A DNA stretch of 64,000 bases, from contig NC_063070.1 of the NCBI RefSeq assembly GCF_022605165.1, positions 558,001 through 622,000 on the forward strand, given 5' to 3'. The notes under the pieces are model-generated. The model ran no database searches. It had not been told where the DNA came from and saw nothing but the letters and a program-made list of their open reading frames with translations. This document shows positions 1 through 64,000 of this stretch, one piece after another. Origin of the DNA: Purpureocillium takamizusanense (lineage: Eukaryota; Ascomycota; Sordariomycetes; Hypocreales; Ophiocordycipitaceae). Made by a program: the position numbers and the translations under genes. Every line of letters begins with the position of its first letter. Position 1 is the stretch's first letter.

Positions 1-12
1 TTCTGCACTTAC

Positions 13-3000
13 CAGCATGTTGGTGCTGATGGCTCGATTGACATTGTCCATGAACACATCAAACTCATCCAAACATCGGATAGGCGAGCCGATCGCCTCC
101 CACACTGAGAGGAGCATGCAGATGGACGAGAAGGATTTCTCGCCGCCAGACAACGTCTTTGTATTCCGGCCTGCAGAGCTTTTCTTGGTCTCATCCGGTT
201 CGATATGGATGATCACCTTCCTTGCTAGATGATCCAAGTCAATCTTCCCTCGAAAGCCACGCTCACTCAAGAGGTAGTTGAACTGAATCCTGATTCGAGC
301 GCTGATTTGTCTCTGGAATTGTCGCCACAGATACAATCGACGCTCAATAGCTCGTTTGAGTGCCGCAATGGTTTCGTCGACATCGCTTGTTTGCTTCATA
401 ACGTCGTCGTATCTTGTCTTGGACTCTCGCGCACGGTCGTAGATTTGTTGGTCGGTTGCGCCCAATCGAGCCTCCCTTTGCGCCAACTGCTCTCCAATCT
501 TCTCATACTTCTTCTCGATACTCTTGTAGTCTTCTCCCTCGGGAATATGGACACGGCCGGGCGCAACAGTCTCGGCCTGACGGATGAAATCTTGAACCTC
601 CTCGTCCTTCTCCTCACGCTTCTCCACTGCGCGCCGAAGCTCGGACTTTTCAATGTCAAGCCGTTCAAAGGCATCATTTTTTCTCGAGACGGCAATGCGT
701 CTCATGGAGTCGTGGGCCTGAATCTTTTCGTCCGCCCTGCTAATTTTGTTGTGGAACGTCCTTCCCTCATCTCTCTCCTTGTCTAGAAGTCGCTTGGCCT
801 CCTCGGCTTTGGTATTGAGGTCTCGTTTGGCCAATCTCATGTTGCCATATTGATTCCCAAGCTGTGACTCTTCTTTCCTTTTCGTCTCCAGTTGGGTCCG
901 CAGGAGGACTAGCCGGTCATCAGCGCCTTCGAATGCATCCAGCTCCGACTGTATACGCTCAATATCTGCTTGTGTTCGGCGAAGCTCGTTGTCGAGTGAG
1001 GTCTGCCGGCTCCGGAGGGACTCAAGCTCTGACTTGCATCGTTCAACTGCATGCTGCGCTGCTCTTTCCTCGTTCTTCAATTCCACAAATTCAAGTCCAA
1101 GCTGCCTCAAGTTCTCCTGCTGCAGCGCAAGTTGGCGAGCCGAGTCTGACTGCATTCGCGGTCGCAACCCGCTTGGCACTACTGGGCTCGTCCCTGTTGT
1201 GCCCGATCGATTTGTGATCCGTAGGCCTTGACCGCGCTTACCCTTCCCGTCGTGGAAACAAATACAGGCTGATACATTCCGGGGTGGACCCTGATCGATC
1301 ATTATGCGCTCGGCCTCCAGCCGCTCCTTGACCAGTATGATTTTCTCGATTTGGTTGTTGATCACCAGTTGCGAACGTATCAACTGGTCGTCGAACTCAA
1401 GGACCCGTAAGATTGTGTCGAACTCAAGGTCCGGCTCTTGTCCTGTCGTGTCGATGTGGCCGCCGTAGGCAATGTAAATAGGGGGCGGTTTCCTCATGCC
1501 CATCTGCCGGATTATGCTTGAAAGGCGGCTCTGGTCACGCTTGCTCCTGACGACAAAAGCGTTCAAGCCATCACCGAGAGTCTTCTCAAGAACCCCTGAC
1601 CACTCCGGCTTGAGAAGTTTGATGTGCGCGCCTAGAGGCCCAAGAGGCTTGTTATCAAAGCCCGGGTCGGACTCGATAGCTTTGACGAGATTGGTAATGT
1701 CCCGGTCGTAACCGTCGTAGACGGAGCCGGTGCTCCTCTCAAGTTCCCGTACCCCGGACTCTGCGGTCAAGATGTCTCGTTTCTTAGCCTCGCGAAGCTG
1801 TTGTTGCTTCTTTAGGACCTGCTCAGCCCCGGCAAGCTTGCTCCTCAAGACGGGCAATTGATCATTGCTCCCCAGTCTCAGGTCCTTCAGGTTCGTTTCC
1901 TGGGCCAACTCTCGGGCCAGCTCCGTCTCCTTCTGGACACGAGCAGAGCCAGTGGATTCATCCAGACGCTGCTCCTCCTCCCGAATCTTAGCTTCGCAGG
2001 CTTCGATTTCGGCCTTTGCCGTCTTGAGGCGTCCATAAGCGTCTCTTTCCTCTCGATGAAGCTCAGTCAATTCTTTTTTTGCTGCATGAAAGGCGGACTC
2101 GGCCGTAGCTGTCCTCTCTTCAAACGCTCCCTGCTCGTCGTTGAGGGCCTCACGGTCTGCTTTCGCTCGCTCCAGCTTCCCTTCGATTTCATGGAGGGCC
2201 TTGGTCATCTGTTCGCAGTCGGCTTCGGCCTGATGTATCCGATGCTCGTGGGTCTCTATGTCTCTGGCGCGGCGCTGCAGTTCCTGTTCCTGTTCTACAA
2301 CCTGAGACCAAACAAGCTGTGTCCGGTACAATCTCGCCTTCTCACGAAGGGTATTGTTCTTCTCCACCGTTTCGGCTAGGCGCTGCGCGTCCTCCATCTC
2401 CTTCCTGACGTATTCTATCTTCTCATTGAGGTCGTCTCGGAGGATCAGCGTCTTGTCTAGTGTATCTTGGGACATCCTATAGTCATTGTCGAGCTGCTCA
2501 AGCTGGACTCCGGACACAAAGTACTTGTACTTTTGCGCGGGAGTGGCAGAGTTTAGGAATTGGCGTGCATTATCTTGAGAAAGTACCGTCAGAGGATTGC
2601 CCATTTGCAGGCCATACCACTCAGAGATTTCGTCCACCTCCTGTTTCTTGGTCGAGATGATTCGGTTGTTTTGGCCTTTGATCTTGAAGCCACTGCTGCC
2701 GGACCTTGAGAAGTGGCGTTCGACGATGATGGTGTCGCCGTAAATATCGTGTTGATAGGCGTCGGTGCCAGCATTCTTGATCCTGACGGTGAGACTGCCT
2801 TGCTCTTCGCCCTCTTTCACAAAGGACTTTAAGCTTCCGCCTCTGTTGGTATCGCTCGCCTTACCACCAAGGCAAAGGGTTAAGGCCGTCAGGACAGCGC
2901 TCTTTCCGCTTCCATTTTCACCAACAATGAAATTGATCAAGGGTCCAAGCTCGACGTGTAGGCGGACATGGCACATGAAGTTGCAACAAGTGATGCTCTC

Positions 3001-3426
3001 GATGATTCCACTTTCCGCTACCATGTTCTCGCCGACATTGGCTGGGCGTTTTTTGAGCTTCTGTGTCGCTTGCCAGTCATCTTGTTCGAGATTTTGCAAA
3101 TGTCGGAAACCGGCATCTCGCATCATTTCGTACTGAGTTTGGGGCGGCGCGTTTCCGACATCGGAGGCATCATCGTCCTGATCCTCGGAGCTTGACACAT
3201 CGTCGCCCTCTGGTATCGAAGAGACCCCCCGTGTCGGTTCCTCCAGGGACAGTCGAGCCCGCTTGCGCTGTGTGCGTTCCTAGTCAGACAGAGCTTTCCC
3301 GGTGACCAAAGCAACACTTACCGACTGTACATCACGGACGAGAGATGTGCGCGCCGGACCCGTTTCATCGACGCCTTCGGTATCGTCATCCGCCGCAATA
3401 CGACGAGTTCGTTTCATGGGTGCCAT
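13..3426 (-). CDS. SMC6: SMC6, structural maintenance of chromosomes protein 6 (3' end outside window)
   Basis: SMC6 is an ATPase subunit of the nuclear SMC5/6 complex, which acts in recombinational repair and replication-fork stability. Exons read as 3322-3426 and 13-3267, with a 54-nt intron (GTAAGT...CACAG) between them. The start ATG is at 3426 and about 1,120 residues fall inside the window. After a basic/acidic leader comes the Walker A motif GENGSGKS near residue 151, then long charged coiled coils on either side of a hinge. Close to the window edge are the ABC signature LSGGEKSFSS and the Walker B stretch RCLDEFDVFMDN. The last exon in view ends after STNML, directly before a GTAAGT donor at 12-7, so the final segment (normally starting DAAR) is in a further exon beyond base 1. 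The frame is open throughout. It faces the SGT1-like gene across a 629-bp divergent promoter region. Assignment is very secure; the missing 3' end is a window effect, not a mutation. Confidence 0.97.
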
Positions 3427-4055
3427 TGTCGCGGAGGCAACGGCAGCTGCCCCCGGGCGACAGCACGAGCCGCACCGATGGCTTCACGTACGTATTAATG
3501 TGATTGTAACGCGCCGGTCGGTAGAGCCCTATATCTGGCCAGAAATCGTGTCATCGAGAATGGTGCGGGGTTCGGTTAGTGTTTTATGGGCAATCTGCTG
3601 CAAGTGCCGTGATGCAGGTTCAAGACACGGAGGGACGCGTCGCGGAGAGGGTAGTCGGCGCGCGCGTTGATGAGGCCTGCCCCGCTAGTATCCGTCGTAC
3701 AGGTACGAGGTACCTTATACACTCTTAGTAAGGGGGGTGGTGCCCCAACTTGCCCAGGTACCTAGATTATAGGCACCTTTGTGCCTTGTTCACGGCTGGC
3801 GGATATAGTGGGGCCCCTTCTGTCTGCTGTGCACGAAGTGCAGTAACTAACTACAACGGACGCTTTTTGGCCAGTCTGGAGCTTGGGATTGTAACTTCAC
3901 CTCACCTATCCGCCTCTACCTGCTCACCCATCCGAACTGTGGTTGGAACCCAATCCTTCGAGACTGCATGCTTCTCGAGTCATTGAAAGGCCATCACTGC
4001 AGTCTACCATTCGCACCTGTGTCACCTATCGTTCTTAGCCGTCCCAGGATTGGAG
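3427..4055. other. Divergent intergenic region between SMC6 and the SGT1-like gene
   Basis: This is the shared 5' region of two divergently transcribed genes. It contains GTAC-rich short palindromic words around 3700-3770 (for example AGGTACCT at 3756-3763) and no ORF with recognisable protein features. I see no clear TATA box. Confidence 0.6.
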
Positions 4056-5971
4056 ATGGCAGACGGGACTGAACACGCCGTACCTGACAGCGGTGATGAG
4101 AAATCTGGCAGTGATAAGCCACAATGCCATCTGCCTGACAATTCGGTCGAATACTGCCTGTTCCTACTCGAAGAACAGGTAGACGCACGCAGAACCCTGA
4201 ACGCTCTGGAGTCTTTACGCAAGAGTGCCCTCGGCCTCGCCCAGACCTTAACTGCGGACTATATTTGGCAGCGCGATGACTTTAATCTTGAGCTCAAGGT
4301 AGCGGATGGTGCGTTATCACAAGCGCACCCCTTCATATGAAGACAGCTTCACCCGGACTAACATGTGATCAAGGTTTGCGCTACCTTCACGGGCTCACAG
4401 AATATGGCGATGCCGTCGAAGATGAATGGCTAGTAGTCTATATCCTGCGAGAGCTGACCAAGCTTCACCCAAGCCTATGGGTTCGAGCCGCCGACACTGA
4501 CGGCGAGTTCCTTCTGATTGAGGCTGCCAACGTATTGCCACAGTGGCTCAGCCCAGAAACGGACCAAAATCGGGTGTGGATACACAAATCAAATCTCATG
4601 ATTATCCCGGATGAAGACAGACGCAGTGGCTCGTCATCTTCTAGACTTTCTCTCTCCGCAGCCGTTGACTACATCACCAGCCAGGCCGATTCCCTGGTAC
4701 ATTCTGCTTTTATCGAGGCCGAGGCGTTCTATCGACTGGAAAGATACCCAACGCAGATTTCCGAATCCGTTCATCATTCCATGGTTACCGTCCCGCGCAA
4801 GGTTGCTTACATCCTCCACGAAATACCAAGATCGATCGCGCCCGCCGTGGAAGCCTTCTATCTCCGCGACGCCATTGACATGCAGTCGATCATCACAGCT
4901 ACGGCAAGCCGGCGCTTCAAACCAGAGGACATGGTCACGTTCAGCGCGAGGTTCAGCAGAGTTCTCTTCGCGCAACTCAAATCGCAGCGTTTCGAGCCCC
5001 CACCTGGTTGGCAAGATGCCGTTAGAGCCGTGTCGGGCAACGACAAGAGTATAGCCAGGCTAGACATGGGCATGAAGCTTACCTGTGGCTTTGAGATTCT
5101 CGCTCGCGATGCGGCAAAGAACAACAGTCGCATTGTCCGCGAGGTGGGGCTCATCCTCGACGATCTTGACGAGGATGGCGACTCCACGCTACCCGCAGAC
5201 CCGGAAATAAATTCGTGGCACGGCAACGAAAGGGACGATGATGACTCCTGGATGGATATTAACTACGATGATTTTGACCGCGAACTAAGCGGCCAGCGGC
5301 AAGATGCAAAATCAGGGGCTGGAGGCACGGGGTTTGGCAGTGCTCAGACCAAGGCGGATCTGAGAAAGATTGTTTCGCGGTTCGAGGCTTTTCTGAATGA
5401 CGAGCGCGCTGGGTTGGATGGCGCAGAGGTCGATGACTTGGACGACAAGGAAGAAGACGACGATGAAAACGAGCTCAGTGATGAGGACAGTGAGTTTGAA
5501 GACAAGGAAGTTGGTTTTGATGAGGATGCATTTTCGAACATCATGCGGGAAATGATGGGAATGCCCGTTCATGATCCTCAGCCGGCCGCCAATACAGCCA
5601 AGTCCTCAACATCAGCGAGTCAGCTTCCTCCTGGCTCGATGGCAGGTGCTCGCGAAAGCGACCTCGGCATTGAAGAGCTGTCGTCGCAGATGGAGGCCGA
5701 GCTCAGGGGACACGGGGCGCTAAGACTGGACAGCAATGCCGAAAAACGCATCACTTCTGGCGGCAGAGGCAAAGGCGTCGGCGGCGGCGACAGCCAGGAT
5801 CCCGACCAGGAAGCGAGCGAGGGCAGCGATGGAGAGGTCGATGTGGACTACAATCTGGCACGAAATCTGCTGGAGAGCTTCAAAAGTCAGGCTGGAGCAT
5901 CCGGACCAACCGGCAATATTCTGGGTTTGATGGGCCTGCAACTTCCCCGGGACGAAGACGACGACGCTTAG
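4056..5971 (+). CDS. SGT1/Ecdysoneless (Ecd) family protein
   Basis: Predicted homologue of Ecdysoneless/SGT1 (suppressor of GCR2), a conserved eukaryotic protein linked to U5 snRNP/Prp8 biogenesis and transcription. Exons 4056-4308 and 4374-5971 give 616 residues. The 65-nt intron (GTGCGT...ACTAAC...CAAG) splits a Gly codon and joins VADG to LRYLHG, restoring the family block YLHG-x-TEYGDAVEDEWLVVY. Other family-like blocks are SVEYCLF near the N-terminus, HPSLWVRAADTDGEFLLIEAA, and VWIHKSNLMIIP. The C-terminal half is strongly acidic (runs of D/E around 5420-5520), as in other Ecd proteins. ATG at 4056 is used; the frame continues upstream only to a TTG codon. The gene converges on the phosphotransferase-like gene, with 116 bp between stop codons. 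The name SGT1 here means the GCR2 suppressor, not the HSP90 co-chaperone. Confidence 0.9.
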
Positions 5972-6087
5972 GACTTGAACGAGATTCCAGGACGAACATG
6001 CTCGCTTCCACTTCATGCTGCGTGCCGTTTGTCTGGGCCGCTGTTCCCTTTGGCTCTGCGACGTCTTCACCCCGGCCTATTCACGTT

Positions 6088-7662
6088 TCACCCGTCGCCA
6101 CTCCCATGGTTGTCCGATCTCCGCCGCTTGACCGGATAGACATCGTCATCAGAATGGTGACACCATACGACTCCCGCATCGTCCATGCTATCAAGCCTCC
6201 GAAGAGCCTGAGTCAGCCTCTTCCTGGCAGGCATTTCCCTATCATCACTATCACTCTGCCTCCGGCAGTACTCCCTCACTATGGCAATGACCGCATGGTG
6301 GCATTCGTAGAGAAGGCGACGGACTTCGGCGTGCCCTGCATCCTCTAAAAGGTTGCTGTGGTGAGTGCACGCGGCTGCATCATCGAGTCGGTCAGCCATT
6401 GCGGGCATGAAACCAAAACGAATTTTTGCAGCGTCATTCCTGCTAAGAACTGAAGCGAATAGGGGGTCCCCGAAGACGCTGTTTCCCAGCCCTCGGATGC
6501 CTGTCACCATCAATGGCACAGACGCCCTCCTTTGGCCGACCCTAGGTTGGCTGGCTGCGGTGTCGGAACCAGTGGCCGCTTCACCGTTCGTCTCTGCCAT
6601 GGAATCCGTCGGGTGCCTGGCTGTGAGCAAAGGCTCATCGGGTCCATGCATGTCGCACTGCCAATCGGCAGCGTGCGCTTTGCTTCCAAGCGCAGAGACA
6701 AGGGTATGGTGTTCTTCACCGGCATCGACTACAACCAAACGCGGCACCGATACGGCATCTAGGAAATGCTTGAATCGACTCACGTGGTCCCTGATTGCCT
6801 CGTATCGAATGGCGACCTTGAAGTCCTCGGCATCGCGAAGAGCCGACTCCAGGAGAGAAATGAATGCGTCGGACCATGTCTCGTAGCGCGCATCTCGATC
6901 TGGCGTCGACGGCCTCTCTCCCATGTGGCCAACGCTATCATCGCCGCCTGATTGGGGCGACAAAACGGCGAATGCGGTGCCGAACTTGCCATTGGGGGAG
7001 ACTTGAGATGATATGCATCGCAGCAGGCGCCCAGTCTGGAGATCGAGGTCGTCTTCCTGGGCGGCGTAGGGTGGCGCCGCCAGCGCCGCTCTACTCGTAC
7101 CCGGAGCCGGCCTTGTGATGGTGTATTCGCCCTGGCCAATGTCTCTTGCAGTCCCATACTTGATCAGCCGAGGTAGGAAGGGCAGCAGCGTGCCTGTGGC
7201 GCCATCGCATGTCTGATGATGTCCGCCGCAGTGGCTACAATAAACCCCGTCTTGCTTCAACTGGCCCGATCTGCTGGCGAGTGACGGGGACAGGAGGCCC
7301 TCGCCAGGTTTGGCCAGCCATTGTAAGAGGGCAACCTCTGACCTCATGGCAGAACGCTCAGAGCGCAAGAGCCTCGACGCCCGGAGAGAAAAGGACAGCG
7401 TCAAATCGGCTCCATCAAGTGCGGCTTCCGCGTGGTAATTCAGGTGGGGCCCTATGGCTGGGACGAGGTCGAGGCCTTTGGGCGCTGCTTCGGGGATCAC
7501 GGAGACGAGAAGGTTTCGGACGCCTTCGATCAGCGGCGGCTGCCCGTCTATCGGCATGGCGGCACTGGCGGTGGATGCCAACAGAAGCGCGCGGTGTGCG
7601 ACGTTGCGGCGGCGGCTCTCGAGTTGGAGAAGGGCAGCTGAAGGGCCCAAACAGTCCACCAT
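6088..7662 (-). CDS. Degenerate aminoglycoside-phosphotransferase/kinase-like protein
   Basis: Single-exon gene of 524 residues resembling the fungal APH-like phosphotransferase family. Family-like features: an N-lobe segment with RSEVALLQWL; a middle block NGKFGTAF; then YETWSDAFISLLESALRDAEDFKV; then IRDHVSRFKHFLDAVSVPRLVVVDAG, which sits where the catalytic loop should be; and VTGIRGLGNSVFGDPLFASVLS, which sits where the metal-binding I-D-W-E...WGDP segment should be. No HxDxxxxN catalytic loop is visible and the metal-binding Asp is replaced (GIRGLG), so I infer a pseudokinase or a very divergent enzyme. A CxxC...HHxxxC cluster (YCSHCGGHHQTC) lies near residue 145. The start is the first ATG of the frame; a second ATG about 35 codons in is also possible. 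Substrate unknown. It converges with the SGT1-like gene. Confidence 0.65.
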   Translation of the reverse strand: MVDCLGPSAALLQLESRRRNVAHRALLLASTASAAMPIDGQPPLIEGVRNLLVSVIPEAAPKGLDLVPAIGPHLNYHAEAALDGADLTLSFSLRASRLLRSERSAMRSEVALLQWLAKPGEGLLSPSLASRSGQLKQDGVYCSHCGGHHQTCDGATGTLLPFLPRLIKYGTARDIGQGEYTITRPAPGTSRAALAAPPYAAQEDDLDLQTGRLLRCISSQVSPNGKFGTAFAVLSPQSGGDDSVGHMGERPSTPDRDARYETWSDAFISLLESALRDAEDFKVAIRYEAIRDHVSRFKHFLDAVSVPRLVVVDAGEEHHTLVSALGSKAHAADWQCDMHGPDEPLLTARHPTDSMAETNGEAATGSDTAASQPRVGQRRASVPLMVTGIRGLGNSVFGDPLFASVLSRNDAAKIRFGFMPAMADRLDDAAACTHHSNLLEDAGHAEVRRLLYECHHAVIAIVREYCRRQSDSDDREMPARKRLTQALRRLDSMDDAGVVWCHHSDDDVYPVKRRRSDNHGSGDG

Positions 7663-8951
7663 AGCTGAAGAAGGCCGGTGGCCGAGGCCTGCTTGAGCAA
7701 CGAACCTTGAGAGATAGACAAGCGAGCTGCTCCTATGACACTAGAGAATCGCGTTCTTCGAAGATGAATAATATACAGACGATGGAGCGTCATGGAGGAG
7801 GCGGGACGAGCCCGAAAGCGTTGGTCACGTTCAACTATAAGTAGTAGTACGGCCACGGCCAGATGCGTGGCCAGACAGCGGTATCAAGGGAGCTTACCGC
7901 CTCTTCACAGGGTCGGGAAGAGCCGTCTGAACAAAGTGCCACGGAGATTGTGGTCCTGGTAAGGTGTCGTCTGGGCCACTACAAGGGTGGCGTTGGTCGG
8001 TTGGGCAGGATGTTGACGACGGAACTTGGATGGTGCTGTACCTCGACCGGAAACGACGGCCAGCGAGAGCGGGCGACTTGTCACGAACGCTTCCTTGCTA
8101 TCTGCCAGCAGCCCGCATAGGCTGCCAAGGGGTTGGAAACCCGACGCTGCCAGGGAGGCGACAGAAGGCGGTGCAGAAGGGCGAGGGGTGGCCTTGGGGT
8201 GGATGCTCAGCAGCGCCGGCCCGGCCAAGGGTCCCCCCCCCCTCTTCCGCCTCTGGTTGCAGGATGAGACGCGTGGCGAGCAATGCTCGCGAGCGGGTAT
8301 TTGCCGCTGCTGGGCCGCGTTATCTATGAGCAGGATGGCCCCGGTCGATGGTCGGAGGAGCCAAGCGAGCAACGACGAAGAAGAGGCGGACGAAGAAGGC
8401 TGGCTGGCTCGGCGGCGCTGAGCCGGCAACGAAACCGGCGAGCCGACGAGGAGCGGGAGAGGCGAAGACCTGCCCCCAGATAGCGGGCAAACGCCGTCGC
8501 AGGAGAGGGGTGTGTCCGTACTACTTGACCGGAGGGCGAAACAAGGCCAGCTCACGCGGCGACATGATCGAGATGGCGCCCGCTCGGTGGAGGGAAGCAG
8601 GCGTGCCTGCATGCGTGCCGGTGAGGAGGAGCAGAAGCGAGTGTGCGCCCTTTTTGCTGGCTTGACAATGACGGCGGCGACGATGACGATGATGACGGAG
8701 GCACGCCCTGGGAGGAGGGGGTGAGTCTGCTTCATGTGGCTTACACGTCAAAAAACCTACGGGGCGGTGTCTCGTGAGGCTGGCTTCGGCCCGCAACAGC
8801 CAGGTCTTCGGAGCACGCCAAGAGATCACAGGCGCCTTATAATTTAGCGACAGACTACTAACATGGTGCTGGGCCAGCATCCCGACTGTCCAACTCAGAG
8901 AAGGAAATATCGCAAAGTGGGCGCGCAAGGTGATATCAAGCCAAGCCAGGC

Positions 8952-8952
<1 letters not shown>

Positions 8953-8983
<31 letters not shown>
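8953..8983. repeat. (AGGCAC)n microsatellite
   Basis: About five consecutive copies of a hexanucleotide lie in the gene-free interval. Confidence 0.9.
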
Positions 8984-9423
8984 ATAGCACCTAAGAATGT
9001 ACACATGTCTTGCTCTGCTCGCGCAAAGTACATTTTACCTGTGGGGGCGGGCTCATAAAGGTGAGGAGGAATCAGGATAGTACTAAGGTGAGGTGGGCCT
9101 ACTTACTAGACGCCTCTTGACTGATCTGTCACCTCGTCCCGGCGCGCTGGCCAAGTCGGGCCATGCTGGCAATTGGGCCGTGGCAAGCGAGTTTCGTCAT
9201 GCCTGTCCTGCTCTGTGGGTGTAGGCGTGGGTGTGGGAGATGTTGGAGCCGTGGCAGGGCTGAGAGGAAGCTTAGACCATGCATGCAGATCAAGCAACGC
9301 AACGAGAAACAAGGGCGGCGGGCGCGACGGCAGCGACATGTCAGCGGCGCATGTCGAGGCCCCGGCGTCTTGGTGATAACGGTTGATGCTTCACAGCAGC
9401 ACCGCACGTACACATTTCGTTAC

Positions 9424-9445
9424 ATGGCATGGCATGGCATGGCAT
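9424..9445. repeat. (ATGGC)n microsatellite
   Basis: More than four consecutive copies of a pentanucleotide, followed by degenerate copies to about 9467. Confidence 0.9.
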
Positions 9446-9593
9446 AACATGGCACGGCATTGGCATTAGTTCCGATGGCCGTTTGCATGGGCTTGACATG
9501 TTCGCGGAGCTGCATCCCGGATCCCGTCACAGGTTGGGCAGAGCTACTTAGTCGTATCGAGCAGTCGCCGGACAATGTGTCAGCTGGCCATGC

Positions 9594-9614
9594 CTGACCT
9601 GACCTGACCTGACC
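9594..9614. repeat. (TGACC)n microsatellite
   Basis: Four consecutive pentanucleotide copies in the gene-free interval. Confidence 0.85.
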
Positions 9615-10221
9615 CCTTCTCGATAGTAGTCGTACTTTTAATACAGAGCCATGGCGCCAGTGCAAAGCTGACCGGTCTCCTCGCTCGCTCCGCGGCCGGC
9701 GTCTCATCGTGGGCAAGCCCCCCCCCCCCCACCCCTCCTTTTTATTTGCACACCGCCATGCGGTTCGTCGAGATAGGCGAGGGCTGATGCTGGGGGTGGC
9801 CAAGGGGACAGAGGCACGGCAACCAGGCGTGTCATGGCGGCGGCGGCGGCGACGGAGGTGATCAACACTCAAGCAGCAAGGAAAGCAGGCCACAGGGTAG
9901 CCAACGACGAGCAGATGAGACGTGCGTACATGCTTGGTGCGTACACGCAAGCAGATGAGCAGGCAGAAAAGCAACAGTGGTGCTGCCATGCCCTCGCCGG
10001 CCGGCAACCCCGATACCTTGCCTTGTCGTGGGGGGTCTGACGGGACACAGGCCACCACCTCTTGGCCAGGAAGTGAGAGAAAGGAAAAGAGTACGAAGTT
10101 GGGGATCGGCCGAGTCGATTCTCGGCTGGTCAGAGTCTCAGGAGGGCGAGCATGACGCAAAGAAAGGAGAGGGGCGGAGGCTCTGAGACGTGTTGTCTGC
10201 ATTCATTCAAAAGTCCGTCCG

Positions 10222-10239
10222 GTACAGTAAGTACTGTAC
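10222..10239. repeat. Perfect short hairpin, 8-bp arms
   Basis: GTACAGTA and its exact reverse complement TACTGTAC are separated by AG. It is one of many GTAC-containing palindromes scattered through intergenic DNA in this window. Confidence 0.85.
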
Positions 10240-11229
10240 CTCTAACATACAACATACAGGTACAGAATAGTCCTGCCAGGAAGGTAAAGGTCGTCGTCCA
10301 GCAAGTGGTACGTATGCCCCTTCCTTCCTACCTTGCCTTACCTTGCCTCCTCTTTTCGGGGACTTGCCTTTTCGTTTCGGCCGGCGGCACTTTTACTCGC
10401 TCGTCGTCATCGTCGTTAAGATTGAGGCGTTGCTTGGGCTCGGTCGTGATTGGCCTCCATAAGCGAGCATGCGGCGGCTGCATTCCGCGTCCTCCTGCAA
10501 TGCAAACCGGTGGAGCCCCCGCTTCTTCTGACTTGGGAAACAACGACCATCATGGAGAATGAATGAATGAAATGGAACAAGGGAGGAAGGGAAAGAAAAG
10601 ATTGGGGTTCACCCCCCCCACGGCCGGCCGAGTGAGTCCATTCTGACTACCAAGTACGAAGTACCTTACGTACTACAGTTACTGCGAGTTTACGAGTACG
10701 AAATACTGCCAGCGCACGGCCACTGCGCTTCGTACTGCCACAGGAGGTTGGGGGCCGAGGATGGGCCAGCGAGGGGCGTCGCCGCCGTGAGAAGAAGAGG
10801 AGGACGAGCAGTGAAGAGTCTCCTGGGACCAAGAAGACGACGGCTAATTCCATCCTGCTCCTGCTGCTCTTTTGTTCCCCGTCTTACTACTACGCTCACC
10901 GCCCGGCTAACCTCACCTTGCCTTGCACATGCCAATAAGGAACAAGTATGGAGCGGCACCAAGCATCATCAGCTCGAGCAATCGAGTTGTGTCTATATTG
11001 TAGCTGCGTCCAAGGTAGTCGGCCATCCGAGACGACGACGCTGAAGGCGCAATGACTGTGCATAGCGGCGGTTCCTTTCTCTCCAGTCATTGCGTGGCTC
11101 ATTGAGCGCAAGGCATCCTACGCACAGCTGCCCGTTCCTCCAAAGTCGAGTCTGCCAGCAGAGCATCTCAGCCCATGCCCATCCAATGGTCTACCAGCGA
11201 CGTCGCGGCCCCGGCAGTCGGTATGCGTC

Positions 11230-11303
11230 GTGCCGTGCCGTACCGTGCCGTGCCGTGCCTTGCCTTGCCTTGCCTTGCCTTGCCTTGCCTTGCCTTGCTT
11301 GCC
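11230..11303. repeat. Compound pentanucleotide repeat (TGCCG)n-(TGCCT)n
   Basis: About 70 bp of TGCCG/TACCG units changes into about ten TGCCT units. The array is the longest pentanucleotide tract in the window and accounts for the repetitive peptide ORFs read across it on both strands. Confidence 0.9.
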
Positions 11304-11796
11304 CTACTCCATCCATCCTCACATACGTACCTGGACGCGACACATCGTCCACGACACGAGAGCGCTTCGCTGCGCCCCGTGTCTATCGTTCCACCCTGCC
11401 AAGCTGCGCCTGTTTTCGAAATCGGAGCAAGATCCAAGGCTCTCACCGCCACTGCCTGAACCCCCTATTCCTACTCCCAGTGTGTCGCACACTGCCGCTC
11501 TTCCACCTCCCGTACCAGGCCGGACCCTGTTTTGTTTTCGCCAAAGTCGTCATCGGGCGCTCGCTGTCGTGACGAGCAGCAACTCTCCCTGGTCTTGCTT
11601 GTGCCACTGTGGCGCCGACATATGCATACGTCACATCATCGGAGACTTTGCTGTTTCGTATCTTACTGCCGCGCTTGGCCATGACTGGTCCGGTTCCCGC
11701 CTGCTTATTCTGATGCAAAGTGAATTTGGCCAAGAACTGCTCTTTGCAGCCGCCTGGTACGTATGACGACGGCTCCGCCAAAATGGCGGTCGGCCT

Positions 11797-13108
11797 TTAC
11801 GACGATGTCTGCGGAGGCTCTGTCGTCGTATCCCCAGTCGGCCCTCCCGAGGCAGCCTTCTCGTCGGCCGTCATGCCATAGAGTGCGTTCATGTTGTAGC
11901 GTTTGAGAGCCTCCCACTCCTTCCCGTCCACGACCGATATACCGCAGAAGAGCTGGCCATCTCAGTCAGCCAACCGGCCGGTCACCCTAAGCACCGCCAA
12001 CATACCTGGAAAATCTCTACCAAGATGACCTTGTCCGGGTTCCCAAGATTGACTTTGTGCCGCACATCGACAAGGCCCGCGATGCTCTTGATGACCTCGT
12101 CTGACTTGAACGTGACATGATTTCGAACGTTATGCCGAATAGCGTACTTTTGCCGGGTCAATTTTAGTCACCGCACAACACGGTGCCCATCAGGGAGGGA
12201 AAGGGGACCTACCGTGCAAGCCTGCCCATTGCTCACAGCTTGGGGCGCTTCCGCTGCTTCCACCCCTTCCTCTGGAATGAGGGTGAAGAACGGCGACAAG
12301 ACCGACCTTGCTACCCTGATGATGCCCTTTTCTGTCGCCTTATCTGTGTTGAACACGGGCGTGAGACGGTTGATGTATTTGACCTTTCGTTGCCTTGGGT
12401 CTGGACAGTCTCTGGCATCCCGGCAGATCTTGAGCACGAACTCGCCTGGCTTTATCGGCGCCATCGTCTTCATGAAGAAGAGGCACTCAATACCCGACGA
12501 CACGGGCGAGAAGATTTGTCGCACCTTGGGCTTTTTGCTGTCATCGCCCTTGATTGCGTCGAGCTCTCTCTTGATGGATGCCTCGATGTCCTCCTCAGCG
12601 TCCTCCTCCTCGTCCACTTCTGCCGCGCTCTGCGGCTTTATGTCGTACAGCGTCTCGCCGTACTGGGCGCCACCGCCTGGTCAGCCCTGTCGGGAGAATA
12701 GCCATGTGGCGGAAGCCATTCTTGAGGAACCGATGGGGAAAGGGAAGAGAGGGAGGAGGGTTGTTCTCACCTCTTCACAAAGCTGCTTGAACTCCCGCAT
12801 TGCCTTGGCCCTCATGCCCCGGGCGAACGTGACCCAGATGCCCTCATCTCCCACATCCAGCGCGACGCCCCCGTCAACCTTTTCGGCCATCTTGGCGTTC
12901 TGATGCGGCGTTTTCCACCTGCCCGAATTGCCGCCCTGGACATTATACTTCGTCAGCCAATGATCGTCTCCGAGTGGTAGCATGCTGTCTCGCGGCTGGG
13001 TTGAGACGACGTTCACCCGACGATGGGTGTGTGGCCTACTTTGCTTCGCTTGTACGAAGTGCGGCCGCCATCGGCACCGCCAGGTAGTTGCTTCCGCTTC
13101 CCACCCAT
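11797..13108 (-). CDS. TAN1: TAN1, THUMP-domain tRNA N4-acetylcytidine cofactor
   Basis: TAN1/THUMPD1 binds tRNA through its THUMP domain and partners the acetyltransferase Kre33/NAT10 to make ac4C12 in tRNA-Ser and tRNA-Leu. Five exons read as 13040-13108, 12771-12935, 12213-12662, 12006-12146 and 11797-11952 (minus strand); phases close exactly to 326 residues. Key blocks are GGNSGRWKTPHQNAK near the N-terminus, LDVGDEGIWVTFARGMRAKAM, EYGETLYDIKP, an acidic linker, and IECLFFMKT. The THUMP core follows: NRLTPVF, YAIRHNVRNHVTFKSDEVI, then GLVDVRHKVNLGNPDKVILVEIFQ, ending with CGISVVDGKEWEALKRYN. Introns have GTRNGN donors and CTGAC-like branch sites. The left inverted repeat of the neighbouring island begins 167 bp upstream of the ATG, inside the likely promoter. 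Assignment is secure. Confidence 0.93.
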
Positions 13109-13275
13109 CGCTACAGCGAGTCTCCTGGGTATGATCACGAAGCCTATAGAGTGATTGGGTGTTGCTTGCACGTCGATTGCGATGAGGGAGCCGCGACGCT
13201 GGTAAACATGCAAGCTCATAAATGTCGTCTCCACCGTTCCACCAAAATGTAATATTTTTGCGGCCATGAGGTACG

Positions 13276-13313
13276 AAGTAACGTCCTGCCCTATAATACC
13301 GTGGCTACCCTAA
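13276..13313 (+). repeat. Left inverted repeat of the island
   Basis: It begins AAGTAACGTCCTGCCC and ends GCTACCCTAA; the reverse complement of 16582-16619 matches it. A GTCGCA hexamer lies a few bases further inside each copy, so similarity may extend weakly beyond 38 bp. Confidence 0.85.
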
Positions 13314-13320
13314 GGTCGCA

Positions 13321-14400
13321 CCTCAATTTCCTAACGCGCCCGACTAAGCTAATTAATAATGCTTTCTTAAAACTTCTTTATTATTATTTTTAATTAAATA
13401 AACCTAAATTTTTATAATAATCTAATTAAAGGCTATAAATAAAGCTATAATATAAAATATACTTAAAGACCTTAAAAATAAAGGAAAAATTAACTAGATT
13501 AATCGGGCTTTAAGTATATTTAAACCTATATTAAAAGTAATATAATAAGCATTAAAAGATATAATAATGTCTTTTTTTATTAATTTAAAGAAATTTTTAT
13601 ATTTTAAATAATATTTATAAATTACCTCTCTTTAATATTTATTAATCTTTAATAATATTAAGACTTATATTAATAAAGAATTTATATAATAGGGCATTAA
13701 AGCTATAAGGTTAAAATATATAATACCCTTATATAAGAGGCTATTATATTAAGGCGAGAAAGATATTAAACCTATAGGATATAATCCTATTTATTTTTTA
13801 TTTCTTCTTATCTCTACCCGATATATTACTATATAAGGATACCGAATTCTAAGCTATCTTTATAGCTAAAAGGTTAGTTATAGGCTAATTAAATAGTCTT
13901 TAACGTTAGATACTTATATTTATACTTAGTTATAAAACTATATAGTAATCTATGCCTTAAGTAAAGTACTTATATTATTAAGGCATACTTATATCTAAAG
14001 TATTAAAAATAAGGTAAAAAGAGTAAGTATTATCGGCTATAACTAAGGAGGCATAGTATACTCCTTTTAACTAAGAAAGCTTCCCCCCTTTATAGTTATC
14101 CTTATAGTCTTATCCTTATAGCCCCTTTTTACTCCTAGCCGTTCCTTTAGCTATTTTTCGTCTTCCTTAGGCTATCTTCCCTCTTTTACTCCTTCTTCTA
14201 CTCCTTCCTCTATGCCTTCTCCTATTAATATACTATTAAAGCTTATTCTATAAGTACTATATAAGCTTAGATTTTTAAGCTTATATCTTATAATTTAAAT
14301 AGCTAACTAAAATATACTCTTCTTTAGCTTTTATATTTATCGTGCCTTTACTTAGCTACTATATAAATTAGCGTAACTATTATAATTCTGAAAGCTTCTT
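13321..14400. repeat. AT-rich RIP-degraded tract (repeat relic)
   Basis: Over about 1,080 bases I count by eye roughly five CpA and six TpG dinucleotides, whereas TpA is extremely frequent (around ten per 60 bases in dense lines). Loss of CpA/TpG with gain of TpA is the signature of RIP on a duplicated sequence. No ORF of useful length survives. Base composition changes abruptly at both edges relative to the GC-rich surroundings. The identity of the original element cannot be read from the remains. Confidence 0.85.
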
Positions 14401-15344
14401 ATTAGCTATTCATGCTTGCGCACACTAGAAATGGCTGGCGCGGTCTGGGAGTGGGGTGCGGACCCAGAAAAAAGTTGGGACACCTTTGCGGCGAGAGTTT
14501 CCTTCCTTTGTGAATACGAAGTAACTTCAATATTACTACGTACTCCTATTTATATCCACAGTCCCAACGCGACTACATGTCATGTCATGCAGACATTACC
14601 TGAATTTTTGTTCCTTGCAAACTATAGGAGACGCGATGCCAATGAGAGGGCAGCGAAGGTGCGGTTCTCACGCCTGCGTTACTTCATCGCATGAAATGGC
14701 CCACGCCAAGCCCTTCCTCCATGCATGCACGCGTGGAGAAGCGCATCACGCATGAGGCCTTTGGTTAGCTAGCCATATACCGGACCGACCAGCAAAGGTC
14801 GCATTCATCAATCAATCAATGCCCGAATCATCCGGAACCCGGCGGCCGGAGATGACTCCGAATACCGCAATAACTCGATTTGAGCATGGGAACTAACGGC
14901 ATCAACGCAATAGGCCGGTGGCCAAGCCAGTAAAGCATGGACATTGTATTGGCTGCCACGAGCTATTGGCAGAGCTCGGGGATAGGATATGCAGAAGCAA
15001 GTAGCTGCCCGGTCGTAGGGTTGAACACTGGGCTGGACGCAACCAGTAAAGTATACGAGTATGTAGATGCCTTATCAATCAGTATCCTTTTTGGGAGCAA
15101 GGCTTGCCTGCACACGGATATGCCGCCGACGCTTGTCCCATCACGTTTTATAGGGATGCCCCAGCCTGCGCATAAAGTTCATGCACGTCGTCTCATACGA
15201 TGGTCCATCAATAGTACGGTAGTGTTCGAACCTTGTTCATGCAGCTCATCTTCTATCATACGACGACATGGGTATGGACCCAACTGTCGTGCCGCGGCGC
15301 CGCGTGAGCCTTGCCTGCTGACCACGGGGCTCCCAAGCGACGCA
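14401..15344. other. Non-coding DNA between RIPed tract and secreted gene
   Basis: The GC content rises sharply here. The ORF at 14416-14694 has no domain features. The frame of the secreted gene is open upstream to an ATG at 14937, but the TATA box and signal peptide downstream argue that this is promoter sequence. Confidence 0.5.
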
Positions 15345-15352
15345 TATATAAG
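15345..15352 (+). promoter_or_regulatory. TATA box of the secreted GH64-like gene
   Basis: TATATAAG lies 137 bp upstream of the ATG at 15489. It is one of the few canonical TATA boxes in the window and suggests regulated rather than constitutive expression. Confidence 0.6.
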
Positions 15353-15488
15353 TTCAGAAGATTACTTCCGTCCTTTCGCCGTAGGAGATGTCAAGCACCG
15401 AGTACCTGTTTTCCGTCCCTATTCACCCTCGTTTGCCTCGCTCGGAAAAGCACCTGTCTCTCGTTTCAATCGCAAGTGCCCACACGCC

Positions 15489-16454
15489 ATGCTCTTCATC
15501 AACTCCGCCCTTGCTCTACTCTGGGCCGCCTCCTCTGCGAGTGCGGCCAGAGATGCAGATGGCAATTCTACAGTCATCGGCCAACCCAAACCCGTCGAAG
15601 AAGTGATTGTGACCGCCGACAACACAGTCAACGGTACTTATGTTGGCCCCGACACCACCGTCAACGTGCTTAAAAGCAAACTCTCTGTACGCGACAACAC
15701 TGCGGCCGCGCAGATCATGGCCTTCAAGCTCAGAAACAACAAGAACAAGGATTTCTACGCTTACATCGAGGGTAGAGACAGCAGTGGTCATGCTGTACTC
15801 GTCGGAGCAGACGGCATCGTGGTGACGCCCAGCTCTAAGAAATCCAGCACGCCCCGTCCTATCGACGACACGCCGGCAATCCGCGTACCTGCAAATACGC
15901 AGGGGGTTTGTGTTTCTGTTCCGCGTCTTGAAGGGGGCCGCGTATACTTTTCGGACAGAAAGCTCTTATTCTCCGTCGTGCACAACCCGGCAACCGACAT
16001 GGATTCCATAGTCGGTCCAAACTATGCCGACGACAACGACCCCAATACGCTGGCTCATTACGACTTCATCGAGTTCAACCAGAATCATGGTGATGGCGCT
16101 TTTGGTGCTGCCACCAACTCCGTCAAAATGATAGGCCTGCCATTCGAACTGCGCGTATCCGACGGCAGCGGGCGACCGAAGCCCGGGCTTGGCGTCAGCA
16201 ATCAATGCCTTGATAAGCTCTGCGAATTGGCTATTAATGAGCCAGCCTCCGGCCTCAAGTGCTTGCAAAATGCGAAAAGGGAGAACGTTCGAGTGGTGGG
16301 TGTCAAGGAGGGAAACGTTTATGACCCTTTGGACGCCTTCACCAAGTCGGATCGCTTCAAGGAGGCTTGCCTGAACAACGGGAGGACAGGGCTCGGTCAG
16401 GTTGGCAGCGCCAGGCCGCGCACCTTTATTATTGACGTTGGTGAACGCCGATAG
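15489..16454 (+). CDS. Secreted GH64 (beta-1,3-glucanase)/thaumatin-like protein, short form
   Basis: Uninterrupted gene of 321 residues. The chosen ATG opens a typical signal peptide: MLFIN, then a hydrophobic stretch ALALLWAASSASA. The mature part resembles the N-terminal barrel of GH64 laminaripentaose-producing glucanases: MAFKLRNN, YAYIEGRD, VLVGADG, VSVPRLEGGRVYFSDRKLLF, VGPNYADDNDPNT, YDFIEF and VKMIGLPFELRV. The Glu of FIEF matches the family catalytic Glu, but the catalytic Asp expected in VDMxxLP is Lys here (VKMIGLP). The protein also stops roughly where the second half of GH64 domains would continue. I infer a non-catalytic glucan-binding or effector-like protein; assignment to the fold is by remembered motifs. 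It lies inside the inverted-repeat island yet shows no RIP. A small ORF at 15388-15606 overlaps the start in another frame. Confidence 0.6.
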   Translation: MLFINSALALLWAASSASAARDADGNSTVIGQPKPVEEVIVTADNTVNGTYVGPDTTVNVLKSKLSVRDNTAAAQIMAFKLRNNKNKDFYAYIEGRDSSGHAVLVGADGIVVTPSSKKSSTPRPIDDTPAIRVPANTQGVCVSVPRLEGGRVYFSDRKLLFSVVHNPATDMDSIVGPNYADDNDPNTLAHYDFIEFNQNHGDGAFGAATNSVKMIGLPFELRVSDGSGRPKPGLGVSNQCLDKLCELAINEPASGLKCLQNAKRENVRVVGVKEGNVYDPLDAFTKSDRFKEACLNNGRTGLGQVGSARPRTFIIDVGERR

Positions 16455-16581
16455 GCTCCGTAACAGGCGAACCGGGACTTTCTTATATTAGGCATCGGCG
16501 TCAGTAGTAGCTCAGTGACCTACTTGAAGGGTTAATGCTTAATATAAATATAATTCATATATCCCTATTGCGACTTTTTAT

Positions 16582-16619
16582 TTAGGGTAGCTGCGATATT
16601 GTAGGGCAGGACGTTACTT
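16582..16619 (-). repeat. Right inverted repeat of the island
   Basis: It is the inverted partner of 13276-13313, with 34 of 38 bases identical and only transition differences. It lies about 130 bp beyond the secreted gene and about 260 bp from the stop codon of the pyruvate decarboxylase gene. Confidence 0.85.
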
Positions 16620-16879
16620 TATGTCTAGGCGGTTTGGACTACGTATATGCCTCACGCGATCAAATGTCAATGTCATTCACTTCTATGCCTGCCTCCTTTA
16701 GAATAAGCTCATGCTGTTAGTCTCCCGGTTTACTTTTCGAGACCCCGCTTGCCTCCCTGTCGTGTTTCTATTCTGCCCCTCATTACTCTGCTCGAAGAAC
16801 AATAAACACCATGCATTTGCGCCATCCAACCCGCCCGTTCTATCATTCCGAGGATCCCAATGAACAAGCCACTAATACC

Positions 16880-18884
16880 TTACGCCGTCTTCGCGTTATT
16901 TCTTGCGCTCGCCTCAGCCGTCATGATCAGCGCCCGCGGGGCATCTTCCTTGGGCATGTGCACCTCGATGAGCTGCAGGCACTTGCCTGCGTTGAACTCG
17001 GCGTCGGTGAGCAGCTTGTTCAGCTCGTCCTTTGTCCGGACGGCATACTTCTTGGACGTCTTGGCCCCGCCAAAGACGTCAACGAGGGCCTGGTGGTCCC
17101 AGGGCTGAATATCATTGTACCCGGCCTCCATGCCGTGGATGAAACGCTCGATGGTGTATCCCTCGTTGCAGAGGATGAAACTGCGAGGTTGTCAAGTCAG
17201 TTATGAATGCGTGTGGTGAGCAGGTCTAGTCACACAGGCACGTACAGGAAGGGTTTTAGCCCGTGACGGACCATGGTGCTCAGCTCCTGGGCCGTGAGTT
17301 GGAAGGAGCCGTCACCCACGAAGAGGACGGTCCGGCGCTTGGCACCCATGTCCTGCGCGGCAAGGGCGGCGCCCTGGCAGGCTCCGACGGACCAGCCGAT
17401 GCTGCCCCAAAGGACCTGGCTGAGCGCTGTAACGCCCTTGGGGAACTTGGTATCCCAGATGCCGAAGTTGGCGGTGCCAGTCTCCGTGACCACAATGTCG
17501 TTCTCAGCGAGGAACTCGCCGACCCGAGGCCAGAGCCACGCCTGCGAGATGACATCGGTCTTGTCGACATTCTTGCGAACCTCATTGTCCACCTTGGGCG
17601 ACGGCTGCACGGAGAGCTGCTTCACGTCGAGGCGGTCGATGACTTTGCGTAGGACGCCCTTCATGCGAACTCCCGGGTACGTCGAGTACCGGACGATGCA
17701 GTGGTCGCTGTGGAAGTCGATTGTCTGCATCTGCGACGTCCGATAGGAGAAGCCGGCCGTATTGAAGTCGCTCTGGGAATGAGAAATGGTCAGCCAGCCT
17801 GCAGTAGGGGGCAATGAAAGGTATTTCTGTGGAGAACAAGCGTCGGAGCCCGGGGATGAGCGGTTGCAGGGTGCGGCTTACCTTGAGCGCGCCAATACTA
17901 AGAATGAGGTCCGATGCCTCGAGCGTTTTCTTGACCTCAGGCTTGGAGCCCTCTCCGGCGTAGACGCCACCGTAGTTGGGGTGCTGCTCATTGACGGCAC
18001 CCTTGCCCATGGGGGTGACGAAGACGGGAAGGTTCGTCTTCTCGATGAGGTCGTGCACCTCCTCGAGGACGCGGTGGCGGATGGCGCAGGCGTCGACGAG
18101 GATGACGGGGCGCTCGGCAGCGTGGAGATACTTGAGGACGACGTCGACGACATAGTCTTCACGCTCGGGCTCGTTGGCAGGCTCAGTCAGGTCGAGGGGG
18201 GTCTGAAGCCTCTCGCCCTCGACCTTGGCCTCGATCATGTCGGTGGGCAGCATGACGTAGACAGGGCGGGAGTGAACCCAACACTCGCGCAGGGCCTGGT
18301 CGATTTGGGCGGCGATATCGGAGGGGTTGGTGAGGCGGGCGACGTTGCACGATATGTTGGCGCTCATGTTGGCGAAGACGTTGAAGTCACCGTTACCGAG
18401 GGTGTGGTGCAGGAGCATGCCGTTGCGCTGGGAGATGGTGGAGGGGCAGCCGACGATGTGAACGACGGGGATGTGCTCGGAGAAGGCGCCAGCCAAGCCG
18501 TTGATGGCCGAAAGCTCACCGACGCCAAAGGTGGTGACGAGGGCGGCCATGCGGTTGTTGACGCGGGCATAGCCGTCGGCGGCGTAGGCTTGGTAGAGAT
18601 GGAGACGTAAGGAGGAGAACCACACACCACGCGAATCGCACGAGAAGCAGGAAAAGAAGGGGAGGAGAGATTCACGATGACGACGACGCTGACGTACCGG
18701 CATTGAGCTCGTTGACGCTGCCCACCCACCGCAGGTCGCAGCCCGGCAGGTAGTCGAGGGCGACGAGGTTGTAGTCGCCGGGCACGCCGTGGACGGAGCG
18801 GACGCCGACCTGGTGCAGGCGGCGAAAGACGTACTCGGCGACGGCGACGGGCTGCCGGAGGCCCTGCACGCGCAGATCCGTCAT
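16880..18884 (-). CDS. pdc: Pyruvate decarboxylase
   Basis: Thiamine-diphosphate enzyme converting pyruvate to acetaldehyde and CO2 in the cytosol (fermentation and acetate bypass). Exons read as 18698-18884, 17882-18588, 17246-17772 and 16880-17180 (minus strand), 573 residues. Conserved positions seen: VPGDYNL (substrate Asp), [14 protein letters not shown] (ThDP Glu), [12 protein letters not shown] (paired His), ETGTANFG, and the ThDP/Mg motif [11 protein letters not shown] followed by [14 protein letters not shown]. Yeast Pdc1 has NN at the start of that last block; here the first Asn is Cys. Length and order fit the family. The three introns are 109, 109 and 65 nt long. The 3' end faces the right end of the island. 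The name is secure, but whether it is the main fermentative isozyme cannot be told from sequence. Confidence 0.95.
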
Positions 18885-20361
18885 GGTGAGAAGGAGGCGT
18901 CTTTTGTTTATGGTGTTTGGAGGAGGTTGATTGAGGGTTTGACGACGAGCTGCTCGATGCTATAACGAACAAGTACTTTGTCCGGTTGGCAGCTGGGAAG
19001 AAGCTGAAGCTCACGACAGCAAGTGCGCGCCCGGGCCGTTGCAGTTCGGACGATGAGGAGGAGGAGGAGGATGATGATGATGAGGGACGATCGATGGAGG
19101 TGTGTATACGTCCGCCAAAAGTTGCGAGGGATAGCTAACGGTAAAATACGTGCAAAGCAGTAGGTAGGTATACAGGGCCGGCAGGCAACCCACACCACCG
19201 GCACCACCGCCAGCACCAGCTCCGGCTCCAGCAGCTCCAGTAGCTCTGGCATCCATCCTCCTCTCCTCGTCGGCCTACTCCTCTCGCATCTATCGATCGG
19301 TCCGTCGGTCGGTGAGGGAGAGCCCCCCCCCCCCCGATTAACGTTCCGCGCCAGTGATGTAATTGATGGGATGCAGTGCTGAGTGGGCAAAGAAAGCCGC
19401 TTGACGGACGGGTGGGGGCGCATCCGGCTCGGGCGGACCCACCCCCTGTGGCCGAGGAGCCCGCCCTGAGGTGCGCTGCGCGGGCAAGGAAGGGAAGGCA
19501 CTTGGCACTTGGCACCTCGTCAGGCGCCCCCGCCCCGCCCGGTGGCCCCGGATCAGCCGGCTTGAACGCTGTTACAGCGCGTGGTGGACTGATCACGTTA
19601 CGGGCCAACCCGGGCCGCCACGCTCCACGCTCCACGCATGCATGAGGTGACGAGACGACTCACTCGACTCGACTCGACTCGACTTGACTGGATTCGACTC
19701 GTCCATTTCTCGCCGCGTCCTCTTTGCGCAATGCGCGATGGGGTGATGTGCCCGCCGTGGCGGGGCCCGGCGCCGGTGTGTCTCTCGGGTCTGGGTCAAT
19801 GAACAAGCCTCCTCTTATCTTCCAATTCATGTTGCCCAGCGCCGTCGTCGCCGAACCTCGCCCGGCCCTCGCCCGGCCCTTCCCCGGCCCTTCGGCGAAC
19901 AACCTTGACTGAGGGAATACTTTTGTACGTTTAATCTGTTCTTATTCTATATTCCTTGTCCATCCATGTGCCACTCATCGTACATATTCATACATGCGTA
20001 CCTTGCCATATAGCTCCTCCCTTCAGAGTAGCTAGCTAGTTCGATAGCAACAGGAGGAGAATGGGCATAGAAAAAAAAAATCCAGGTTTCGACCGTAAAT
20101 GTCATTGACAGGAGATGGTTCCGATATCCGTCCGCCTCTCCCCCCACTCGCTCCGGCACGTGAAATACCTACCCATGAGCCAAAAGAGCCGGCAGCCAGA
20201 CGCCACTCCCTATCCACTCATGCCGGGCCGTCACTTATCGTCAGGCTTGATAGCCTACGGCCGGGGACCCAGGAAATGGCAACAGGCACAGGCGCACACC
20301 GCCGCCGCCGCCGCCGCCGCCTCGGCGTACCTGACAACACCAACGAAAGAGGCCAGCCTCG
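18885..20361. other. Intergenic region upstream of pyruvate decarboxylase
   Basis: It holds the PDC promoter and the 3' flank of ERV1. Repetitive features are a 12-C run near 19323-19334, a GACTC repeat at 19664-19682 and a CGC repeat at 20299-20321. ORFs here are proline/arginine-rich and have no recognisable domain. Confidence 0.55.
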
Positions 20362-21106
20362 TCAGTCGCAGCTCCCGTCCTTCCAGCCCGTGCGCCACCG
20401 CTCCTCCCACTTGGAGCAGTCAAACTCGGGCTTGCTGAGCTTGCGGTTGACCTCGTTGTGCGCGCCGCACAGCCACATGCCAAACTCGCCACGGCTGCCC
20501 ACGCGCGGCGCCTCACGGCCCATATACGTCTGAAAGTCCTCGGCGCAGACCCAGCACGGGTACAGCTTCGAGAAGAGCTTGACAAAGCTCAGCAGGTCCG
20601 ACTGCTGCCCACGCGACGGCCTCTCCGGGTACGTCGCTGCGATGGAGTGTAGCAACGTCCACGAGCTGCGCCCGAGCACCTCGACGTCCGGAGGACAGTC
20701 GGCCGGCGGGCCGGACGGGGCTGACGCCGCTGATCCTGCGCCTGCCCCTGCTGCTGTTGGCCTGGCCGGCCTCGTTGTGGGAGCGGTCGCCGCTGCCGTG
20801 TTGCTGCCCCCGCTGCTGCTACTGTTCTCATCATGCTTGGCCCATGCCTTGGCCTGCGCCGTCCAAGCGGTGAAGGACGTGCAACTCCGACATCTGTAAC
20901 GCATAGCCTCGGTGTATCAGCCTCGGCGTGCTATCCAGCAAGTGCCGACGCAAGGGGCAGCGGCGGCGGCTCCGGGGGCAATAAGAATGTACTTACGGCT
21001 TGCCATCCTTGCCGAGCACGACTCCCGGAGCATACTTTCTGGACTGTTCGGCGGCTAAGCCCGCCGCCGCCGTAGGCGCATCGGCCTCCTTCGTATCGTC
21101 CGCCAT
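20362..21106 (-). CDS. ERV1: ERV1/ALR, mitochondrial FAD-linked sulfhydryl oxidase
   Basis: Erv1 reoxidises Mia40 in the mitochondrial intermembrane space and passes electrons to cytochrome c; it also supports cytosolic Fe-S protein maturation. Exons 20997-21106 and 20362-20893 (97-nt intron, GTAAGT...ACAG) give 213 residues. The intron joins VLGKDGKP to CRSCTSF, creating the N-terminal shuttle CxxC block. A low-complexity Ala/Ser/Pro linker precedes the Erv/ALR domain: LGRSSWTLLHSIAATYPERPS, the active site YPCWVCAEDF, LCGAHNEVNRKL and the structural pair CSKWEERW...C at the very end (DGSCD). The linker is longer than in yeast. It is divergent to HEM4 across 429 bp. Assignment is secure. Confidence 0.95.
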
Positions 21107-21535
21107 CTCCAACGCCACCGCGGCCGCCCGCGGGAAGTCGGCGCGCGAGTTCCGGTTCACCGCGCGTGTCCAGACAGCTTTTCGAAAGGTACGTGTGTCG
21201 GCGCCAAATAGAGGAGAAGTGAAGCGCCGATGAACAAGGAACGCCTATGCGATGCGATGCGATGCGATGCGATGCGATGCAAGATGTGATGTGAGAAAAG
21301 AAAGACGAGCAGCCATTTGTCAGACGAAAGTCAGTGAAGAGCCGCGCTTGCTCGCTAGACTGCATGCACAATGCACCAGCGGCACCTTATCGATAGGCGG
21401 TACTGTGCCGTGCTAACGCCCATGCCTGTTGGTGCGACGAAGCTCCGCCCCGCGTCAACGGCACACAGCGACAACCACCAGAGTGAGCGACTGCACCTCG
21501 GCACTCGCCCGGACTTACTTGCCCTTCGAGCCACC
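21107..21535. promoter_or_regulatory. Divergent ERV1-HEM4 promoter region
   Basis: This 429-bp interval must contain the 5' ends of both genes. Near its middle is a GATGC tandem repeat. No TATA box is evident. Both products serve redox-cofactor metabolism (disulfide relay/Fe-S and haem), so shared control is plausible but inferred. Confidence 0.6.
21251..21280. repeat. (GATGC)6 microsatellite in the divergent promoter
   Basis: Six perfect pentanucleotide copies lie about 145 bp from the ERV1 ATG and about 255 bp from the HEM4 ATG. Confidence 0.95.
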
Positions 21536-22568
21536 ATGCAGTCCTCCGACACGGGCAGTCATCGGACGATCCCCGTGCTACTTCTCAAGACCAAGTCCAC
21601 ACCCGGCGACTCCTACCAGGAGCTCTTGTCGACGGCGCACCGCGGGGCAACACACGACCTTGCCTTCGAGCCGCACTTCGTGCCCGTGTTGCTGCATCGC
21701 TTCGACGACAACGGCACCGGCAGACTCCAAGGCCTGCTCGAGCGAAGGAGTATAGGGTCTTCTCCTGGATGCGACTACGGCGGACTCATCTTCACGTCGC
21801 AGCGGGCTGTTGAGGCCTTTGCGCAGGTGGTTCAGGATGGGAGAGGTGCGTGCTTGCATTGACGACTCAAACTCACCCCCATCATCTTTCATTCTACGTG
21901 CTAACGGACTGTTCTTGAATTTTGCAGGTAGAGATTCCAGCTGGCCACATCTGCAGGATGTTCCCATATACAGCGTTGGCCCGGCCACGACCCGCGCCCT
22001 GAGAGCCGTCGTACAAGAGCCCCGCCTGCAAATATTCGGCGAACACACGGGCAATGGCGAAGCTCTAGCCCATTTCATGATGCAGCATTACGGTGAATGG
22101 TATCGCGACCGTCCGACGCGCCCCCCTCTGCTGTTCCTCGTCGGAGAACAACGTCGCGACATCATAGCCCGAACTCTCATGGACCCATCCCTCCCAGCCG
22201 CCGACAGAATACGTGTCGATGAGGAAGTTGTATATGGGACCGGGGTCATGGAGTCGTTCCCGGAAGATTTTGCTCGCATGCTGAGCGCCACACACGACGC
22301 GCCGTCGAGATGGGTCGTCGTCTTCTCTCCGACGGGATGCGACAGCATGCTCCGATGCCTCGGCATGCTCGACGAGGCAACCGGCAAGGCTAGGCACGTC
22401 CGAGAAGACACGGGCACCTACATTGCGACCATTGGTCCGACGACTAGGACACATCTCATTGAATCGTTCGGCTTTGAGCCGCATGTCTGCGCCGAAACCC
22501 CGTCTCCAGAGGGTGTGCTCCAGGGAATAGTAGAGTTTGAATCAAGAAGGCAGCAGTCTGCCGGTTGA
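21536..22568 (+). CDS. HEM4: Uroporphyrinogen-III synthase
   Basis: Cytosolic enzyme cyclising hydroxymethylbilane to uroporphyrinogen III, the fourth step of haem and sirohaem synthesis. Exons 21536-21845 and 21928-22568 give 316 residues; the 82-nt intron has a GTGCGT donor, a GCTAAC branch and a TTGCAG acceptor. Family blocks are PVLLLKTK near the start, YGGLIFTSQRAVEAF, YSVGPATTRAL, LLFLVGEQRRD, WVVVFSPTGCDSML and IATIGPTTRTHL. The fold has two HemD-like domains; the N-terminal domain is interrupted by the intron. ATG at 21536 gives the expected start close to the first beta strand. It converges on OXR1 with 331 bp between stop codons. Confidence 0.94.
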
Positions 22569-22899
22569 CTGCTCCTAGACATGATGACGTCGTTTCTTTT
22601 GTTTCTGTTGCCCACTGTTACTTGGAGTGAGAGGAGTGGAAATTAGCTCGGCATCACATCTGCGCGGATGCCATGTTCCTCGAATTCCCCGACGCGCAGC
22701 CACGGCCGCAAGCCACTGATGCCAATATGGCTTGCGTTTACCAAATGATTTAAACGCGATTTTGCCGTTGCCGTGACGCCGGAAATCAAATCCACAAGCC
22801 ACGGTCAAGGATCGTATCATTCAAAGCTTCCCAAGAGGCTTGAGAGTCGGCGGCGTCGAGTCCAATAGCCTCGAGCCAGGCCCGACAATATCGGGCACT
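22569..22899. other. Convergent 3' intergenic region between HEM4 and OXR1
   Basis: Terminal sequences of both genes; nothing else recognisable was found. Confidence 0.6.
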
Positions 22900-24042
22900 T
22901 CAAGCTCCCAGAACCCATAGCTCGACGCCCAATACTCCAAACTTTTCGCCAGCATCGCTGAGTGGCTCATTGCCAAATGTCTCACACTGGGAGCTGTGGC
23001 CGATATCCAGCGAGTCGTCGAGCCATAAGCCGTAGTGGCCGCCGCCCGAGCCTACGCTGAGGTAGCCCGCCTCACAGTTGATGTAGCAGTCGTTGAGGCC
23101 GCTGTATGGGAACGCCTTGAAGCGTATCGACTCGCTGGGTGTCGAAGCGCCGCTTCCGGCTGCGGATTCCGGCCTGGGGGGCGGGGCCAGGGTCGTGTGC
23201 CGGGTGAGGTTGGTCGTGTCCGCCGAGGGAGGTGGTGGCAAGGAAGCAAGGGTCGAAGCCCGCCAAAGGAAGCACTCGCCGTTGCCAAAGTATGATGGCG
23301 CCGGGTGGGGGTACTCGGAGAGGTACGCGCCGAAGGCCTAAAGACAAAACCTCTAGTCAGTCCTGCGCGTACAATGGCACAGCGCATCGGATGCACTTAC
23401 CCCTCCTTCTTGGTCCTTGACGACGAGGACGAACCCAACCCTCCGCCGCTCGTACTGCCTACACTTCTGATAGAGTGTCGCCAGGCTAGCGCCGTCCTGC
23501 TCGAGGCTGTAGACGAGATGCCAGTCTTCCACGATGCGCAGCCGTTCCGGTACCATGGCTCGTATCTCCTCGGCTACGGCGTTTGTCAATAGCCGAGCGG
23601 AGGTTGGCGTGCTGTCGCGGTAGCCGTGCAGAACGAGTGGCTCGAGAGGCGGGGGGCGAAACGGGGTGGCTCGCCGCACCGCAGGCTGGAAGACGCCGTT
23701 CACGCCGTCCTTGTAGTGGTGGTGCTGCTCCGCCTGGCTGTGGTGAGAGTGGTGAAGGGAACCATCGACCTGGCTGCCGAATTGGCCGTCCTCGGAGGAG
23801 AAGCGGCGTATCAGGCCCGTCCACATGCTGCCCAGGTACGACGAGGAGGAGGGCGACGAGGGCGCGGGCGACGTCGTGATGCTGTCGTGCTCAGGAATGG
23901 GGAAAGTCGCGGACGAGTGGAGGATGGCCGGGGTCCTGGCGGCGGACGAAGGCCCGGACGTCGGGACTGCCTCGTCGGCTGGCTTGTTGGACGACAGGGA
24001 GGGAGGATGAGGTGGCGCCGGCGGAGAGGGTGAATCGCTCAT
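22900..24042 (-). CDS. OXR1: OXR1, TLDc-domain oxidation resistance protein
   Basis: OXR1/TLDc proteins protect against oxidative damage, and in yeast Oxr1 binds the V-ATPase and promotes its disassembly. Exons 23401-24042 and 22900-23337 (63-nt intron, GTAAGT...TTTAG) give 359 residues. The first half is a Ser/Pro-rich disordered tail with a His-rich patch. The TLDc domain starts at PPLEPLVLHGY and continues through LLTNAVAEEIRAMVPERL, DWHLVYSLEQDGASLATLY and FVLVVKDQEGG. After the intron come AFGAYLSEYP, YFGNGECFLW, NDCYINCEAGYLSVGSGGGHYGLWLDDSLDIGHS, CETFGNEPLS and the final VELWVLG. The frame stays open far upstream, but ATG at 24042 (MSDSPSPP) is the likeliest start because upstream sequence has no conserved pattern. 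Confidence 0.93.
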
Positions 24043-25327
24043 GGGGGGCTTCGGCGGCGTGGCAGCCTGGCTACCTAAGGTAGGAAGCGAACGGCAGGCC
24101 CAGGAGAGGTAGCTCGTAGCCAGCGCGAGGGCCAGGTTTCGGCACCGAGGCGGCGTACACGGTATTTGCAAGAGGGCTCGCTCGCTGTAAAAGTTGACGG
24201 GGCCGGCGATGGGAAGAGAGGCGTAGACGTGTAGGGAAGCCAGTAGATTTTCTAGAGGTCGGAGGCGATGGCCTGGCGTGGGCCAGCAAGGGAGCAAGAC
24301 AAAGTATGTACCCGGGGTGGCAGCTCGGTTCAGTGCCACCTGTTTGTACTTTTGGCTGAGGTGGTCTTTGCCGCTGGGTTGACGTCGATGCAGCCCGGGG
24401 GGGTCGCGGATATCCCAGGTAGGTAGCCTTGTTTGTGGATCGCTGGCCCACTGCCAGGCCGCATCCGCCGCCACCATCGCACACCAGCTGTCTTGCTGTA
24501 CCCAAAAGCCGAACAACCTTCCCACAGCCGCGTCCCGGGCCGGAGGACGGCGTTGGGTTGCGGAAACCGTTTGTCGGTCACGAGTGCCGACAAGCCGGCC
24601 TACAAGAGGTATCAACTTACCTATCTGTCGTATTCACTCGGTCAAACTGGATGTTTCCCGTCCAAAGCTGGGCTGGCAGTTGCCCTTGGTTTGCACACGA
24701 TTCCGTGCGTCTCCCTAGCATTCTCGCCGTCGATTGGCGCCGGGTGGCGCAGACGATAGCATGGAGAACGGCACAGGCTAGCCGTTGCAAGCCTCCGCGC
24801 GCCGTTGCACTCCGTCAGCACGCAGGGTGTGGCCGGCTGGGTCGCCGCCACGACACATCTATCGCAGCCTCCGGCGGTGATGCGCCAATGCCGTCTACAC
24901 AACAGTCACTCACGACAAGCAATAGCGTAAACGGTCCAAGGCACGCGAGATGTGCGACAAGACCAGACAAGATAACCAAGGGATGAACTGATAAAGAGAA
25001 AGGGAGGAGATGTGAGATGTAGCCCGCATATTCATCCGCTCTCCCATCAATACCTCTCGCCTTCCGCCGCTGCAAGCACACAAGTTACGTACGTTATCGT
25101 GGCCAGCCTGGCTTCCGCCAGGGCTGAGCAAGGCTGCGTTTTCATCATTTCAATTCCACCATGTCCTTTATATCCTGACACAAGCGACTTGCTCGCAAGC
25201 AACCGTCGGTCTATTTCAGAGCATTCTTGTGGCGGCTTGACGCCTGCCCTGGGTCGTAGGAGTCGTCCGCACACAGCGTCGCATGCTTCGGCCTATTCCC
25301 ATCCTTTAGCCCATCTCTTGGAAGCCC
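24043..25327. other. Intergenic region between MAP kinase 3' end and OXR1 5' end
   Basis: The upstream part of the OXR1 frame is open to about 24615 but shows no domain. Nothing else recognisable; the sequence is moderately GC-rich without long repeats. Confidence 0.5.
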
Positions 25328-26622
<1,295 letters not shown>

Positions 26623-27850
26623 GGCTGACTGTTGGTGCTTGAGGCCGGCGTTGTTGGTTGGATGTGAGCCAAAATGAATTGCCAAGTGTCGTGCAAGTCC
26701 AGCTGCTTTGTGATTACGCTGCCCAGCAGCAGGAAGCAGGCAGTATTAAGAGTCGGTCGGAGCAGTCTTTCAAAAGCCGGACTCGTGGCGATGTAAGTCT
26801 TTGGAATCTGTCGCGTTGACGGTGAATGAGGGGGGATTTCGCGCAGCAGGAGATGAACGGCTAGCCGCGCGGGGGCAGGTCTGGATCAAGATACAGGGAC
26901 AGTGCGTGATGGTGCGAGCCAGGCGCGACGATTCGAGGGCGCACGAGATCTGGCGCAATCCAGACGAACGACGGATGAAGCGCGCAAAGCGTCTTGAGAA
27001 TATCGACAGCCGAGCCTCGTGGTGGGCGGAAAGGAGACGGACGGTTCAGCGAGGTGACAGCGGTGACGCTTGGCCTGATGCCCCGCTCGGACCTCGTCGT
27101 GCCTGGTGGTTGAGAGACACAAGCTGCGGCGCGTAGGTGGATTTACGGGGGGGGGCCACAGGCAGTCGGCCGAAGGAGCCCTTGTTAGAGTCGGCACGTC
27201 TCAGATTCGAGGGCAGCGGGCGGCAAGGAGGAGCAGCAGGCAGGCAGGCGAGGTGCCGAGTGGTGTCGACGCGCCGCGATGGAAGCAGGTTGCTGTCGAT
27301 TCGAACCTGGTTTCGCGCAAGCAGATGGCGGGCGGCGGCGGTCGGCAGAGGCGAGGCGGGGTCCGGCTCAGTCAAATAGCCCAGCGAGGTCAATGGGACG
27401 GGAGGACGGACGCCTGGGACAAAGCGTGGGCGCAGCAGGCAAGCACTGAGTTAGTGCCGCAAGACGCAACGCTGGCTTGCTGGATGGATGGGAGGGGATG
27501 GGAGGGATGGGGCTGGGGTTGGAAGCGGTACGGCAGGCGGGGCTCGCTCCGGCATGTGACGTCGCTGAGGGATCAAGCAAGTCAAAGACGGGTGGCGCGC
27601 GAATGCAGAGGCAGAAGAAGCGGATGCAGGTGCAGAAGATGCATATAAAAAAACGCGAGCAGACGGGAAAGGAAAGGGGCAGCACCTACGAAGTACCTTG
27701 GGTACCTACTGGACAGAACATCATATGCTGGCGCAGGAGCCTGCAAGCTTCAAGGTTCCTCGTGTGAGGTTCCGGGTGGCGCCAGGCTTGGTGTTGCAGC
27801 GAGCCCTGACCTGAGCTAGGCGATCCATCGGGGGAGGGGCAACACCTACC

Positions 27851-27866
27851 TAGTAGGTACCTACTA
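27851..27866. repeat. Perfect 16-bp palindrome
   Basis: TAGTAGGTACCTACTA is its own reverse complement and is centred on GTAC. Confidence 0.9.
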
Positions 27867-28713
27867 AGGTAGCAATCCCATCCATCACTGGTACCACCTC
27901 CACCTCCATGGCCGGAGGGGGGATCAGGCACTGGCGGGTCTGGAAATGAGGGGTCCGAGTGCCCCTCGCCAGCCGACGGGACTGACGAGAGCGCGCCCGT
28001 CCACCTCAGTGGCCGCCGGCCTGCCCGTACTGGGCCTGTGCTGGGGGCCGGGGCTTCGACGACTGGGCTCCCAGCGCCGAGCCTCGTCACCTCAGTGGCC
28101 AGCGCTTTCAGGGTGGTCCCCCCTCCCAAGAGGCCCGTCCCGCCCCTCACCATCCACTCCCTGGCCAGGTGGCCTGGACTTTGGCTGCCAGACGGGTGCT
28201 CAGCTGAGTTGAATTGGAATTGAATGGAGGACGGCTTAAGGTGGTGGTGGCCGGTCGTTGGCCCGAGTTGCTAATGAAGCAGGTAGGTAACGTAGCCCAG
28301 CCAGCAGCTGCGCGGGGGACCTGCAGTTTCTTTGTGCTCTGACCAGGAGAACAACCCATCTCTCATTCTCTTGCAAGTTCGTCGCCTAGGTAGAGAGCAT
28401 GGGAACGAAGCCTTGACAAGTTACTCGGCCGACATCGCCGACTCACTCACCTTGCTGTTCTAATAACTGGGACCCGCTGCGCCGAGTCAAGCGACATGAG
28501 CCGCCATGAGAAGTTAGGACGCACGCAAGATGTGCAATGTACGGAAGGGGGCAGGACTTGCGCCGGTCCACCAAGTCCTCGCAGTGTTGCCGAGAAGAAA
28601 GACGTCCGGCGGTGGTGTGCTTGCTTGGCCTGTACTGGTCTTTCGTTTCGTCCGAGGATTTAAGGTACTAGCCCGCGTTGGCACGTTTCTACGCAAAAGG
28701 TACGGATGAATGA

Positions 28714-28740
28714 ATGGATGGATGGATGGATGGATGGATG
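28714..28740. repeat. (ATGG)n microsatellite
   Basis: About six tetranucleotide copies, preceded by two ATGA units. Confidence 0.9.
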
Positions 28741-29829
28741 TTTGCGGCGAGCGACTGAATAGGAGGAAAGCCGGTGATATGGTGCGCGCCAACACAAACG
28801 GTTGATTCGCATTGCTGTTAGTTACGAAAGTGTTGCGCAACACAATTTGCAGCATCCTCCTCTCCCTGCTTGCCCCTCAGATAGCATCGCTGTTCCCCAC
28901 TTGGCCGCGACAGGCTGGGAGCTCCGGCGTGTCTACGAAGCTCGACCCAGTAGTAGTCTATGCGTACTGGCGAGGCACCCAGCGAAGGAAACCTTCCAAT
29001 ACACGTGTGCCCACGTAGAGTCTGCCTAGGTAAGCATTGTAAGGTGCCCGGGGGGCCCATGGGCGTCGATGGGCCAAACATCCCTCACCATCTCACCTCA
29101 GGTTAGCCGCCAGAGTTTCACGTCGCGCCGGCACCACCCCTTTGGCTGGCTGGCTGCCCCTGGCTAACTAAACCATCTGCCGCCACTCCCTTGCATGGCG
29201 TCCAAGTCGTCGTCGTCGCCGCCGCCGTACCTGAGCTAGTAGTTCGAGGTAGCAATGCCACAGTCGCCGACCCCATATATTTGCGCCGCCGCATCCCACC
29301 AACCGTTGCTATCATCGAGGAACTGCGCCATGCAGCAGCAATGCGACCTTACGAGAGAAGTAGTCAGTTACCCCCCAGCTCGCCCAATGACTTTGGAGGT
29401 GGAGCCTCAGAAACAAGCGTGAAGACGGCGCCGGGACTCGCCGATGGCTCGCTCGTCAATGGACCAGTGGTGGTGACCTTTCAAACCAGCCAGTCTCCCC
29501 GGACGGACCACGAGAGGGGCTTCACGAGAGAGCCGCCGCCTCGCAGGAAGCAACCGGGCTCGATGCGGCGGCGCGCCAGGCCCCATCTGCCCATTGGCCC
29601 TCGCCACGCGTCAAGGAGGATGGAATGCATGACGAGACCGGCTGGGACCTGCGGCGGCCCAGCCCGCGAAACCGCGGCGTACCTGAGCGCGCGTTTCACG
29701 CCTGCACAAAAAGGCCCGGTTGCGTGACCCAGGCCAACCTTCAGACAAAGCACCGAGGGACGTCATGCCGGTTGGTGCCGTTGTTGTCTACCTCTCTCTA
29801 CTTCACCACGAACGACCGGTGGCAGTGCC

Positions 29830-29854
29830 AAGTACGTAAGGTAGTAACGTACTT
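29830..29854. repeat. Inverted repeat with 8-bp arms
   Basis: AAGTACGT and ACGTACTT form perfect arms around a 9-nt spacer; another GTAC/ACGT-rich palindrome. Confidence 0.8.
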
Positions 29855-30112
29855 TGTACGTGCTACTAACTCGCTCCCCTCCGCTGGTGCACAAATAGGT
29901 CAATCTCAACTCAGGCGCGCGAGAATTCAACTCCAAAAGGCCAAGGCGCGAGCAACAGGGGCTTGAACCGCCGCCAGGTTGCACGCACGCAGCAGTGAAT
30001 GACACGCAGGAACTGAGCACTGTGCCTTGTATCGCATGTCGGACCAGGGTCCAAAAATAGAGCTCCAAAGCTCATCCCACCCCTTGTCGGGAACACTCGG
30101 CTGTGCCTTGCA

Positions 30113-30136
30113 GCATCGCATCGCATCGCATCGCAT
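30113..30136. repeat. (GCATC)n microsatellite
   Basis: Nearly five perfect copies; the complementary unit (GATGC) also forms the repeat in the ERV1-HEM4 promoter. Confidence 0.9.
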
Positions 30137-30423
30137 CTCGTGGGGAGCCGCACCGACCCATGGCCCGTATCGTGACGCACAGCCCGGCCATCCTCCCGAC
30201 GCGGCGTGTCCACACGTCTCCCCTTCCACAGGGGGACCTGGCGCATGGCAGCACCGTTTCCAAGAGTGAATTATTAGCAATTGCTGAGCTAAGATATCCC
30301 GATGGTCGTTTCATTTTCCCGCCTGATTGGCGCAGAGCCGCCTCCGTACACGTCGCCAATGCACAACTCCTCTCCCCGTCCGTCTATGCAAGGAAGATAA
30401 CGAGTGCTCCTTTTTGTCACTCA

Positions 30424-33417
30424 TCACTGCACCACCTGTCATGTCCACCGTCAGCTACCGAACTTTCTACCACTAGGACCCCGGGGGGGGGTCAACTCAC
30501 CTTTTCTCTCAACACGCCCAGCCACTGCGCTGCGCTGACACCTTGGTCCGCCCGGTCCTCCACAAGAAGCGTCTGCGCCCACAGCTTCAGGCTGGGTTCG
30601 CCGTCTTCCCGCACAATGTAGAGATGTGGCACGGTGATGCTTCCCACACCAAGGGACCTATGGTCCTTGCTCTTCTGCACAACGGCCCTCACCCTCTCAT
30701 TAAAGTCGCTGTCCAGCTCCGGCACCCTGCCCTTGCCGACGTGCACCTGCGAGCGATCCTCGACGCCGAACACGTCGGCGATGAGCTGAGGCACCGCATC
30801 GCGACCGACCCAGAGGAACTGTGTCTGTCCGTCATCGATGAGATACAGGCCGTACGACACGAGTCGCTCCGACGTCAAGTTTAGGGCCGGCGGCAGAACA
30901 ATCTGTCCCGTCTCCTCGTCAGGCATGCCTGCGTTGTCGGGCATGTCATGCAACGAATACAGACGCGGGTAAATGTACCGCATCAGAAGTGGGACAGGCA
31001 ACGTTGACAGGAGGCACAAAGCAGCAGAGCGGATATCCGAAGGGATCTGCGTCGACTTCCGCAAGCCCACATTCTTGATCAATCCCAGAAACAAGACGGG
31101 CAGGCCACGCAGGTTGGCCGGGAACTGGAGACCACCGCCTCCCATGCTGCCACCCGCAAGCTCCTTCTTGAATGTCTGCAGGAGCTCGGTGAGCTTCGCC
31201 TGGAGGGCGTCCCGGGCAGCCTCGAGGCCGCTGCCAAGTGTCCTCTCGACAGCCTTGTGGCTGAAGTACGTGGTGATAGCGCACTGGTCTGCCGACGCAT
31301 AGACATCGGACAGGTTCGTCGTGGTCGGGAGCGCCAGCGTGAGGACCCTGATCCGTCGCTCGCCGTTGCATGTTGTGTGAAGGACAGCGGCCTGCAGGCA
31401 GACAAAGTTCTTGGTAATATTCTCGTCGATGGCGACCTCAACGACGTAGCACTGATCCCGCGGGAATGCCGGGAACGCGCACAGATCGGAACTGCGATTG
31501 AAGAAGTTGCCGTAAAATGTGTTCATGCGCAAGCCTGTCGTAGCCCGCACGCGAAGCACAGCCTCCAGGCCAATTTCCGAGGAAAGATAATCGCTGAACT
31601 CCGAGGCGAACTTGAGAGCGTCCTCTGGGCGAGATGCGTGCCAGCCGGGGTAGAACCAGGTCTGGCCGCCAGTGTATCTTGGCAGGTTGCTCAGAGAGGC
31701 CACATCTTGGTACTGAGACGAGAACAAGAACATGTCGATCGACACCTGGTTCTTGGAGCATTCAACGGCAAAGCTCTTATAGAAGCTGTTGCCGGTCTGC
31801 AGGAGGCCTCCCTCCTTGGAGGTTCCCAGCAGCTTCTTATCCTCCCTCATATCGAGCTTTCCGGCACCCACATTCGGCAGGGACGCGGTGAGGACGACGA
31901 TCTTACCACCCAGGGCGGAGATGAGCTTGTGTCCGGCACGCAGGGCCGAGCCCATGCAGGAACCGTTGCTCTGGTTGTTCTGGAACATATCGGGAAGCTT
32001 CTGCAGGAACTTTTCGATACTTTGGCGGCTCTCCGTCAACGGCACCAAAAGGTCGTGCGGGACGGGGAGGAAGGGCTCCTCCAGGTCACTGACGACGAGC
32101 ATATTGGTCTCAGCATTCTCGTCATCGTCCTTGGGGATCGAGAAGTAGTGCAGGCTGGTATCGACGGCCAGGAACCCGAGACGCGTGCGCCTGTCCGCGT
32201 TGGGTATCCGGTTGAGGCTGTCGAGGATCGTACGAGCACTCGTGGCCAGTAGACCGTTGGAAACGGCGGCATAGCTCACATCAAACAGGAACAGGTAGAC
32301 CAGAGGCTGGGGTGGCCGGACCATATATTCCTGAGGGGCAACGAACTCGACGACGGAGTGATTGAGCTCGTGGCGCTGCCATCGATCGACAGTTTGCTGC
32401 GCGGCCGCATCCCAGTCGAAGGCCTGCGGGACGTCATTGCTGAGGTTGCACATGTTGCACCTCCACCGGTGGCCGTGGTCGAGGAATGTGACAAAGGGGT
32501 TGATGTAGGTGCGGCAGCGGCGGCAACGCGAAATGACCTGGTCCTGAACAATAGGAATAGGGTCCTCGTCGTCATGGAGCGCGCCATACGGCTGAATAAC
32601 GAGCGCAAATGGGAGCTTGGATTTCTTGAGCAGCGAATTGGTAGTCGGTACGGCGTTGAGCGTCGAGCGAACGTATCGGGGAGGGCAATTGGCATCTGGC
32701 GACGGCGTCACGCTCGTCTGTGGGGTATACGGGTCAGCAGGTTATCTTGTGCCGCGCCATCACGAAAAGCCGGACAGGGCAACCTACGTTTGGGGGGAGG
32801 ACAATTGGCGGAGGAGGCAGCTCAAGCTCCGAGACGGAGAAGGGTTGGTTCATCAAGTCGGTGGGATACAGATGGTTGAGAGGTCCTGCTCGGGCGGGCT
32901 GAGCGGCCGGCGCGGGCGCCACGGGTTGCTGCTGTTGGGGCTGGCCGCCCAGCTGCATGCCGCCCATTCCTTGCGTGATGCCAGCGACGCCCGGAGCGCC
33001 GGGCTGACCGGCGGCGACAGGAGCCGGGTACCCTTGATCGGGAGCCTGATAACCGCCATATCCTCCCTGCTGGGGTTGAACGCCGGGCTGGGGAGCTCCG
33101 TAGCCTTGGGGATACTGGTATCCCGGGGGCGTGGCCTGCTGAGCATCGGGTTGGGGGTAACCGCCGTAGCCGACAGGCTGCTGCTGACCGGGGGGGATTC
33201 CATATTGCGGCGCTCCGCCTTGGGCCTGGCCGCCGACGGCAGCATTCGCGCCGGAGCCCACGTCGAAGGCGCCGGCGGCGTAGCCTCGCTTCTTCTTCTT
33301 GCCAGCGGCGTGGGCCTGGGCGGCGTCGGGAGGCGGGCTGCCGACTGATGCAGGCTGCTCGGGCTGCATCTGCTGGCCCGGGACCTGGGCGTAGCCATCG
33401 TTGGGGGAAGCCGACAT
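30424..33417 (-). CDS. SEC24: SEC24, COPII coat cargo-binding subunit
   Basis: Sec24 pairs with Sec23 in the COPII inner coat on ER exit sites and binds cargo export signals. Exons 32788-33417, 30501-32717 and a 12-nt last exon 30424-30435 give 952 residues. Order: Gln/Gly/Pro-rich N-terminus (about 1-210); zinc finger C275-xx-C278...C297-xx-C300 in SRCRRC...RWRCNMC; vWA-like trunk ([28 protein letters not shown]); beta-barrel and helical domains ([23 protein letters not shown]); gelsolin-like end ([13 protein letters not shown]). The long exon reads to REKVS-stop, but AAG at its end precedes a GTGAGT donor. A 65-nt intron with CTGAC branch and CAG acceptor then leads to GTG GTG CAG TGA, giving REKVVQ. 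Assignment is very secure; the last exon is inferred from splice motifs. Confidence 0.95.
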
Positions 33418-33793
33418 GACACGAGGCGGCGGCGCAACCGCGGAGACGAGGGTTGTCGGGGACGATTTGTGGGCGGCGGCGGTGGACAGCGGTCAGGAAC
33501 AGCTCTGCAGCGACTGCAGGCGCTGGCCAGGAGGTCGGTTCGGAGCCAGAAGTCGGCGGCCTCTGACGGAGGGAGGGAGGGAGGACGCGTGGCGTGCTGG
33601 TCCTGGGATTGACGCAGAGCGTTGAGGTTGGCGAAGAGGAGGGAGGAGGAGAGGAGCAGGTGAGCAGGAGTTGACGTGTGGTGGTGCGAAGCTGGCTGGC
33701 CCCCCTAGGTGGTTAGTTCGTTGAGCTGTGGAGAGGCTGCTGGGTGGCTAATCCGCACGGCCCAGTCTTGCTTGTGTGTCCTTTTCCAGACCA

Positions 33794-33834
33794 ACCTACG
33801 TTGACAACTAGGCCTACGAAGTACTAACGTAGGT
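33794..33834. repeat. Inverted repeat with 9-bp arms
   Basis: ACCTACGTT (33794-33802) and AACGTAGGT (33826-33834) are exact reverse complements. The spacer contains CTACGAAGTAC, a word seen repeatedly in this window. Confidence 0.8.
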
Positions 33835-35096
33835 CATCTCCACACGGCGGCTCTAGGGTAGGCCGCCACAGCTTGCATCGTGTCTTTACGGAGGTTGCCA
33901 ACTTTGCGGCAGACTACCGAGTGACTTTGCCGGCTTCTGTTTTTCCTCTACGAGGCTGTGCGAGTCGACCAGGCTGCCAAGGACAGGATACAACAACGGT
34001 GTGCAACGGCATGCATGACTTGCCAGATGGTTGCGCTTGACATATGTCACTAGGTAGTGAGCATGAGTTGCTCCGCGAGGTGGACGCACCAGCTCGCAGG
34101 ACTTGAACAATATTCCAACACACTAGACATTGGATGCATAGAGCTGCATGTCTATTAAAGACCATCACTATGCTTCATAGGTATGCATGTCCTTGGTGAT
34201 GGTACCGTCGAGCCGAGCCATCGGGTGCTTCTCCCACCTCCGATACTGAGCGATAGTGATGGGCCGCGACATGTATTTCGTACAGCATCTCACCTAGAAG
34301 AGTTACAGCCGAGCGTCTGACACATGTGCGCAACCAAGCTGGGAGAGTGAGTGAGTCGCACCGAGACGCCGTTCGCCTTACCCCAGATCGGACCCGGAGA
34401 CGCGACGACGCAGGACCACTACGTAGGCTTGCCAGCATCGGCACCCGGTGATGTCCACCCCCAGCCATGCCGGGGGGGGGGGCACGCACTGTCGATGGGG
34501 ACAAAGGACCTGCTGGAGCCCCTTGACCTGGGCCTCAGCCATCTTCTTGGACCATGAAAAACTACGTACATTCCATTACCAGCCATGCAAGCCATGGCAT
34601 GTACGTCGAAAGTAAAAATTGGGCGGCAGGTGTGCTCATTACTGCCCGTCCCATGAGGAGCAAGCCGGGCTCCCTCCCACTGTTTGGTGCCCACCTGCAT
34701 GCACCTATTATGCAAAGGCCGCTGCTGCGCGCCATTGGAAGCTGAAAATCGATCCCACATGGGCTCCGGGCCAGCTGTGCTGCCTCTCCACCGTTGCGAA
34801 AACGCAAGCAACAAGCACCGCCGCCTTCACCAAAAAAACCCCTGGGACGGAGGGGGGAAGGGGGTCCCCACGGGCGCGCCGAACTTGGGTCGTCGCTCGG
34901 CCATCATTCTCTGCCTCCTTTCCCCCCCCCTTCTCCTCATGTTCCTTTCCGCTGCATCGCGACGTCTTTCTGTTTTGCTCGTCCTGCATCTATAGCAGCA
35001 GCCTCATGCGCCGAACACCACTCCTGCATACGTAACCCCGCCTACTTCGTAACACGGCTATCCGCGACCTTCTGCACCCTCGCTCGCAAACCTACA

Positions 35097-35103
35097 TATA
35101 TAA
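35097..35103 (+). promoter_or_regulatory. TATA box of the small membrane protein gene
   Basis: TATATAA lies 78 bp upstream of the ATG at 35181, at a spacing compatible with a short leader. Confidence 0.55.
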
Positions 35104-35180
35104 TAGTGTCCCTGGCGACGAGCCATCGTCTTCCGTCGCGCGTCCGCATCGCCTCCACGACATCACACTTCTACGCAGCA

Positions 35181-35749
35181 ATGGCGCGTGGTTCCAAGTC
35201 TGCCGTTTGGTAAGCCGCCAAATGCCTTTCCTCCTCCATCCTCACCGCGCGCGCGCGCACACGACACACGGGCGAAATGCGGTGCAAGAAGAGCATGCTT
35301 CTTCGCCCGCCCTCCGCGCAACACCCGGAGGCGCAGAGCATACATGGGCTGATATTCTCCCCTCATCGCGACACGCAGGCAAATCATCCCCCTCATCATC
35401 GCCATCGCCGTCCTGTCCGCCATCGCCTGGGTCGTCTACCAGGTCTACATCTCCGCCACCAAGATCCGCGACACGGCGTCGGAGCGCATGGGCAAGAAGA
35501 ACGTCGTCTTCACCAAAGACGGCGTGCGCGTCGGCGTCAAGCAGGTCCAGAACGAAAAGTACGTCGACGCAACCCAGAGCTGGGTCGTCAAGGCCTGGAA
35601 CCTCGGCAACGCGCCCAAGGACGAGGAGCTGTAAGTCTTGCTTTCTTGCCCTGCCATCTTTCCCTCTATGATACGGGACCGCTGCTGCGCCTGCGGCTAC
35701 GAAGACATGAGGTCTGATACTTTCGTCCAGCAAGAAGAGGAAGAAATGA
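35181..35749 (+). CDS. Small conserved single-pass membrane protein of unknown function
   Basis: Three exons, 35181-35209, 35379-35630 and 35731-35749, encode 99 residues with exact phases. Introns are 169 and 100 nt with GTAAGC and GTAAGT donors. The first exon codes MARGSKSAV and splits a Trp codon. One hydrophobic helix follows (about 11-33, QIIPLIIAIAVLSAIAWVVY), then a charged conserved-looking region with ASERMGKKNVVFTKDGVRVGVKQVQNE, QSWVVKAWNLG, and an acidic-then-basic tail EELKKRKK supplied partly by the 19-nt last exon. I recall similar uncharacterised proteins in other Sordariomycetes but no function. The dibasic tail resembles, without exactly matching, a KKxx-type ER retrieval signal. 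If the second intron were retained the protein would end at EEL. Confidence 0.8.
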
Positions 35750-36598
35750 GGCGAGCCCGCTTCTAGCGCAGGTAGCGTAGGCGGCGACGGCGATGGTGGC
35801 TGTGGGCGGCGGTGCCATGTTTTGCGACACGCGACCGGCAAACCCCCCCACCCCTCAATGCCCTCATGACGATCGCCGCGGATCGCACCTGCTCATGCCA
35901 CTGCAAAGCACGAGTCGCGCTGCCGCTGCGGCGTGATATAACGAATGATGACAACATTAGTGTTTTGGGAGACCGTTACCGTCACACGTTCCCCATTCGC
36001 GTCGCGTCGCAGGCGGCTGCGCGATGGGACGTGATCGGGGCGTCGAAAGCTGAAACCTCGTTTGAGGCTCTAAGCGGCGGGCCTCTGCAGGGGATGCAAG
36101 GCCTGTCATTCGTGCGGTCATGCTCTGTCACTTCATGTACATAGAAGAAAAAAGTGACGAGCCGAGGAGGCGAAGAGCCTTAGTTATTAGTGCGGTGCGT
36201 TGGTGGTGCTGCCAGTATGCCTCGTGCGTTTCATTGTCAAACAGGTGGCAGGCTTACCATGTATGGCGCCGCGATATTGCAACATTCACCGAGAGCCACT
36301 CCACCATGGTTCATGTTGCGATTTTCTCCTCAGTAGACATTCACGTACGATGAGCGTTGTAGCATATCACCCAAGAGTAGAGACCCAACAAGAGACGCCA
36401 AACCCAGTTCGCAACCCAGTCCGCGGGCACACAAACGACTGTGTACGCAGCGAGCCTGCAGTCCGAAGAAACTAGTATACGTAGTTCACACACACCACTC
36501 GCCATGCCAAACCGGGGGTATGGAAAGCTCGCCTGCCTGAAGATCGCAAATCGAAACCAAACGGATTGATGATCCTCCTCACACGCCTCCCATGCTTC
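35750..36598. other. Convergent 3' intergenic region
   Basis: It lies between the stop codons of the small membrane protein and the Zn2Cys6 gene. No domain-bearing ORF or long repeat was seen. Confidence 0.55.
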
Positions 36599-38601
36599 TC
36601 AAATCGTTGTTGTCGTGAAGTTCTGTAGCTGCAGCCATGTCTTTGCCGTCCACTCGTCGATCTTGCCCGACGTGCCCATTGCCTTGCTCACCAGCTCGGC
36701 GGTCTGACGCTGTATCGTCTCCCGCTGCATCGCCTCGCGCTGATGCAGGGGATCATTCGCCCCAGCCCCCGCTGCCGCGGGTGAGAGCCTGCCCGAAAGC
36801 AGCTTTTGGAAGTCATGCGCCTGCGGGAAGGGGTTGGCTACCAGTCCGTCTCGACGAATGAGCATAGATGGGACCCGGACGTTAAGCTGGGAATACGCGT
36901 CAGTTTGCATCGCAGCGAGCGACAAAGAGTATCTAGATGTCTTCCTTACCTGGGTGAGCATGTGCGCATATCGAACGCCCAACTGGTTCCCAATGTATTC
37001 GAGGCGGCCCTGCACCCACGCTCGCTGGGAGTCCGTGATGTAGTCCTGCCCATGGATGAGAGCTAGCGGCCAGGTCATGAAGTAGCCGCCCAGCCCCTTC
37101 TGCGCGTCCTCCTCGCCGCATCCAAAGCCCGACGAGAAATTGGCCCGCTCGAGAAGATCTTTTCGCTTTGAGAACCAGCCAAGCTGATACGGTACGGACG
37201 CGATGATGTCGGTGATGGTGTCGACGCACGTGCGAGCGGCTGTGGCGTACTCAGGTGTCGTCCGATAGTCCACAGGAGACGAGATCCAAGCCGCGCACCG
37301 AACTATTATTGATGCCAAAACAAGGCGAGAGCATCGCATCATGTTCCATACGCTGCACACCCACAGGTCTTGGTACGCATCGACGCGCCCTGGGTACACC
37401 TCGGCTTTTGTGTAGTCGCCGTAAGGGACATTATCTTCCCAGGCGACCGTCTTCGCCTGAAAATGGTCCGGGAGATTCTTTGACCAGTTCGCGCATGCCA
37501 AATCATGAGCCTGACACCGCTTGATCATGTCCATCACTTTCTCGACGTGGTCGGGAGATCGGGTAGGCGTCGTTAGCAGTCGGTTGGTCTCCGCCCGAAG
37601 CTCTCCGATGACGATGTTCAGCCGCTGGCAGTCAGATGCATGCTCGTCTCGAACAGTGTCGTTCATCCACCAATCTGCACCCATGACGGGGCTCTTGGAA
37701 GTGGAAAGACTGTGGATAATCTATTTCGGGTTGAAGTGGTTAGCGAGGTCGGCCCACGACAGGGAGGGGACGTTACTGACCATTTGGGTTCGCACCGCGA
37801 TGAACATCGCCAAGCCAACCTTGGTCCGCAGTTGCTTGCGGCCCCTGGCCCTCGCGAGCTGGATCGCGCCTTCAATGTGCGATCCCCAGGCGAGCATACC
37901 CAACTGTCTGGCCGTGATGTTCTCGAACAAGCCTAACAGCAGCACCGATGCCAGTGTCGTGTCTTGCCTGGCTACTTCTGGATTCTGAATGGCGGCGAAT
38001 GTGGCCGATAGAGCCTTTGTGTATTTTCCCAGTGCTTCCTTTTCGAAATCGTTCCCCGTACCGACGCGGTTGTTGAGAGAGGCCAAGGCACAGGCATCAA
38101 AGGCATATCTGAAGTGCGGGGGCACGTTTCCTAGCTTCATCAAAGGGATGAGAAACTCCATGTAGCCCCTGACGCTCCCTTGGGGAGGCACAAGTACATA
38201 GTTTGAGACGAAGTGACAGGCTGCTTGGTCCTCAAGAGGCACTTGTGGCGATGCAGGAATGATCCAGGTGTCGGTGGAGGAAGCTGGAGAAGAAGAGGAC
38301 GCGGAGCTTTCGCTCGACTCGCCGTCCTTGCCGTACTTTTGCTCGAGGGCCTTCTTGTTGGCCTTTCTCGCCCTCCTCTCCGTCGCCTGCGTCTCGTTTC
38401 GGAAGACCAAGTCGAACTCGTCCTTGTAGCCGGGACATATCCTTCGGCTCTTGGCACACTGGTTACAGGTGGGCTTGGTTTCATCGCACTGGGTAGAGAA
38501 AAGTGAGCAGGTGTTTCCAAAGTCGAGGAGGGCTATCTTACCTTTATCCTGCGGGTTCTGCACATCTGACAGCCCCGGGAGGGTTTGCCGCAGTACACCA
38601 T
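36599..38601 (-). CDS. Zn(II)2Cys6 transcription factor with fungal_trans_2-like domain
   Basis: Nuclear sequence-specific regulator. Exons 38542-38601, 37781-38488, 36950-37720 and 36599-36886 give 608 residues, all phase 0. The binuclear zinc cluster is complete after splicing: C11-x2-C14-x6-C21-x6-C28-x2-C31-x6-C38 (GCQMCRTRRIK, CDETKPTCNQCAKSRRIC). Intron 1 falls inside the cluster, a common place in this family. A Ser-rich linker follows, then a helical region (ACHFVSNYVL, RYAFDACALASLNNR, LASVLLLGLFENI, WGSHIEGAIQLARARG) typical of the C-terminal regulatory domain also called DUF3468. Target genes are unknown; there is no obvious cluster around it. Upstream lies 8.1 kb without a recognisable gene. 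Confidence 0.92.
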
Positions 38602-39913
38602 GGTGGCAGGGACTCAAGGTGAAGAAATGGCCCAAAGCGGGTACGAGGTGAGGGTATTGATGCTTGGGACTAATAACCTGTAATGCTATGAGAGCCAAAG
38701 GGCTAGAGACAGGCGCTATGACTCCAAATGAAATCGAGCAAGGACGACAGATGCTTGGACCGGGTGCGGAAAGCTGAGGATGTGTGACGTCGCCCAAGAT
38801 GGTGGTGGCTGCACGCAGGCGGTTGGCGGGACGCGTATCGAGAGTAGCAGGCCGCCGACTTCTGGATTTCAAGGGAAGGCGTGTCAGCCTCGGTAAACGA
38901 GCAGGATGAGACGAGCGTAACCGGGGCCCAATGCCGTCTCCGGGTCGGTGACAGCAACCGGCGACGATGCCGGCGAGGTGAAAAGGGCGGCTTCTGTCGC
39001 ACCGAAGGCGCGTGCGCTAAACAAGGGCACGGCAGCGCAACTGAGACTGGCAGTGGACTGCTTCCTGTGATAGCTACGCGACCGGGTTCGGGGTACAAGT
39101 GACGACGAAGAGGGCAACAATGAAGACGGAAGCAGCGGCGAGATGGATTTTGATCCCTATGCCACGGGACGGGAATATCGATGAAGGGGGTGCTCACGGT
39201 GGTGCCGCGTCAAGGCGTGCTGGACATGCGGCCACTTAAACGTCGGCGGTGCTACCGTACGGGCTGCAGGAACAAAGATGTGGGTTTTGAGTGTTGGACC
39301 GCGGGAACGAGGAGTCGAGACGTGTGCATGAGACGATGCCAAGGTCAGAGTCTGAAGGATGATGGCTGGCGGCGCAGGAAGGGAGGGAAGGCGAGAACGG
39401 ATTGGACGATGTATGTAGGTGGTGGTAAAGGTGATGGTGGCTTTGCTTGATGAGTTGCGAGTGAGAGTTGACGCCGGTTTCGTTGCAGGATCCTGCGCCA
39501 CGAGTCGACGAGCTGTCGGGTGACAAGGGCAATCAGTGTCCCTGTGTGGAGGAGCGCGAGGCAGCGAGAGGCGCAAAGCAATGCGTGATGGCGAGGACGA
39601 GCAAGCAGACAGGACGAGGTCGATGGGTACGGTAGGTACGGTATACAGCACAGTCCAGACGAGACATGAGACGGCGGCACTTTGGTGGCAGACGCGGCGG
39701 CAGCGCATGGGGAGCGTCTGTATCTGTAAGTACTAAGTTACTTGGCTACTCCTAGTAACCAGTGAGGTATTCCATAGGACGCCTCCGGGCCCGTTGCAAC
39801 AGCTGTCGACGGACCACTGAGAGGCGAGGGCGTCGGCCTGGAACGGAGTCGGGGGGACCTGGCGGTTGACTTTGCCGACGGGGCCTCCCAGCTGCCTTGC
39901 CTGGGCTGCGCCT

Positions 39914-39943
39914 GGCTGGGCTGGGCTGGGCTGGGCTGGGCTG
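39914..39943. repeat. (GGGCT)n microsatellite
   Basis: Nearly six pentanucleotide copies within the 8.1-kb gene-free interval. Confidence 0.9.
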
Positions 39944-41429
39944 TCACTGAGGTCGGGTGTCTGCGTGCCCGCCTCCAGTGCCCACACGCCCCTGGAGCCG
40001 GGCGGGTTGCCCACCTCACTGAGACGGGGACTATTGCGGCGCTGCAAGTGCCCGTCACCTGGTACATGAGGTAACGTGAATGGGAACACGCTCCGGCAGG
40101 TACTCAAGGTATATGGATATATGGAATGAATGCTGCAAGCAGTGCGCATCGTTGAGCGACGTTGGCTGGCTACTTGCCTCTGCTAACCTTCCATGACACG
40201 CCGGCCATTTCGTGCTCCTGGCCTCCACCCCGTCTGTCTCTTCCTCAGTCCCCTCCATCCCAACCTGTATTGCTGCAAGACGACGGGCACTCCACAGTGT
40301 CATGTCGCGGAGGCCGCAACCCCATGGCCGTCCGCGGCACTGTAGTCCGCACTTACTGGCAAGGTAGGTTTGGCATTTGGATGCTTTACTTTGCACACTG
40401 AAAGATAATTCTGTTCGGGGACCTCTTTCCCGAAGCAATCGACCAACACGCGCACTCGGGTTTCCACTCCCGGCAGCCTGGATCTGGCTTGCGTATGAAG
40501 AGAGAGAAACCGAAGTATAAGTGAAGCGGCCCCGTAAGGTATGTACCTAAGGTACTAATGGAGCTGAGTCTGTCACTGACCTCCACTGCCGAGGACTCCA
40601 GCCCCCGAGAGCTGCCGCCGGTGACAAGGAAGCTGCTGCCCACATCGACACCAGGTCGTGCGCGGGCCACCACGTCTGTGCGGACATGCTGTAATACTGT
40701 ACTAATTCGTCCAAGCAGGAGCCAAACAGGACGCGCGACGCACGAGCGCGGGCGAGTGGAGAGAGGTGGACAAGAGCCTGGGCAAGGTTTTGAGTTTGGG
40801 TCCGCGTGGGAGGGATGGAGGGGTTAGGAGGTCAGTAAGGTAGGTAGTTGCCCCGGTGGGGTGGATCCGGGTACGGTACAGTGGGCGCGGGTTAGGTACT
40901 AGGTAGGTAGGTAGGTAGGCTGCAGCGGGCTGTCTGCATCCACTCCACCATTTTCTCCAGGGCTGGGCTCCGCTCCATGCCTGTCGCTTGCTTGCTGCAG
41001 CCCACCTCATCCCTCACAGGGCAAGCTACAACAAGTGTAACACACACGCCACGGCCGGTCTGGACACGGAGAAGGAGAGACGGAGAGGGAGAGGGTGCGT
41101 GAGTGGACTCAGCTCGCCGCCGACGCAATGCCGCTGCGCCGTGACGAGGACGTCAGGTCAACGATCGTCAAGACATGCACCGAATGCAGCCTGACCGACC
41201 TCGGTGCCTTGTGTCGTCTCCAAAAGGGGGGTTATGCCAGCGAGTCTCAAGCTAGGTTGCCTCCTCCCCCTCCCCGCTTCCCCCGCGACGGCACTATCGT
41301 GTGGCCTCGAACCTGCACCTCGCCGTCCACGTTCTTGTCCGAGTTGGCAATCTAGCGACGGAGCACAGTTGTACGATGCCCAAAGCAGACTAGCGCCGCG
41401 TGCCCACGAGACTTGGTAGTGGCACAGCC

Positions 41430-41430
<1 letters not shown>

Positions 41431-41457
<27 letters not shown>
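41431..41457. repeat. (CAG)9 microsatellite
   Basis: Nine trinucleotide copies; no convincing ORF uses it. Confidence 0.9.
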
Positions 41458-41460
<3 letters not shown>

Positions 41461-44400
41461 CTATATACACTACAAGCACGTCCGCACGACGTGCGTAGGT
41501 AGCCAAGGTAAAGCATGAGCTGAGCTGAGGTGAGGGTGGGCGTGCGTCAGGTGGAATGTGGAGGAGCTGTGCACGTGCGAATAGTTTTCCAGGTTTAATA
41601 AGTGAAGGAAGGAAACCGAATCCTAGCCAAGGCCAGCTGGTTACGAGTCCGAGTGCTCCTGTTGCCGCTGCAACTGCAACCTTGGACGTGCCGATAGATG
41701 CTGGCCAAGGCAAAGGCAAAGCACCCAACTTCAGAGCGACCGCGATGGCGCGCAGGCCGCGATCCGGCCGAGAAAATGATCATCGCCGGTTGGACACAGT
41801 TGGTTTGTCGTTCGTTTGCGTCGGACATTTCTCTTTGCAGAGGCAGATCCAAGCGCCCCGTTGTGGCGCACCGCCAGTTCCCGGAAGCCGGGCGGCGGCG
41901 CTGCCGTGCCGTTGTCGAGCGCGTTCCTGACAAACTCGCTGGCAATTAACTAGTAGACAAGGACAAGGTACTAATGAGTTACTACGTAGTTACTACGTAC
42001 CGACCGGTAGTAGGCCCGAGGTTAGCTGGGGCCATCAATCCCCATGTGCGCCCCGCAAGGTTCCATCACAGCCTCTCTCGTCTCTGGCTGGCTGGGCTGG
42101 GCTGGTGGCGGCTTCGAAGTGACTAATAATCTAACCCAGCAACCTCAGCAGTCAGTCCCTCGTCTAAAAGACTCGGTTCGTCGTGCGCGCCAGCACCGGC
42201 CGGCGCCGAGCCCACACGCCATGCCGCCCGCCAGACCGGGCAGACGCACAGCACGGGCACCACCATCCCAAAGTACCGTGAGGCCATCATCCATGCACAC
42301 CCAAGATCCCCTGTTTCGACACGCGTTGCGTCGCATTGACAGCGGCGCTGGTCCTTGCCGGTCGGTGTGGATCGACCAACCAGGCAGTTAGTCCTCTTTG
42401 CCCATCTGATGAGCCGGCTCCATATGTTAACCTGCGTACAGCAGGGCGGTTGGCGCGTATCGCCGTCTGCAAGTGAGCCACGGTGCTGTGCATGTTGCGA
42501 CTACTACCTCGCCAAGGTACCTAAGGTAGTAGGTATACATTCATTCACCTTGGATGTGTGCAGTGCCGTGGCTTATTTATAGTCTGCCTTGTGTGATTTA
42601 CTTGGCGGGACGCCACTGATACGTAAGGAAGGTACTATCGCCCAGTCCTGCCGATGCCTTCCTTCTTGTTGTTGTTGAAAACCCTCCTCGAGTCCTTGCT
42701 GAAGCCCCTCATGCCCCTTTGCCCCAAACCATCCTCGCATCCATCCCGACCACGAACTGTATGTACAAGTTGTTTGACGCGAAGAGAGCGAGAGAGGCTT
42801 GGCTGATGCCGCAGACACGAAACTTGATAGCGACCCCCGTCCCCCTGCCGACGATCGACGCCCATCCTGGCAACCCGGGGACCAGCCAGCCGTCATTCGG
42901 CCAACCCACTCCCGCCGCGAGGAAACTCCATCTGTTCCGACTGAGATTGCCCCATGTTCATCACCCACACGCGATGCAACCGGTGCCTCTATCGGAAGGC
43001 AGACAGCCATCCGCACCACATCGTGCCACGCGCCGCCGTCGCTCCGCACAGTCTTGGGGCCATGCAACTGCCGAGCCCCCCCCCCCCCTCTTTCAGCGGA
43101 CGAATGTGCCTCGCACAAAAGGCAGGCCCCTGAGGCTGGAACGGGTACGACACCCTTGTGGCGCCGTCGAATCTCTCTGACCGCAATCCCCTGACAATCT
43201 GCCGCCCTCCCGCCCGCTCGCTTCCTTTGTGTCGTCGCATCGGCGCGTGTTTCGCGCCGATGCATCCGGGGCGCGCAAGCGAAGCGCCCAGCTGAACGTG
43301 CGGGCTGATGGAAGAAGCAACCATGCGTGGCCCCCTCCATCCGGCCGGCCGCCGAGCAGTTGTCGAGGTCCCATTCCGATTCGCCATTGCGACCGGCCAT
43401 GAACGCAGTCGCTCATCGCCGACACACGTAGCGAAGACTCTGCGTGCCCATAACTACCTACCTACTTTTACGTATTGACGGTGCATCTACTAATGTACCA
43501 AGGGTATTTACGCGTGGCGCTGCCAGACGACAGTCGAAACACCAGCATCACTAACACCAAGCATGATCCCGGCTATCTAGAGCAGGCCGACGCAACAGGT
43601 ACCAGGGCGGCTTTGCACTGCTGCGTGCTCAACTGCCATGTACTACTTACTCACTAGTAGTATGTACCATTGCCATCCCTGGCAGTCCAGTTGCTTGTTG
43701 CTGCCCGGCGATGAACCGTTTGTGCCATCGCCGCGCCATCTCCAAATCCCCTCATCCAGCCGTGAGAAGAGCCGTCTTGGCGGCATGTGGACGGGGGTTG
43801 TCTGGAGTCTCGTTTCGGCAGCAAATCACCCAACCACCCACCCACGAGTACCAACGTACGTACTGCGGTCTGATCATTGCTCCGCATGCACTAATAAACG
43901 ACAAGGACCTTATTAGGTTGGAACGCTACCACAGCCGCCGCTTCGCCTTGAGCTCCGCGTCTGTGATGGCCAGGGCAGGCGCAGCGCGAGAGACCCTGTC
44001 TTGGGCGACCGGCGAAGCCCATGTTGGTTCATGAGCACGAATACCTAGCCTAGCAGTGCATCCACTCGGTACAACTTACATGTTATTTGCTGGTCAGCCG
44101 GCAGGCAGGCAGGCAGCACGGGTGGACGGGCGGCGACCGACGCGATGGAATCTATCGGTCGGGGCTTGGCTTCGTCGCGCCACTTGCTGGTGGGCGAGCG
44201 TGGTGCCCAGCGGAAATAGTTGTTGAGAAGTTAATAGTAGTCCGCAGTAGTAATAATACGTGGTTCGCAGTCGCGCGGCGACTGGGGGCGCGCGCGCTTT
44301 GACGTTCGCGCAGCGACCCGCTGCCAGCTGTTTTGTTCCACGCGATTTCGTGGCCTGGCTGGGCTAGGGTTTCAAAACAGGCGCCCAGCGCAGATGAGCG

Positions 44401-44742
44401 GCGGGACATGTCTCGGCCGCTTAGTTAGTAAGATGGCGTGTGCCATGCTTGCGCTCGATGGTGGTGATGATGATGATGATGATGGATTTCATTAGTACTA
44501 GTATGTAATAGCATGGATGGCTGGCTGCCCAAGGACCCAAATGCCGCGCCGGGATGGATGACATCTAATAAACTAAGTTAGTTCGAAACCGTGCAGTTGG
44601 GCGCCTCACTTTGTTGATACGTAGTCACTAGTAATACCTCCGAACCGGGTGGCAGTTTACGGAAATCCGCCCACCCATGCCATGCGGCGGCCGCCACGCC
44701 GCCGCCGCCGTCTTCTCTTTTCTCCGTCCACACAGCGTCGAA

Positions 44743-44813
44743 GTCGTCGTCGTCGTCGTCGTCGTCGTTGTTGTCCGTATCGTGTCCGCCGCCGCCGCCG
44801 CCGCCGCCGCCGC
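44743..44813. repeat. (GTC)n and (GCC)n compound microsatellite
   Basis: About eight GTC units, a short break, then about nine GCC units. Confidence 0.85.
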
Positions 44814-46266
44814 GTATCCGCCGAATATACCCAGAAGCGGTATCCGTTCCGGCAGCGTTGCCGAATCATCAATCGCATCCTACCTTGCCCTGTCCCAGCA
44901 GTGCTCCGCGGTCCCTTTGCCTTGCAGCCCGGTAGTAGTACGTTAGTACATACATATATACGTACATACATACACACTACGTACCTCCCTAGCTCCCTGC
45001 GCGCATGCATGCAGGATGCTTTCCCCACGTACTGTAGTTACTTGTACTAACCTACTGATGTATGATGAGCGACCTAGTACATATGTGCATCCCCCAAGCC
45101 CAAGATACACGTAACATAAGAGGTATGCACGAGAGTCGTCGTGCCCGCCCCCCCCTTTGCGTGTGACAGGACATGCCTCGGCACGTGCGTAAAGTCCTTT
45201 GCACGCATCAAATCGTCGTCGTCTCCAAACCGGGATAAACGCCACCGCAACCCCAAGTATCAGTTTGCGGGGGGCGCCGCCTCATCATCTTCCAGAGCTG
45301 CCGGTGACGGAAACGCGGCGAGCGAGTGAGCGACGACAGGGAGGGGGGGGCATCACCACCACCAATGCAGAAACCATGCGTGTTGGTTCCGAACATACTT
45401 CCAGAAGGCACGCACGCACGCCCGCCTCACTTTTCTGCTAACAGTGTACGTACTTTGTATTTATGTATGAGCAATCGTGTGCTCTGCAGGTGAAGCTAAG
45501 GCTAGTAGTACCTGTTGATTTGATTTCCACGTTAGTACTACCTACTCTTCACATACTATACCTAGGTAGGTATCCACGTACCGACTGTACGTACATTGCC
45601 CATGCCGTGTAGTACCTCATGTTCACATGTACCCCAGACGCCTCATCGCGCAATCACCCCCCCCATCCCATCCCCGGAAACAGACCAAAGAAAGACTCTT
45701 GAATGAATGACAAAAACGAAGATGTCTCAAAAAGCGCCACCACTACTACCACCACCAACAACCGCCACCACCACCACACTCTAACCCCAACCCTGACCCT
45801 GACCCCCTTCAACCCTTTCCACCCCAGTCCGCCCCCCCCTAACTTTCGGCCGATCGCGAACCCGGGCGTTTCCTCATCTGCCATGATACGCACGCACGTT
45901 TCCGCTCGTCCGCGGGTGGGTGTGTTGTCGAGGAGGCACCATGTCTCGACCCACCTCATCATGTGTGTATGTAATTGTACGCACTTCAGACGCCTAGGTA
46001 GGTACTGTTGTCTATCCCTCGTGGGTGGAACCCCTGAGGGAATACCTTGGGGGGGGGGGGGGGGATCCGGGGATCCCTGGGGCCGAGGTCATGCCTGTTG
46101 CTCGTTGCTCCCCCATGCTGTGTTGACGACGGTGGCGCCGTCACTTGAAGACGCTCTCACACCTGACAACTCCCGAGGGGACAGGAGAGGTGGAGTCGCC
46201 CCGCGTCTCCGTCGCTTGTCACTTCAGTCAGTAACGGTTAGTGGATGTACTTTGTACCCCGTTGTT

Positions 46267-46300
46267 CATCATCATCATCATCATCATCATCGTCGTCGTC
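46267..46300. repeat. (CAT)n-(CGT)n compound microsatellite
   Basis: About eight CAT units followed by three CGT units; it generates artefactual poly-His and poly-Ile ORFs. Confidence 0.9.
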
Positions 46301-46717
46301 ACCAATGTATACCACACGGACTGCTCGTCGTCTCGTACGCATTTCTACGTCGCGTACCGTACTGTACTGCACAGCAAACATAGCAAAGACACGTGCCCAA
46401 GCACTCGTCCACCCAAAACGCCCTGGGCATACTCGTGCCTGTCCCTCCTCTATCTTGCCGGTACACTCGTTCCCACTCGTCCCGTCCCGGGGTCCAGAGA
46501 CATGCCCTGCTGCGCCTTTCCCCAGTCGGCGCGCGTGTCAGCCGTCCCCATGGGGTGATGCACGACGTCTCGGCTGCCACATGGCGGCCATGAACACCAC
46601 CACGGCGCCCCGAGCCGCGGCCATTCGACAGCCCTTCCCCCCAGATGTCAAAGCGAGCGACTCAGGGGAACGGAGGCGTCAGCGCATCTCCCGGTACTAG
46701 CGACGGAATGAGGGCCC

Positions 46718-49700
46718 CTAGCCCTCAAACAGGTTTGACACCCCTTCGAGCGCGTCGGGCGTGCCTCTGCGTCCTCCCGCCATCCCGCTCCCCCGCGTCG
46801 CTCCCGATTCCGCTGCTGGCCCTTCGTTCATGAAGCCCTGAGCCATCTTGCTTCGGTTGTGCCGCTTGCCCCGCGGCGTGCCCCCGAACCCTGCGCTCTT
46901 GGCCAGCTTCCCCATCTCGGACACGCTTACTCCCTTGAGGTCTTTGAGTAATTCCATCACAACGGCCCGCTGCTGTCGCGTATGCGACCCAGGTCTTGCC
47001 ATGTACTCGTTCAGACGGTCCAGCTCTGCCGGATTGACATTTGGCAGCGACAGGAGCACGTTGCGAGGCGTTGCCGTCGACTGCCCGTAGTGGACGACGA
47101 TGGTGGCAATCAGCGATGCCAGCTCCTTCTGTACCTCCACAAAGTACGGCTCGTGAAACGACGTAACGCATGCTTTCAGGACGTCTGAAGAGATGTACTC
47201 CCGAATCACCGATGCTAGGTCCGGCGGCACGGGCGACGAGTTCCCCGCCATCCGCGACTCTTGGCCGCCGCGTGCTTGCTCCTGTCCCTGCGTGACGTGG
47301 AACTCCGGCACCAGCGAGATGAAGAGCCGCAGAATCATGCCACAGCACCGAGTATCTCTCATGCGTACACCGTGAGTGCAGAACACGAGCAGCGGCTCGA
47401 CAATTTCCTGGCGTGAGAGGCAAAACTTCCGCAAGGACGGAAACCGGCCCTTTGCTTCGTCCTCATTATCGTCATTCCGGGTCCGAGACGCCATCGTCGA
47501 GGAATCTAGTCGTAGGCGGTCAGCAACAAACGAATGTAAACATGGGAAACCGCTGTCGTACTTGATTTTGTGGGGTCGAGGAAATCCGCCACCATCATCA
47601 CGGCCGTATACGTGACCTGACGCAAAATGCTCTCCGTCTTCATCTCTTCCTTCAACCCTGCCTCTCCATCAACGCTAGTGCTCTGCTGTTGCTCCATCTT
47701 CTCCCACTCGCCGTTGATCTTGGAGTCCATTTGGCGAAAGCAAGCCGAGATCAGCTGTGGTAGAAACTGTTCCCGATGGTCCACGGGACAATCATCCACA
47801 AGATATCGAACCAAGTTCAGCAGGTTCGTCTGCTGATGTGTTGAGAGCCAAATGGAGTCGGCAAACAAAGCACTGGAGAGAGGCCCGGACAGTCCCTCGA
47901 CTGAGTAGAACTGAAGATCCAACCGGCTCATGCAGTATATGATGGCATAGGCAGTCTCTCTAACGAACCGCACTGAGCCTCGAATGGTCGATGCCAGGCC
48001 CTCGACAGTGTTCTTCTTATCTATAACGCGGGCATAGAAATCATCTTTGCTGCCGTCAGATATGCCAGCCTGCCAGAAACGGTCACTCAAGATTTTGTGC
48101 ACGGAAGGCCGCATTTCGTGAGGCAGAAGCAACCAGTTGTCCGGGTTGTGCGTCGCATGAGCAAATCTGCCTCGGGATGTCAGCATATAATCAAGGGCCA
48201 GAGCCAGCAGTTTTGTCACATGGCGGCATTGCGTACCTCAGATACTCGAGCAGGTCGGCAAGGATGTTCGAGTAGCCGTCCCGCCACAGTGCGTACGAGG
48301 TTTGAAACGCTGTAGACGACTTGTCCAGTCTCTCTACTGAAAACGCCAGGAACGATTTTGTTGGCCGCAACGGCAAAGCCTTGATGGCGCTGTTAGCGAG
48401 TTGAAGCATACGTCTATGCATTCGACTGTGTTTACCTTGAGTCTCTCCTCTAGTTCGTTTTGGAGTGCCAGGCCTTCCGCATCGAGCTCTGCGGAGCCCC
48501 AATCCTTGATTTCATGTGCCTTGCGGCTCACAAGGTATTTCTGGGCCTTGTCCAGACCGAGAAACTCGCAGAAGCTGGAGTAGGAGCTGAGCGATGCTCT
48601 GATATTCTCGGTCCGCCACTGCGCTTTGACCGGCTCGACGAACTCGGACAACTTGTTAATCTTTGCCGTTATCTCAATCCCACGAGCGCGATGCCTGAAG
48701 ACGTCAGCATTCTAGCCAGTTCATGTTTTGGATGAAGGGGTACCCACACGATGAGGAAGAGGAAGCTTTTGTATGCAAGTGATCGCTTCTCGTCCAAGGC
48801 TCCTGACGACATCATCTCGTTCACGCGAGCCTCAATCTGCTCGTATACATTCTTGGAGGAACAGTCATGTTAGAGTCGATGCAAGTGGATGCATAGGCAG
48901 GAAAGACCTTACAAGTAGGTGGTCAGGCATCTCTGCTGCCAGACGTTGCAGTTCTATCATACTCTCCCCTTGAAGGTCTTTAACCGCGTCGTTGAAGGCT
49001 CGGAATTCGGGCTCCAGGTTAGGCCAAGTCACAAGAATGTGCTCGAGGACCTTGAGCATGACGTCGGTATTTTTGTTCAGGGCAGTGGTGGAGAAGTAGA
49101 CAAGCAACTGAAGCTTTCTCTTGCGAATTAAGGGGTCCTGGATAGCACCTCGAGTTTAGCATGTTATCATCACCCAGTGGCACTCGAAGGGCTCCCTTAC
49201 CTCAAAGTTCAGCGGGAGGAGCTTGTCGCACCAGGACGCCAAGATGGCGTCCACATCAGCAGCTCTTTGCACCTGCATAGACTGGATCAGCCTATTGAAC
49301 ACTGCATCGCCTGCTGCCGCTTACCTCGTCCTTGGCATGATATCTCTTCCACTTGACATAACCCTTCAGCGCCGCTTCGACCAGCGTGAATTGCGAGTCA
49401 ACACGAAGTGCGGGCATGGAATGTTTGGAGTAGGTTTGCTCTGCTTTCATCAGCACCAGAACGAAACTTAGTCCAGAAGGTTGCAATAGCGTACTGCTAA
49501 AGGTCGGTTGACCGTCGTACAGATGCTGAAGGAAGTACTCTGTGCTGGATAGTATGTGGGAAATGGCCTCCTCAAGCCGGAGCTGAACGATCAGCTCCAC
49601 AATCTGACAGCTATATCGACGATAGTTGCCCAGGAAAGCGTGCCGTTCTGGCATAGTGTCGGTGTCCTCCATGAGAAAGAGATAAGTTGCGTCTGTGGAA

Positions 49701-51140
49701 TCCTCCGGTAAATTCTCGTATCGTACAAGTCGCGAGCTGCAAAGTTCAAGCAGCGGCCCGATCAGCGGCGTAACCAGGTCACTGTGGCCTAGAGCCCTAT
49801 GACTCAGGATCCTGGTCCAAGTCACGAGTATGGGAATAGAAACCATGAGACTTTGACTTTGGACGACGAGAACAAGCAGAGCAAGGAAATCGGACTGCGC
49901 AGCGTCGGATGGCAGCTTTGCAAACTTGCGCTCAAAATACTCGCCGACTGACGATAGCATCTAAAATGAGCATTAGACGCATCCCATGTATTGGTTACGA
50001 ACTGGAAATGTACCTCTGAAAGCTTTTTCGAAATCTGGTACTTGTCGTCATCAATATCTTCAGCGTCAACGGTTGCCCACTCAAATAAGCCTCTGCATAA
50101 GGCGACGGAGGCGTGGGTGTACATGGGGGCCACGAGCTGCTGGAACTCCTCGTCGGTGAAGTTTGTCCGACCGTAGAGAGCATGTAAGGCATCCAATGCG
50201 GCCTAGTGAACATTTGTGTCAGCAAACATGCATCGTGTTCTCACCGCATAGATGCGCCACCTGCCTTTTGAACCTCAACATGCGGTGAGGCCAAGCCCGC
50301 CGTTATGACCTTGACGCATTGTGCGGCGGAGACTGCCCTTGGAATCGCCCAGGGCATGAGGGACAACAGGACGGAAAAAGCTCTGAGAGTACAATGGGTG
50401 ACTTCACTGTTGTCCTTCGATGCGGAGTTGATGCAGTAGCTAAGAAATTCCGTGATGCGACTGAGCCATCCCTCATGCCCATGGCGTACGTCGGGACCAG
50501 GCTGTCGGTTCGGAAATGCCTCCACCAAGACGGCTGTCGGCGTGAAGACCTCGACACAAGCCTTGCTAAGGACTCCTTCTCGCATCGCCACTACCGGATC
50601 GTCGCCAGAGAAGACCTCGTCGGAGAGTGTTTCGAGGATGAACATGACGAGCTCTTTATGGACGGCCGAGTCTGGGACCTGCCACAGGTGAACGAGCATG
50701 GCATCCATGTCCATCCAGCTGGCACCCCAGCACCGCTTGGCCACTTCGACCCATAATTGAGCCGTCTTGTTGCGGAGATACGTCGGATCTTCTCTTGAAA
50801 TGGCCTGACTGAGCTCAAGAACCCAGTTCCGAAGGGCCGTCGCTTGCTCCTCGCTATATGTAGACCACCTGTACCGTATTGCGTGCTCAAGTAGAGAAAG
50901 GGCGTAGTGACGGACCACTGGCGATTGCGACCTGTCTGCAGCAAGCCTGTATCCCTGGAGAGGCGCCTCGGGGAGATCTTTGACTTCCTCGAGGAACGAC
51001 TGCGCTTCTCGGCGGGCGTCGTTGGCGGAGTAGGGGCTGTGGACAACTTCGAGGGCGCCGTGTATCTTAGCCAAGGTGTCCGCGCCGCTGCCGTTGGTCT
51101 GATCGCCGCCGGGGGCCAAGACGCCGCCGTTGGCAGACAT
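46718..51140 (-). CDS. MSN5: Exportin-5/MSN5 family karyopherin
   Basis: Importin-beta-type nuclear transport receptor; yeast Msn5 exports phosphoproteins, while animal exportin-5 exports structured RNA. Ten exons (minus): 50265-51140, 50014-50202, 49325-49960, 49201-49272, 48913-49137, 48748-48851, 48436-48694, 48237-48379, 47562-48166, 46718-47505. These sum to 1,298 residues. Blocks: [14 protein letters not shown] and [20 protein letters not shown] (importin N-terminal region), [26 protein letters not shown] (Xpo1-like), [47 protein letters not shown] and [12 protein letters not shown]. Intron 1 appears to use a GC donor (AAG|GCAGGT): phase rules out the nearby GT sites and the join reads [17 protein letters not shown]. 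Other introns are 52-106 nt with ordinary GT donors. The family is secure; exon 1/2 and 9/10 joins are predictions. Confidence 0.9.
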
Positions 51141-52241
51141 GACGTCTGCGGTGGAAGCGGCGCGTGCCGAGCGGTTGGTGTTAAGGACCCTTTAGGCTTG
51201 CCCTTCGGACGCTGGCCCAATGCTCCCGCTGTAATTGGCAAAGATGTAGGGCCTGTAGAGCGAGATTTAACGAGACTCGTCGGAGTCGGAGGTGTATCGC
51301 AGCAGTCGGGAGTCGTCTGGCGATCGAAGCAGTGGACTCGTTGAGAGATAGGGAGTGAGCGTGCACGCGAATGCCGAGTCGATCGCGAGACGCCGCCGTC
51401 GCAGAAATTAGAGCGGGCCCAGTTGTCGAAAAGCTGCCTAGAAAGAGATGAAGACAGGTTATTCGTGCGAGGGAAGACGGATTTAAACAGAGGGGACAAA
51501 TATGGCGAAGACTCCGGTAGCGAAAGACGGCGTGGGCAAGCTGGAGGTCGCGCGGCGAGGGAAGAGGCAGCTGGGGTCTGTTCTGTGGTGGATAACTTTA
51601 GCTGGTGGTGGTGATCCGGTGAGTGGTGGGCGGTTCGGTGGAGGTGGGGCCTGGGCGAGGCACCCGCCAGCCGGCAGCTGCTGATGTGGATGCGGCCTCC
51701 AGCTGCCATCGACATTTCTTTAGTGACTTTGCAGAAGCCTCCACTCATTGCCGCGGGACCTTGAAGGAGGCGCCAGCTGTTTGTTCCACTCACCGTCTGC
51801 AGGCTACCTGGGTACCTAATTAAGCCAGGGCGTTCCATGACCGCACCGAGGCAAGGCGGCCGGCCAGTCTAATAAAAGGGACTGTGTTCCGAACAACAGC
51901 ATGTGGCCAACGCCCGACACCGAAGCTTTATTATTAGGTAGGCACCTCGCCTGCTATAAGAGAAGCCACGTGAAGCAGCGTGCACAGGATACATCAATAC
52001 CTACAAAACGCTCATCGCGCAAGCAGCTCGTGTGAAGAGACGTTGTGTTTGACCCGAAAGTCTGCAAAACGGCAGAGGCTATTGCATGCCAGCGTATCCG
52101 CGCATCCTAACAAAACAGAATGGTTCGCCCTCGGCACACGCCTCGCTGGCAGCCTATTTATGCTCTTATTGTGCTTCAAAGTGACACACTAGATAATATT
52201 TGGGCAGCATACAGCACTCGTGGCCGAGCGAGATTTACTCA
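51141..52241. other. Intergenic region upstream of the exportin gene
   Basis: It holds the exportin promoter and the 3' flank of DPH7. An arginine/serine-rich frame continues upstream of the exportin ATG in another phase and is not considered coding. Confidence 0.5.
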
Positions 52242-53510
52242 CTACGGGAGAGGCGGTGCATCTTCTGAGATGATCCCACCATGATACTCCCACAAGCAAA
52301 GAAGCTTGTCATAAAAGCTCGTCGAGACGCAGCGCAGCCCATCCTTGCTCCCTGGCAAGGGGACGAAATGCGACGCGTAGTTCATGCTCTCGTGTTCCTC
52401 AAACCGCGCAAGGACCCTGCAGCCCCAGCTCGAGCAGTCACTTGTTATCTCCAACAGCCGGGCACCCGCGTGCATGCAAGAGGCCAATACACGTATCGTC
52501 CGCGACGGCTTGATGTCCACCAGATTCAGACGCCAGACTCCGCCACCGACATTCGTCTCCATCAAGAGGTGTGCTCTCTTCATGCCGTACGATGCATCAA
52601 GATCGTGGATGGAGAAAACACGCATGCTGTCATCGTAGCTCCCGGTAACGACGACCCGGCCGCCGTCCTCTGTGAAAATCGGCAGCGGTAGGATTGCCGT
52701 GACCCCGGCGTCATGTTGACCCTTTATTGTTACTGGAGGAAACAAGGCCTCATAGCCTTGAGGCCGGCCTTCATCCCCCAAAGCGTATGAGGTGTACCGC
52801 AGCATGGAGTCATCCCCGCCGCAGTATGCGGTGACGGCTTGCCGACCCTGGCCAGCTGTTGGGGAGAACGCTATCGACCAGGCCTCGAGAGAGTTGGGTA
52901 TGTCCAAGTCGGTCTGGCCCTTGATCTTCCAATCGCAATCCAGGTACAAGAGTCTAGCAAGGCCGGATGATGTTGTGACGGCGATAGCATTGGTCAGACT
53001 GGGATGCCATGCGCATTGTAAGAAGAGAGTGCCGTCGTCAAGGTCGGCGCATCGGCTCGTTGCCACATGCTGCAGGGGCTCTTGTGCGTCTCTGGCCGGG
53101 TCGAACCTGAATATGGCCAGTGTACCTGTGCTTGACACCGCGGCCAAGATATCTTGGTGCCCGACCGTGTCGGGATGGAACCGTATATCTAGCAAAGCAG
53201 ACGGCTGCAGTGTTGTTTGTAACTTCATGCTGATCAATGTCAGCAACATGGATCCCATGAGGCAAACATTGACAAACATTTCACCGCCTTCTAGCCGGAA
53301 CACGACAAGGCTGCCATGACGACTTTGAGGCTTCTTCAAGCCTTCTGCATGTTGACCTTCATCTGGGTGGCCTGATGATGCGTCGTCCTTTTGCAGATTG
53401 TAGGTGCCGACAACGAAGAAGTCTGGATAGGCAGGACTGAAGAGCATGCAGCTCGGGGGCAGATCAAGAATCCGCGTTGCCTTGGATTTTATTGGTAACA
53501 TGGAATCCAT
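52242..53510 (-). CDS. DPH7: DPH7-like diphthine methylesterase (WD40 protein)
   Basis: WD40 beta-propeller resembling Dph7/WDR85 (yeast Rrt2), which removes the methyl ester from methylated diphthine on eEF2 before the final amidation to diphthamide. The open frame gives 422 residues from ATG 53510. Diagnostic blocks are FVVGTYNLQKDD near the N-terminus, SLVVFRLEGGE, LLDIRFHPD, LAAVSSTGTLAIFRF, FLQCAWHPS, EAWSIAFSP, YCGGDDSMLRY, VVVTGSYDDSMRVF, GGGVWRLNLV and FYDKLLCLWEY. The insertion FVNVCLMGSMLLTLIS after GGEM has no counterpart I recall. It corresponds to a possible 48-nt in-frame intron (GTTTGT...GCTGAC...CAG, about 53234-53281) whose removal would give GGEIMKLQ and 406 residues. Family assignment is good. 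Confidence 0.87.
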   Translation of the reverse strand: MDSMLPIKSKATRILDLPPSCMLFSPAYPDFFVVGTYNLQKDDASSGHPDEGQHAEGLKKPQSRHGSLVVFRLEGGEMFVNVCLMGSMLLTLISMKLQTTLQPSALLDIRFHPDTVGHQDILAAVSSTGTLAIFRFDPARDAQEPLQHVATSRCADLDDGTLFLQCAWHPSLTNAIAVTTSSGLARLLYLDCDWKIKGQTDLDIPNSLEAWSIAFSPTAGQGRQAVTAYCGGDDSMLRYTSYALGDEGRPQGYEALFPPVTIKGQHDAGVTAILPLPIFTEDGGRVVVTGSYDDSMRVFSIHDLDASYGMKRAHLLMETNVGGGVWRLNLVDIKPSRTIRVLASCMHAGARLLEITSDCSSWGCRVLARFEEHESMNYASHFVPLPGSKDGLRCVSTSFYDKLLCLWEYHGGIISEDAPPLP

Positions 53511-54395
53511 GTGAGCGATTCGTCAACGTGACCAGCGGTCCTGCTACTCGAGCGTTCATGGGCAGGCGTTGCTGCATGCTGGTAGGTACAGATTGGAACG
53601 GAACAGCTGGAAGTGGTCGATGAGATGGGATGTCTTCCCAGCAGATGACCCACTGAAGACGGGGCCGTCGGGCGTCTCAGCTGGGGGCGCTGACACTGCT
53701 GAGCTTGCCTCCATCAGGGCGGGACCTCGCCCGGTACCTGTAATAAGGTAAGGTACCTTACCCAGTAGTAAGTATGGAAAAGTACCTCAAGGCCAGCGGG
53801 GACCCCTCTTCAGCGACTGCCCGGTTGTACCACTGCATACCGTATTCCTCGCTGCATGCACTGCACTGCAAATTGACTGTAACCAGGGGTCGCACTTGGG
53901 ATCGAGAAAAGGCTCAGTAGCAGCGGGAGCTAGCAGCAGGACCTGTCAACAACCTTGGACAGACCGGCCGGGCGAAGGCCAGTCTCTCTCTGACTGCCGC
54001 AGTGAGCATCCGTTCGCCCTCAGCTTGGACGGCCATCCAATCGACTGCAGGATTCCATTCAGCGCGTCCTTCCCCTCTTTGTAACACCTTCACGAGGCTG
54101 CGATTTCCTAGTGAAGACGTTTGGAAAGCTTTTTGTTTCGACATCACAGTTTCCCAGCTCATCGATCTAAGATTCTTGAGAGAGCTCCACTCTTAGCAGG
54201 CAAACAACTACTACCGACCTCATCGTGAAGCAGCCCAGACGGACCGGCTTGCAATAAGAGGTTCTATTTGTGGCGAAGGGCAAGTGTCGCGGACCTGTGT
54301 TTGTTTGCTCGTGCTGACTGACCTCAGCAGCGAGCGTCCGATTTTGCCATCGCCATAGGCACTGTCCCATAGCCCTTCACTTGGCGACTACAACC
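53511..54395. other. Divergent intergenic region between DPH7 and the DUF1917 gene
   Basis: It contains a 16-bp palindrome at 53747-53762 flanked by more GTAC words. No ORF with recognisable features. Confidence 0.55.
53747..53762. repeat. Perfect 16-bp palindrome
   Basis: GGTAAGGTACCTTACC is self-complementary and centred on GTAC. Confidence 0.9.
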
Positions 54396-55534
54396 ATGGC
54401 TTCAGTTCCCTACTGCACAGACACCTGGGACCCTATGGATTTAGACGACTCAGACTTTTACGGTATTCTGCGATTTAATGACGTCGAACTCAGACTTGTA
54501 GATGGACCACGCTGATTCGACCCCCCAGGTGACGAGGACACCACCCAGAGTCTCCAACGCCGCGTGGCAGAGTTCGACCCCAGCGAAGGGTTTCGCAACC
54601 AAAATGCCAGCACAGCCCGCCCGCCGCAGCAGACAAACTTCGCTGAGGAACCTTCTCGTTTTCACAACCCCTATGCTGGGGTGCCGTACGCCTGGCAGTT
54701 GACAGAAACGGTTGACGACTTTCTTGCTCGTCTCCCGCCTTTGACTACAGAACAGAGCGGGCAGGTCCCGTGGATTTTCATATGCAACCCGTACATACCC
54801 AGAGAGGAGAAACGCAACGGCGACAGCGGCCTTATCAAAGGGAACGAAGATGAGGCACCGACGGAGGAAGGAAGCAAGGTCCAGTGGGTCGTCCAGGGCG
54901 GCATGGAGAGACTCGGAATACTGGAAGACGTGCACCGGATGCTGCAAGAGGCAGGCAAGTCGGAATCTTTTATCCGGCAAGAGATGTATAAGCAGCGCAA
55001 GAAAGCTGGCTTAGACATATTGCACTTGGCACACGCGGGCAAGGTTCGCACAGGCAAGGTGAGTCAGGCTTGTTTGTTCGCTACTCTACCGTGGCTAAGG
55101 CCTCGCTGGCTGACTGTCGTATCTTGCCATGTTGCAGTGGCTATTGTTCTGCCCACCTGCAGAGGTAAACGAGACCTGGGCCATGCTTGCCAACGCCACG
55201 GCCAACAATGAGCTCGGCATTGCTGCCAAAGTTGCCCCGCGACCGGCTTCTGGGGACGAGAGGAAGGAGCGCCTGATTTGCGTCTACACGGCCGACTTTC
55301 ATGACAAGGCTGATGTCGGCCGAGTCCTTAAACGGCTGCGGGAGCTGAGATTGGTCGAATCAAAAGGACGCGTGCTGTACTACAAGCCCGGTGAGTCATA
55401 ACGACGTGCTGCAGGTGCGGGGACGTCTTGCTAGCTGACTGACGGCATCAGATATTTACACGTACGTTGGCATCGCTCATGGCAACCCATGGGGTCTGGG
55501 CGCATCAATATATAGCTCCAGAGACGTGTTCTAG
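54396..55534 (+). CDS. DUF1917 (UPF0696/Bles03-like) protein
   Basis: Four exons, 54396-54462, 54529-55058, 55138-55390 and 55452-55534, encode 310 residues with exact phases. Introns of 66, 79 and 61 nt have GTATTC or GTGAGT donors and CAG acceptors. Recognisable blocks are ESxxF-like RVAEFDPSEGF, PWIFICNPYIP, KVQWVVQGGMERLGILEDVHRML, KAGLDILHLAHAGKVRTGKW, LFFCPPAEVNETWAMLANATANNELGIAAKVAP, RLICVYTADFHDKADVGRVLKRLREL, and a final DIYTYVGIAHGNPWGL. This order fits the DUF1917 family, whose human member C11orf68/Bles03 has an eIF4E-like fold; its biochemical role is not established. It converges with NAA30. Confidence 0.85.
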
Positions 55535-55761
55535 AGCAGAGCGCGCTGGTGTATGAGGTGACCTCCGGGACGGACAACGTGAAGAAAGGAACTGAACAAG
55601 ATTGAGGCTCACAATATGAGTGTTTGATTGAAATACAAGGCGATTCTCGCTCCGCTATCCAACGCCACCGACCTTACGCTGCTTGCTATGCTCCGTCTAT
55701 TTCGTGTAGGGGCCTACTCGCGCGGCATATGCTGAAAGTAACCATTCGGCTCTACCAGCCA

Positions 55762-56367
55762 TCAGGTAACGTCGTCCCCGTAAAAGTTGGGAGTGCCGCC
55801 CGAGTCTACAGCTCGAAGCGGGAGGACGAGTCGGTAGGCGCTGTTGCCGTTGAGGTAGTACCGATGCAATTTCTTGGATCTTATGAAGCCTAGCCGCTCA
55901 TATAGCCTCATGGCTGGGATGTTTGTCTCCTCTGTCTCGAGCACGATCTCATCGGCATTCCGGCTGACCATGGCTTCTATTGCTCGTTTTACCAAGGCAG
56001 TTGCGACACCATGGCCGCGAAAGGGCGACGATACCGCGAGCATGGCGATGTAGCCGCGACGGGTTGGCGGAGAGTGCGAGGAGTGAACCTCGAGCTTGCA
56101 GACAATGACTCCGATGAGCGAAGAGTCGGCAGGGTTTAGAGCCTGAGTGGAATGAAGAGGCGATGTCAGCGCATGAATGTGAAAGTCCATGAGAGTGGGA
56201 CTGACCATGAAGCAGAGGTGTGCCCATTGGCAAAGAAAGTAGCGGTATACATAGATGCTGTACGGTTCGCTGAGATCTTTGGATATGAGTGACCTGATGG
56301 CCAGGAGGTATTGAGACTCCAATCCGTGCTGGTACTGGACATACTCCAGCCCGGGGGGCTGGACCAT
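55762..56367 (-). CDS. NAA30: NAA30/MAK3, catalytic subunit of N-terminal acetyltransferase C
   Basis: GNAT-fold acetyltransferase of the NatC complex, which acetylates N-termini starting Met-Leu/Ile/Phe/Trp during translation. Exons 56206-56367 and 55762-56142 give 180 residues. The 63-nt intron (GTCAGT...GCTGAC...CTCAG) is a multiple of three and has no stop codon, so unspliced RNA would add 21 residues. Splicing joins YFLCQWAHLCFM to ALNPADSSLIGVIVCKLEVH. Further hallmarks are RRGYIAMLAVSSPFRGHGVATALVKRAI (acetyl-CoA loop RGHGVA), ADEIVLETEETNIPAMRLYERLGF and LHRYYLNGNSAYRLVL. ATG at 56367 (MVQPPGLEYVQY) is the family-like start. Assignment is very secure. Confidence 0.95.
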   Translation of the reverse strand: MVQPPGLEYVQYQHGLESQYLLAIRSLISKDLSEPYSIYVYRYFLCQWAHLCFMVSPTLMDFHIHALTSPLHSTQALNPADSSLIGVIVCKLEVHSSHSPPTRRGYIAMLAVSSPFRGHGVATALVKRAIEAMVSRNADEIVLETEETNIPAMRLYERLGFIRSKKLHRYYLNGNSAYRLVLPLRAVDSGGTPNFYGDDVT

Positions 56368-57798
56368 GGTGCCTGGTCGTGCGCCAATCTGGGAGGGCAC
56401 CGCGCGGCGTGGATGAGGAATGAAGATAATGCTGGAAGCAAGACGAGGTGAGCTGTACGCGGCGGGCCAGGTCCGAATATCAGACAAGTGAGATGCGGCT
56501 GACGACAGTTGATGAGACGCCGGTTTCGGCAGTGGCCCCTCACGTGGGAGTTGGTGACTTGAGGTATGGTCAAGCAAGCTCCGGGTCGGCAGGGTGGTCA
56601 CGCAGCAGAGCTTGTGCCGGAGGCGCCTGCGATGGTCCTCCGGGGTCGCCAACAGCCTTGGTATGAAGCAGGCGTTGTTGCCTGGTTTCAGTCCCGCGTT
56701 GCTACCCGAATCGCACGTGGGTAACAAGGCGGGTTGGAGCGCCTGGGAGCTTCGGGACGGTCTGGACGGGTTGGCGAAGATGACTGGTTGACTGGGCAGG
56801 GCTGGCCGACGACACAGCCTGGTCCCCGCATGCCCCTCCCTTAGTAGTCAATACTTGGGGGTCTTACCGCAATGCTGATCCAATGCCGTGGCGGCCGGGC
56901 GGCGGGCTGCCGTTTGGAGTGAAGTTGGTATTGGACGGACGTAGTCTGTGGATGCGTTTGTGAGCATGGAGGGGAGAGTCGATGGATGGAGGGGTAGGCA
57001 GAGGGGCAGCGGAGCGGAACCATTTCTGCCTCCGATGGAACCTGTTGAACCTCACCTCAGTATACTGTGCCTCAGGTAGGTACAGAGGAGGCTTGAGAAG
57101 GTACCTTAGCACCTTATGCATGTGCCTAAGCTCCTGAGACCTGCCCTGCGTTTGATGCACGACAACAGCTGCACTGACAAAGGGGACAAAAAGAAACATA
57201 ATAAAAAAGGGAGCAGGCAGCGAATTGATAGTTTGGAGAAAGGGTTCAAATCTTGGCGTACGAATTGCTCTCAACTTAGCTTTTTTTTTTATGTACTTGA
57301 TCGCGTCGGTTCGGCACCTGAAAGGGTACCCCTGTAACTGATTGACTGAATGTCATCGTCGTTGCGTGCAGTGCAAGTCACCTTACCCAAGTCGTATACT
57401 ATTTAGTAGTACTTGTTGCCGTCCAGTTTTTGCATCAGCCGCGAGCGCGTTGTAGAGGGTTTCCGTCTCCAGGCCTACTTCGCCGTGATTTCTCCCACCC
57501 ACATGAGGTGGTCCTTCCCAGTTCGGTCACATTTGGTTCCTCATTCCTTCAGCCCTGCGACGACCACCTTTGCAGCAAGCTGTGGCGAGCTGCAACGCCC
57601 CCTTGCCCCGCCAAAACTTGGAACAAACCACCAACCACCTCGGTGCCGCAACAGCATCCCTTGACCTCGCGCGTCCACCAATCCAGCGCCCGGGAAGCGG
57701 ACCGTATCGCTTCCCGACCTCTGCATCCGCACTGCCTCACCCAGCTTTTCCCATCCTACGCGCGCCTGCTCGACGTGGTCTTGTACTCGTGCCGCGCA
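56368..57798. other. Divergent intergenic region between NAA30 and LRO1
   Basis: It carries an 11-T run near 57281-57291 and GTAC-rich words near 57075-57110. The LRO1 frame is open upstream of its ATG to about 57430 but begins with a non-ATG codon and is unlike the family. Confidence 0.55.
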
Positions 57799-59679
57799 AT
57801 GGCCACCACTTTGCGTCGCCGCATCCCGCATGAGACCAAGGTCATCGACGACGATGGCGCCGAGTTGCGCGAGGACAGTCCGGCTGTCCAGCCGGCACCT
57901 CACGTGCATGTCGTCGAGCGGCCCCCCAAGACCCGGAAGCGCCGCAACACCTTCATCTTTTTGCTCGGCAGTCTCTTTGGCCTCGTGGCCGCCGGCTTCT
58001 TCGCCAAAACAAACGACCTAATCGACTTTCCCGAGTTCGGCGACCTGTCCATGGACGGCTTGTTCGACGTCCTCCCCGCTGGCTTGGTCCGGGATGTGCG
58101 CGACCTCGTCCAGGGCGAGCGCGAGGTCACCGACTCGTACGATTCCTTCTCCGTCGGGCTCAAGGCTCGTGCAGAAGGCCTAGATGCGCATCATCCCATG
58201 ATCATGGTCCCCGGCGTCATCTCCACGGGACTCGAGTCTTGGGGCACCGCCAACATCTCGAGGCAATACTTTCGCAAGCGTCTGTGGGGTAGCTGGACCA
58301 TGATGAGGGCATTGGTGCTCGATAAGGAGGTGTGGAAGAAGCACATCATGCTCGACAAGCGCACAGGCCTCGATCCGCCCTTGGTCAAGCTGCGCGCCGC
58401 CCAGGGCTTTGATGCCACCGACTTCTTCATTACGGGCTACTGGATCTGGAACAAGATCTTTGAGAACCTGGCCACCATCGGCTACGATCCTACAAACTCC
58501 TTCACCGCTGCCTACGACTGGCGTCTGTCGTACCCCAACCTCGAAGTCCGCGACCAGTACTTTACCCGTCTCAAGTCCTACATTGAGACTGCCGTGGCTT
58601 TCGAGGGCCGCAAGGTTGTCCTTGCGTCCCACAGCATGGGCAGCCAGGTCATCTTCTACTTCTTCAACTGGGTGCAGTCCGAAAAGGGCGGCCGCGGTGG
58701 CAGCGACTGGGTCGAGCGCCACGTAGACTCGTGGATCAATATCAGCGGCTGCTTGCTCGGTGCCGTCAAGGGCCTGACGGCAGTCCTGTCGGGCGAGATG
58801 CGAGATACGGCGCAGCTGAACGCGTTTGCCATCTATGGGCTCGAGAAATTTTTGAGCAAGGAGGAGCGAGCCGAGATATTCCGCGCAATGCCCGGGATCT
58901 CGTCGATGCTCCCCATCGGCGGCAATGCCGTTTGGGGCGACAAGGGCGGGGCTCCGGACGACCAAGAAGGGCAGTCCTTCTCGTACGGGTCCCTGCTGAA
59001 CTTCAAAGTCGCTGCCAACTGGACGACGCCTGAGAGAAATTTGACCGTTGACGACTCCTTGGCGTACCTCTTCAATACAACGGAAGACTGGTACCAGGAC
59101 CATGTCAAGGGGAGTTACTCGCACGGTGTAGCGCACACGGCTGCTGAAGTCAAGGCAAACCGTGATGACCCGCGCAAGTGGATCAACCCGCTGGAAACCA
59201 GCCTCCCCAACGCGCCGAGCCTCAAGATATACTGTTTCTACGGCGTTGGGAAACCGACGGAGCGGGCGTATTACTACCGCGCGCCCGACCAACCGCTTAC
59301 GACGAATTTGAACATTACCATTGATACCGGGCTCATTGAGGGCGAAGTCGACCACGGTGTGGTGATGGGCGAAGGGGACGGCACGGTGAACCTCCTGAGT
59401 ACCGGGTACATGTGCAATCGTGGCTGGAAGATGAAGCGGTACAACCCTGGCGGGTCCCGGATCACGGTCGTGGAGATGCCCCATGAACCGGAGCGTTTCA
59501 ACCCAAGAGGAGGGCCCAACACGGCCGACCATGTCGACATTCTCGGGAGACAGAATCTCAACGAGCTCGTCCTGAGGGTAGCTGCGGGCAAAGGGGACAC
59601 GATCACTGACTACGTCGTGAGCAACATTCGTGAGTACGCCGACAAAGTGAATATTTATGAAGAGGGGGAAAGGCCATGA
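57799..59679 (+). CDS. LRO1: LRO1, phospholipid:diacylglycerol acyltransferase
   Basis: PDAT transfers a fatty acid from the sn-2 position of a phospholipid to diacylglycerol, making triacylglycerol at the ER. It is an intronless gene of 626 residues. A short basic cytosolic tail (KTRKRRN) precedes one signal-anchor helix (about 51-69), placing the catalytic domain in the lumen. LCAT-like features: PMIMVPGVISTGLESWG (lid/oxyanion region), LDKRTGLDPP, FTAAYDWRLSYPNLE, and nucleophile Ser279 in LASHSMGSQ, with Asp527 in GEGDGTVNLL and His578 in ADHVDIL completing the triad. NTT and NLT glycosylation sequons lie in the lumenal part. ATG 57799 (MATTLRRRIP) is chosen by similarity to fungal Lro1. 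Assignment is very secure. Confidence 0.96.
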   Translation: MATTLRRRIPHETKVIDDDGAELREDSPAVQPAPHVHVVERPPKTRKRRNTFIFLLGSLFGLVAAGFFAKTNDLIDFPEFGDLSMDGLFDVLPAGLVRDVRDLVQGEREVTDSYDSFSVGLKARAEGLDAHHPMIMVPGVISTGLESWGTANISRQYFRKRLWGSWTMMRALVLDKEVWKKHIMLDKRTGLDPPLVKLRAAQGFDATDFFITGYWIWNKIFENLATIGYDPTNSFTAAYDWRLSYPNLEVRDQYFTRLKSYIETAVAFEGRKVVLASHSMGSQVIFYFFNWVQSEKGGRGGSDWVERHVDSWINISGCLLGAVKGLTAVLSGEMRDTAQLNAFAIYGLEKFLSKEERAEIFRAMPGISSMLPIGGNAVWGDKGGAPDDQEGQSFSYGSLLNFKVAANWTTPERNLTVDDSLAYLFNTTEDWYQDHVKGSYSHGVAHTAAEVKANRDDPRKWINPLETSLPNAPSLKIYCFYGVGKPTERAYYYRAPDQPLTTNLNITIDTGLIEGEVDHGVVMGEGDGTVNLLSTGYMCNRGWKMKRYNPGGSRITVVEMPHEPERFNPRGGPNTADHVDILGRQNLNELVLRVAAGKGDTITDYVVSNIREYADKVNIYEEGERP

Positions 59680-60444
59680 CTTCGCTCACCCGAGGCCCCT
59701 GGTGGCAGTGTCGACGGTGGGGAGATCTGATCTTTTTGGGCGTTTGGCGTTTGAGCGGTGGCGGCGGCTGTCTTGTGTGTTTCATAGCCGATACAATACC
59801 CAAGGTGTGTTGGCCGGACAGACCACCGATAGAAGCATCCAAGCCTTGGAGTTGGAGGGGGCCAGAGAGGCCGGGCTGGTGAGTGATGTCTGTACGAAGA
59901 ATTGGATGGGTACGGTCTGGCCTCCCGTGGGACGACGTGCTGAAGAGCCGCGAGTGGAAAGGCGTCGAGAAACGAGACTACGGTTAACAATGCATGTACA
60001 GTATACGTATGATATGATAATAAGAGGGGATGAGGCCACGCCGCGAGGGCCGCGATGGACACACCTCGTATGCCGCCTACTTCGTACGGCGTGTTGGCGA
60101 CTCGATTATTATGGCTTCCATCAGCGGCGGCCTAAACGGCCTGATGCTCCAGGCGGGCGGGCGGGCTGGCAGGCAGTGGGCCAGTGGCCAGCATCGCTCG
60201 ACCTAGAATAGTTCCATTACCCCACCAGCACCGCTCCCGTCTCGTAGCAGCAGCAACAGCAGACATCGTCAAATAGCCACCATCCCATCTCCTCGTCGCG
60301 CAATCTAAACGTCACCGTTTCGCGTCGTCAGCCGCCAGACCGCTCTCTCGGTCGGCCCCCGCAACATCCGTCCGCCCTTGATCGCTTCATCTCCTGTGAT
60401 CCCGATGCAGTCGTCGCCAGTGCTGGACGACGACCCGGGCAGCC
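59680..60444. other. Intergenic region between LRO1 and LDB17
   Basis: It contains the LRO1 terminator region and LDB17 promoter, with pyrimidine-rich sequence just upstream of 60445. An in-frame TGA directly ends LRO1. No further gene seen. Confidence 0.55.
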
Positions 60445-62073
60445 ATGGCCGACTTCGATGAGGCGTCGACCTCCCCGGTCGGCGAGGAGCGGCTCTGGAG
60501 CGGTGCGCAGTGCAGACCCTAGAGGCTGCGAGTTCCGGAAGCTGATGATGTGACAGAGCTCAACGAATGCGTGTCGACCGAGTGCGACAGCACGTACGAG
60601 ACCATCGACAATGCCCTCCGGACATGGCTGGACGTCACATCCAGGTTTCGCGATCGTGACAGCGACTCGCAAGATGACGTGCTCGTCTGCGCCCACTCCC
60701 TGTTGGAGAGCCCGCTCTTCAAGCAAAACAACGACTACGTCCGCACACAGATCATCCACAGTCTTCTGCAGGAGGACGAGCCCGCGCCCCTGCACGCCAT
60801 TGCTTCCCTACTGTTCCTCGACGGGCGACTTGACGAATCTACCTTTCCCCGAATGATCTCCGAAGACTGCTTCCCGCGACTTTTGGAGCTCATAATATCC
60901 GGGCAGGATGACAAGGACCCTCGTCTCCACCGCCTCTTGTTGCAGCTCATGTACGAAATGTCTCGCGTCGAGCGCCTCAAGCTGGACGACCTGATGCTCG
61001 TTGACGACGCCTTTATTCACTATCTATTTCGCATAATCGAGGGCGTGTCCGACGATGTCCAAGATCCATATCATTATCCAACCATTCGAGTCCTGGTACG
61101 TGGTATGCCGTACCCCCCTCCTGACCCCACCATTCTGACCCAAGACACGCGCCAGCTTGTCCTTAACGAGCAATATATGCTGGCGTCCACGGACGCCGTC
61201 ACCGACCCGACGGGTGCGCAGGTGCCCCTCACGAACCGTATCGTCAAGTGCTTAAGCCTACACGGCCCGCAGTTTCGCACATTTGGAGAGAATATTATTC
61301 TCCTCCTAAACCGCGAGACGGAGACTTCGTTGCAGCTGCTAATTTTGAAACTCCTCTACCTCCTTTTCACGACCAAGGCCACTTATGAATACTTCTACAC
61401 GAACGACCTGCGCGTCCTTCTAGACGTGATCATTCGGAACCTCATGGATTTGCCGGACGAGAAGATCTCTCTCAGACACACGTATCTTCGCGTCATGTAT
61501 CCCCTCCTCGCGCACACACAACTCAACCAACCACCACACTACAAGAGCGAGGAGATTGTGCGTGTGCTGAAGATTCTGCGGGGGTCGCAGAACGCGCATT
61601 TTGCGCCTACCGACGAAACGACGCTGCGTCTAGTCGACAGAGTCACAAAGGTAAAGTGGCTCGAGGAGTCGATGGAGGAACGGGCGACACCACCACAGAG
61701 CGAGGAGACTCCCAAGTATCTCGGCATTAGCTTGTCACCATCGCAGTACGCCAGTAGCGTCAGCGTTGGCGATGTCGCCGGTGTGAGGGAGCGGCCAGGC
61801 GTACAGACACCGAGTCGGCACGCCCTGGGAACGGGTCCTGGCGCTGCGACGGAAGCGCGCTCCCATGAGGATATCATCAAGGCGGTCAAAACAAAGAAGC
61901 CTCTTCCCGCAGTGCCGAAACATAAACACGGAACGCCCTTTGTGCAAATACCGCAAATCCAAGTCAACGGCAGCGGCAAGAAGATACCGCCGAAAGCGCC
62001 GCCGCCGCGCCGTGCCGGCAGGCTAAAATCGACGTCAGAACCGCCACCGGCCGAGCCTACTATACCAGAATGA
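60445..62073 (+). CDS. LDB17: LDB17/SPIN90-like endocytic actin regulator
   Basis: Ldb17, the fungal counterpart of the SPIN90 leucine-rich domain (DUF2013), activates Arp2/3 to seed linear actin filaments at endocytic patches. Exons 60445-60502 and 60557-62073 (54-nt intron, GTGCGC...ACAG) give 524 residues. The splice joins RLWS to ELNECVSTECDSTYETIDNALRTWLDVTSRF, the usual N-terminal block. The helical repeat body follows (HAIASLLFLDGRLDESTFPRMI, LHRLLLQLMYEMSRVERL, FIHYLFRIIE, NRIVKCLSLHGPQFRTFGENIILLLNRE, LLYLLFTTKATYEYFYTNDLRVLLDVIIRNL, RHTYLRVMYPLL). The C-terminus is proline-rich and basic (KPLPAVPKH, KKIPPKAPPPRRAGR), suited to SH3 binding. Assignment is secure. Confidence 0.93.
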
Positions 62074-64000
62074 CACGGTTACGACACGAATTGTAGTTCG
62101 TTTTGCGGCTTACTATGGCTGGTTCGATGAGGAGACTTTGGGCTTCCTTGAGCATTGAGTAGACAGTCTGACGGGTCTTTCGTGTCATTTACACTGGTGC
62201 ATAAGGTAGCTTGCCGAATGAAGGCATGGGAAGAGCGGTAACATGTACAGAGCGGCTGTTGCAGGGCATTTGCAAGTTTGGCGCTATGGAGTTTGGGGCA
62301 TGAGGTGGAAGTCATATACTGCAACGACAGTCTCATCGGTATTCTTGCAATGCAATTGGAAAGCCATAACCTTGACATGAAGATTTGGATCACGATATTG
62401 AATTGGATAGGCTCTGCTCGATGCTCGCCGATAAGTCGATATAGTTGCCCCGGAGGTAGGGTTGGACCCAGATCCGGCGCTGGATGTTGGTGGAGTGGTC
62501 TGACGGCCGGCAGTTGCCGGGTCAAAGACAAATTTACAAAGTTGGGCGGCCGGGGCCTTGGCGGCCGGCCGGGTCGTTTCTCGATGACCAGCGAAGGAGA
62601 TGAATGACGTGTGTGCCGTGTCGTGGCGAGCTGAATTAATTTGCCGCGGGCGCTGGGTGTGTCATGCGCGCGTGAACGTCGCCAGTTTCGCGCACATGGA
62701 TGGGGGTAGCTCGCTCTGTGAAGCGGGAGACAGCCGAGCCACGGGCTGCCAATGCCGTTGCGAACACCTAGCCCGCATCCTGTACTTATTGTTTGTTTTT
62801 TGCTGAGACGAATGGACGAACGAAGCCGCACTTACAAGCTGTGTGCGCGTTCAAATGAGCCGACGCTGTTGAGTGGGGTCGGCACCACGGCACCGGACGT
62901 GATGACGAGACGAGGCGAGACGGGAGACGACGTTTCTGGGCGGCGCGTTGCCATCTACCTGCACGATGACGATGGATGGACGACTGGCAGTTGCCGACAC
63001 CGAGCGGGCGAGCGAGCAACCTCCCGAGGGCCGGCCGGCTGGCTATTCATCCCGTGCCTGCCCCTGCTGCGAACCACCTGGGCCTGCGCGCGCACAGGGC
63101 AGGGTGGCATGGCATGGTGGTTGATGAGAGGGCCTAGGTGCGTGCCGCTTGTGCATTGCTGTCCCGTGGCGCCGGCTCTCGATCATCCCGGCGGCCGGGG
63201 CATCTAGCCGGTCCAGTGTCGGGTCCCAATTGGCATTGCTCTTTTTCTCTGGGGCCAACCTGGCATCCTGGATGGGGAGAAAGGGAGGGGAGGAGGAGGA
63301 GGAGGAAGGTGGGGGGGGGGGCTTGGGACGCGGGGTGGCTGAGCCCCAAGAGATTGGCGCTTGGCGCTTGACGTCATGGGTCCAACGGCGATTCGGCGCG
63401 GTCGGCGACGGCGCATCGCTCGCCTTGCTTGGCACGACGAGGGCGGCGCTCTTGAAAGCAGTAATAAGTTGGCATTGCATTTGCGGTGGACTCAACAACC
63501 ATACAGGTGATGTACAAGATGCCCATGCGTGCGATTCACCTCACGGGAGAGGAAGGGAAGGGAGAAGGAGAAGAAGACTCTTGGGCTTGCGGAAGTTTGC
63601 GGGCAGGTAACCAGCCGGTGCGGCTTCCCGTCACGCATTTTGCCCGCCGCAGGCAAACATGGCACTAAGTAAGCCGGCGACGAGCTTGTTGGCGAGTTGA
63701 TGAAATGGTGCCTTGCGCGGCGACGTATGATATCAGCCCGTTGCAATGAGCGGCCGGCCACCAACAACTTCAAGCTCCTCCCCACAGACAAGCCTTGCAG
63801 GCCGTCCAACGAGCTGTCCGCGGGTTTTACCTACGGAGCAACGTATAACCTACCTACGTATTTGTCTGAACGAGCCCCAGTGGGTGGTAGAAGCATTTTG
63901 GCACACAACTCTTGCCATGGTAAAACGCGAGAGTCGAATCACCCTCGGCGCCCATTGGAGCCGAGATAGCGTGACTAGGAGGAGGAAGCGACGTGCATCG
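62074..64000. other. Downstream flank of LDB17, no recognisable gene
   Basis: ORFs such as 62079-62831 (minus) have no domain pattern. The interval holds a G run near 63310-63320 and GC-rich low-complexity sequence. A gene starting beyond the right edge could have its promoter here. Confidence 0.5.

What the first reader, a model, noticed from the sequence alone, without database searches (positions are those of the whole stretch)
13276..16619. A 3.3-kb island framed by 38-bp inverted repeats carries an intact secreted gene
The two repeats match at 34 of 38 bases with only transition differences, and AT-rich sequence lies just inside both. The interior is composite: a dead RIPed tract plus a clean GC-rich gene with signal peptide and TATA box. 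That is the shape expected of a mobile element that picked up, or landed around, an effector-like gene. No transposase is visible, so it would be non-autonomous or decayed.
Basis: partly seen in the sequence, partly recalled or inferred. Interest (0 to 1): 0.75.

Follow-up and report, generated by a model that had tools for sequence, protein, structure and literature searches.

The report
Decayed transposon shell around secreted gene
In an insect-killing fungus, two matching inverted ends of a dead "jumping gene" family enclose an intact gene for a probably secreted protein that looks like a sugar-cutting enzyme missing one of its cutting residues; that the element once carried the gene is likely but not proved.

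Summary
The 38-bp inverted repeat is real: 34 of 38 bases match, all differences are transitions, and shuffled windows give nothing like it. The arms are true transposon ends: the genome (Purpureocillium takamizusanense, by a database name) holds 10 more inspected ends of this family at 7 other loci; 3 of these loci have both ends (1.13-1.77 kb apart), 4 have one. The island's left 288 bp is the family's subterminal sequence. The dead tract is nested: an LTR-like dispersed repeat and a second short repeat, RIP-like from 13341 to 14410. The gene (15489-16454, 321 aa) is intact, single-copy and not RIP-like. It is a GH64-family protein, 25-30% identical to aligned relatives, about 130 residues shorter inside the domain; an Asp found in 23 of 23 aligned relatives is Lys here. 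No orthologue was found.

Against a simple cargo transposon: no target-site duplication, only 38 bp of family homology at the right end, no second gene-bearing copy, no close donor gene, no transposase match. Most likely a decayed non-autonomous TIR element that came to enclose the gene; the main rival is two separate relics bracketing a native gene. Gene-carrying DNA transposons are already known in fungi.

The parts
13276..16619 (.). Island bounded by the two TIRs (candidate element E1, 3344 bp)
   Evidence: one copy in the genome as a whole
13276..13313 (+). Left terminal inverted repeat, 38 bp
   Evidence: 34 of 38 to the right arm, 0 transversions
16582..16619 (-). Right terminal inverted repeat, 38 bp; no family subterminal sequence inside it
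13276..13563 (+). A-type end of the TIR family (TIR plus subterminal, 288 bp)
   Evidence: 78% over 282 and 75% over 290 columns to two other elements, L047 and L048
13559..13741 (.). Strip shared with parts of a few other loci (L053, L056, L048); nature unclear
13742..14239 (+). LTR-like dispersed repeat, RIP-like, sharp left edge at 13742; right edge not fixed (weak similarity runs on to about 14408)
   Evidence: 40 other places (lower bound); edge and flanks; extension to 14408 from a 148-column match to L049
14411..14516 (.). Second dispersed repeat, not RIP-like
   Evidence: 7 other places in the genome; alignments; composition
15345..15350 (+). TATA-box-like motif
15489..16454 (+). Intact gene, 321 aa, N-terminal signal-peptide-like stretch, GH64 domain
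   Evidence: 97.1 bits against a cut-off of 27; codon usage; model
16455..16581 (.). 3' strip between stop codon and right TIR, GC 0.39, RIP-like indices
   Evidence: no A- or B-type subterminal similarity

Best explanation
One decayed, non-autonomous TIR (cut-and-paste type) DNA element of a small RIP-damaged family has come to enclose a complete single-copy gene. Shown: both ends belong to one repeat family and are each other's closest relatives over 38 bp; the left end carries the family's 288-bp subterminal; an LTR-like repeat lies nested in the left part; the gene frame is intact, single-copy and not RIP-like. Inferred: the gene entered the element by capture that replaced the usual interior up to the right 38-bp TIR (Pack-type or gap-repair-like), and the element never multiplied afterwards, so RIP had no duplicate to attack. 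Inferred function: a secreted beta-1,3-glucan-binding or wall-associated protein without hydrolytic activity.
For: Arms 34 of 38, no transversions, next best match of either arm 31 of 38; both arms start AAG, 0 of the other 10 ends do. The two arms of other two-ended elements match at 33, 33 and 26 of 38. Left 288-bp subterminal shared with two elements, far above shuffles. By my arithmetic, 12 ends in 35.6 Mb put a second, inverted end within 3.3 kb about 0.0006 of the time, if ends were scattered evenly (they are not: 7 of 12 lie in one 42-kb stretch of C2). Interior 14520-15480 single-copy and the gene at DNA level single-copy. Catalytic-position Asp is Lys213 against 23 of 23 aligned relatives; GH64/thaumatin-like fold retained in the model.
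Against: No target-site duplication: best flank match 3 of 4 (TACG/TATG) over all offsets tried. The right end lacks family subterminal sequence. Over the inner 35 bases the right arm fits the left only slightly better (31) than two other ends (30, 30). No other gene-bearing copy, closest paralogues 34% and 32%, so no visible donor. 4 of 8 loci are one-ended. The one other euchromatic copy looked at, C3:536646, is one-ended.
Confidence: 0.55

Rival explanations
1. Two separate relics of the same TIR family, a truncated A-type copy on the left and a bare end on the right, bracket a native fast-evolving gene; the enclosure is coincidence.
For: No target-site duplication; right end without subterminal; one-ended copies are common, 4 of 8 loci, one of them 35 kb upstream on the same contig; gene codon usage is host-like.
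Against: Family density is low (12 inspected ends in 35.6 Mb); the two arms are nearest to each other over 38 bp and alone start AAG.
Confidence: 0.3
2. The island is a rearrangement product: recombination or faulty transposition between two family copies trapped the gene between ends of different copies, so the flanks never formed a duplication pair.
For: Different end types left and right and no duplication; a 14-bp repeat of the left junction recurs at 14515-14528 at 13 of 14, seen in 2 of 200 shuffles.
Against: Arms are most similar to each other; no partner copy with the matching right interior was found.
Confidence: 0.14
3. The 38-bp match is a chance inverted repeat.
For: None beyond the missing duplication.
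Against: None in shuffles; a dispersed family with shared subterminals.
Confidence: 0.01

Closest known systems
Transduplicating hAT elements carrying histone H3-like genes in fungi (Pyrenophora tritici-repentis, PMC3538342; Pseudocercospora fijiensis, PMC6710886; passages read)
   Same: A DNA transposon with TIRs holding a cellular gene between them, in RIP-affected fungi
   Different: Those are multi-copy, with hAT domains, TIRs of 18-20 bp and 8-bp duplications where described (PMC6710886); here one copy, 38-bp TIR, no duplication and no transposase match
Pack-TYPE / Pack-MULE elements of plants (PMC8903248, search listing only)
   Same: Non-autonomous TIR elements with captured coding DNA
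   Different: Donor gene and family of gene-bearing copies not found here
mimp MITEs beside effector genes in Fusarium oxysporum (PMC3599309, abstract and outline read)
   Same: Small TIR elements next to secreted-protein genes
   Different: mimps lie in promoters; here two ends flank the gene and the family differs in TIR sequence (mimp TIR recalled, not tested)
GH64 beta-1,3-glucanases (PF16483; 7vtk, 3gd0)
   Different: About 130 residues shorter inside the domain; Asp of the VDFVG motif is Lys213

Membership tests
Gene-carrying (Pack-type / transduplicating) TIR element | Terminal inverted repeats shared with a dispersed family | tested here: met
   12 inspected ends at 8 loci; shared subterminal
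Gene-carrying (Pack-type / transduplicating) TIR element | Target-site duplication flanking the element | tested here: not met
   Best 3 of 4 for the island; other two-ended elements 8 of 10, 8 of 11 (or 4 of 4), 4 of 5 after a search over offsets, i.e. not convincing either
Gene-carrying (Pack-type / transduplicating) TIR element | Donor gene elsewhere in the genome, or several gene-bearing copies | tested here: not met
   Only 34% and 32% paralogues; no second copy of the interior
hAT superfamily | hAT transposase in the element, or TIR shared with a hAT element | tested here: not met
   6 PF05699 matches in the genome, none in the island; none of the 12 ends lies near one
hAT superfamily | 8-bp target-site duplication | tested here: not met
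Mutator-like (MULE) | MULE transposase in the element or partner | tested here: inconclusive
   15 PF10551 matches, none in the island; two RIP-damaged ones lie between TIR elements on C2 (2996110, 3000780) but were not linked to this TIR
Tc1/pogo (DDE_1) | DDE_1 transposase in the element | tested here: not met
   4 PF03184 matches, none in the island
GH64 (protein family) | Profile match above the curated cut-off | tested here: met
   97.1 bits against 27, profile positions 3-206 of 370
GH64 (protein family) | GH64/thaumatin-like fold | tested here: met
GH64 active enzyme | Catalytic Glu and Asp (roles recalled, not from a call) | tested here: not met
   Glu195 kept in 23 of 23; Asp in 23 of 23 relatives is Lys213 here. 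A3 holds 22 of the 120 listed (1212 found) proteins plus one genomic paralogue
LTR retrotransposon (nested repeat) | Same-strand pairs with a shared flank inside the downstream copy | tested here: met
   Ten same-strand pairs 7.8-13.4 kb apart by my reading; six distinct copies share one upstream flank and each is the downstream member of its pair. One inverted pair (C1:4484288/4493843) also exists
LTR retrotransposon (nested repeat) | Reverse transcriptase between the repeats | not tested
   No such search was run

The most novel reading that the evidence does not exclude
A RIP-proficient fungus kept a transposon-borne, never-amplified copy of a GH64 gene that turned into a new species-restricted secreted protein: shortened inside the domain, stripped of a catalytic residue, yet keeping a thaumatin-like core. 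That would be gene birth inside a TIR element, spared by RIP because the element never multiplied.
Probability: 0.25. Interest if true: 0.6.

Novelty: new member of a known kind. Interest (0 to 1): 0.4.

Why it matters
If the enclosure is real, this is a tractable single-locus case of a fungal DNA transposon housing an intact secreted-protein gene that RIP did not destroy, with an apparently species-restricted, probably non-catalytic GH64 derivative as its product. Presence or absence in related isolates would show directly whether transposon ends moved or formed the gene. If the rival is right, it is an ordinary native gene next to old transposon debris.

Tried and rejected
Chance repeat: rejected. 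Right arm as a normal family end: its inner 132 bases score at or near shuffle level against most ends (highest L049 13.8, reached by 2 of 300 shuffles; SL 11.9, 4 of 300; E3L 10.9, 21 of 300), while six true pairs score 27-99 (mononucleotide shuffles). C-terminal truncation of the gene by the right TIR: first suspected because the profile match ends at 206 of 370; the last residues instead align with the relatives' C-terminus, but weakly (shuffles reached the score in 22, 35, 159, 32 and 34 of 1000 for five relatives), and the model that places the last strand in the fold used the same alignment. The 505-aa frame upstream (14937-15488): nothing above Pfam's cut-off besides GH64 and intergenic-like codon usage. 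Rfam: no match in 12000-18000 at gathering level, none in 14380-14560 up to E 1. Transposase type: see Membership tests; the searches score only the best candidates. Horizontal origin of the gene was not tested by a tree: identities of 25-30% to all 23 aligned relatives give no nearest kin.

Rows dropped: one search gave 13 matches and its reversed control also 13, so at 3 mismatches it is not significant by itself. I kept 7 (those whose locus scored over 22 bits in the profile scan) and dropped 6 (C1:5692870, C2:3153086, C2:4605611, C3:729611, C9:884163, C10:747212). The profile and the pattern were built from ends already chosen, so 10 of its 11 matches were known beforehand; the new one is C2:2966213. 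C3:536650 comes and is not. One search (33 bases, up to 3 mismatches) found the left arm only.

Literature: seven searches of open-licence PubMed Central papers; no listed title or abstract opening describes this element or a GH64 gene in a transposon. Lists were partial (20 of 25; 10 of 15).

Full report
Observation. The inverted repeat is present at the stated coordinates: 34 of 38 bases, no transversions. Exact 18-base inverted pairs within 5 kb occur in the window only here and at one locus near 44465/46266; 20 dinucleotide shuffles gave a mean of 0.0. The window is C3:558001-622000 of a 35.57-Mb assembly in 14 contigs. A paralogous protein from the same contig is 100% identical to a record named Purpureocillium takamizusanense, and the published assembly has 14 scaffolds and 35.6 Mb (PMC9302088, whole text read).

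TIR family. A degenerate 35-place pattern with up to 3 mismatches found 11 matches genome-wide and none with the reversed control; it was built from ends already known. With C3:536650 there are 12 inspected ends at 8 loci. Four loci have two ends: the island (3.34 kb), C2:2992518-2993993, C2:3005919-3007683 and C2:2989449-2990578 (1.48, 1.77 and 1.13 kb). Four show one end: C2:2966210, C3:536646, C5:994714 and C9:2225612. The left 288 bp of the island is the subterminal of this family, 78% and 75% to two elements, far above shuffles. The right arm has only the 38-bp TIR. Over 38 bp the island's arms are nearest to each other (34, next 31) and alone begin AAG; over the inner 35 bases the margin for the right arm is 31 against 30.

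Interior. From 13742 an LTR-like dispersed repeat begins at a sharp edge. One search lists 40 other places, a lower bound; I read ten same-strand pairs 7.8-13.4 kb apart from that list. In one search, which compared 29 fetched loci (some overlapping), six distinct copies share one upstream flank, and each is the downstream member of its pair, as a 3' LTR would be. LTR identity is inferred; no retrotransposon domain was sought. A second repeat at 14411-14516 has 7 other places. Base composition is RIP-like from 13341 to 14410 and not in the gene; the 127-bp strip 16455-16581 also crosses the usual thresholds (recalled), on few bases. The region 14520-15480 has no other copy. None of 25 hAT, DDE_1 and MULE matches falls in the island. 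No target-site duplication is seen.

Orthologues. Two protein searches found only the window's own protein (4444 and 681 candidates), while the paralogue found 1212, among them a named P. lavendulum protein at 79% and an unnamed one at 84%. Candidates must share exact 5-residue words, so distant homologues can be missed, as the genome's own 34% paralogue was, and I did not check that every P. lilacinum protein is held. The gene is therefore apparently, not certainly, species-restricted.

Mechanism. Best reading: one decayed non-autonomous TIR element came to enclose a diverged, probably non-hydrolytic GH64-fold gene. Capture is inferred. The lack of other copies would explain why RIP spared the gene. 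The main rival, two unrelated relics, is favoured by the missing duplication, the bare right end and the commonness of one-ended copies, and disfavoured by low family density and arm similarity. The function is inferred from fold, signal-like N-terminus and the lost residue; a recent paper on fungal SUN proteins describes a thaumatin-like domain in beta-glucan-binding wall proteins (PMC13251364, passages read), which makes binding without hydrolysis plausible but tests nothing here.

Known context. Gene carriage by DNA transposons in fungi is established: histone H3-like genes on hAT elements (PMC3538342, PMC6710886; passages read). The island would be a new member of a known kind. It fails two usual tests, target-site duplication and donor or further copies, so I do not file it as a proven Pack-type element.

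Noticed in passing
L047, L048, L071 (C2:2966210-3007683): Seven of the 12 TIR ends lie in one 42-kb, mostly AT-rich stretch of C2, with two RIP-damaged MULE transposase relics (C2:2996110 and 3000780) between two of the elements.
   Followed up: partly
L018 / L052 (C5:109201-110182): Two copies of the LTR-like repeat in inverted orientation about 70 bp apart, 89% and 75% to the window copy.
   Followed up: no
window 13272-13285 and 14515-14528: The left junction recurs as a direct repeat, 13 of 14 bases, at the far edge of the second repeat; 2 of 200 shuffles matched it.
   Followed up: partly
window 14411-14516; L048:524-586; L074: GC-rich short dispersed repeat, not RIP-like, with 7 other places in the genome; in L048 it sits at a border between GC-rich and AT-rich DNA.
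   Followed up: partly
C2:4264893, C2:4304814, C2:4301343 and C1:4505531: MULE matches in open frames of 609, 935 and 506 codons and a hAT match in one of 828 codons, without stops: possibly intact transposase genes.
   Followed up: no
window 14937-15488: The reading frame stays open for 184 codons upstream of the GH64 start; codon usage there is intergenic-like.
   Followed up: partly
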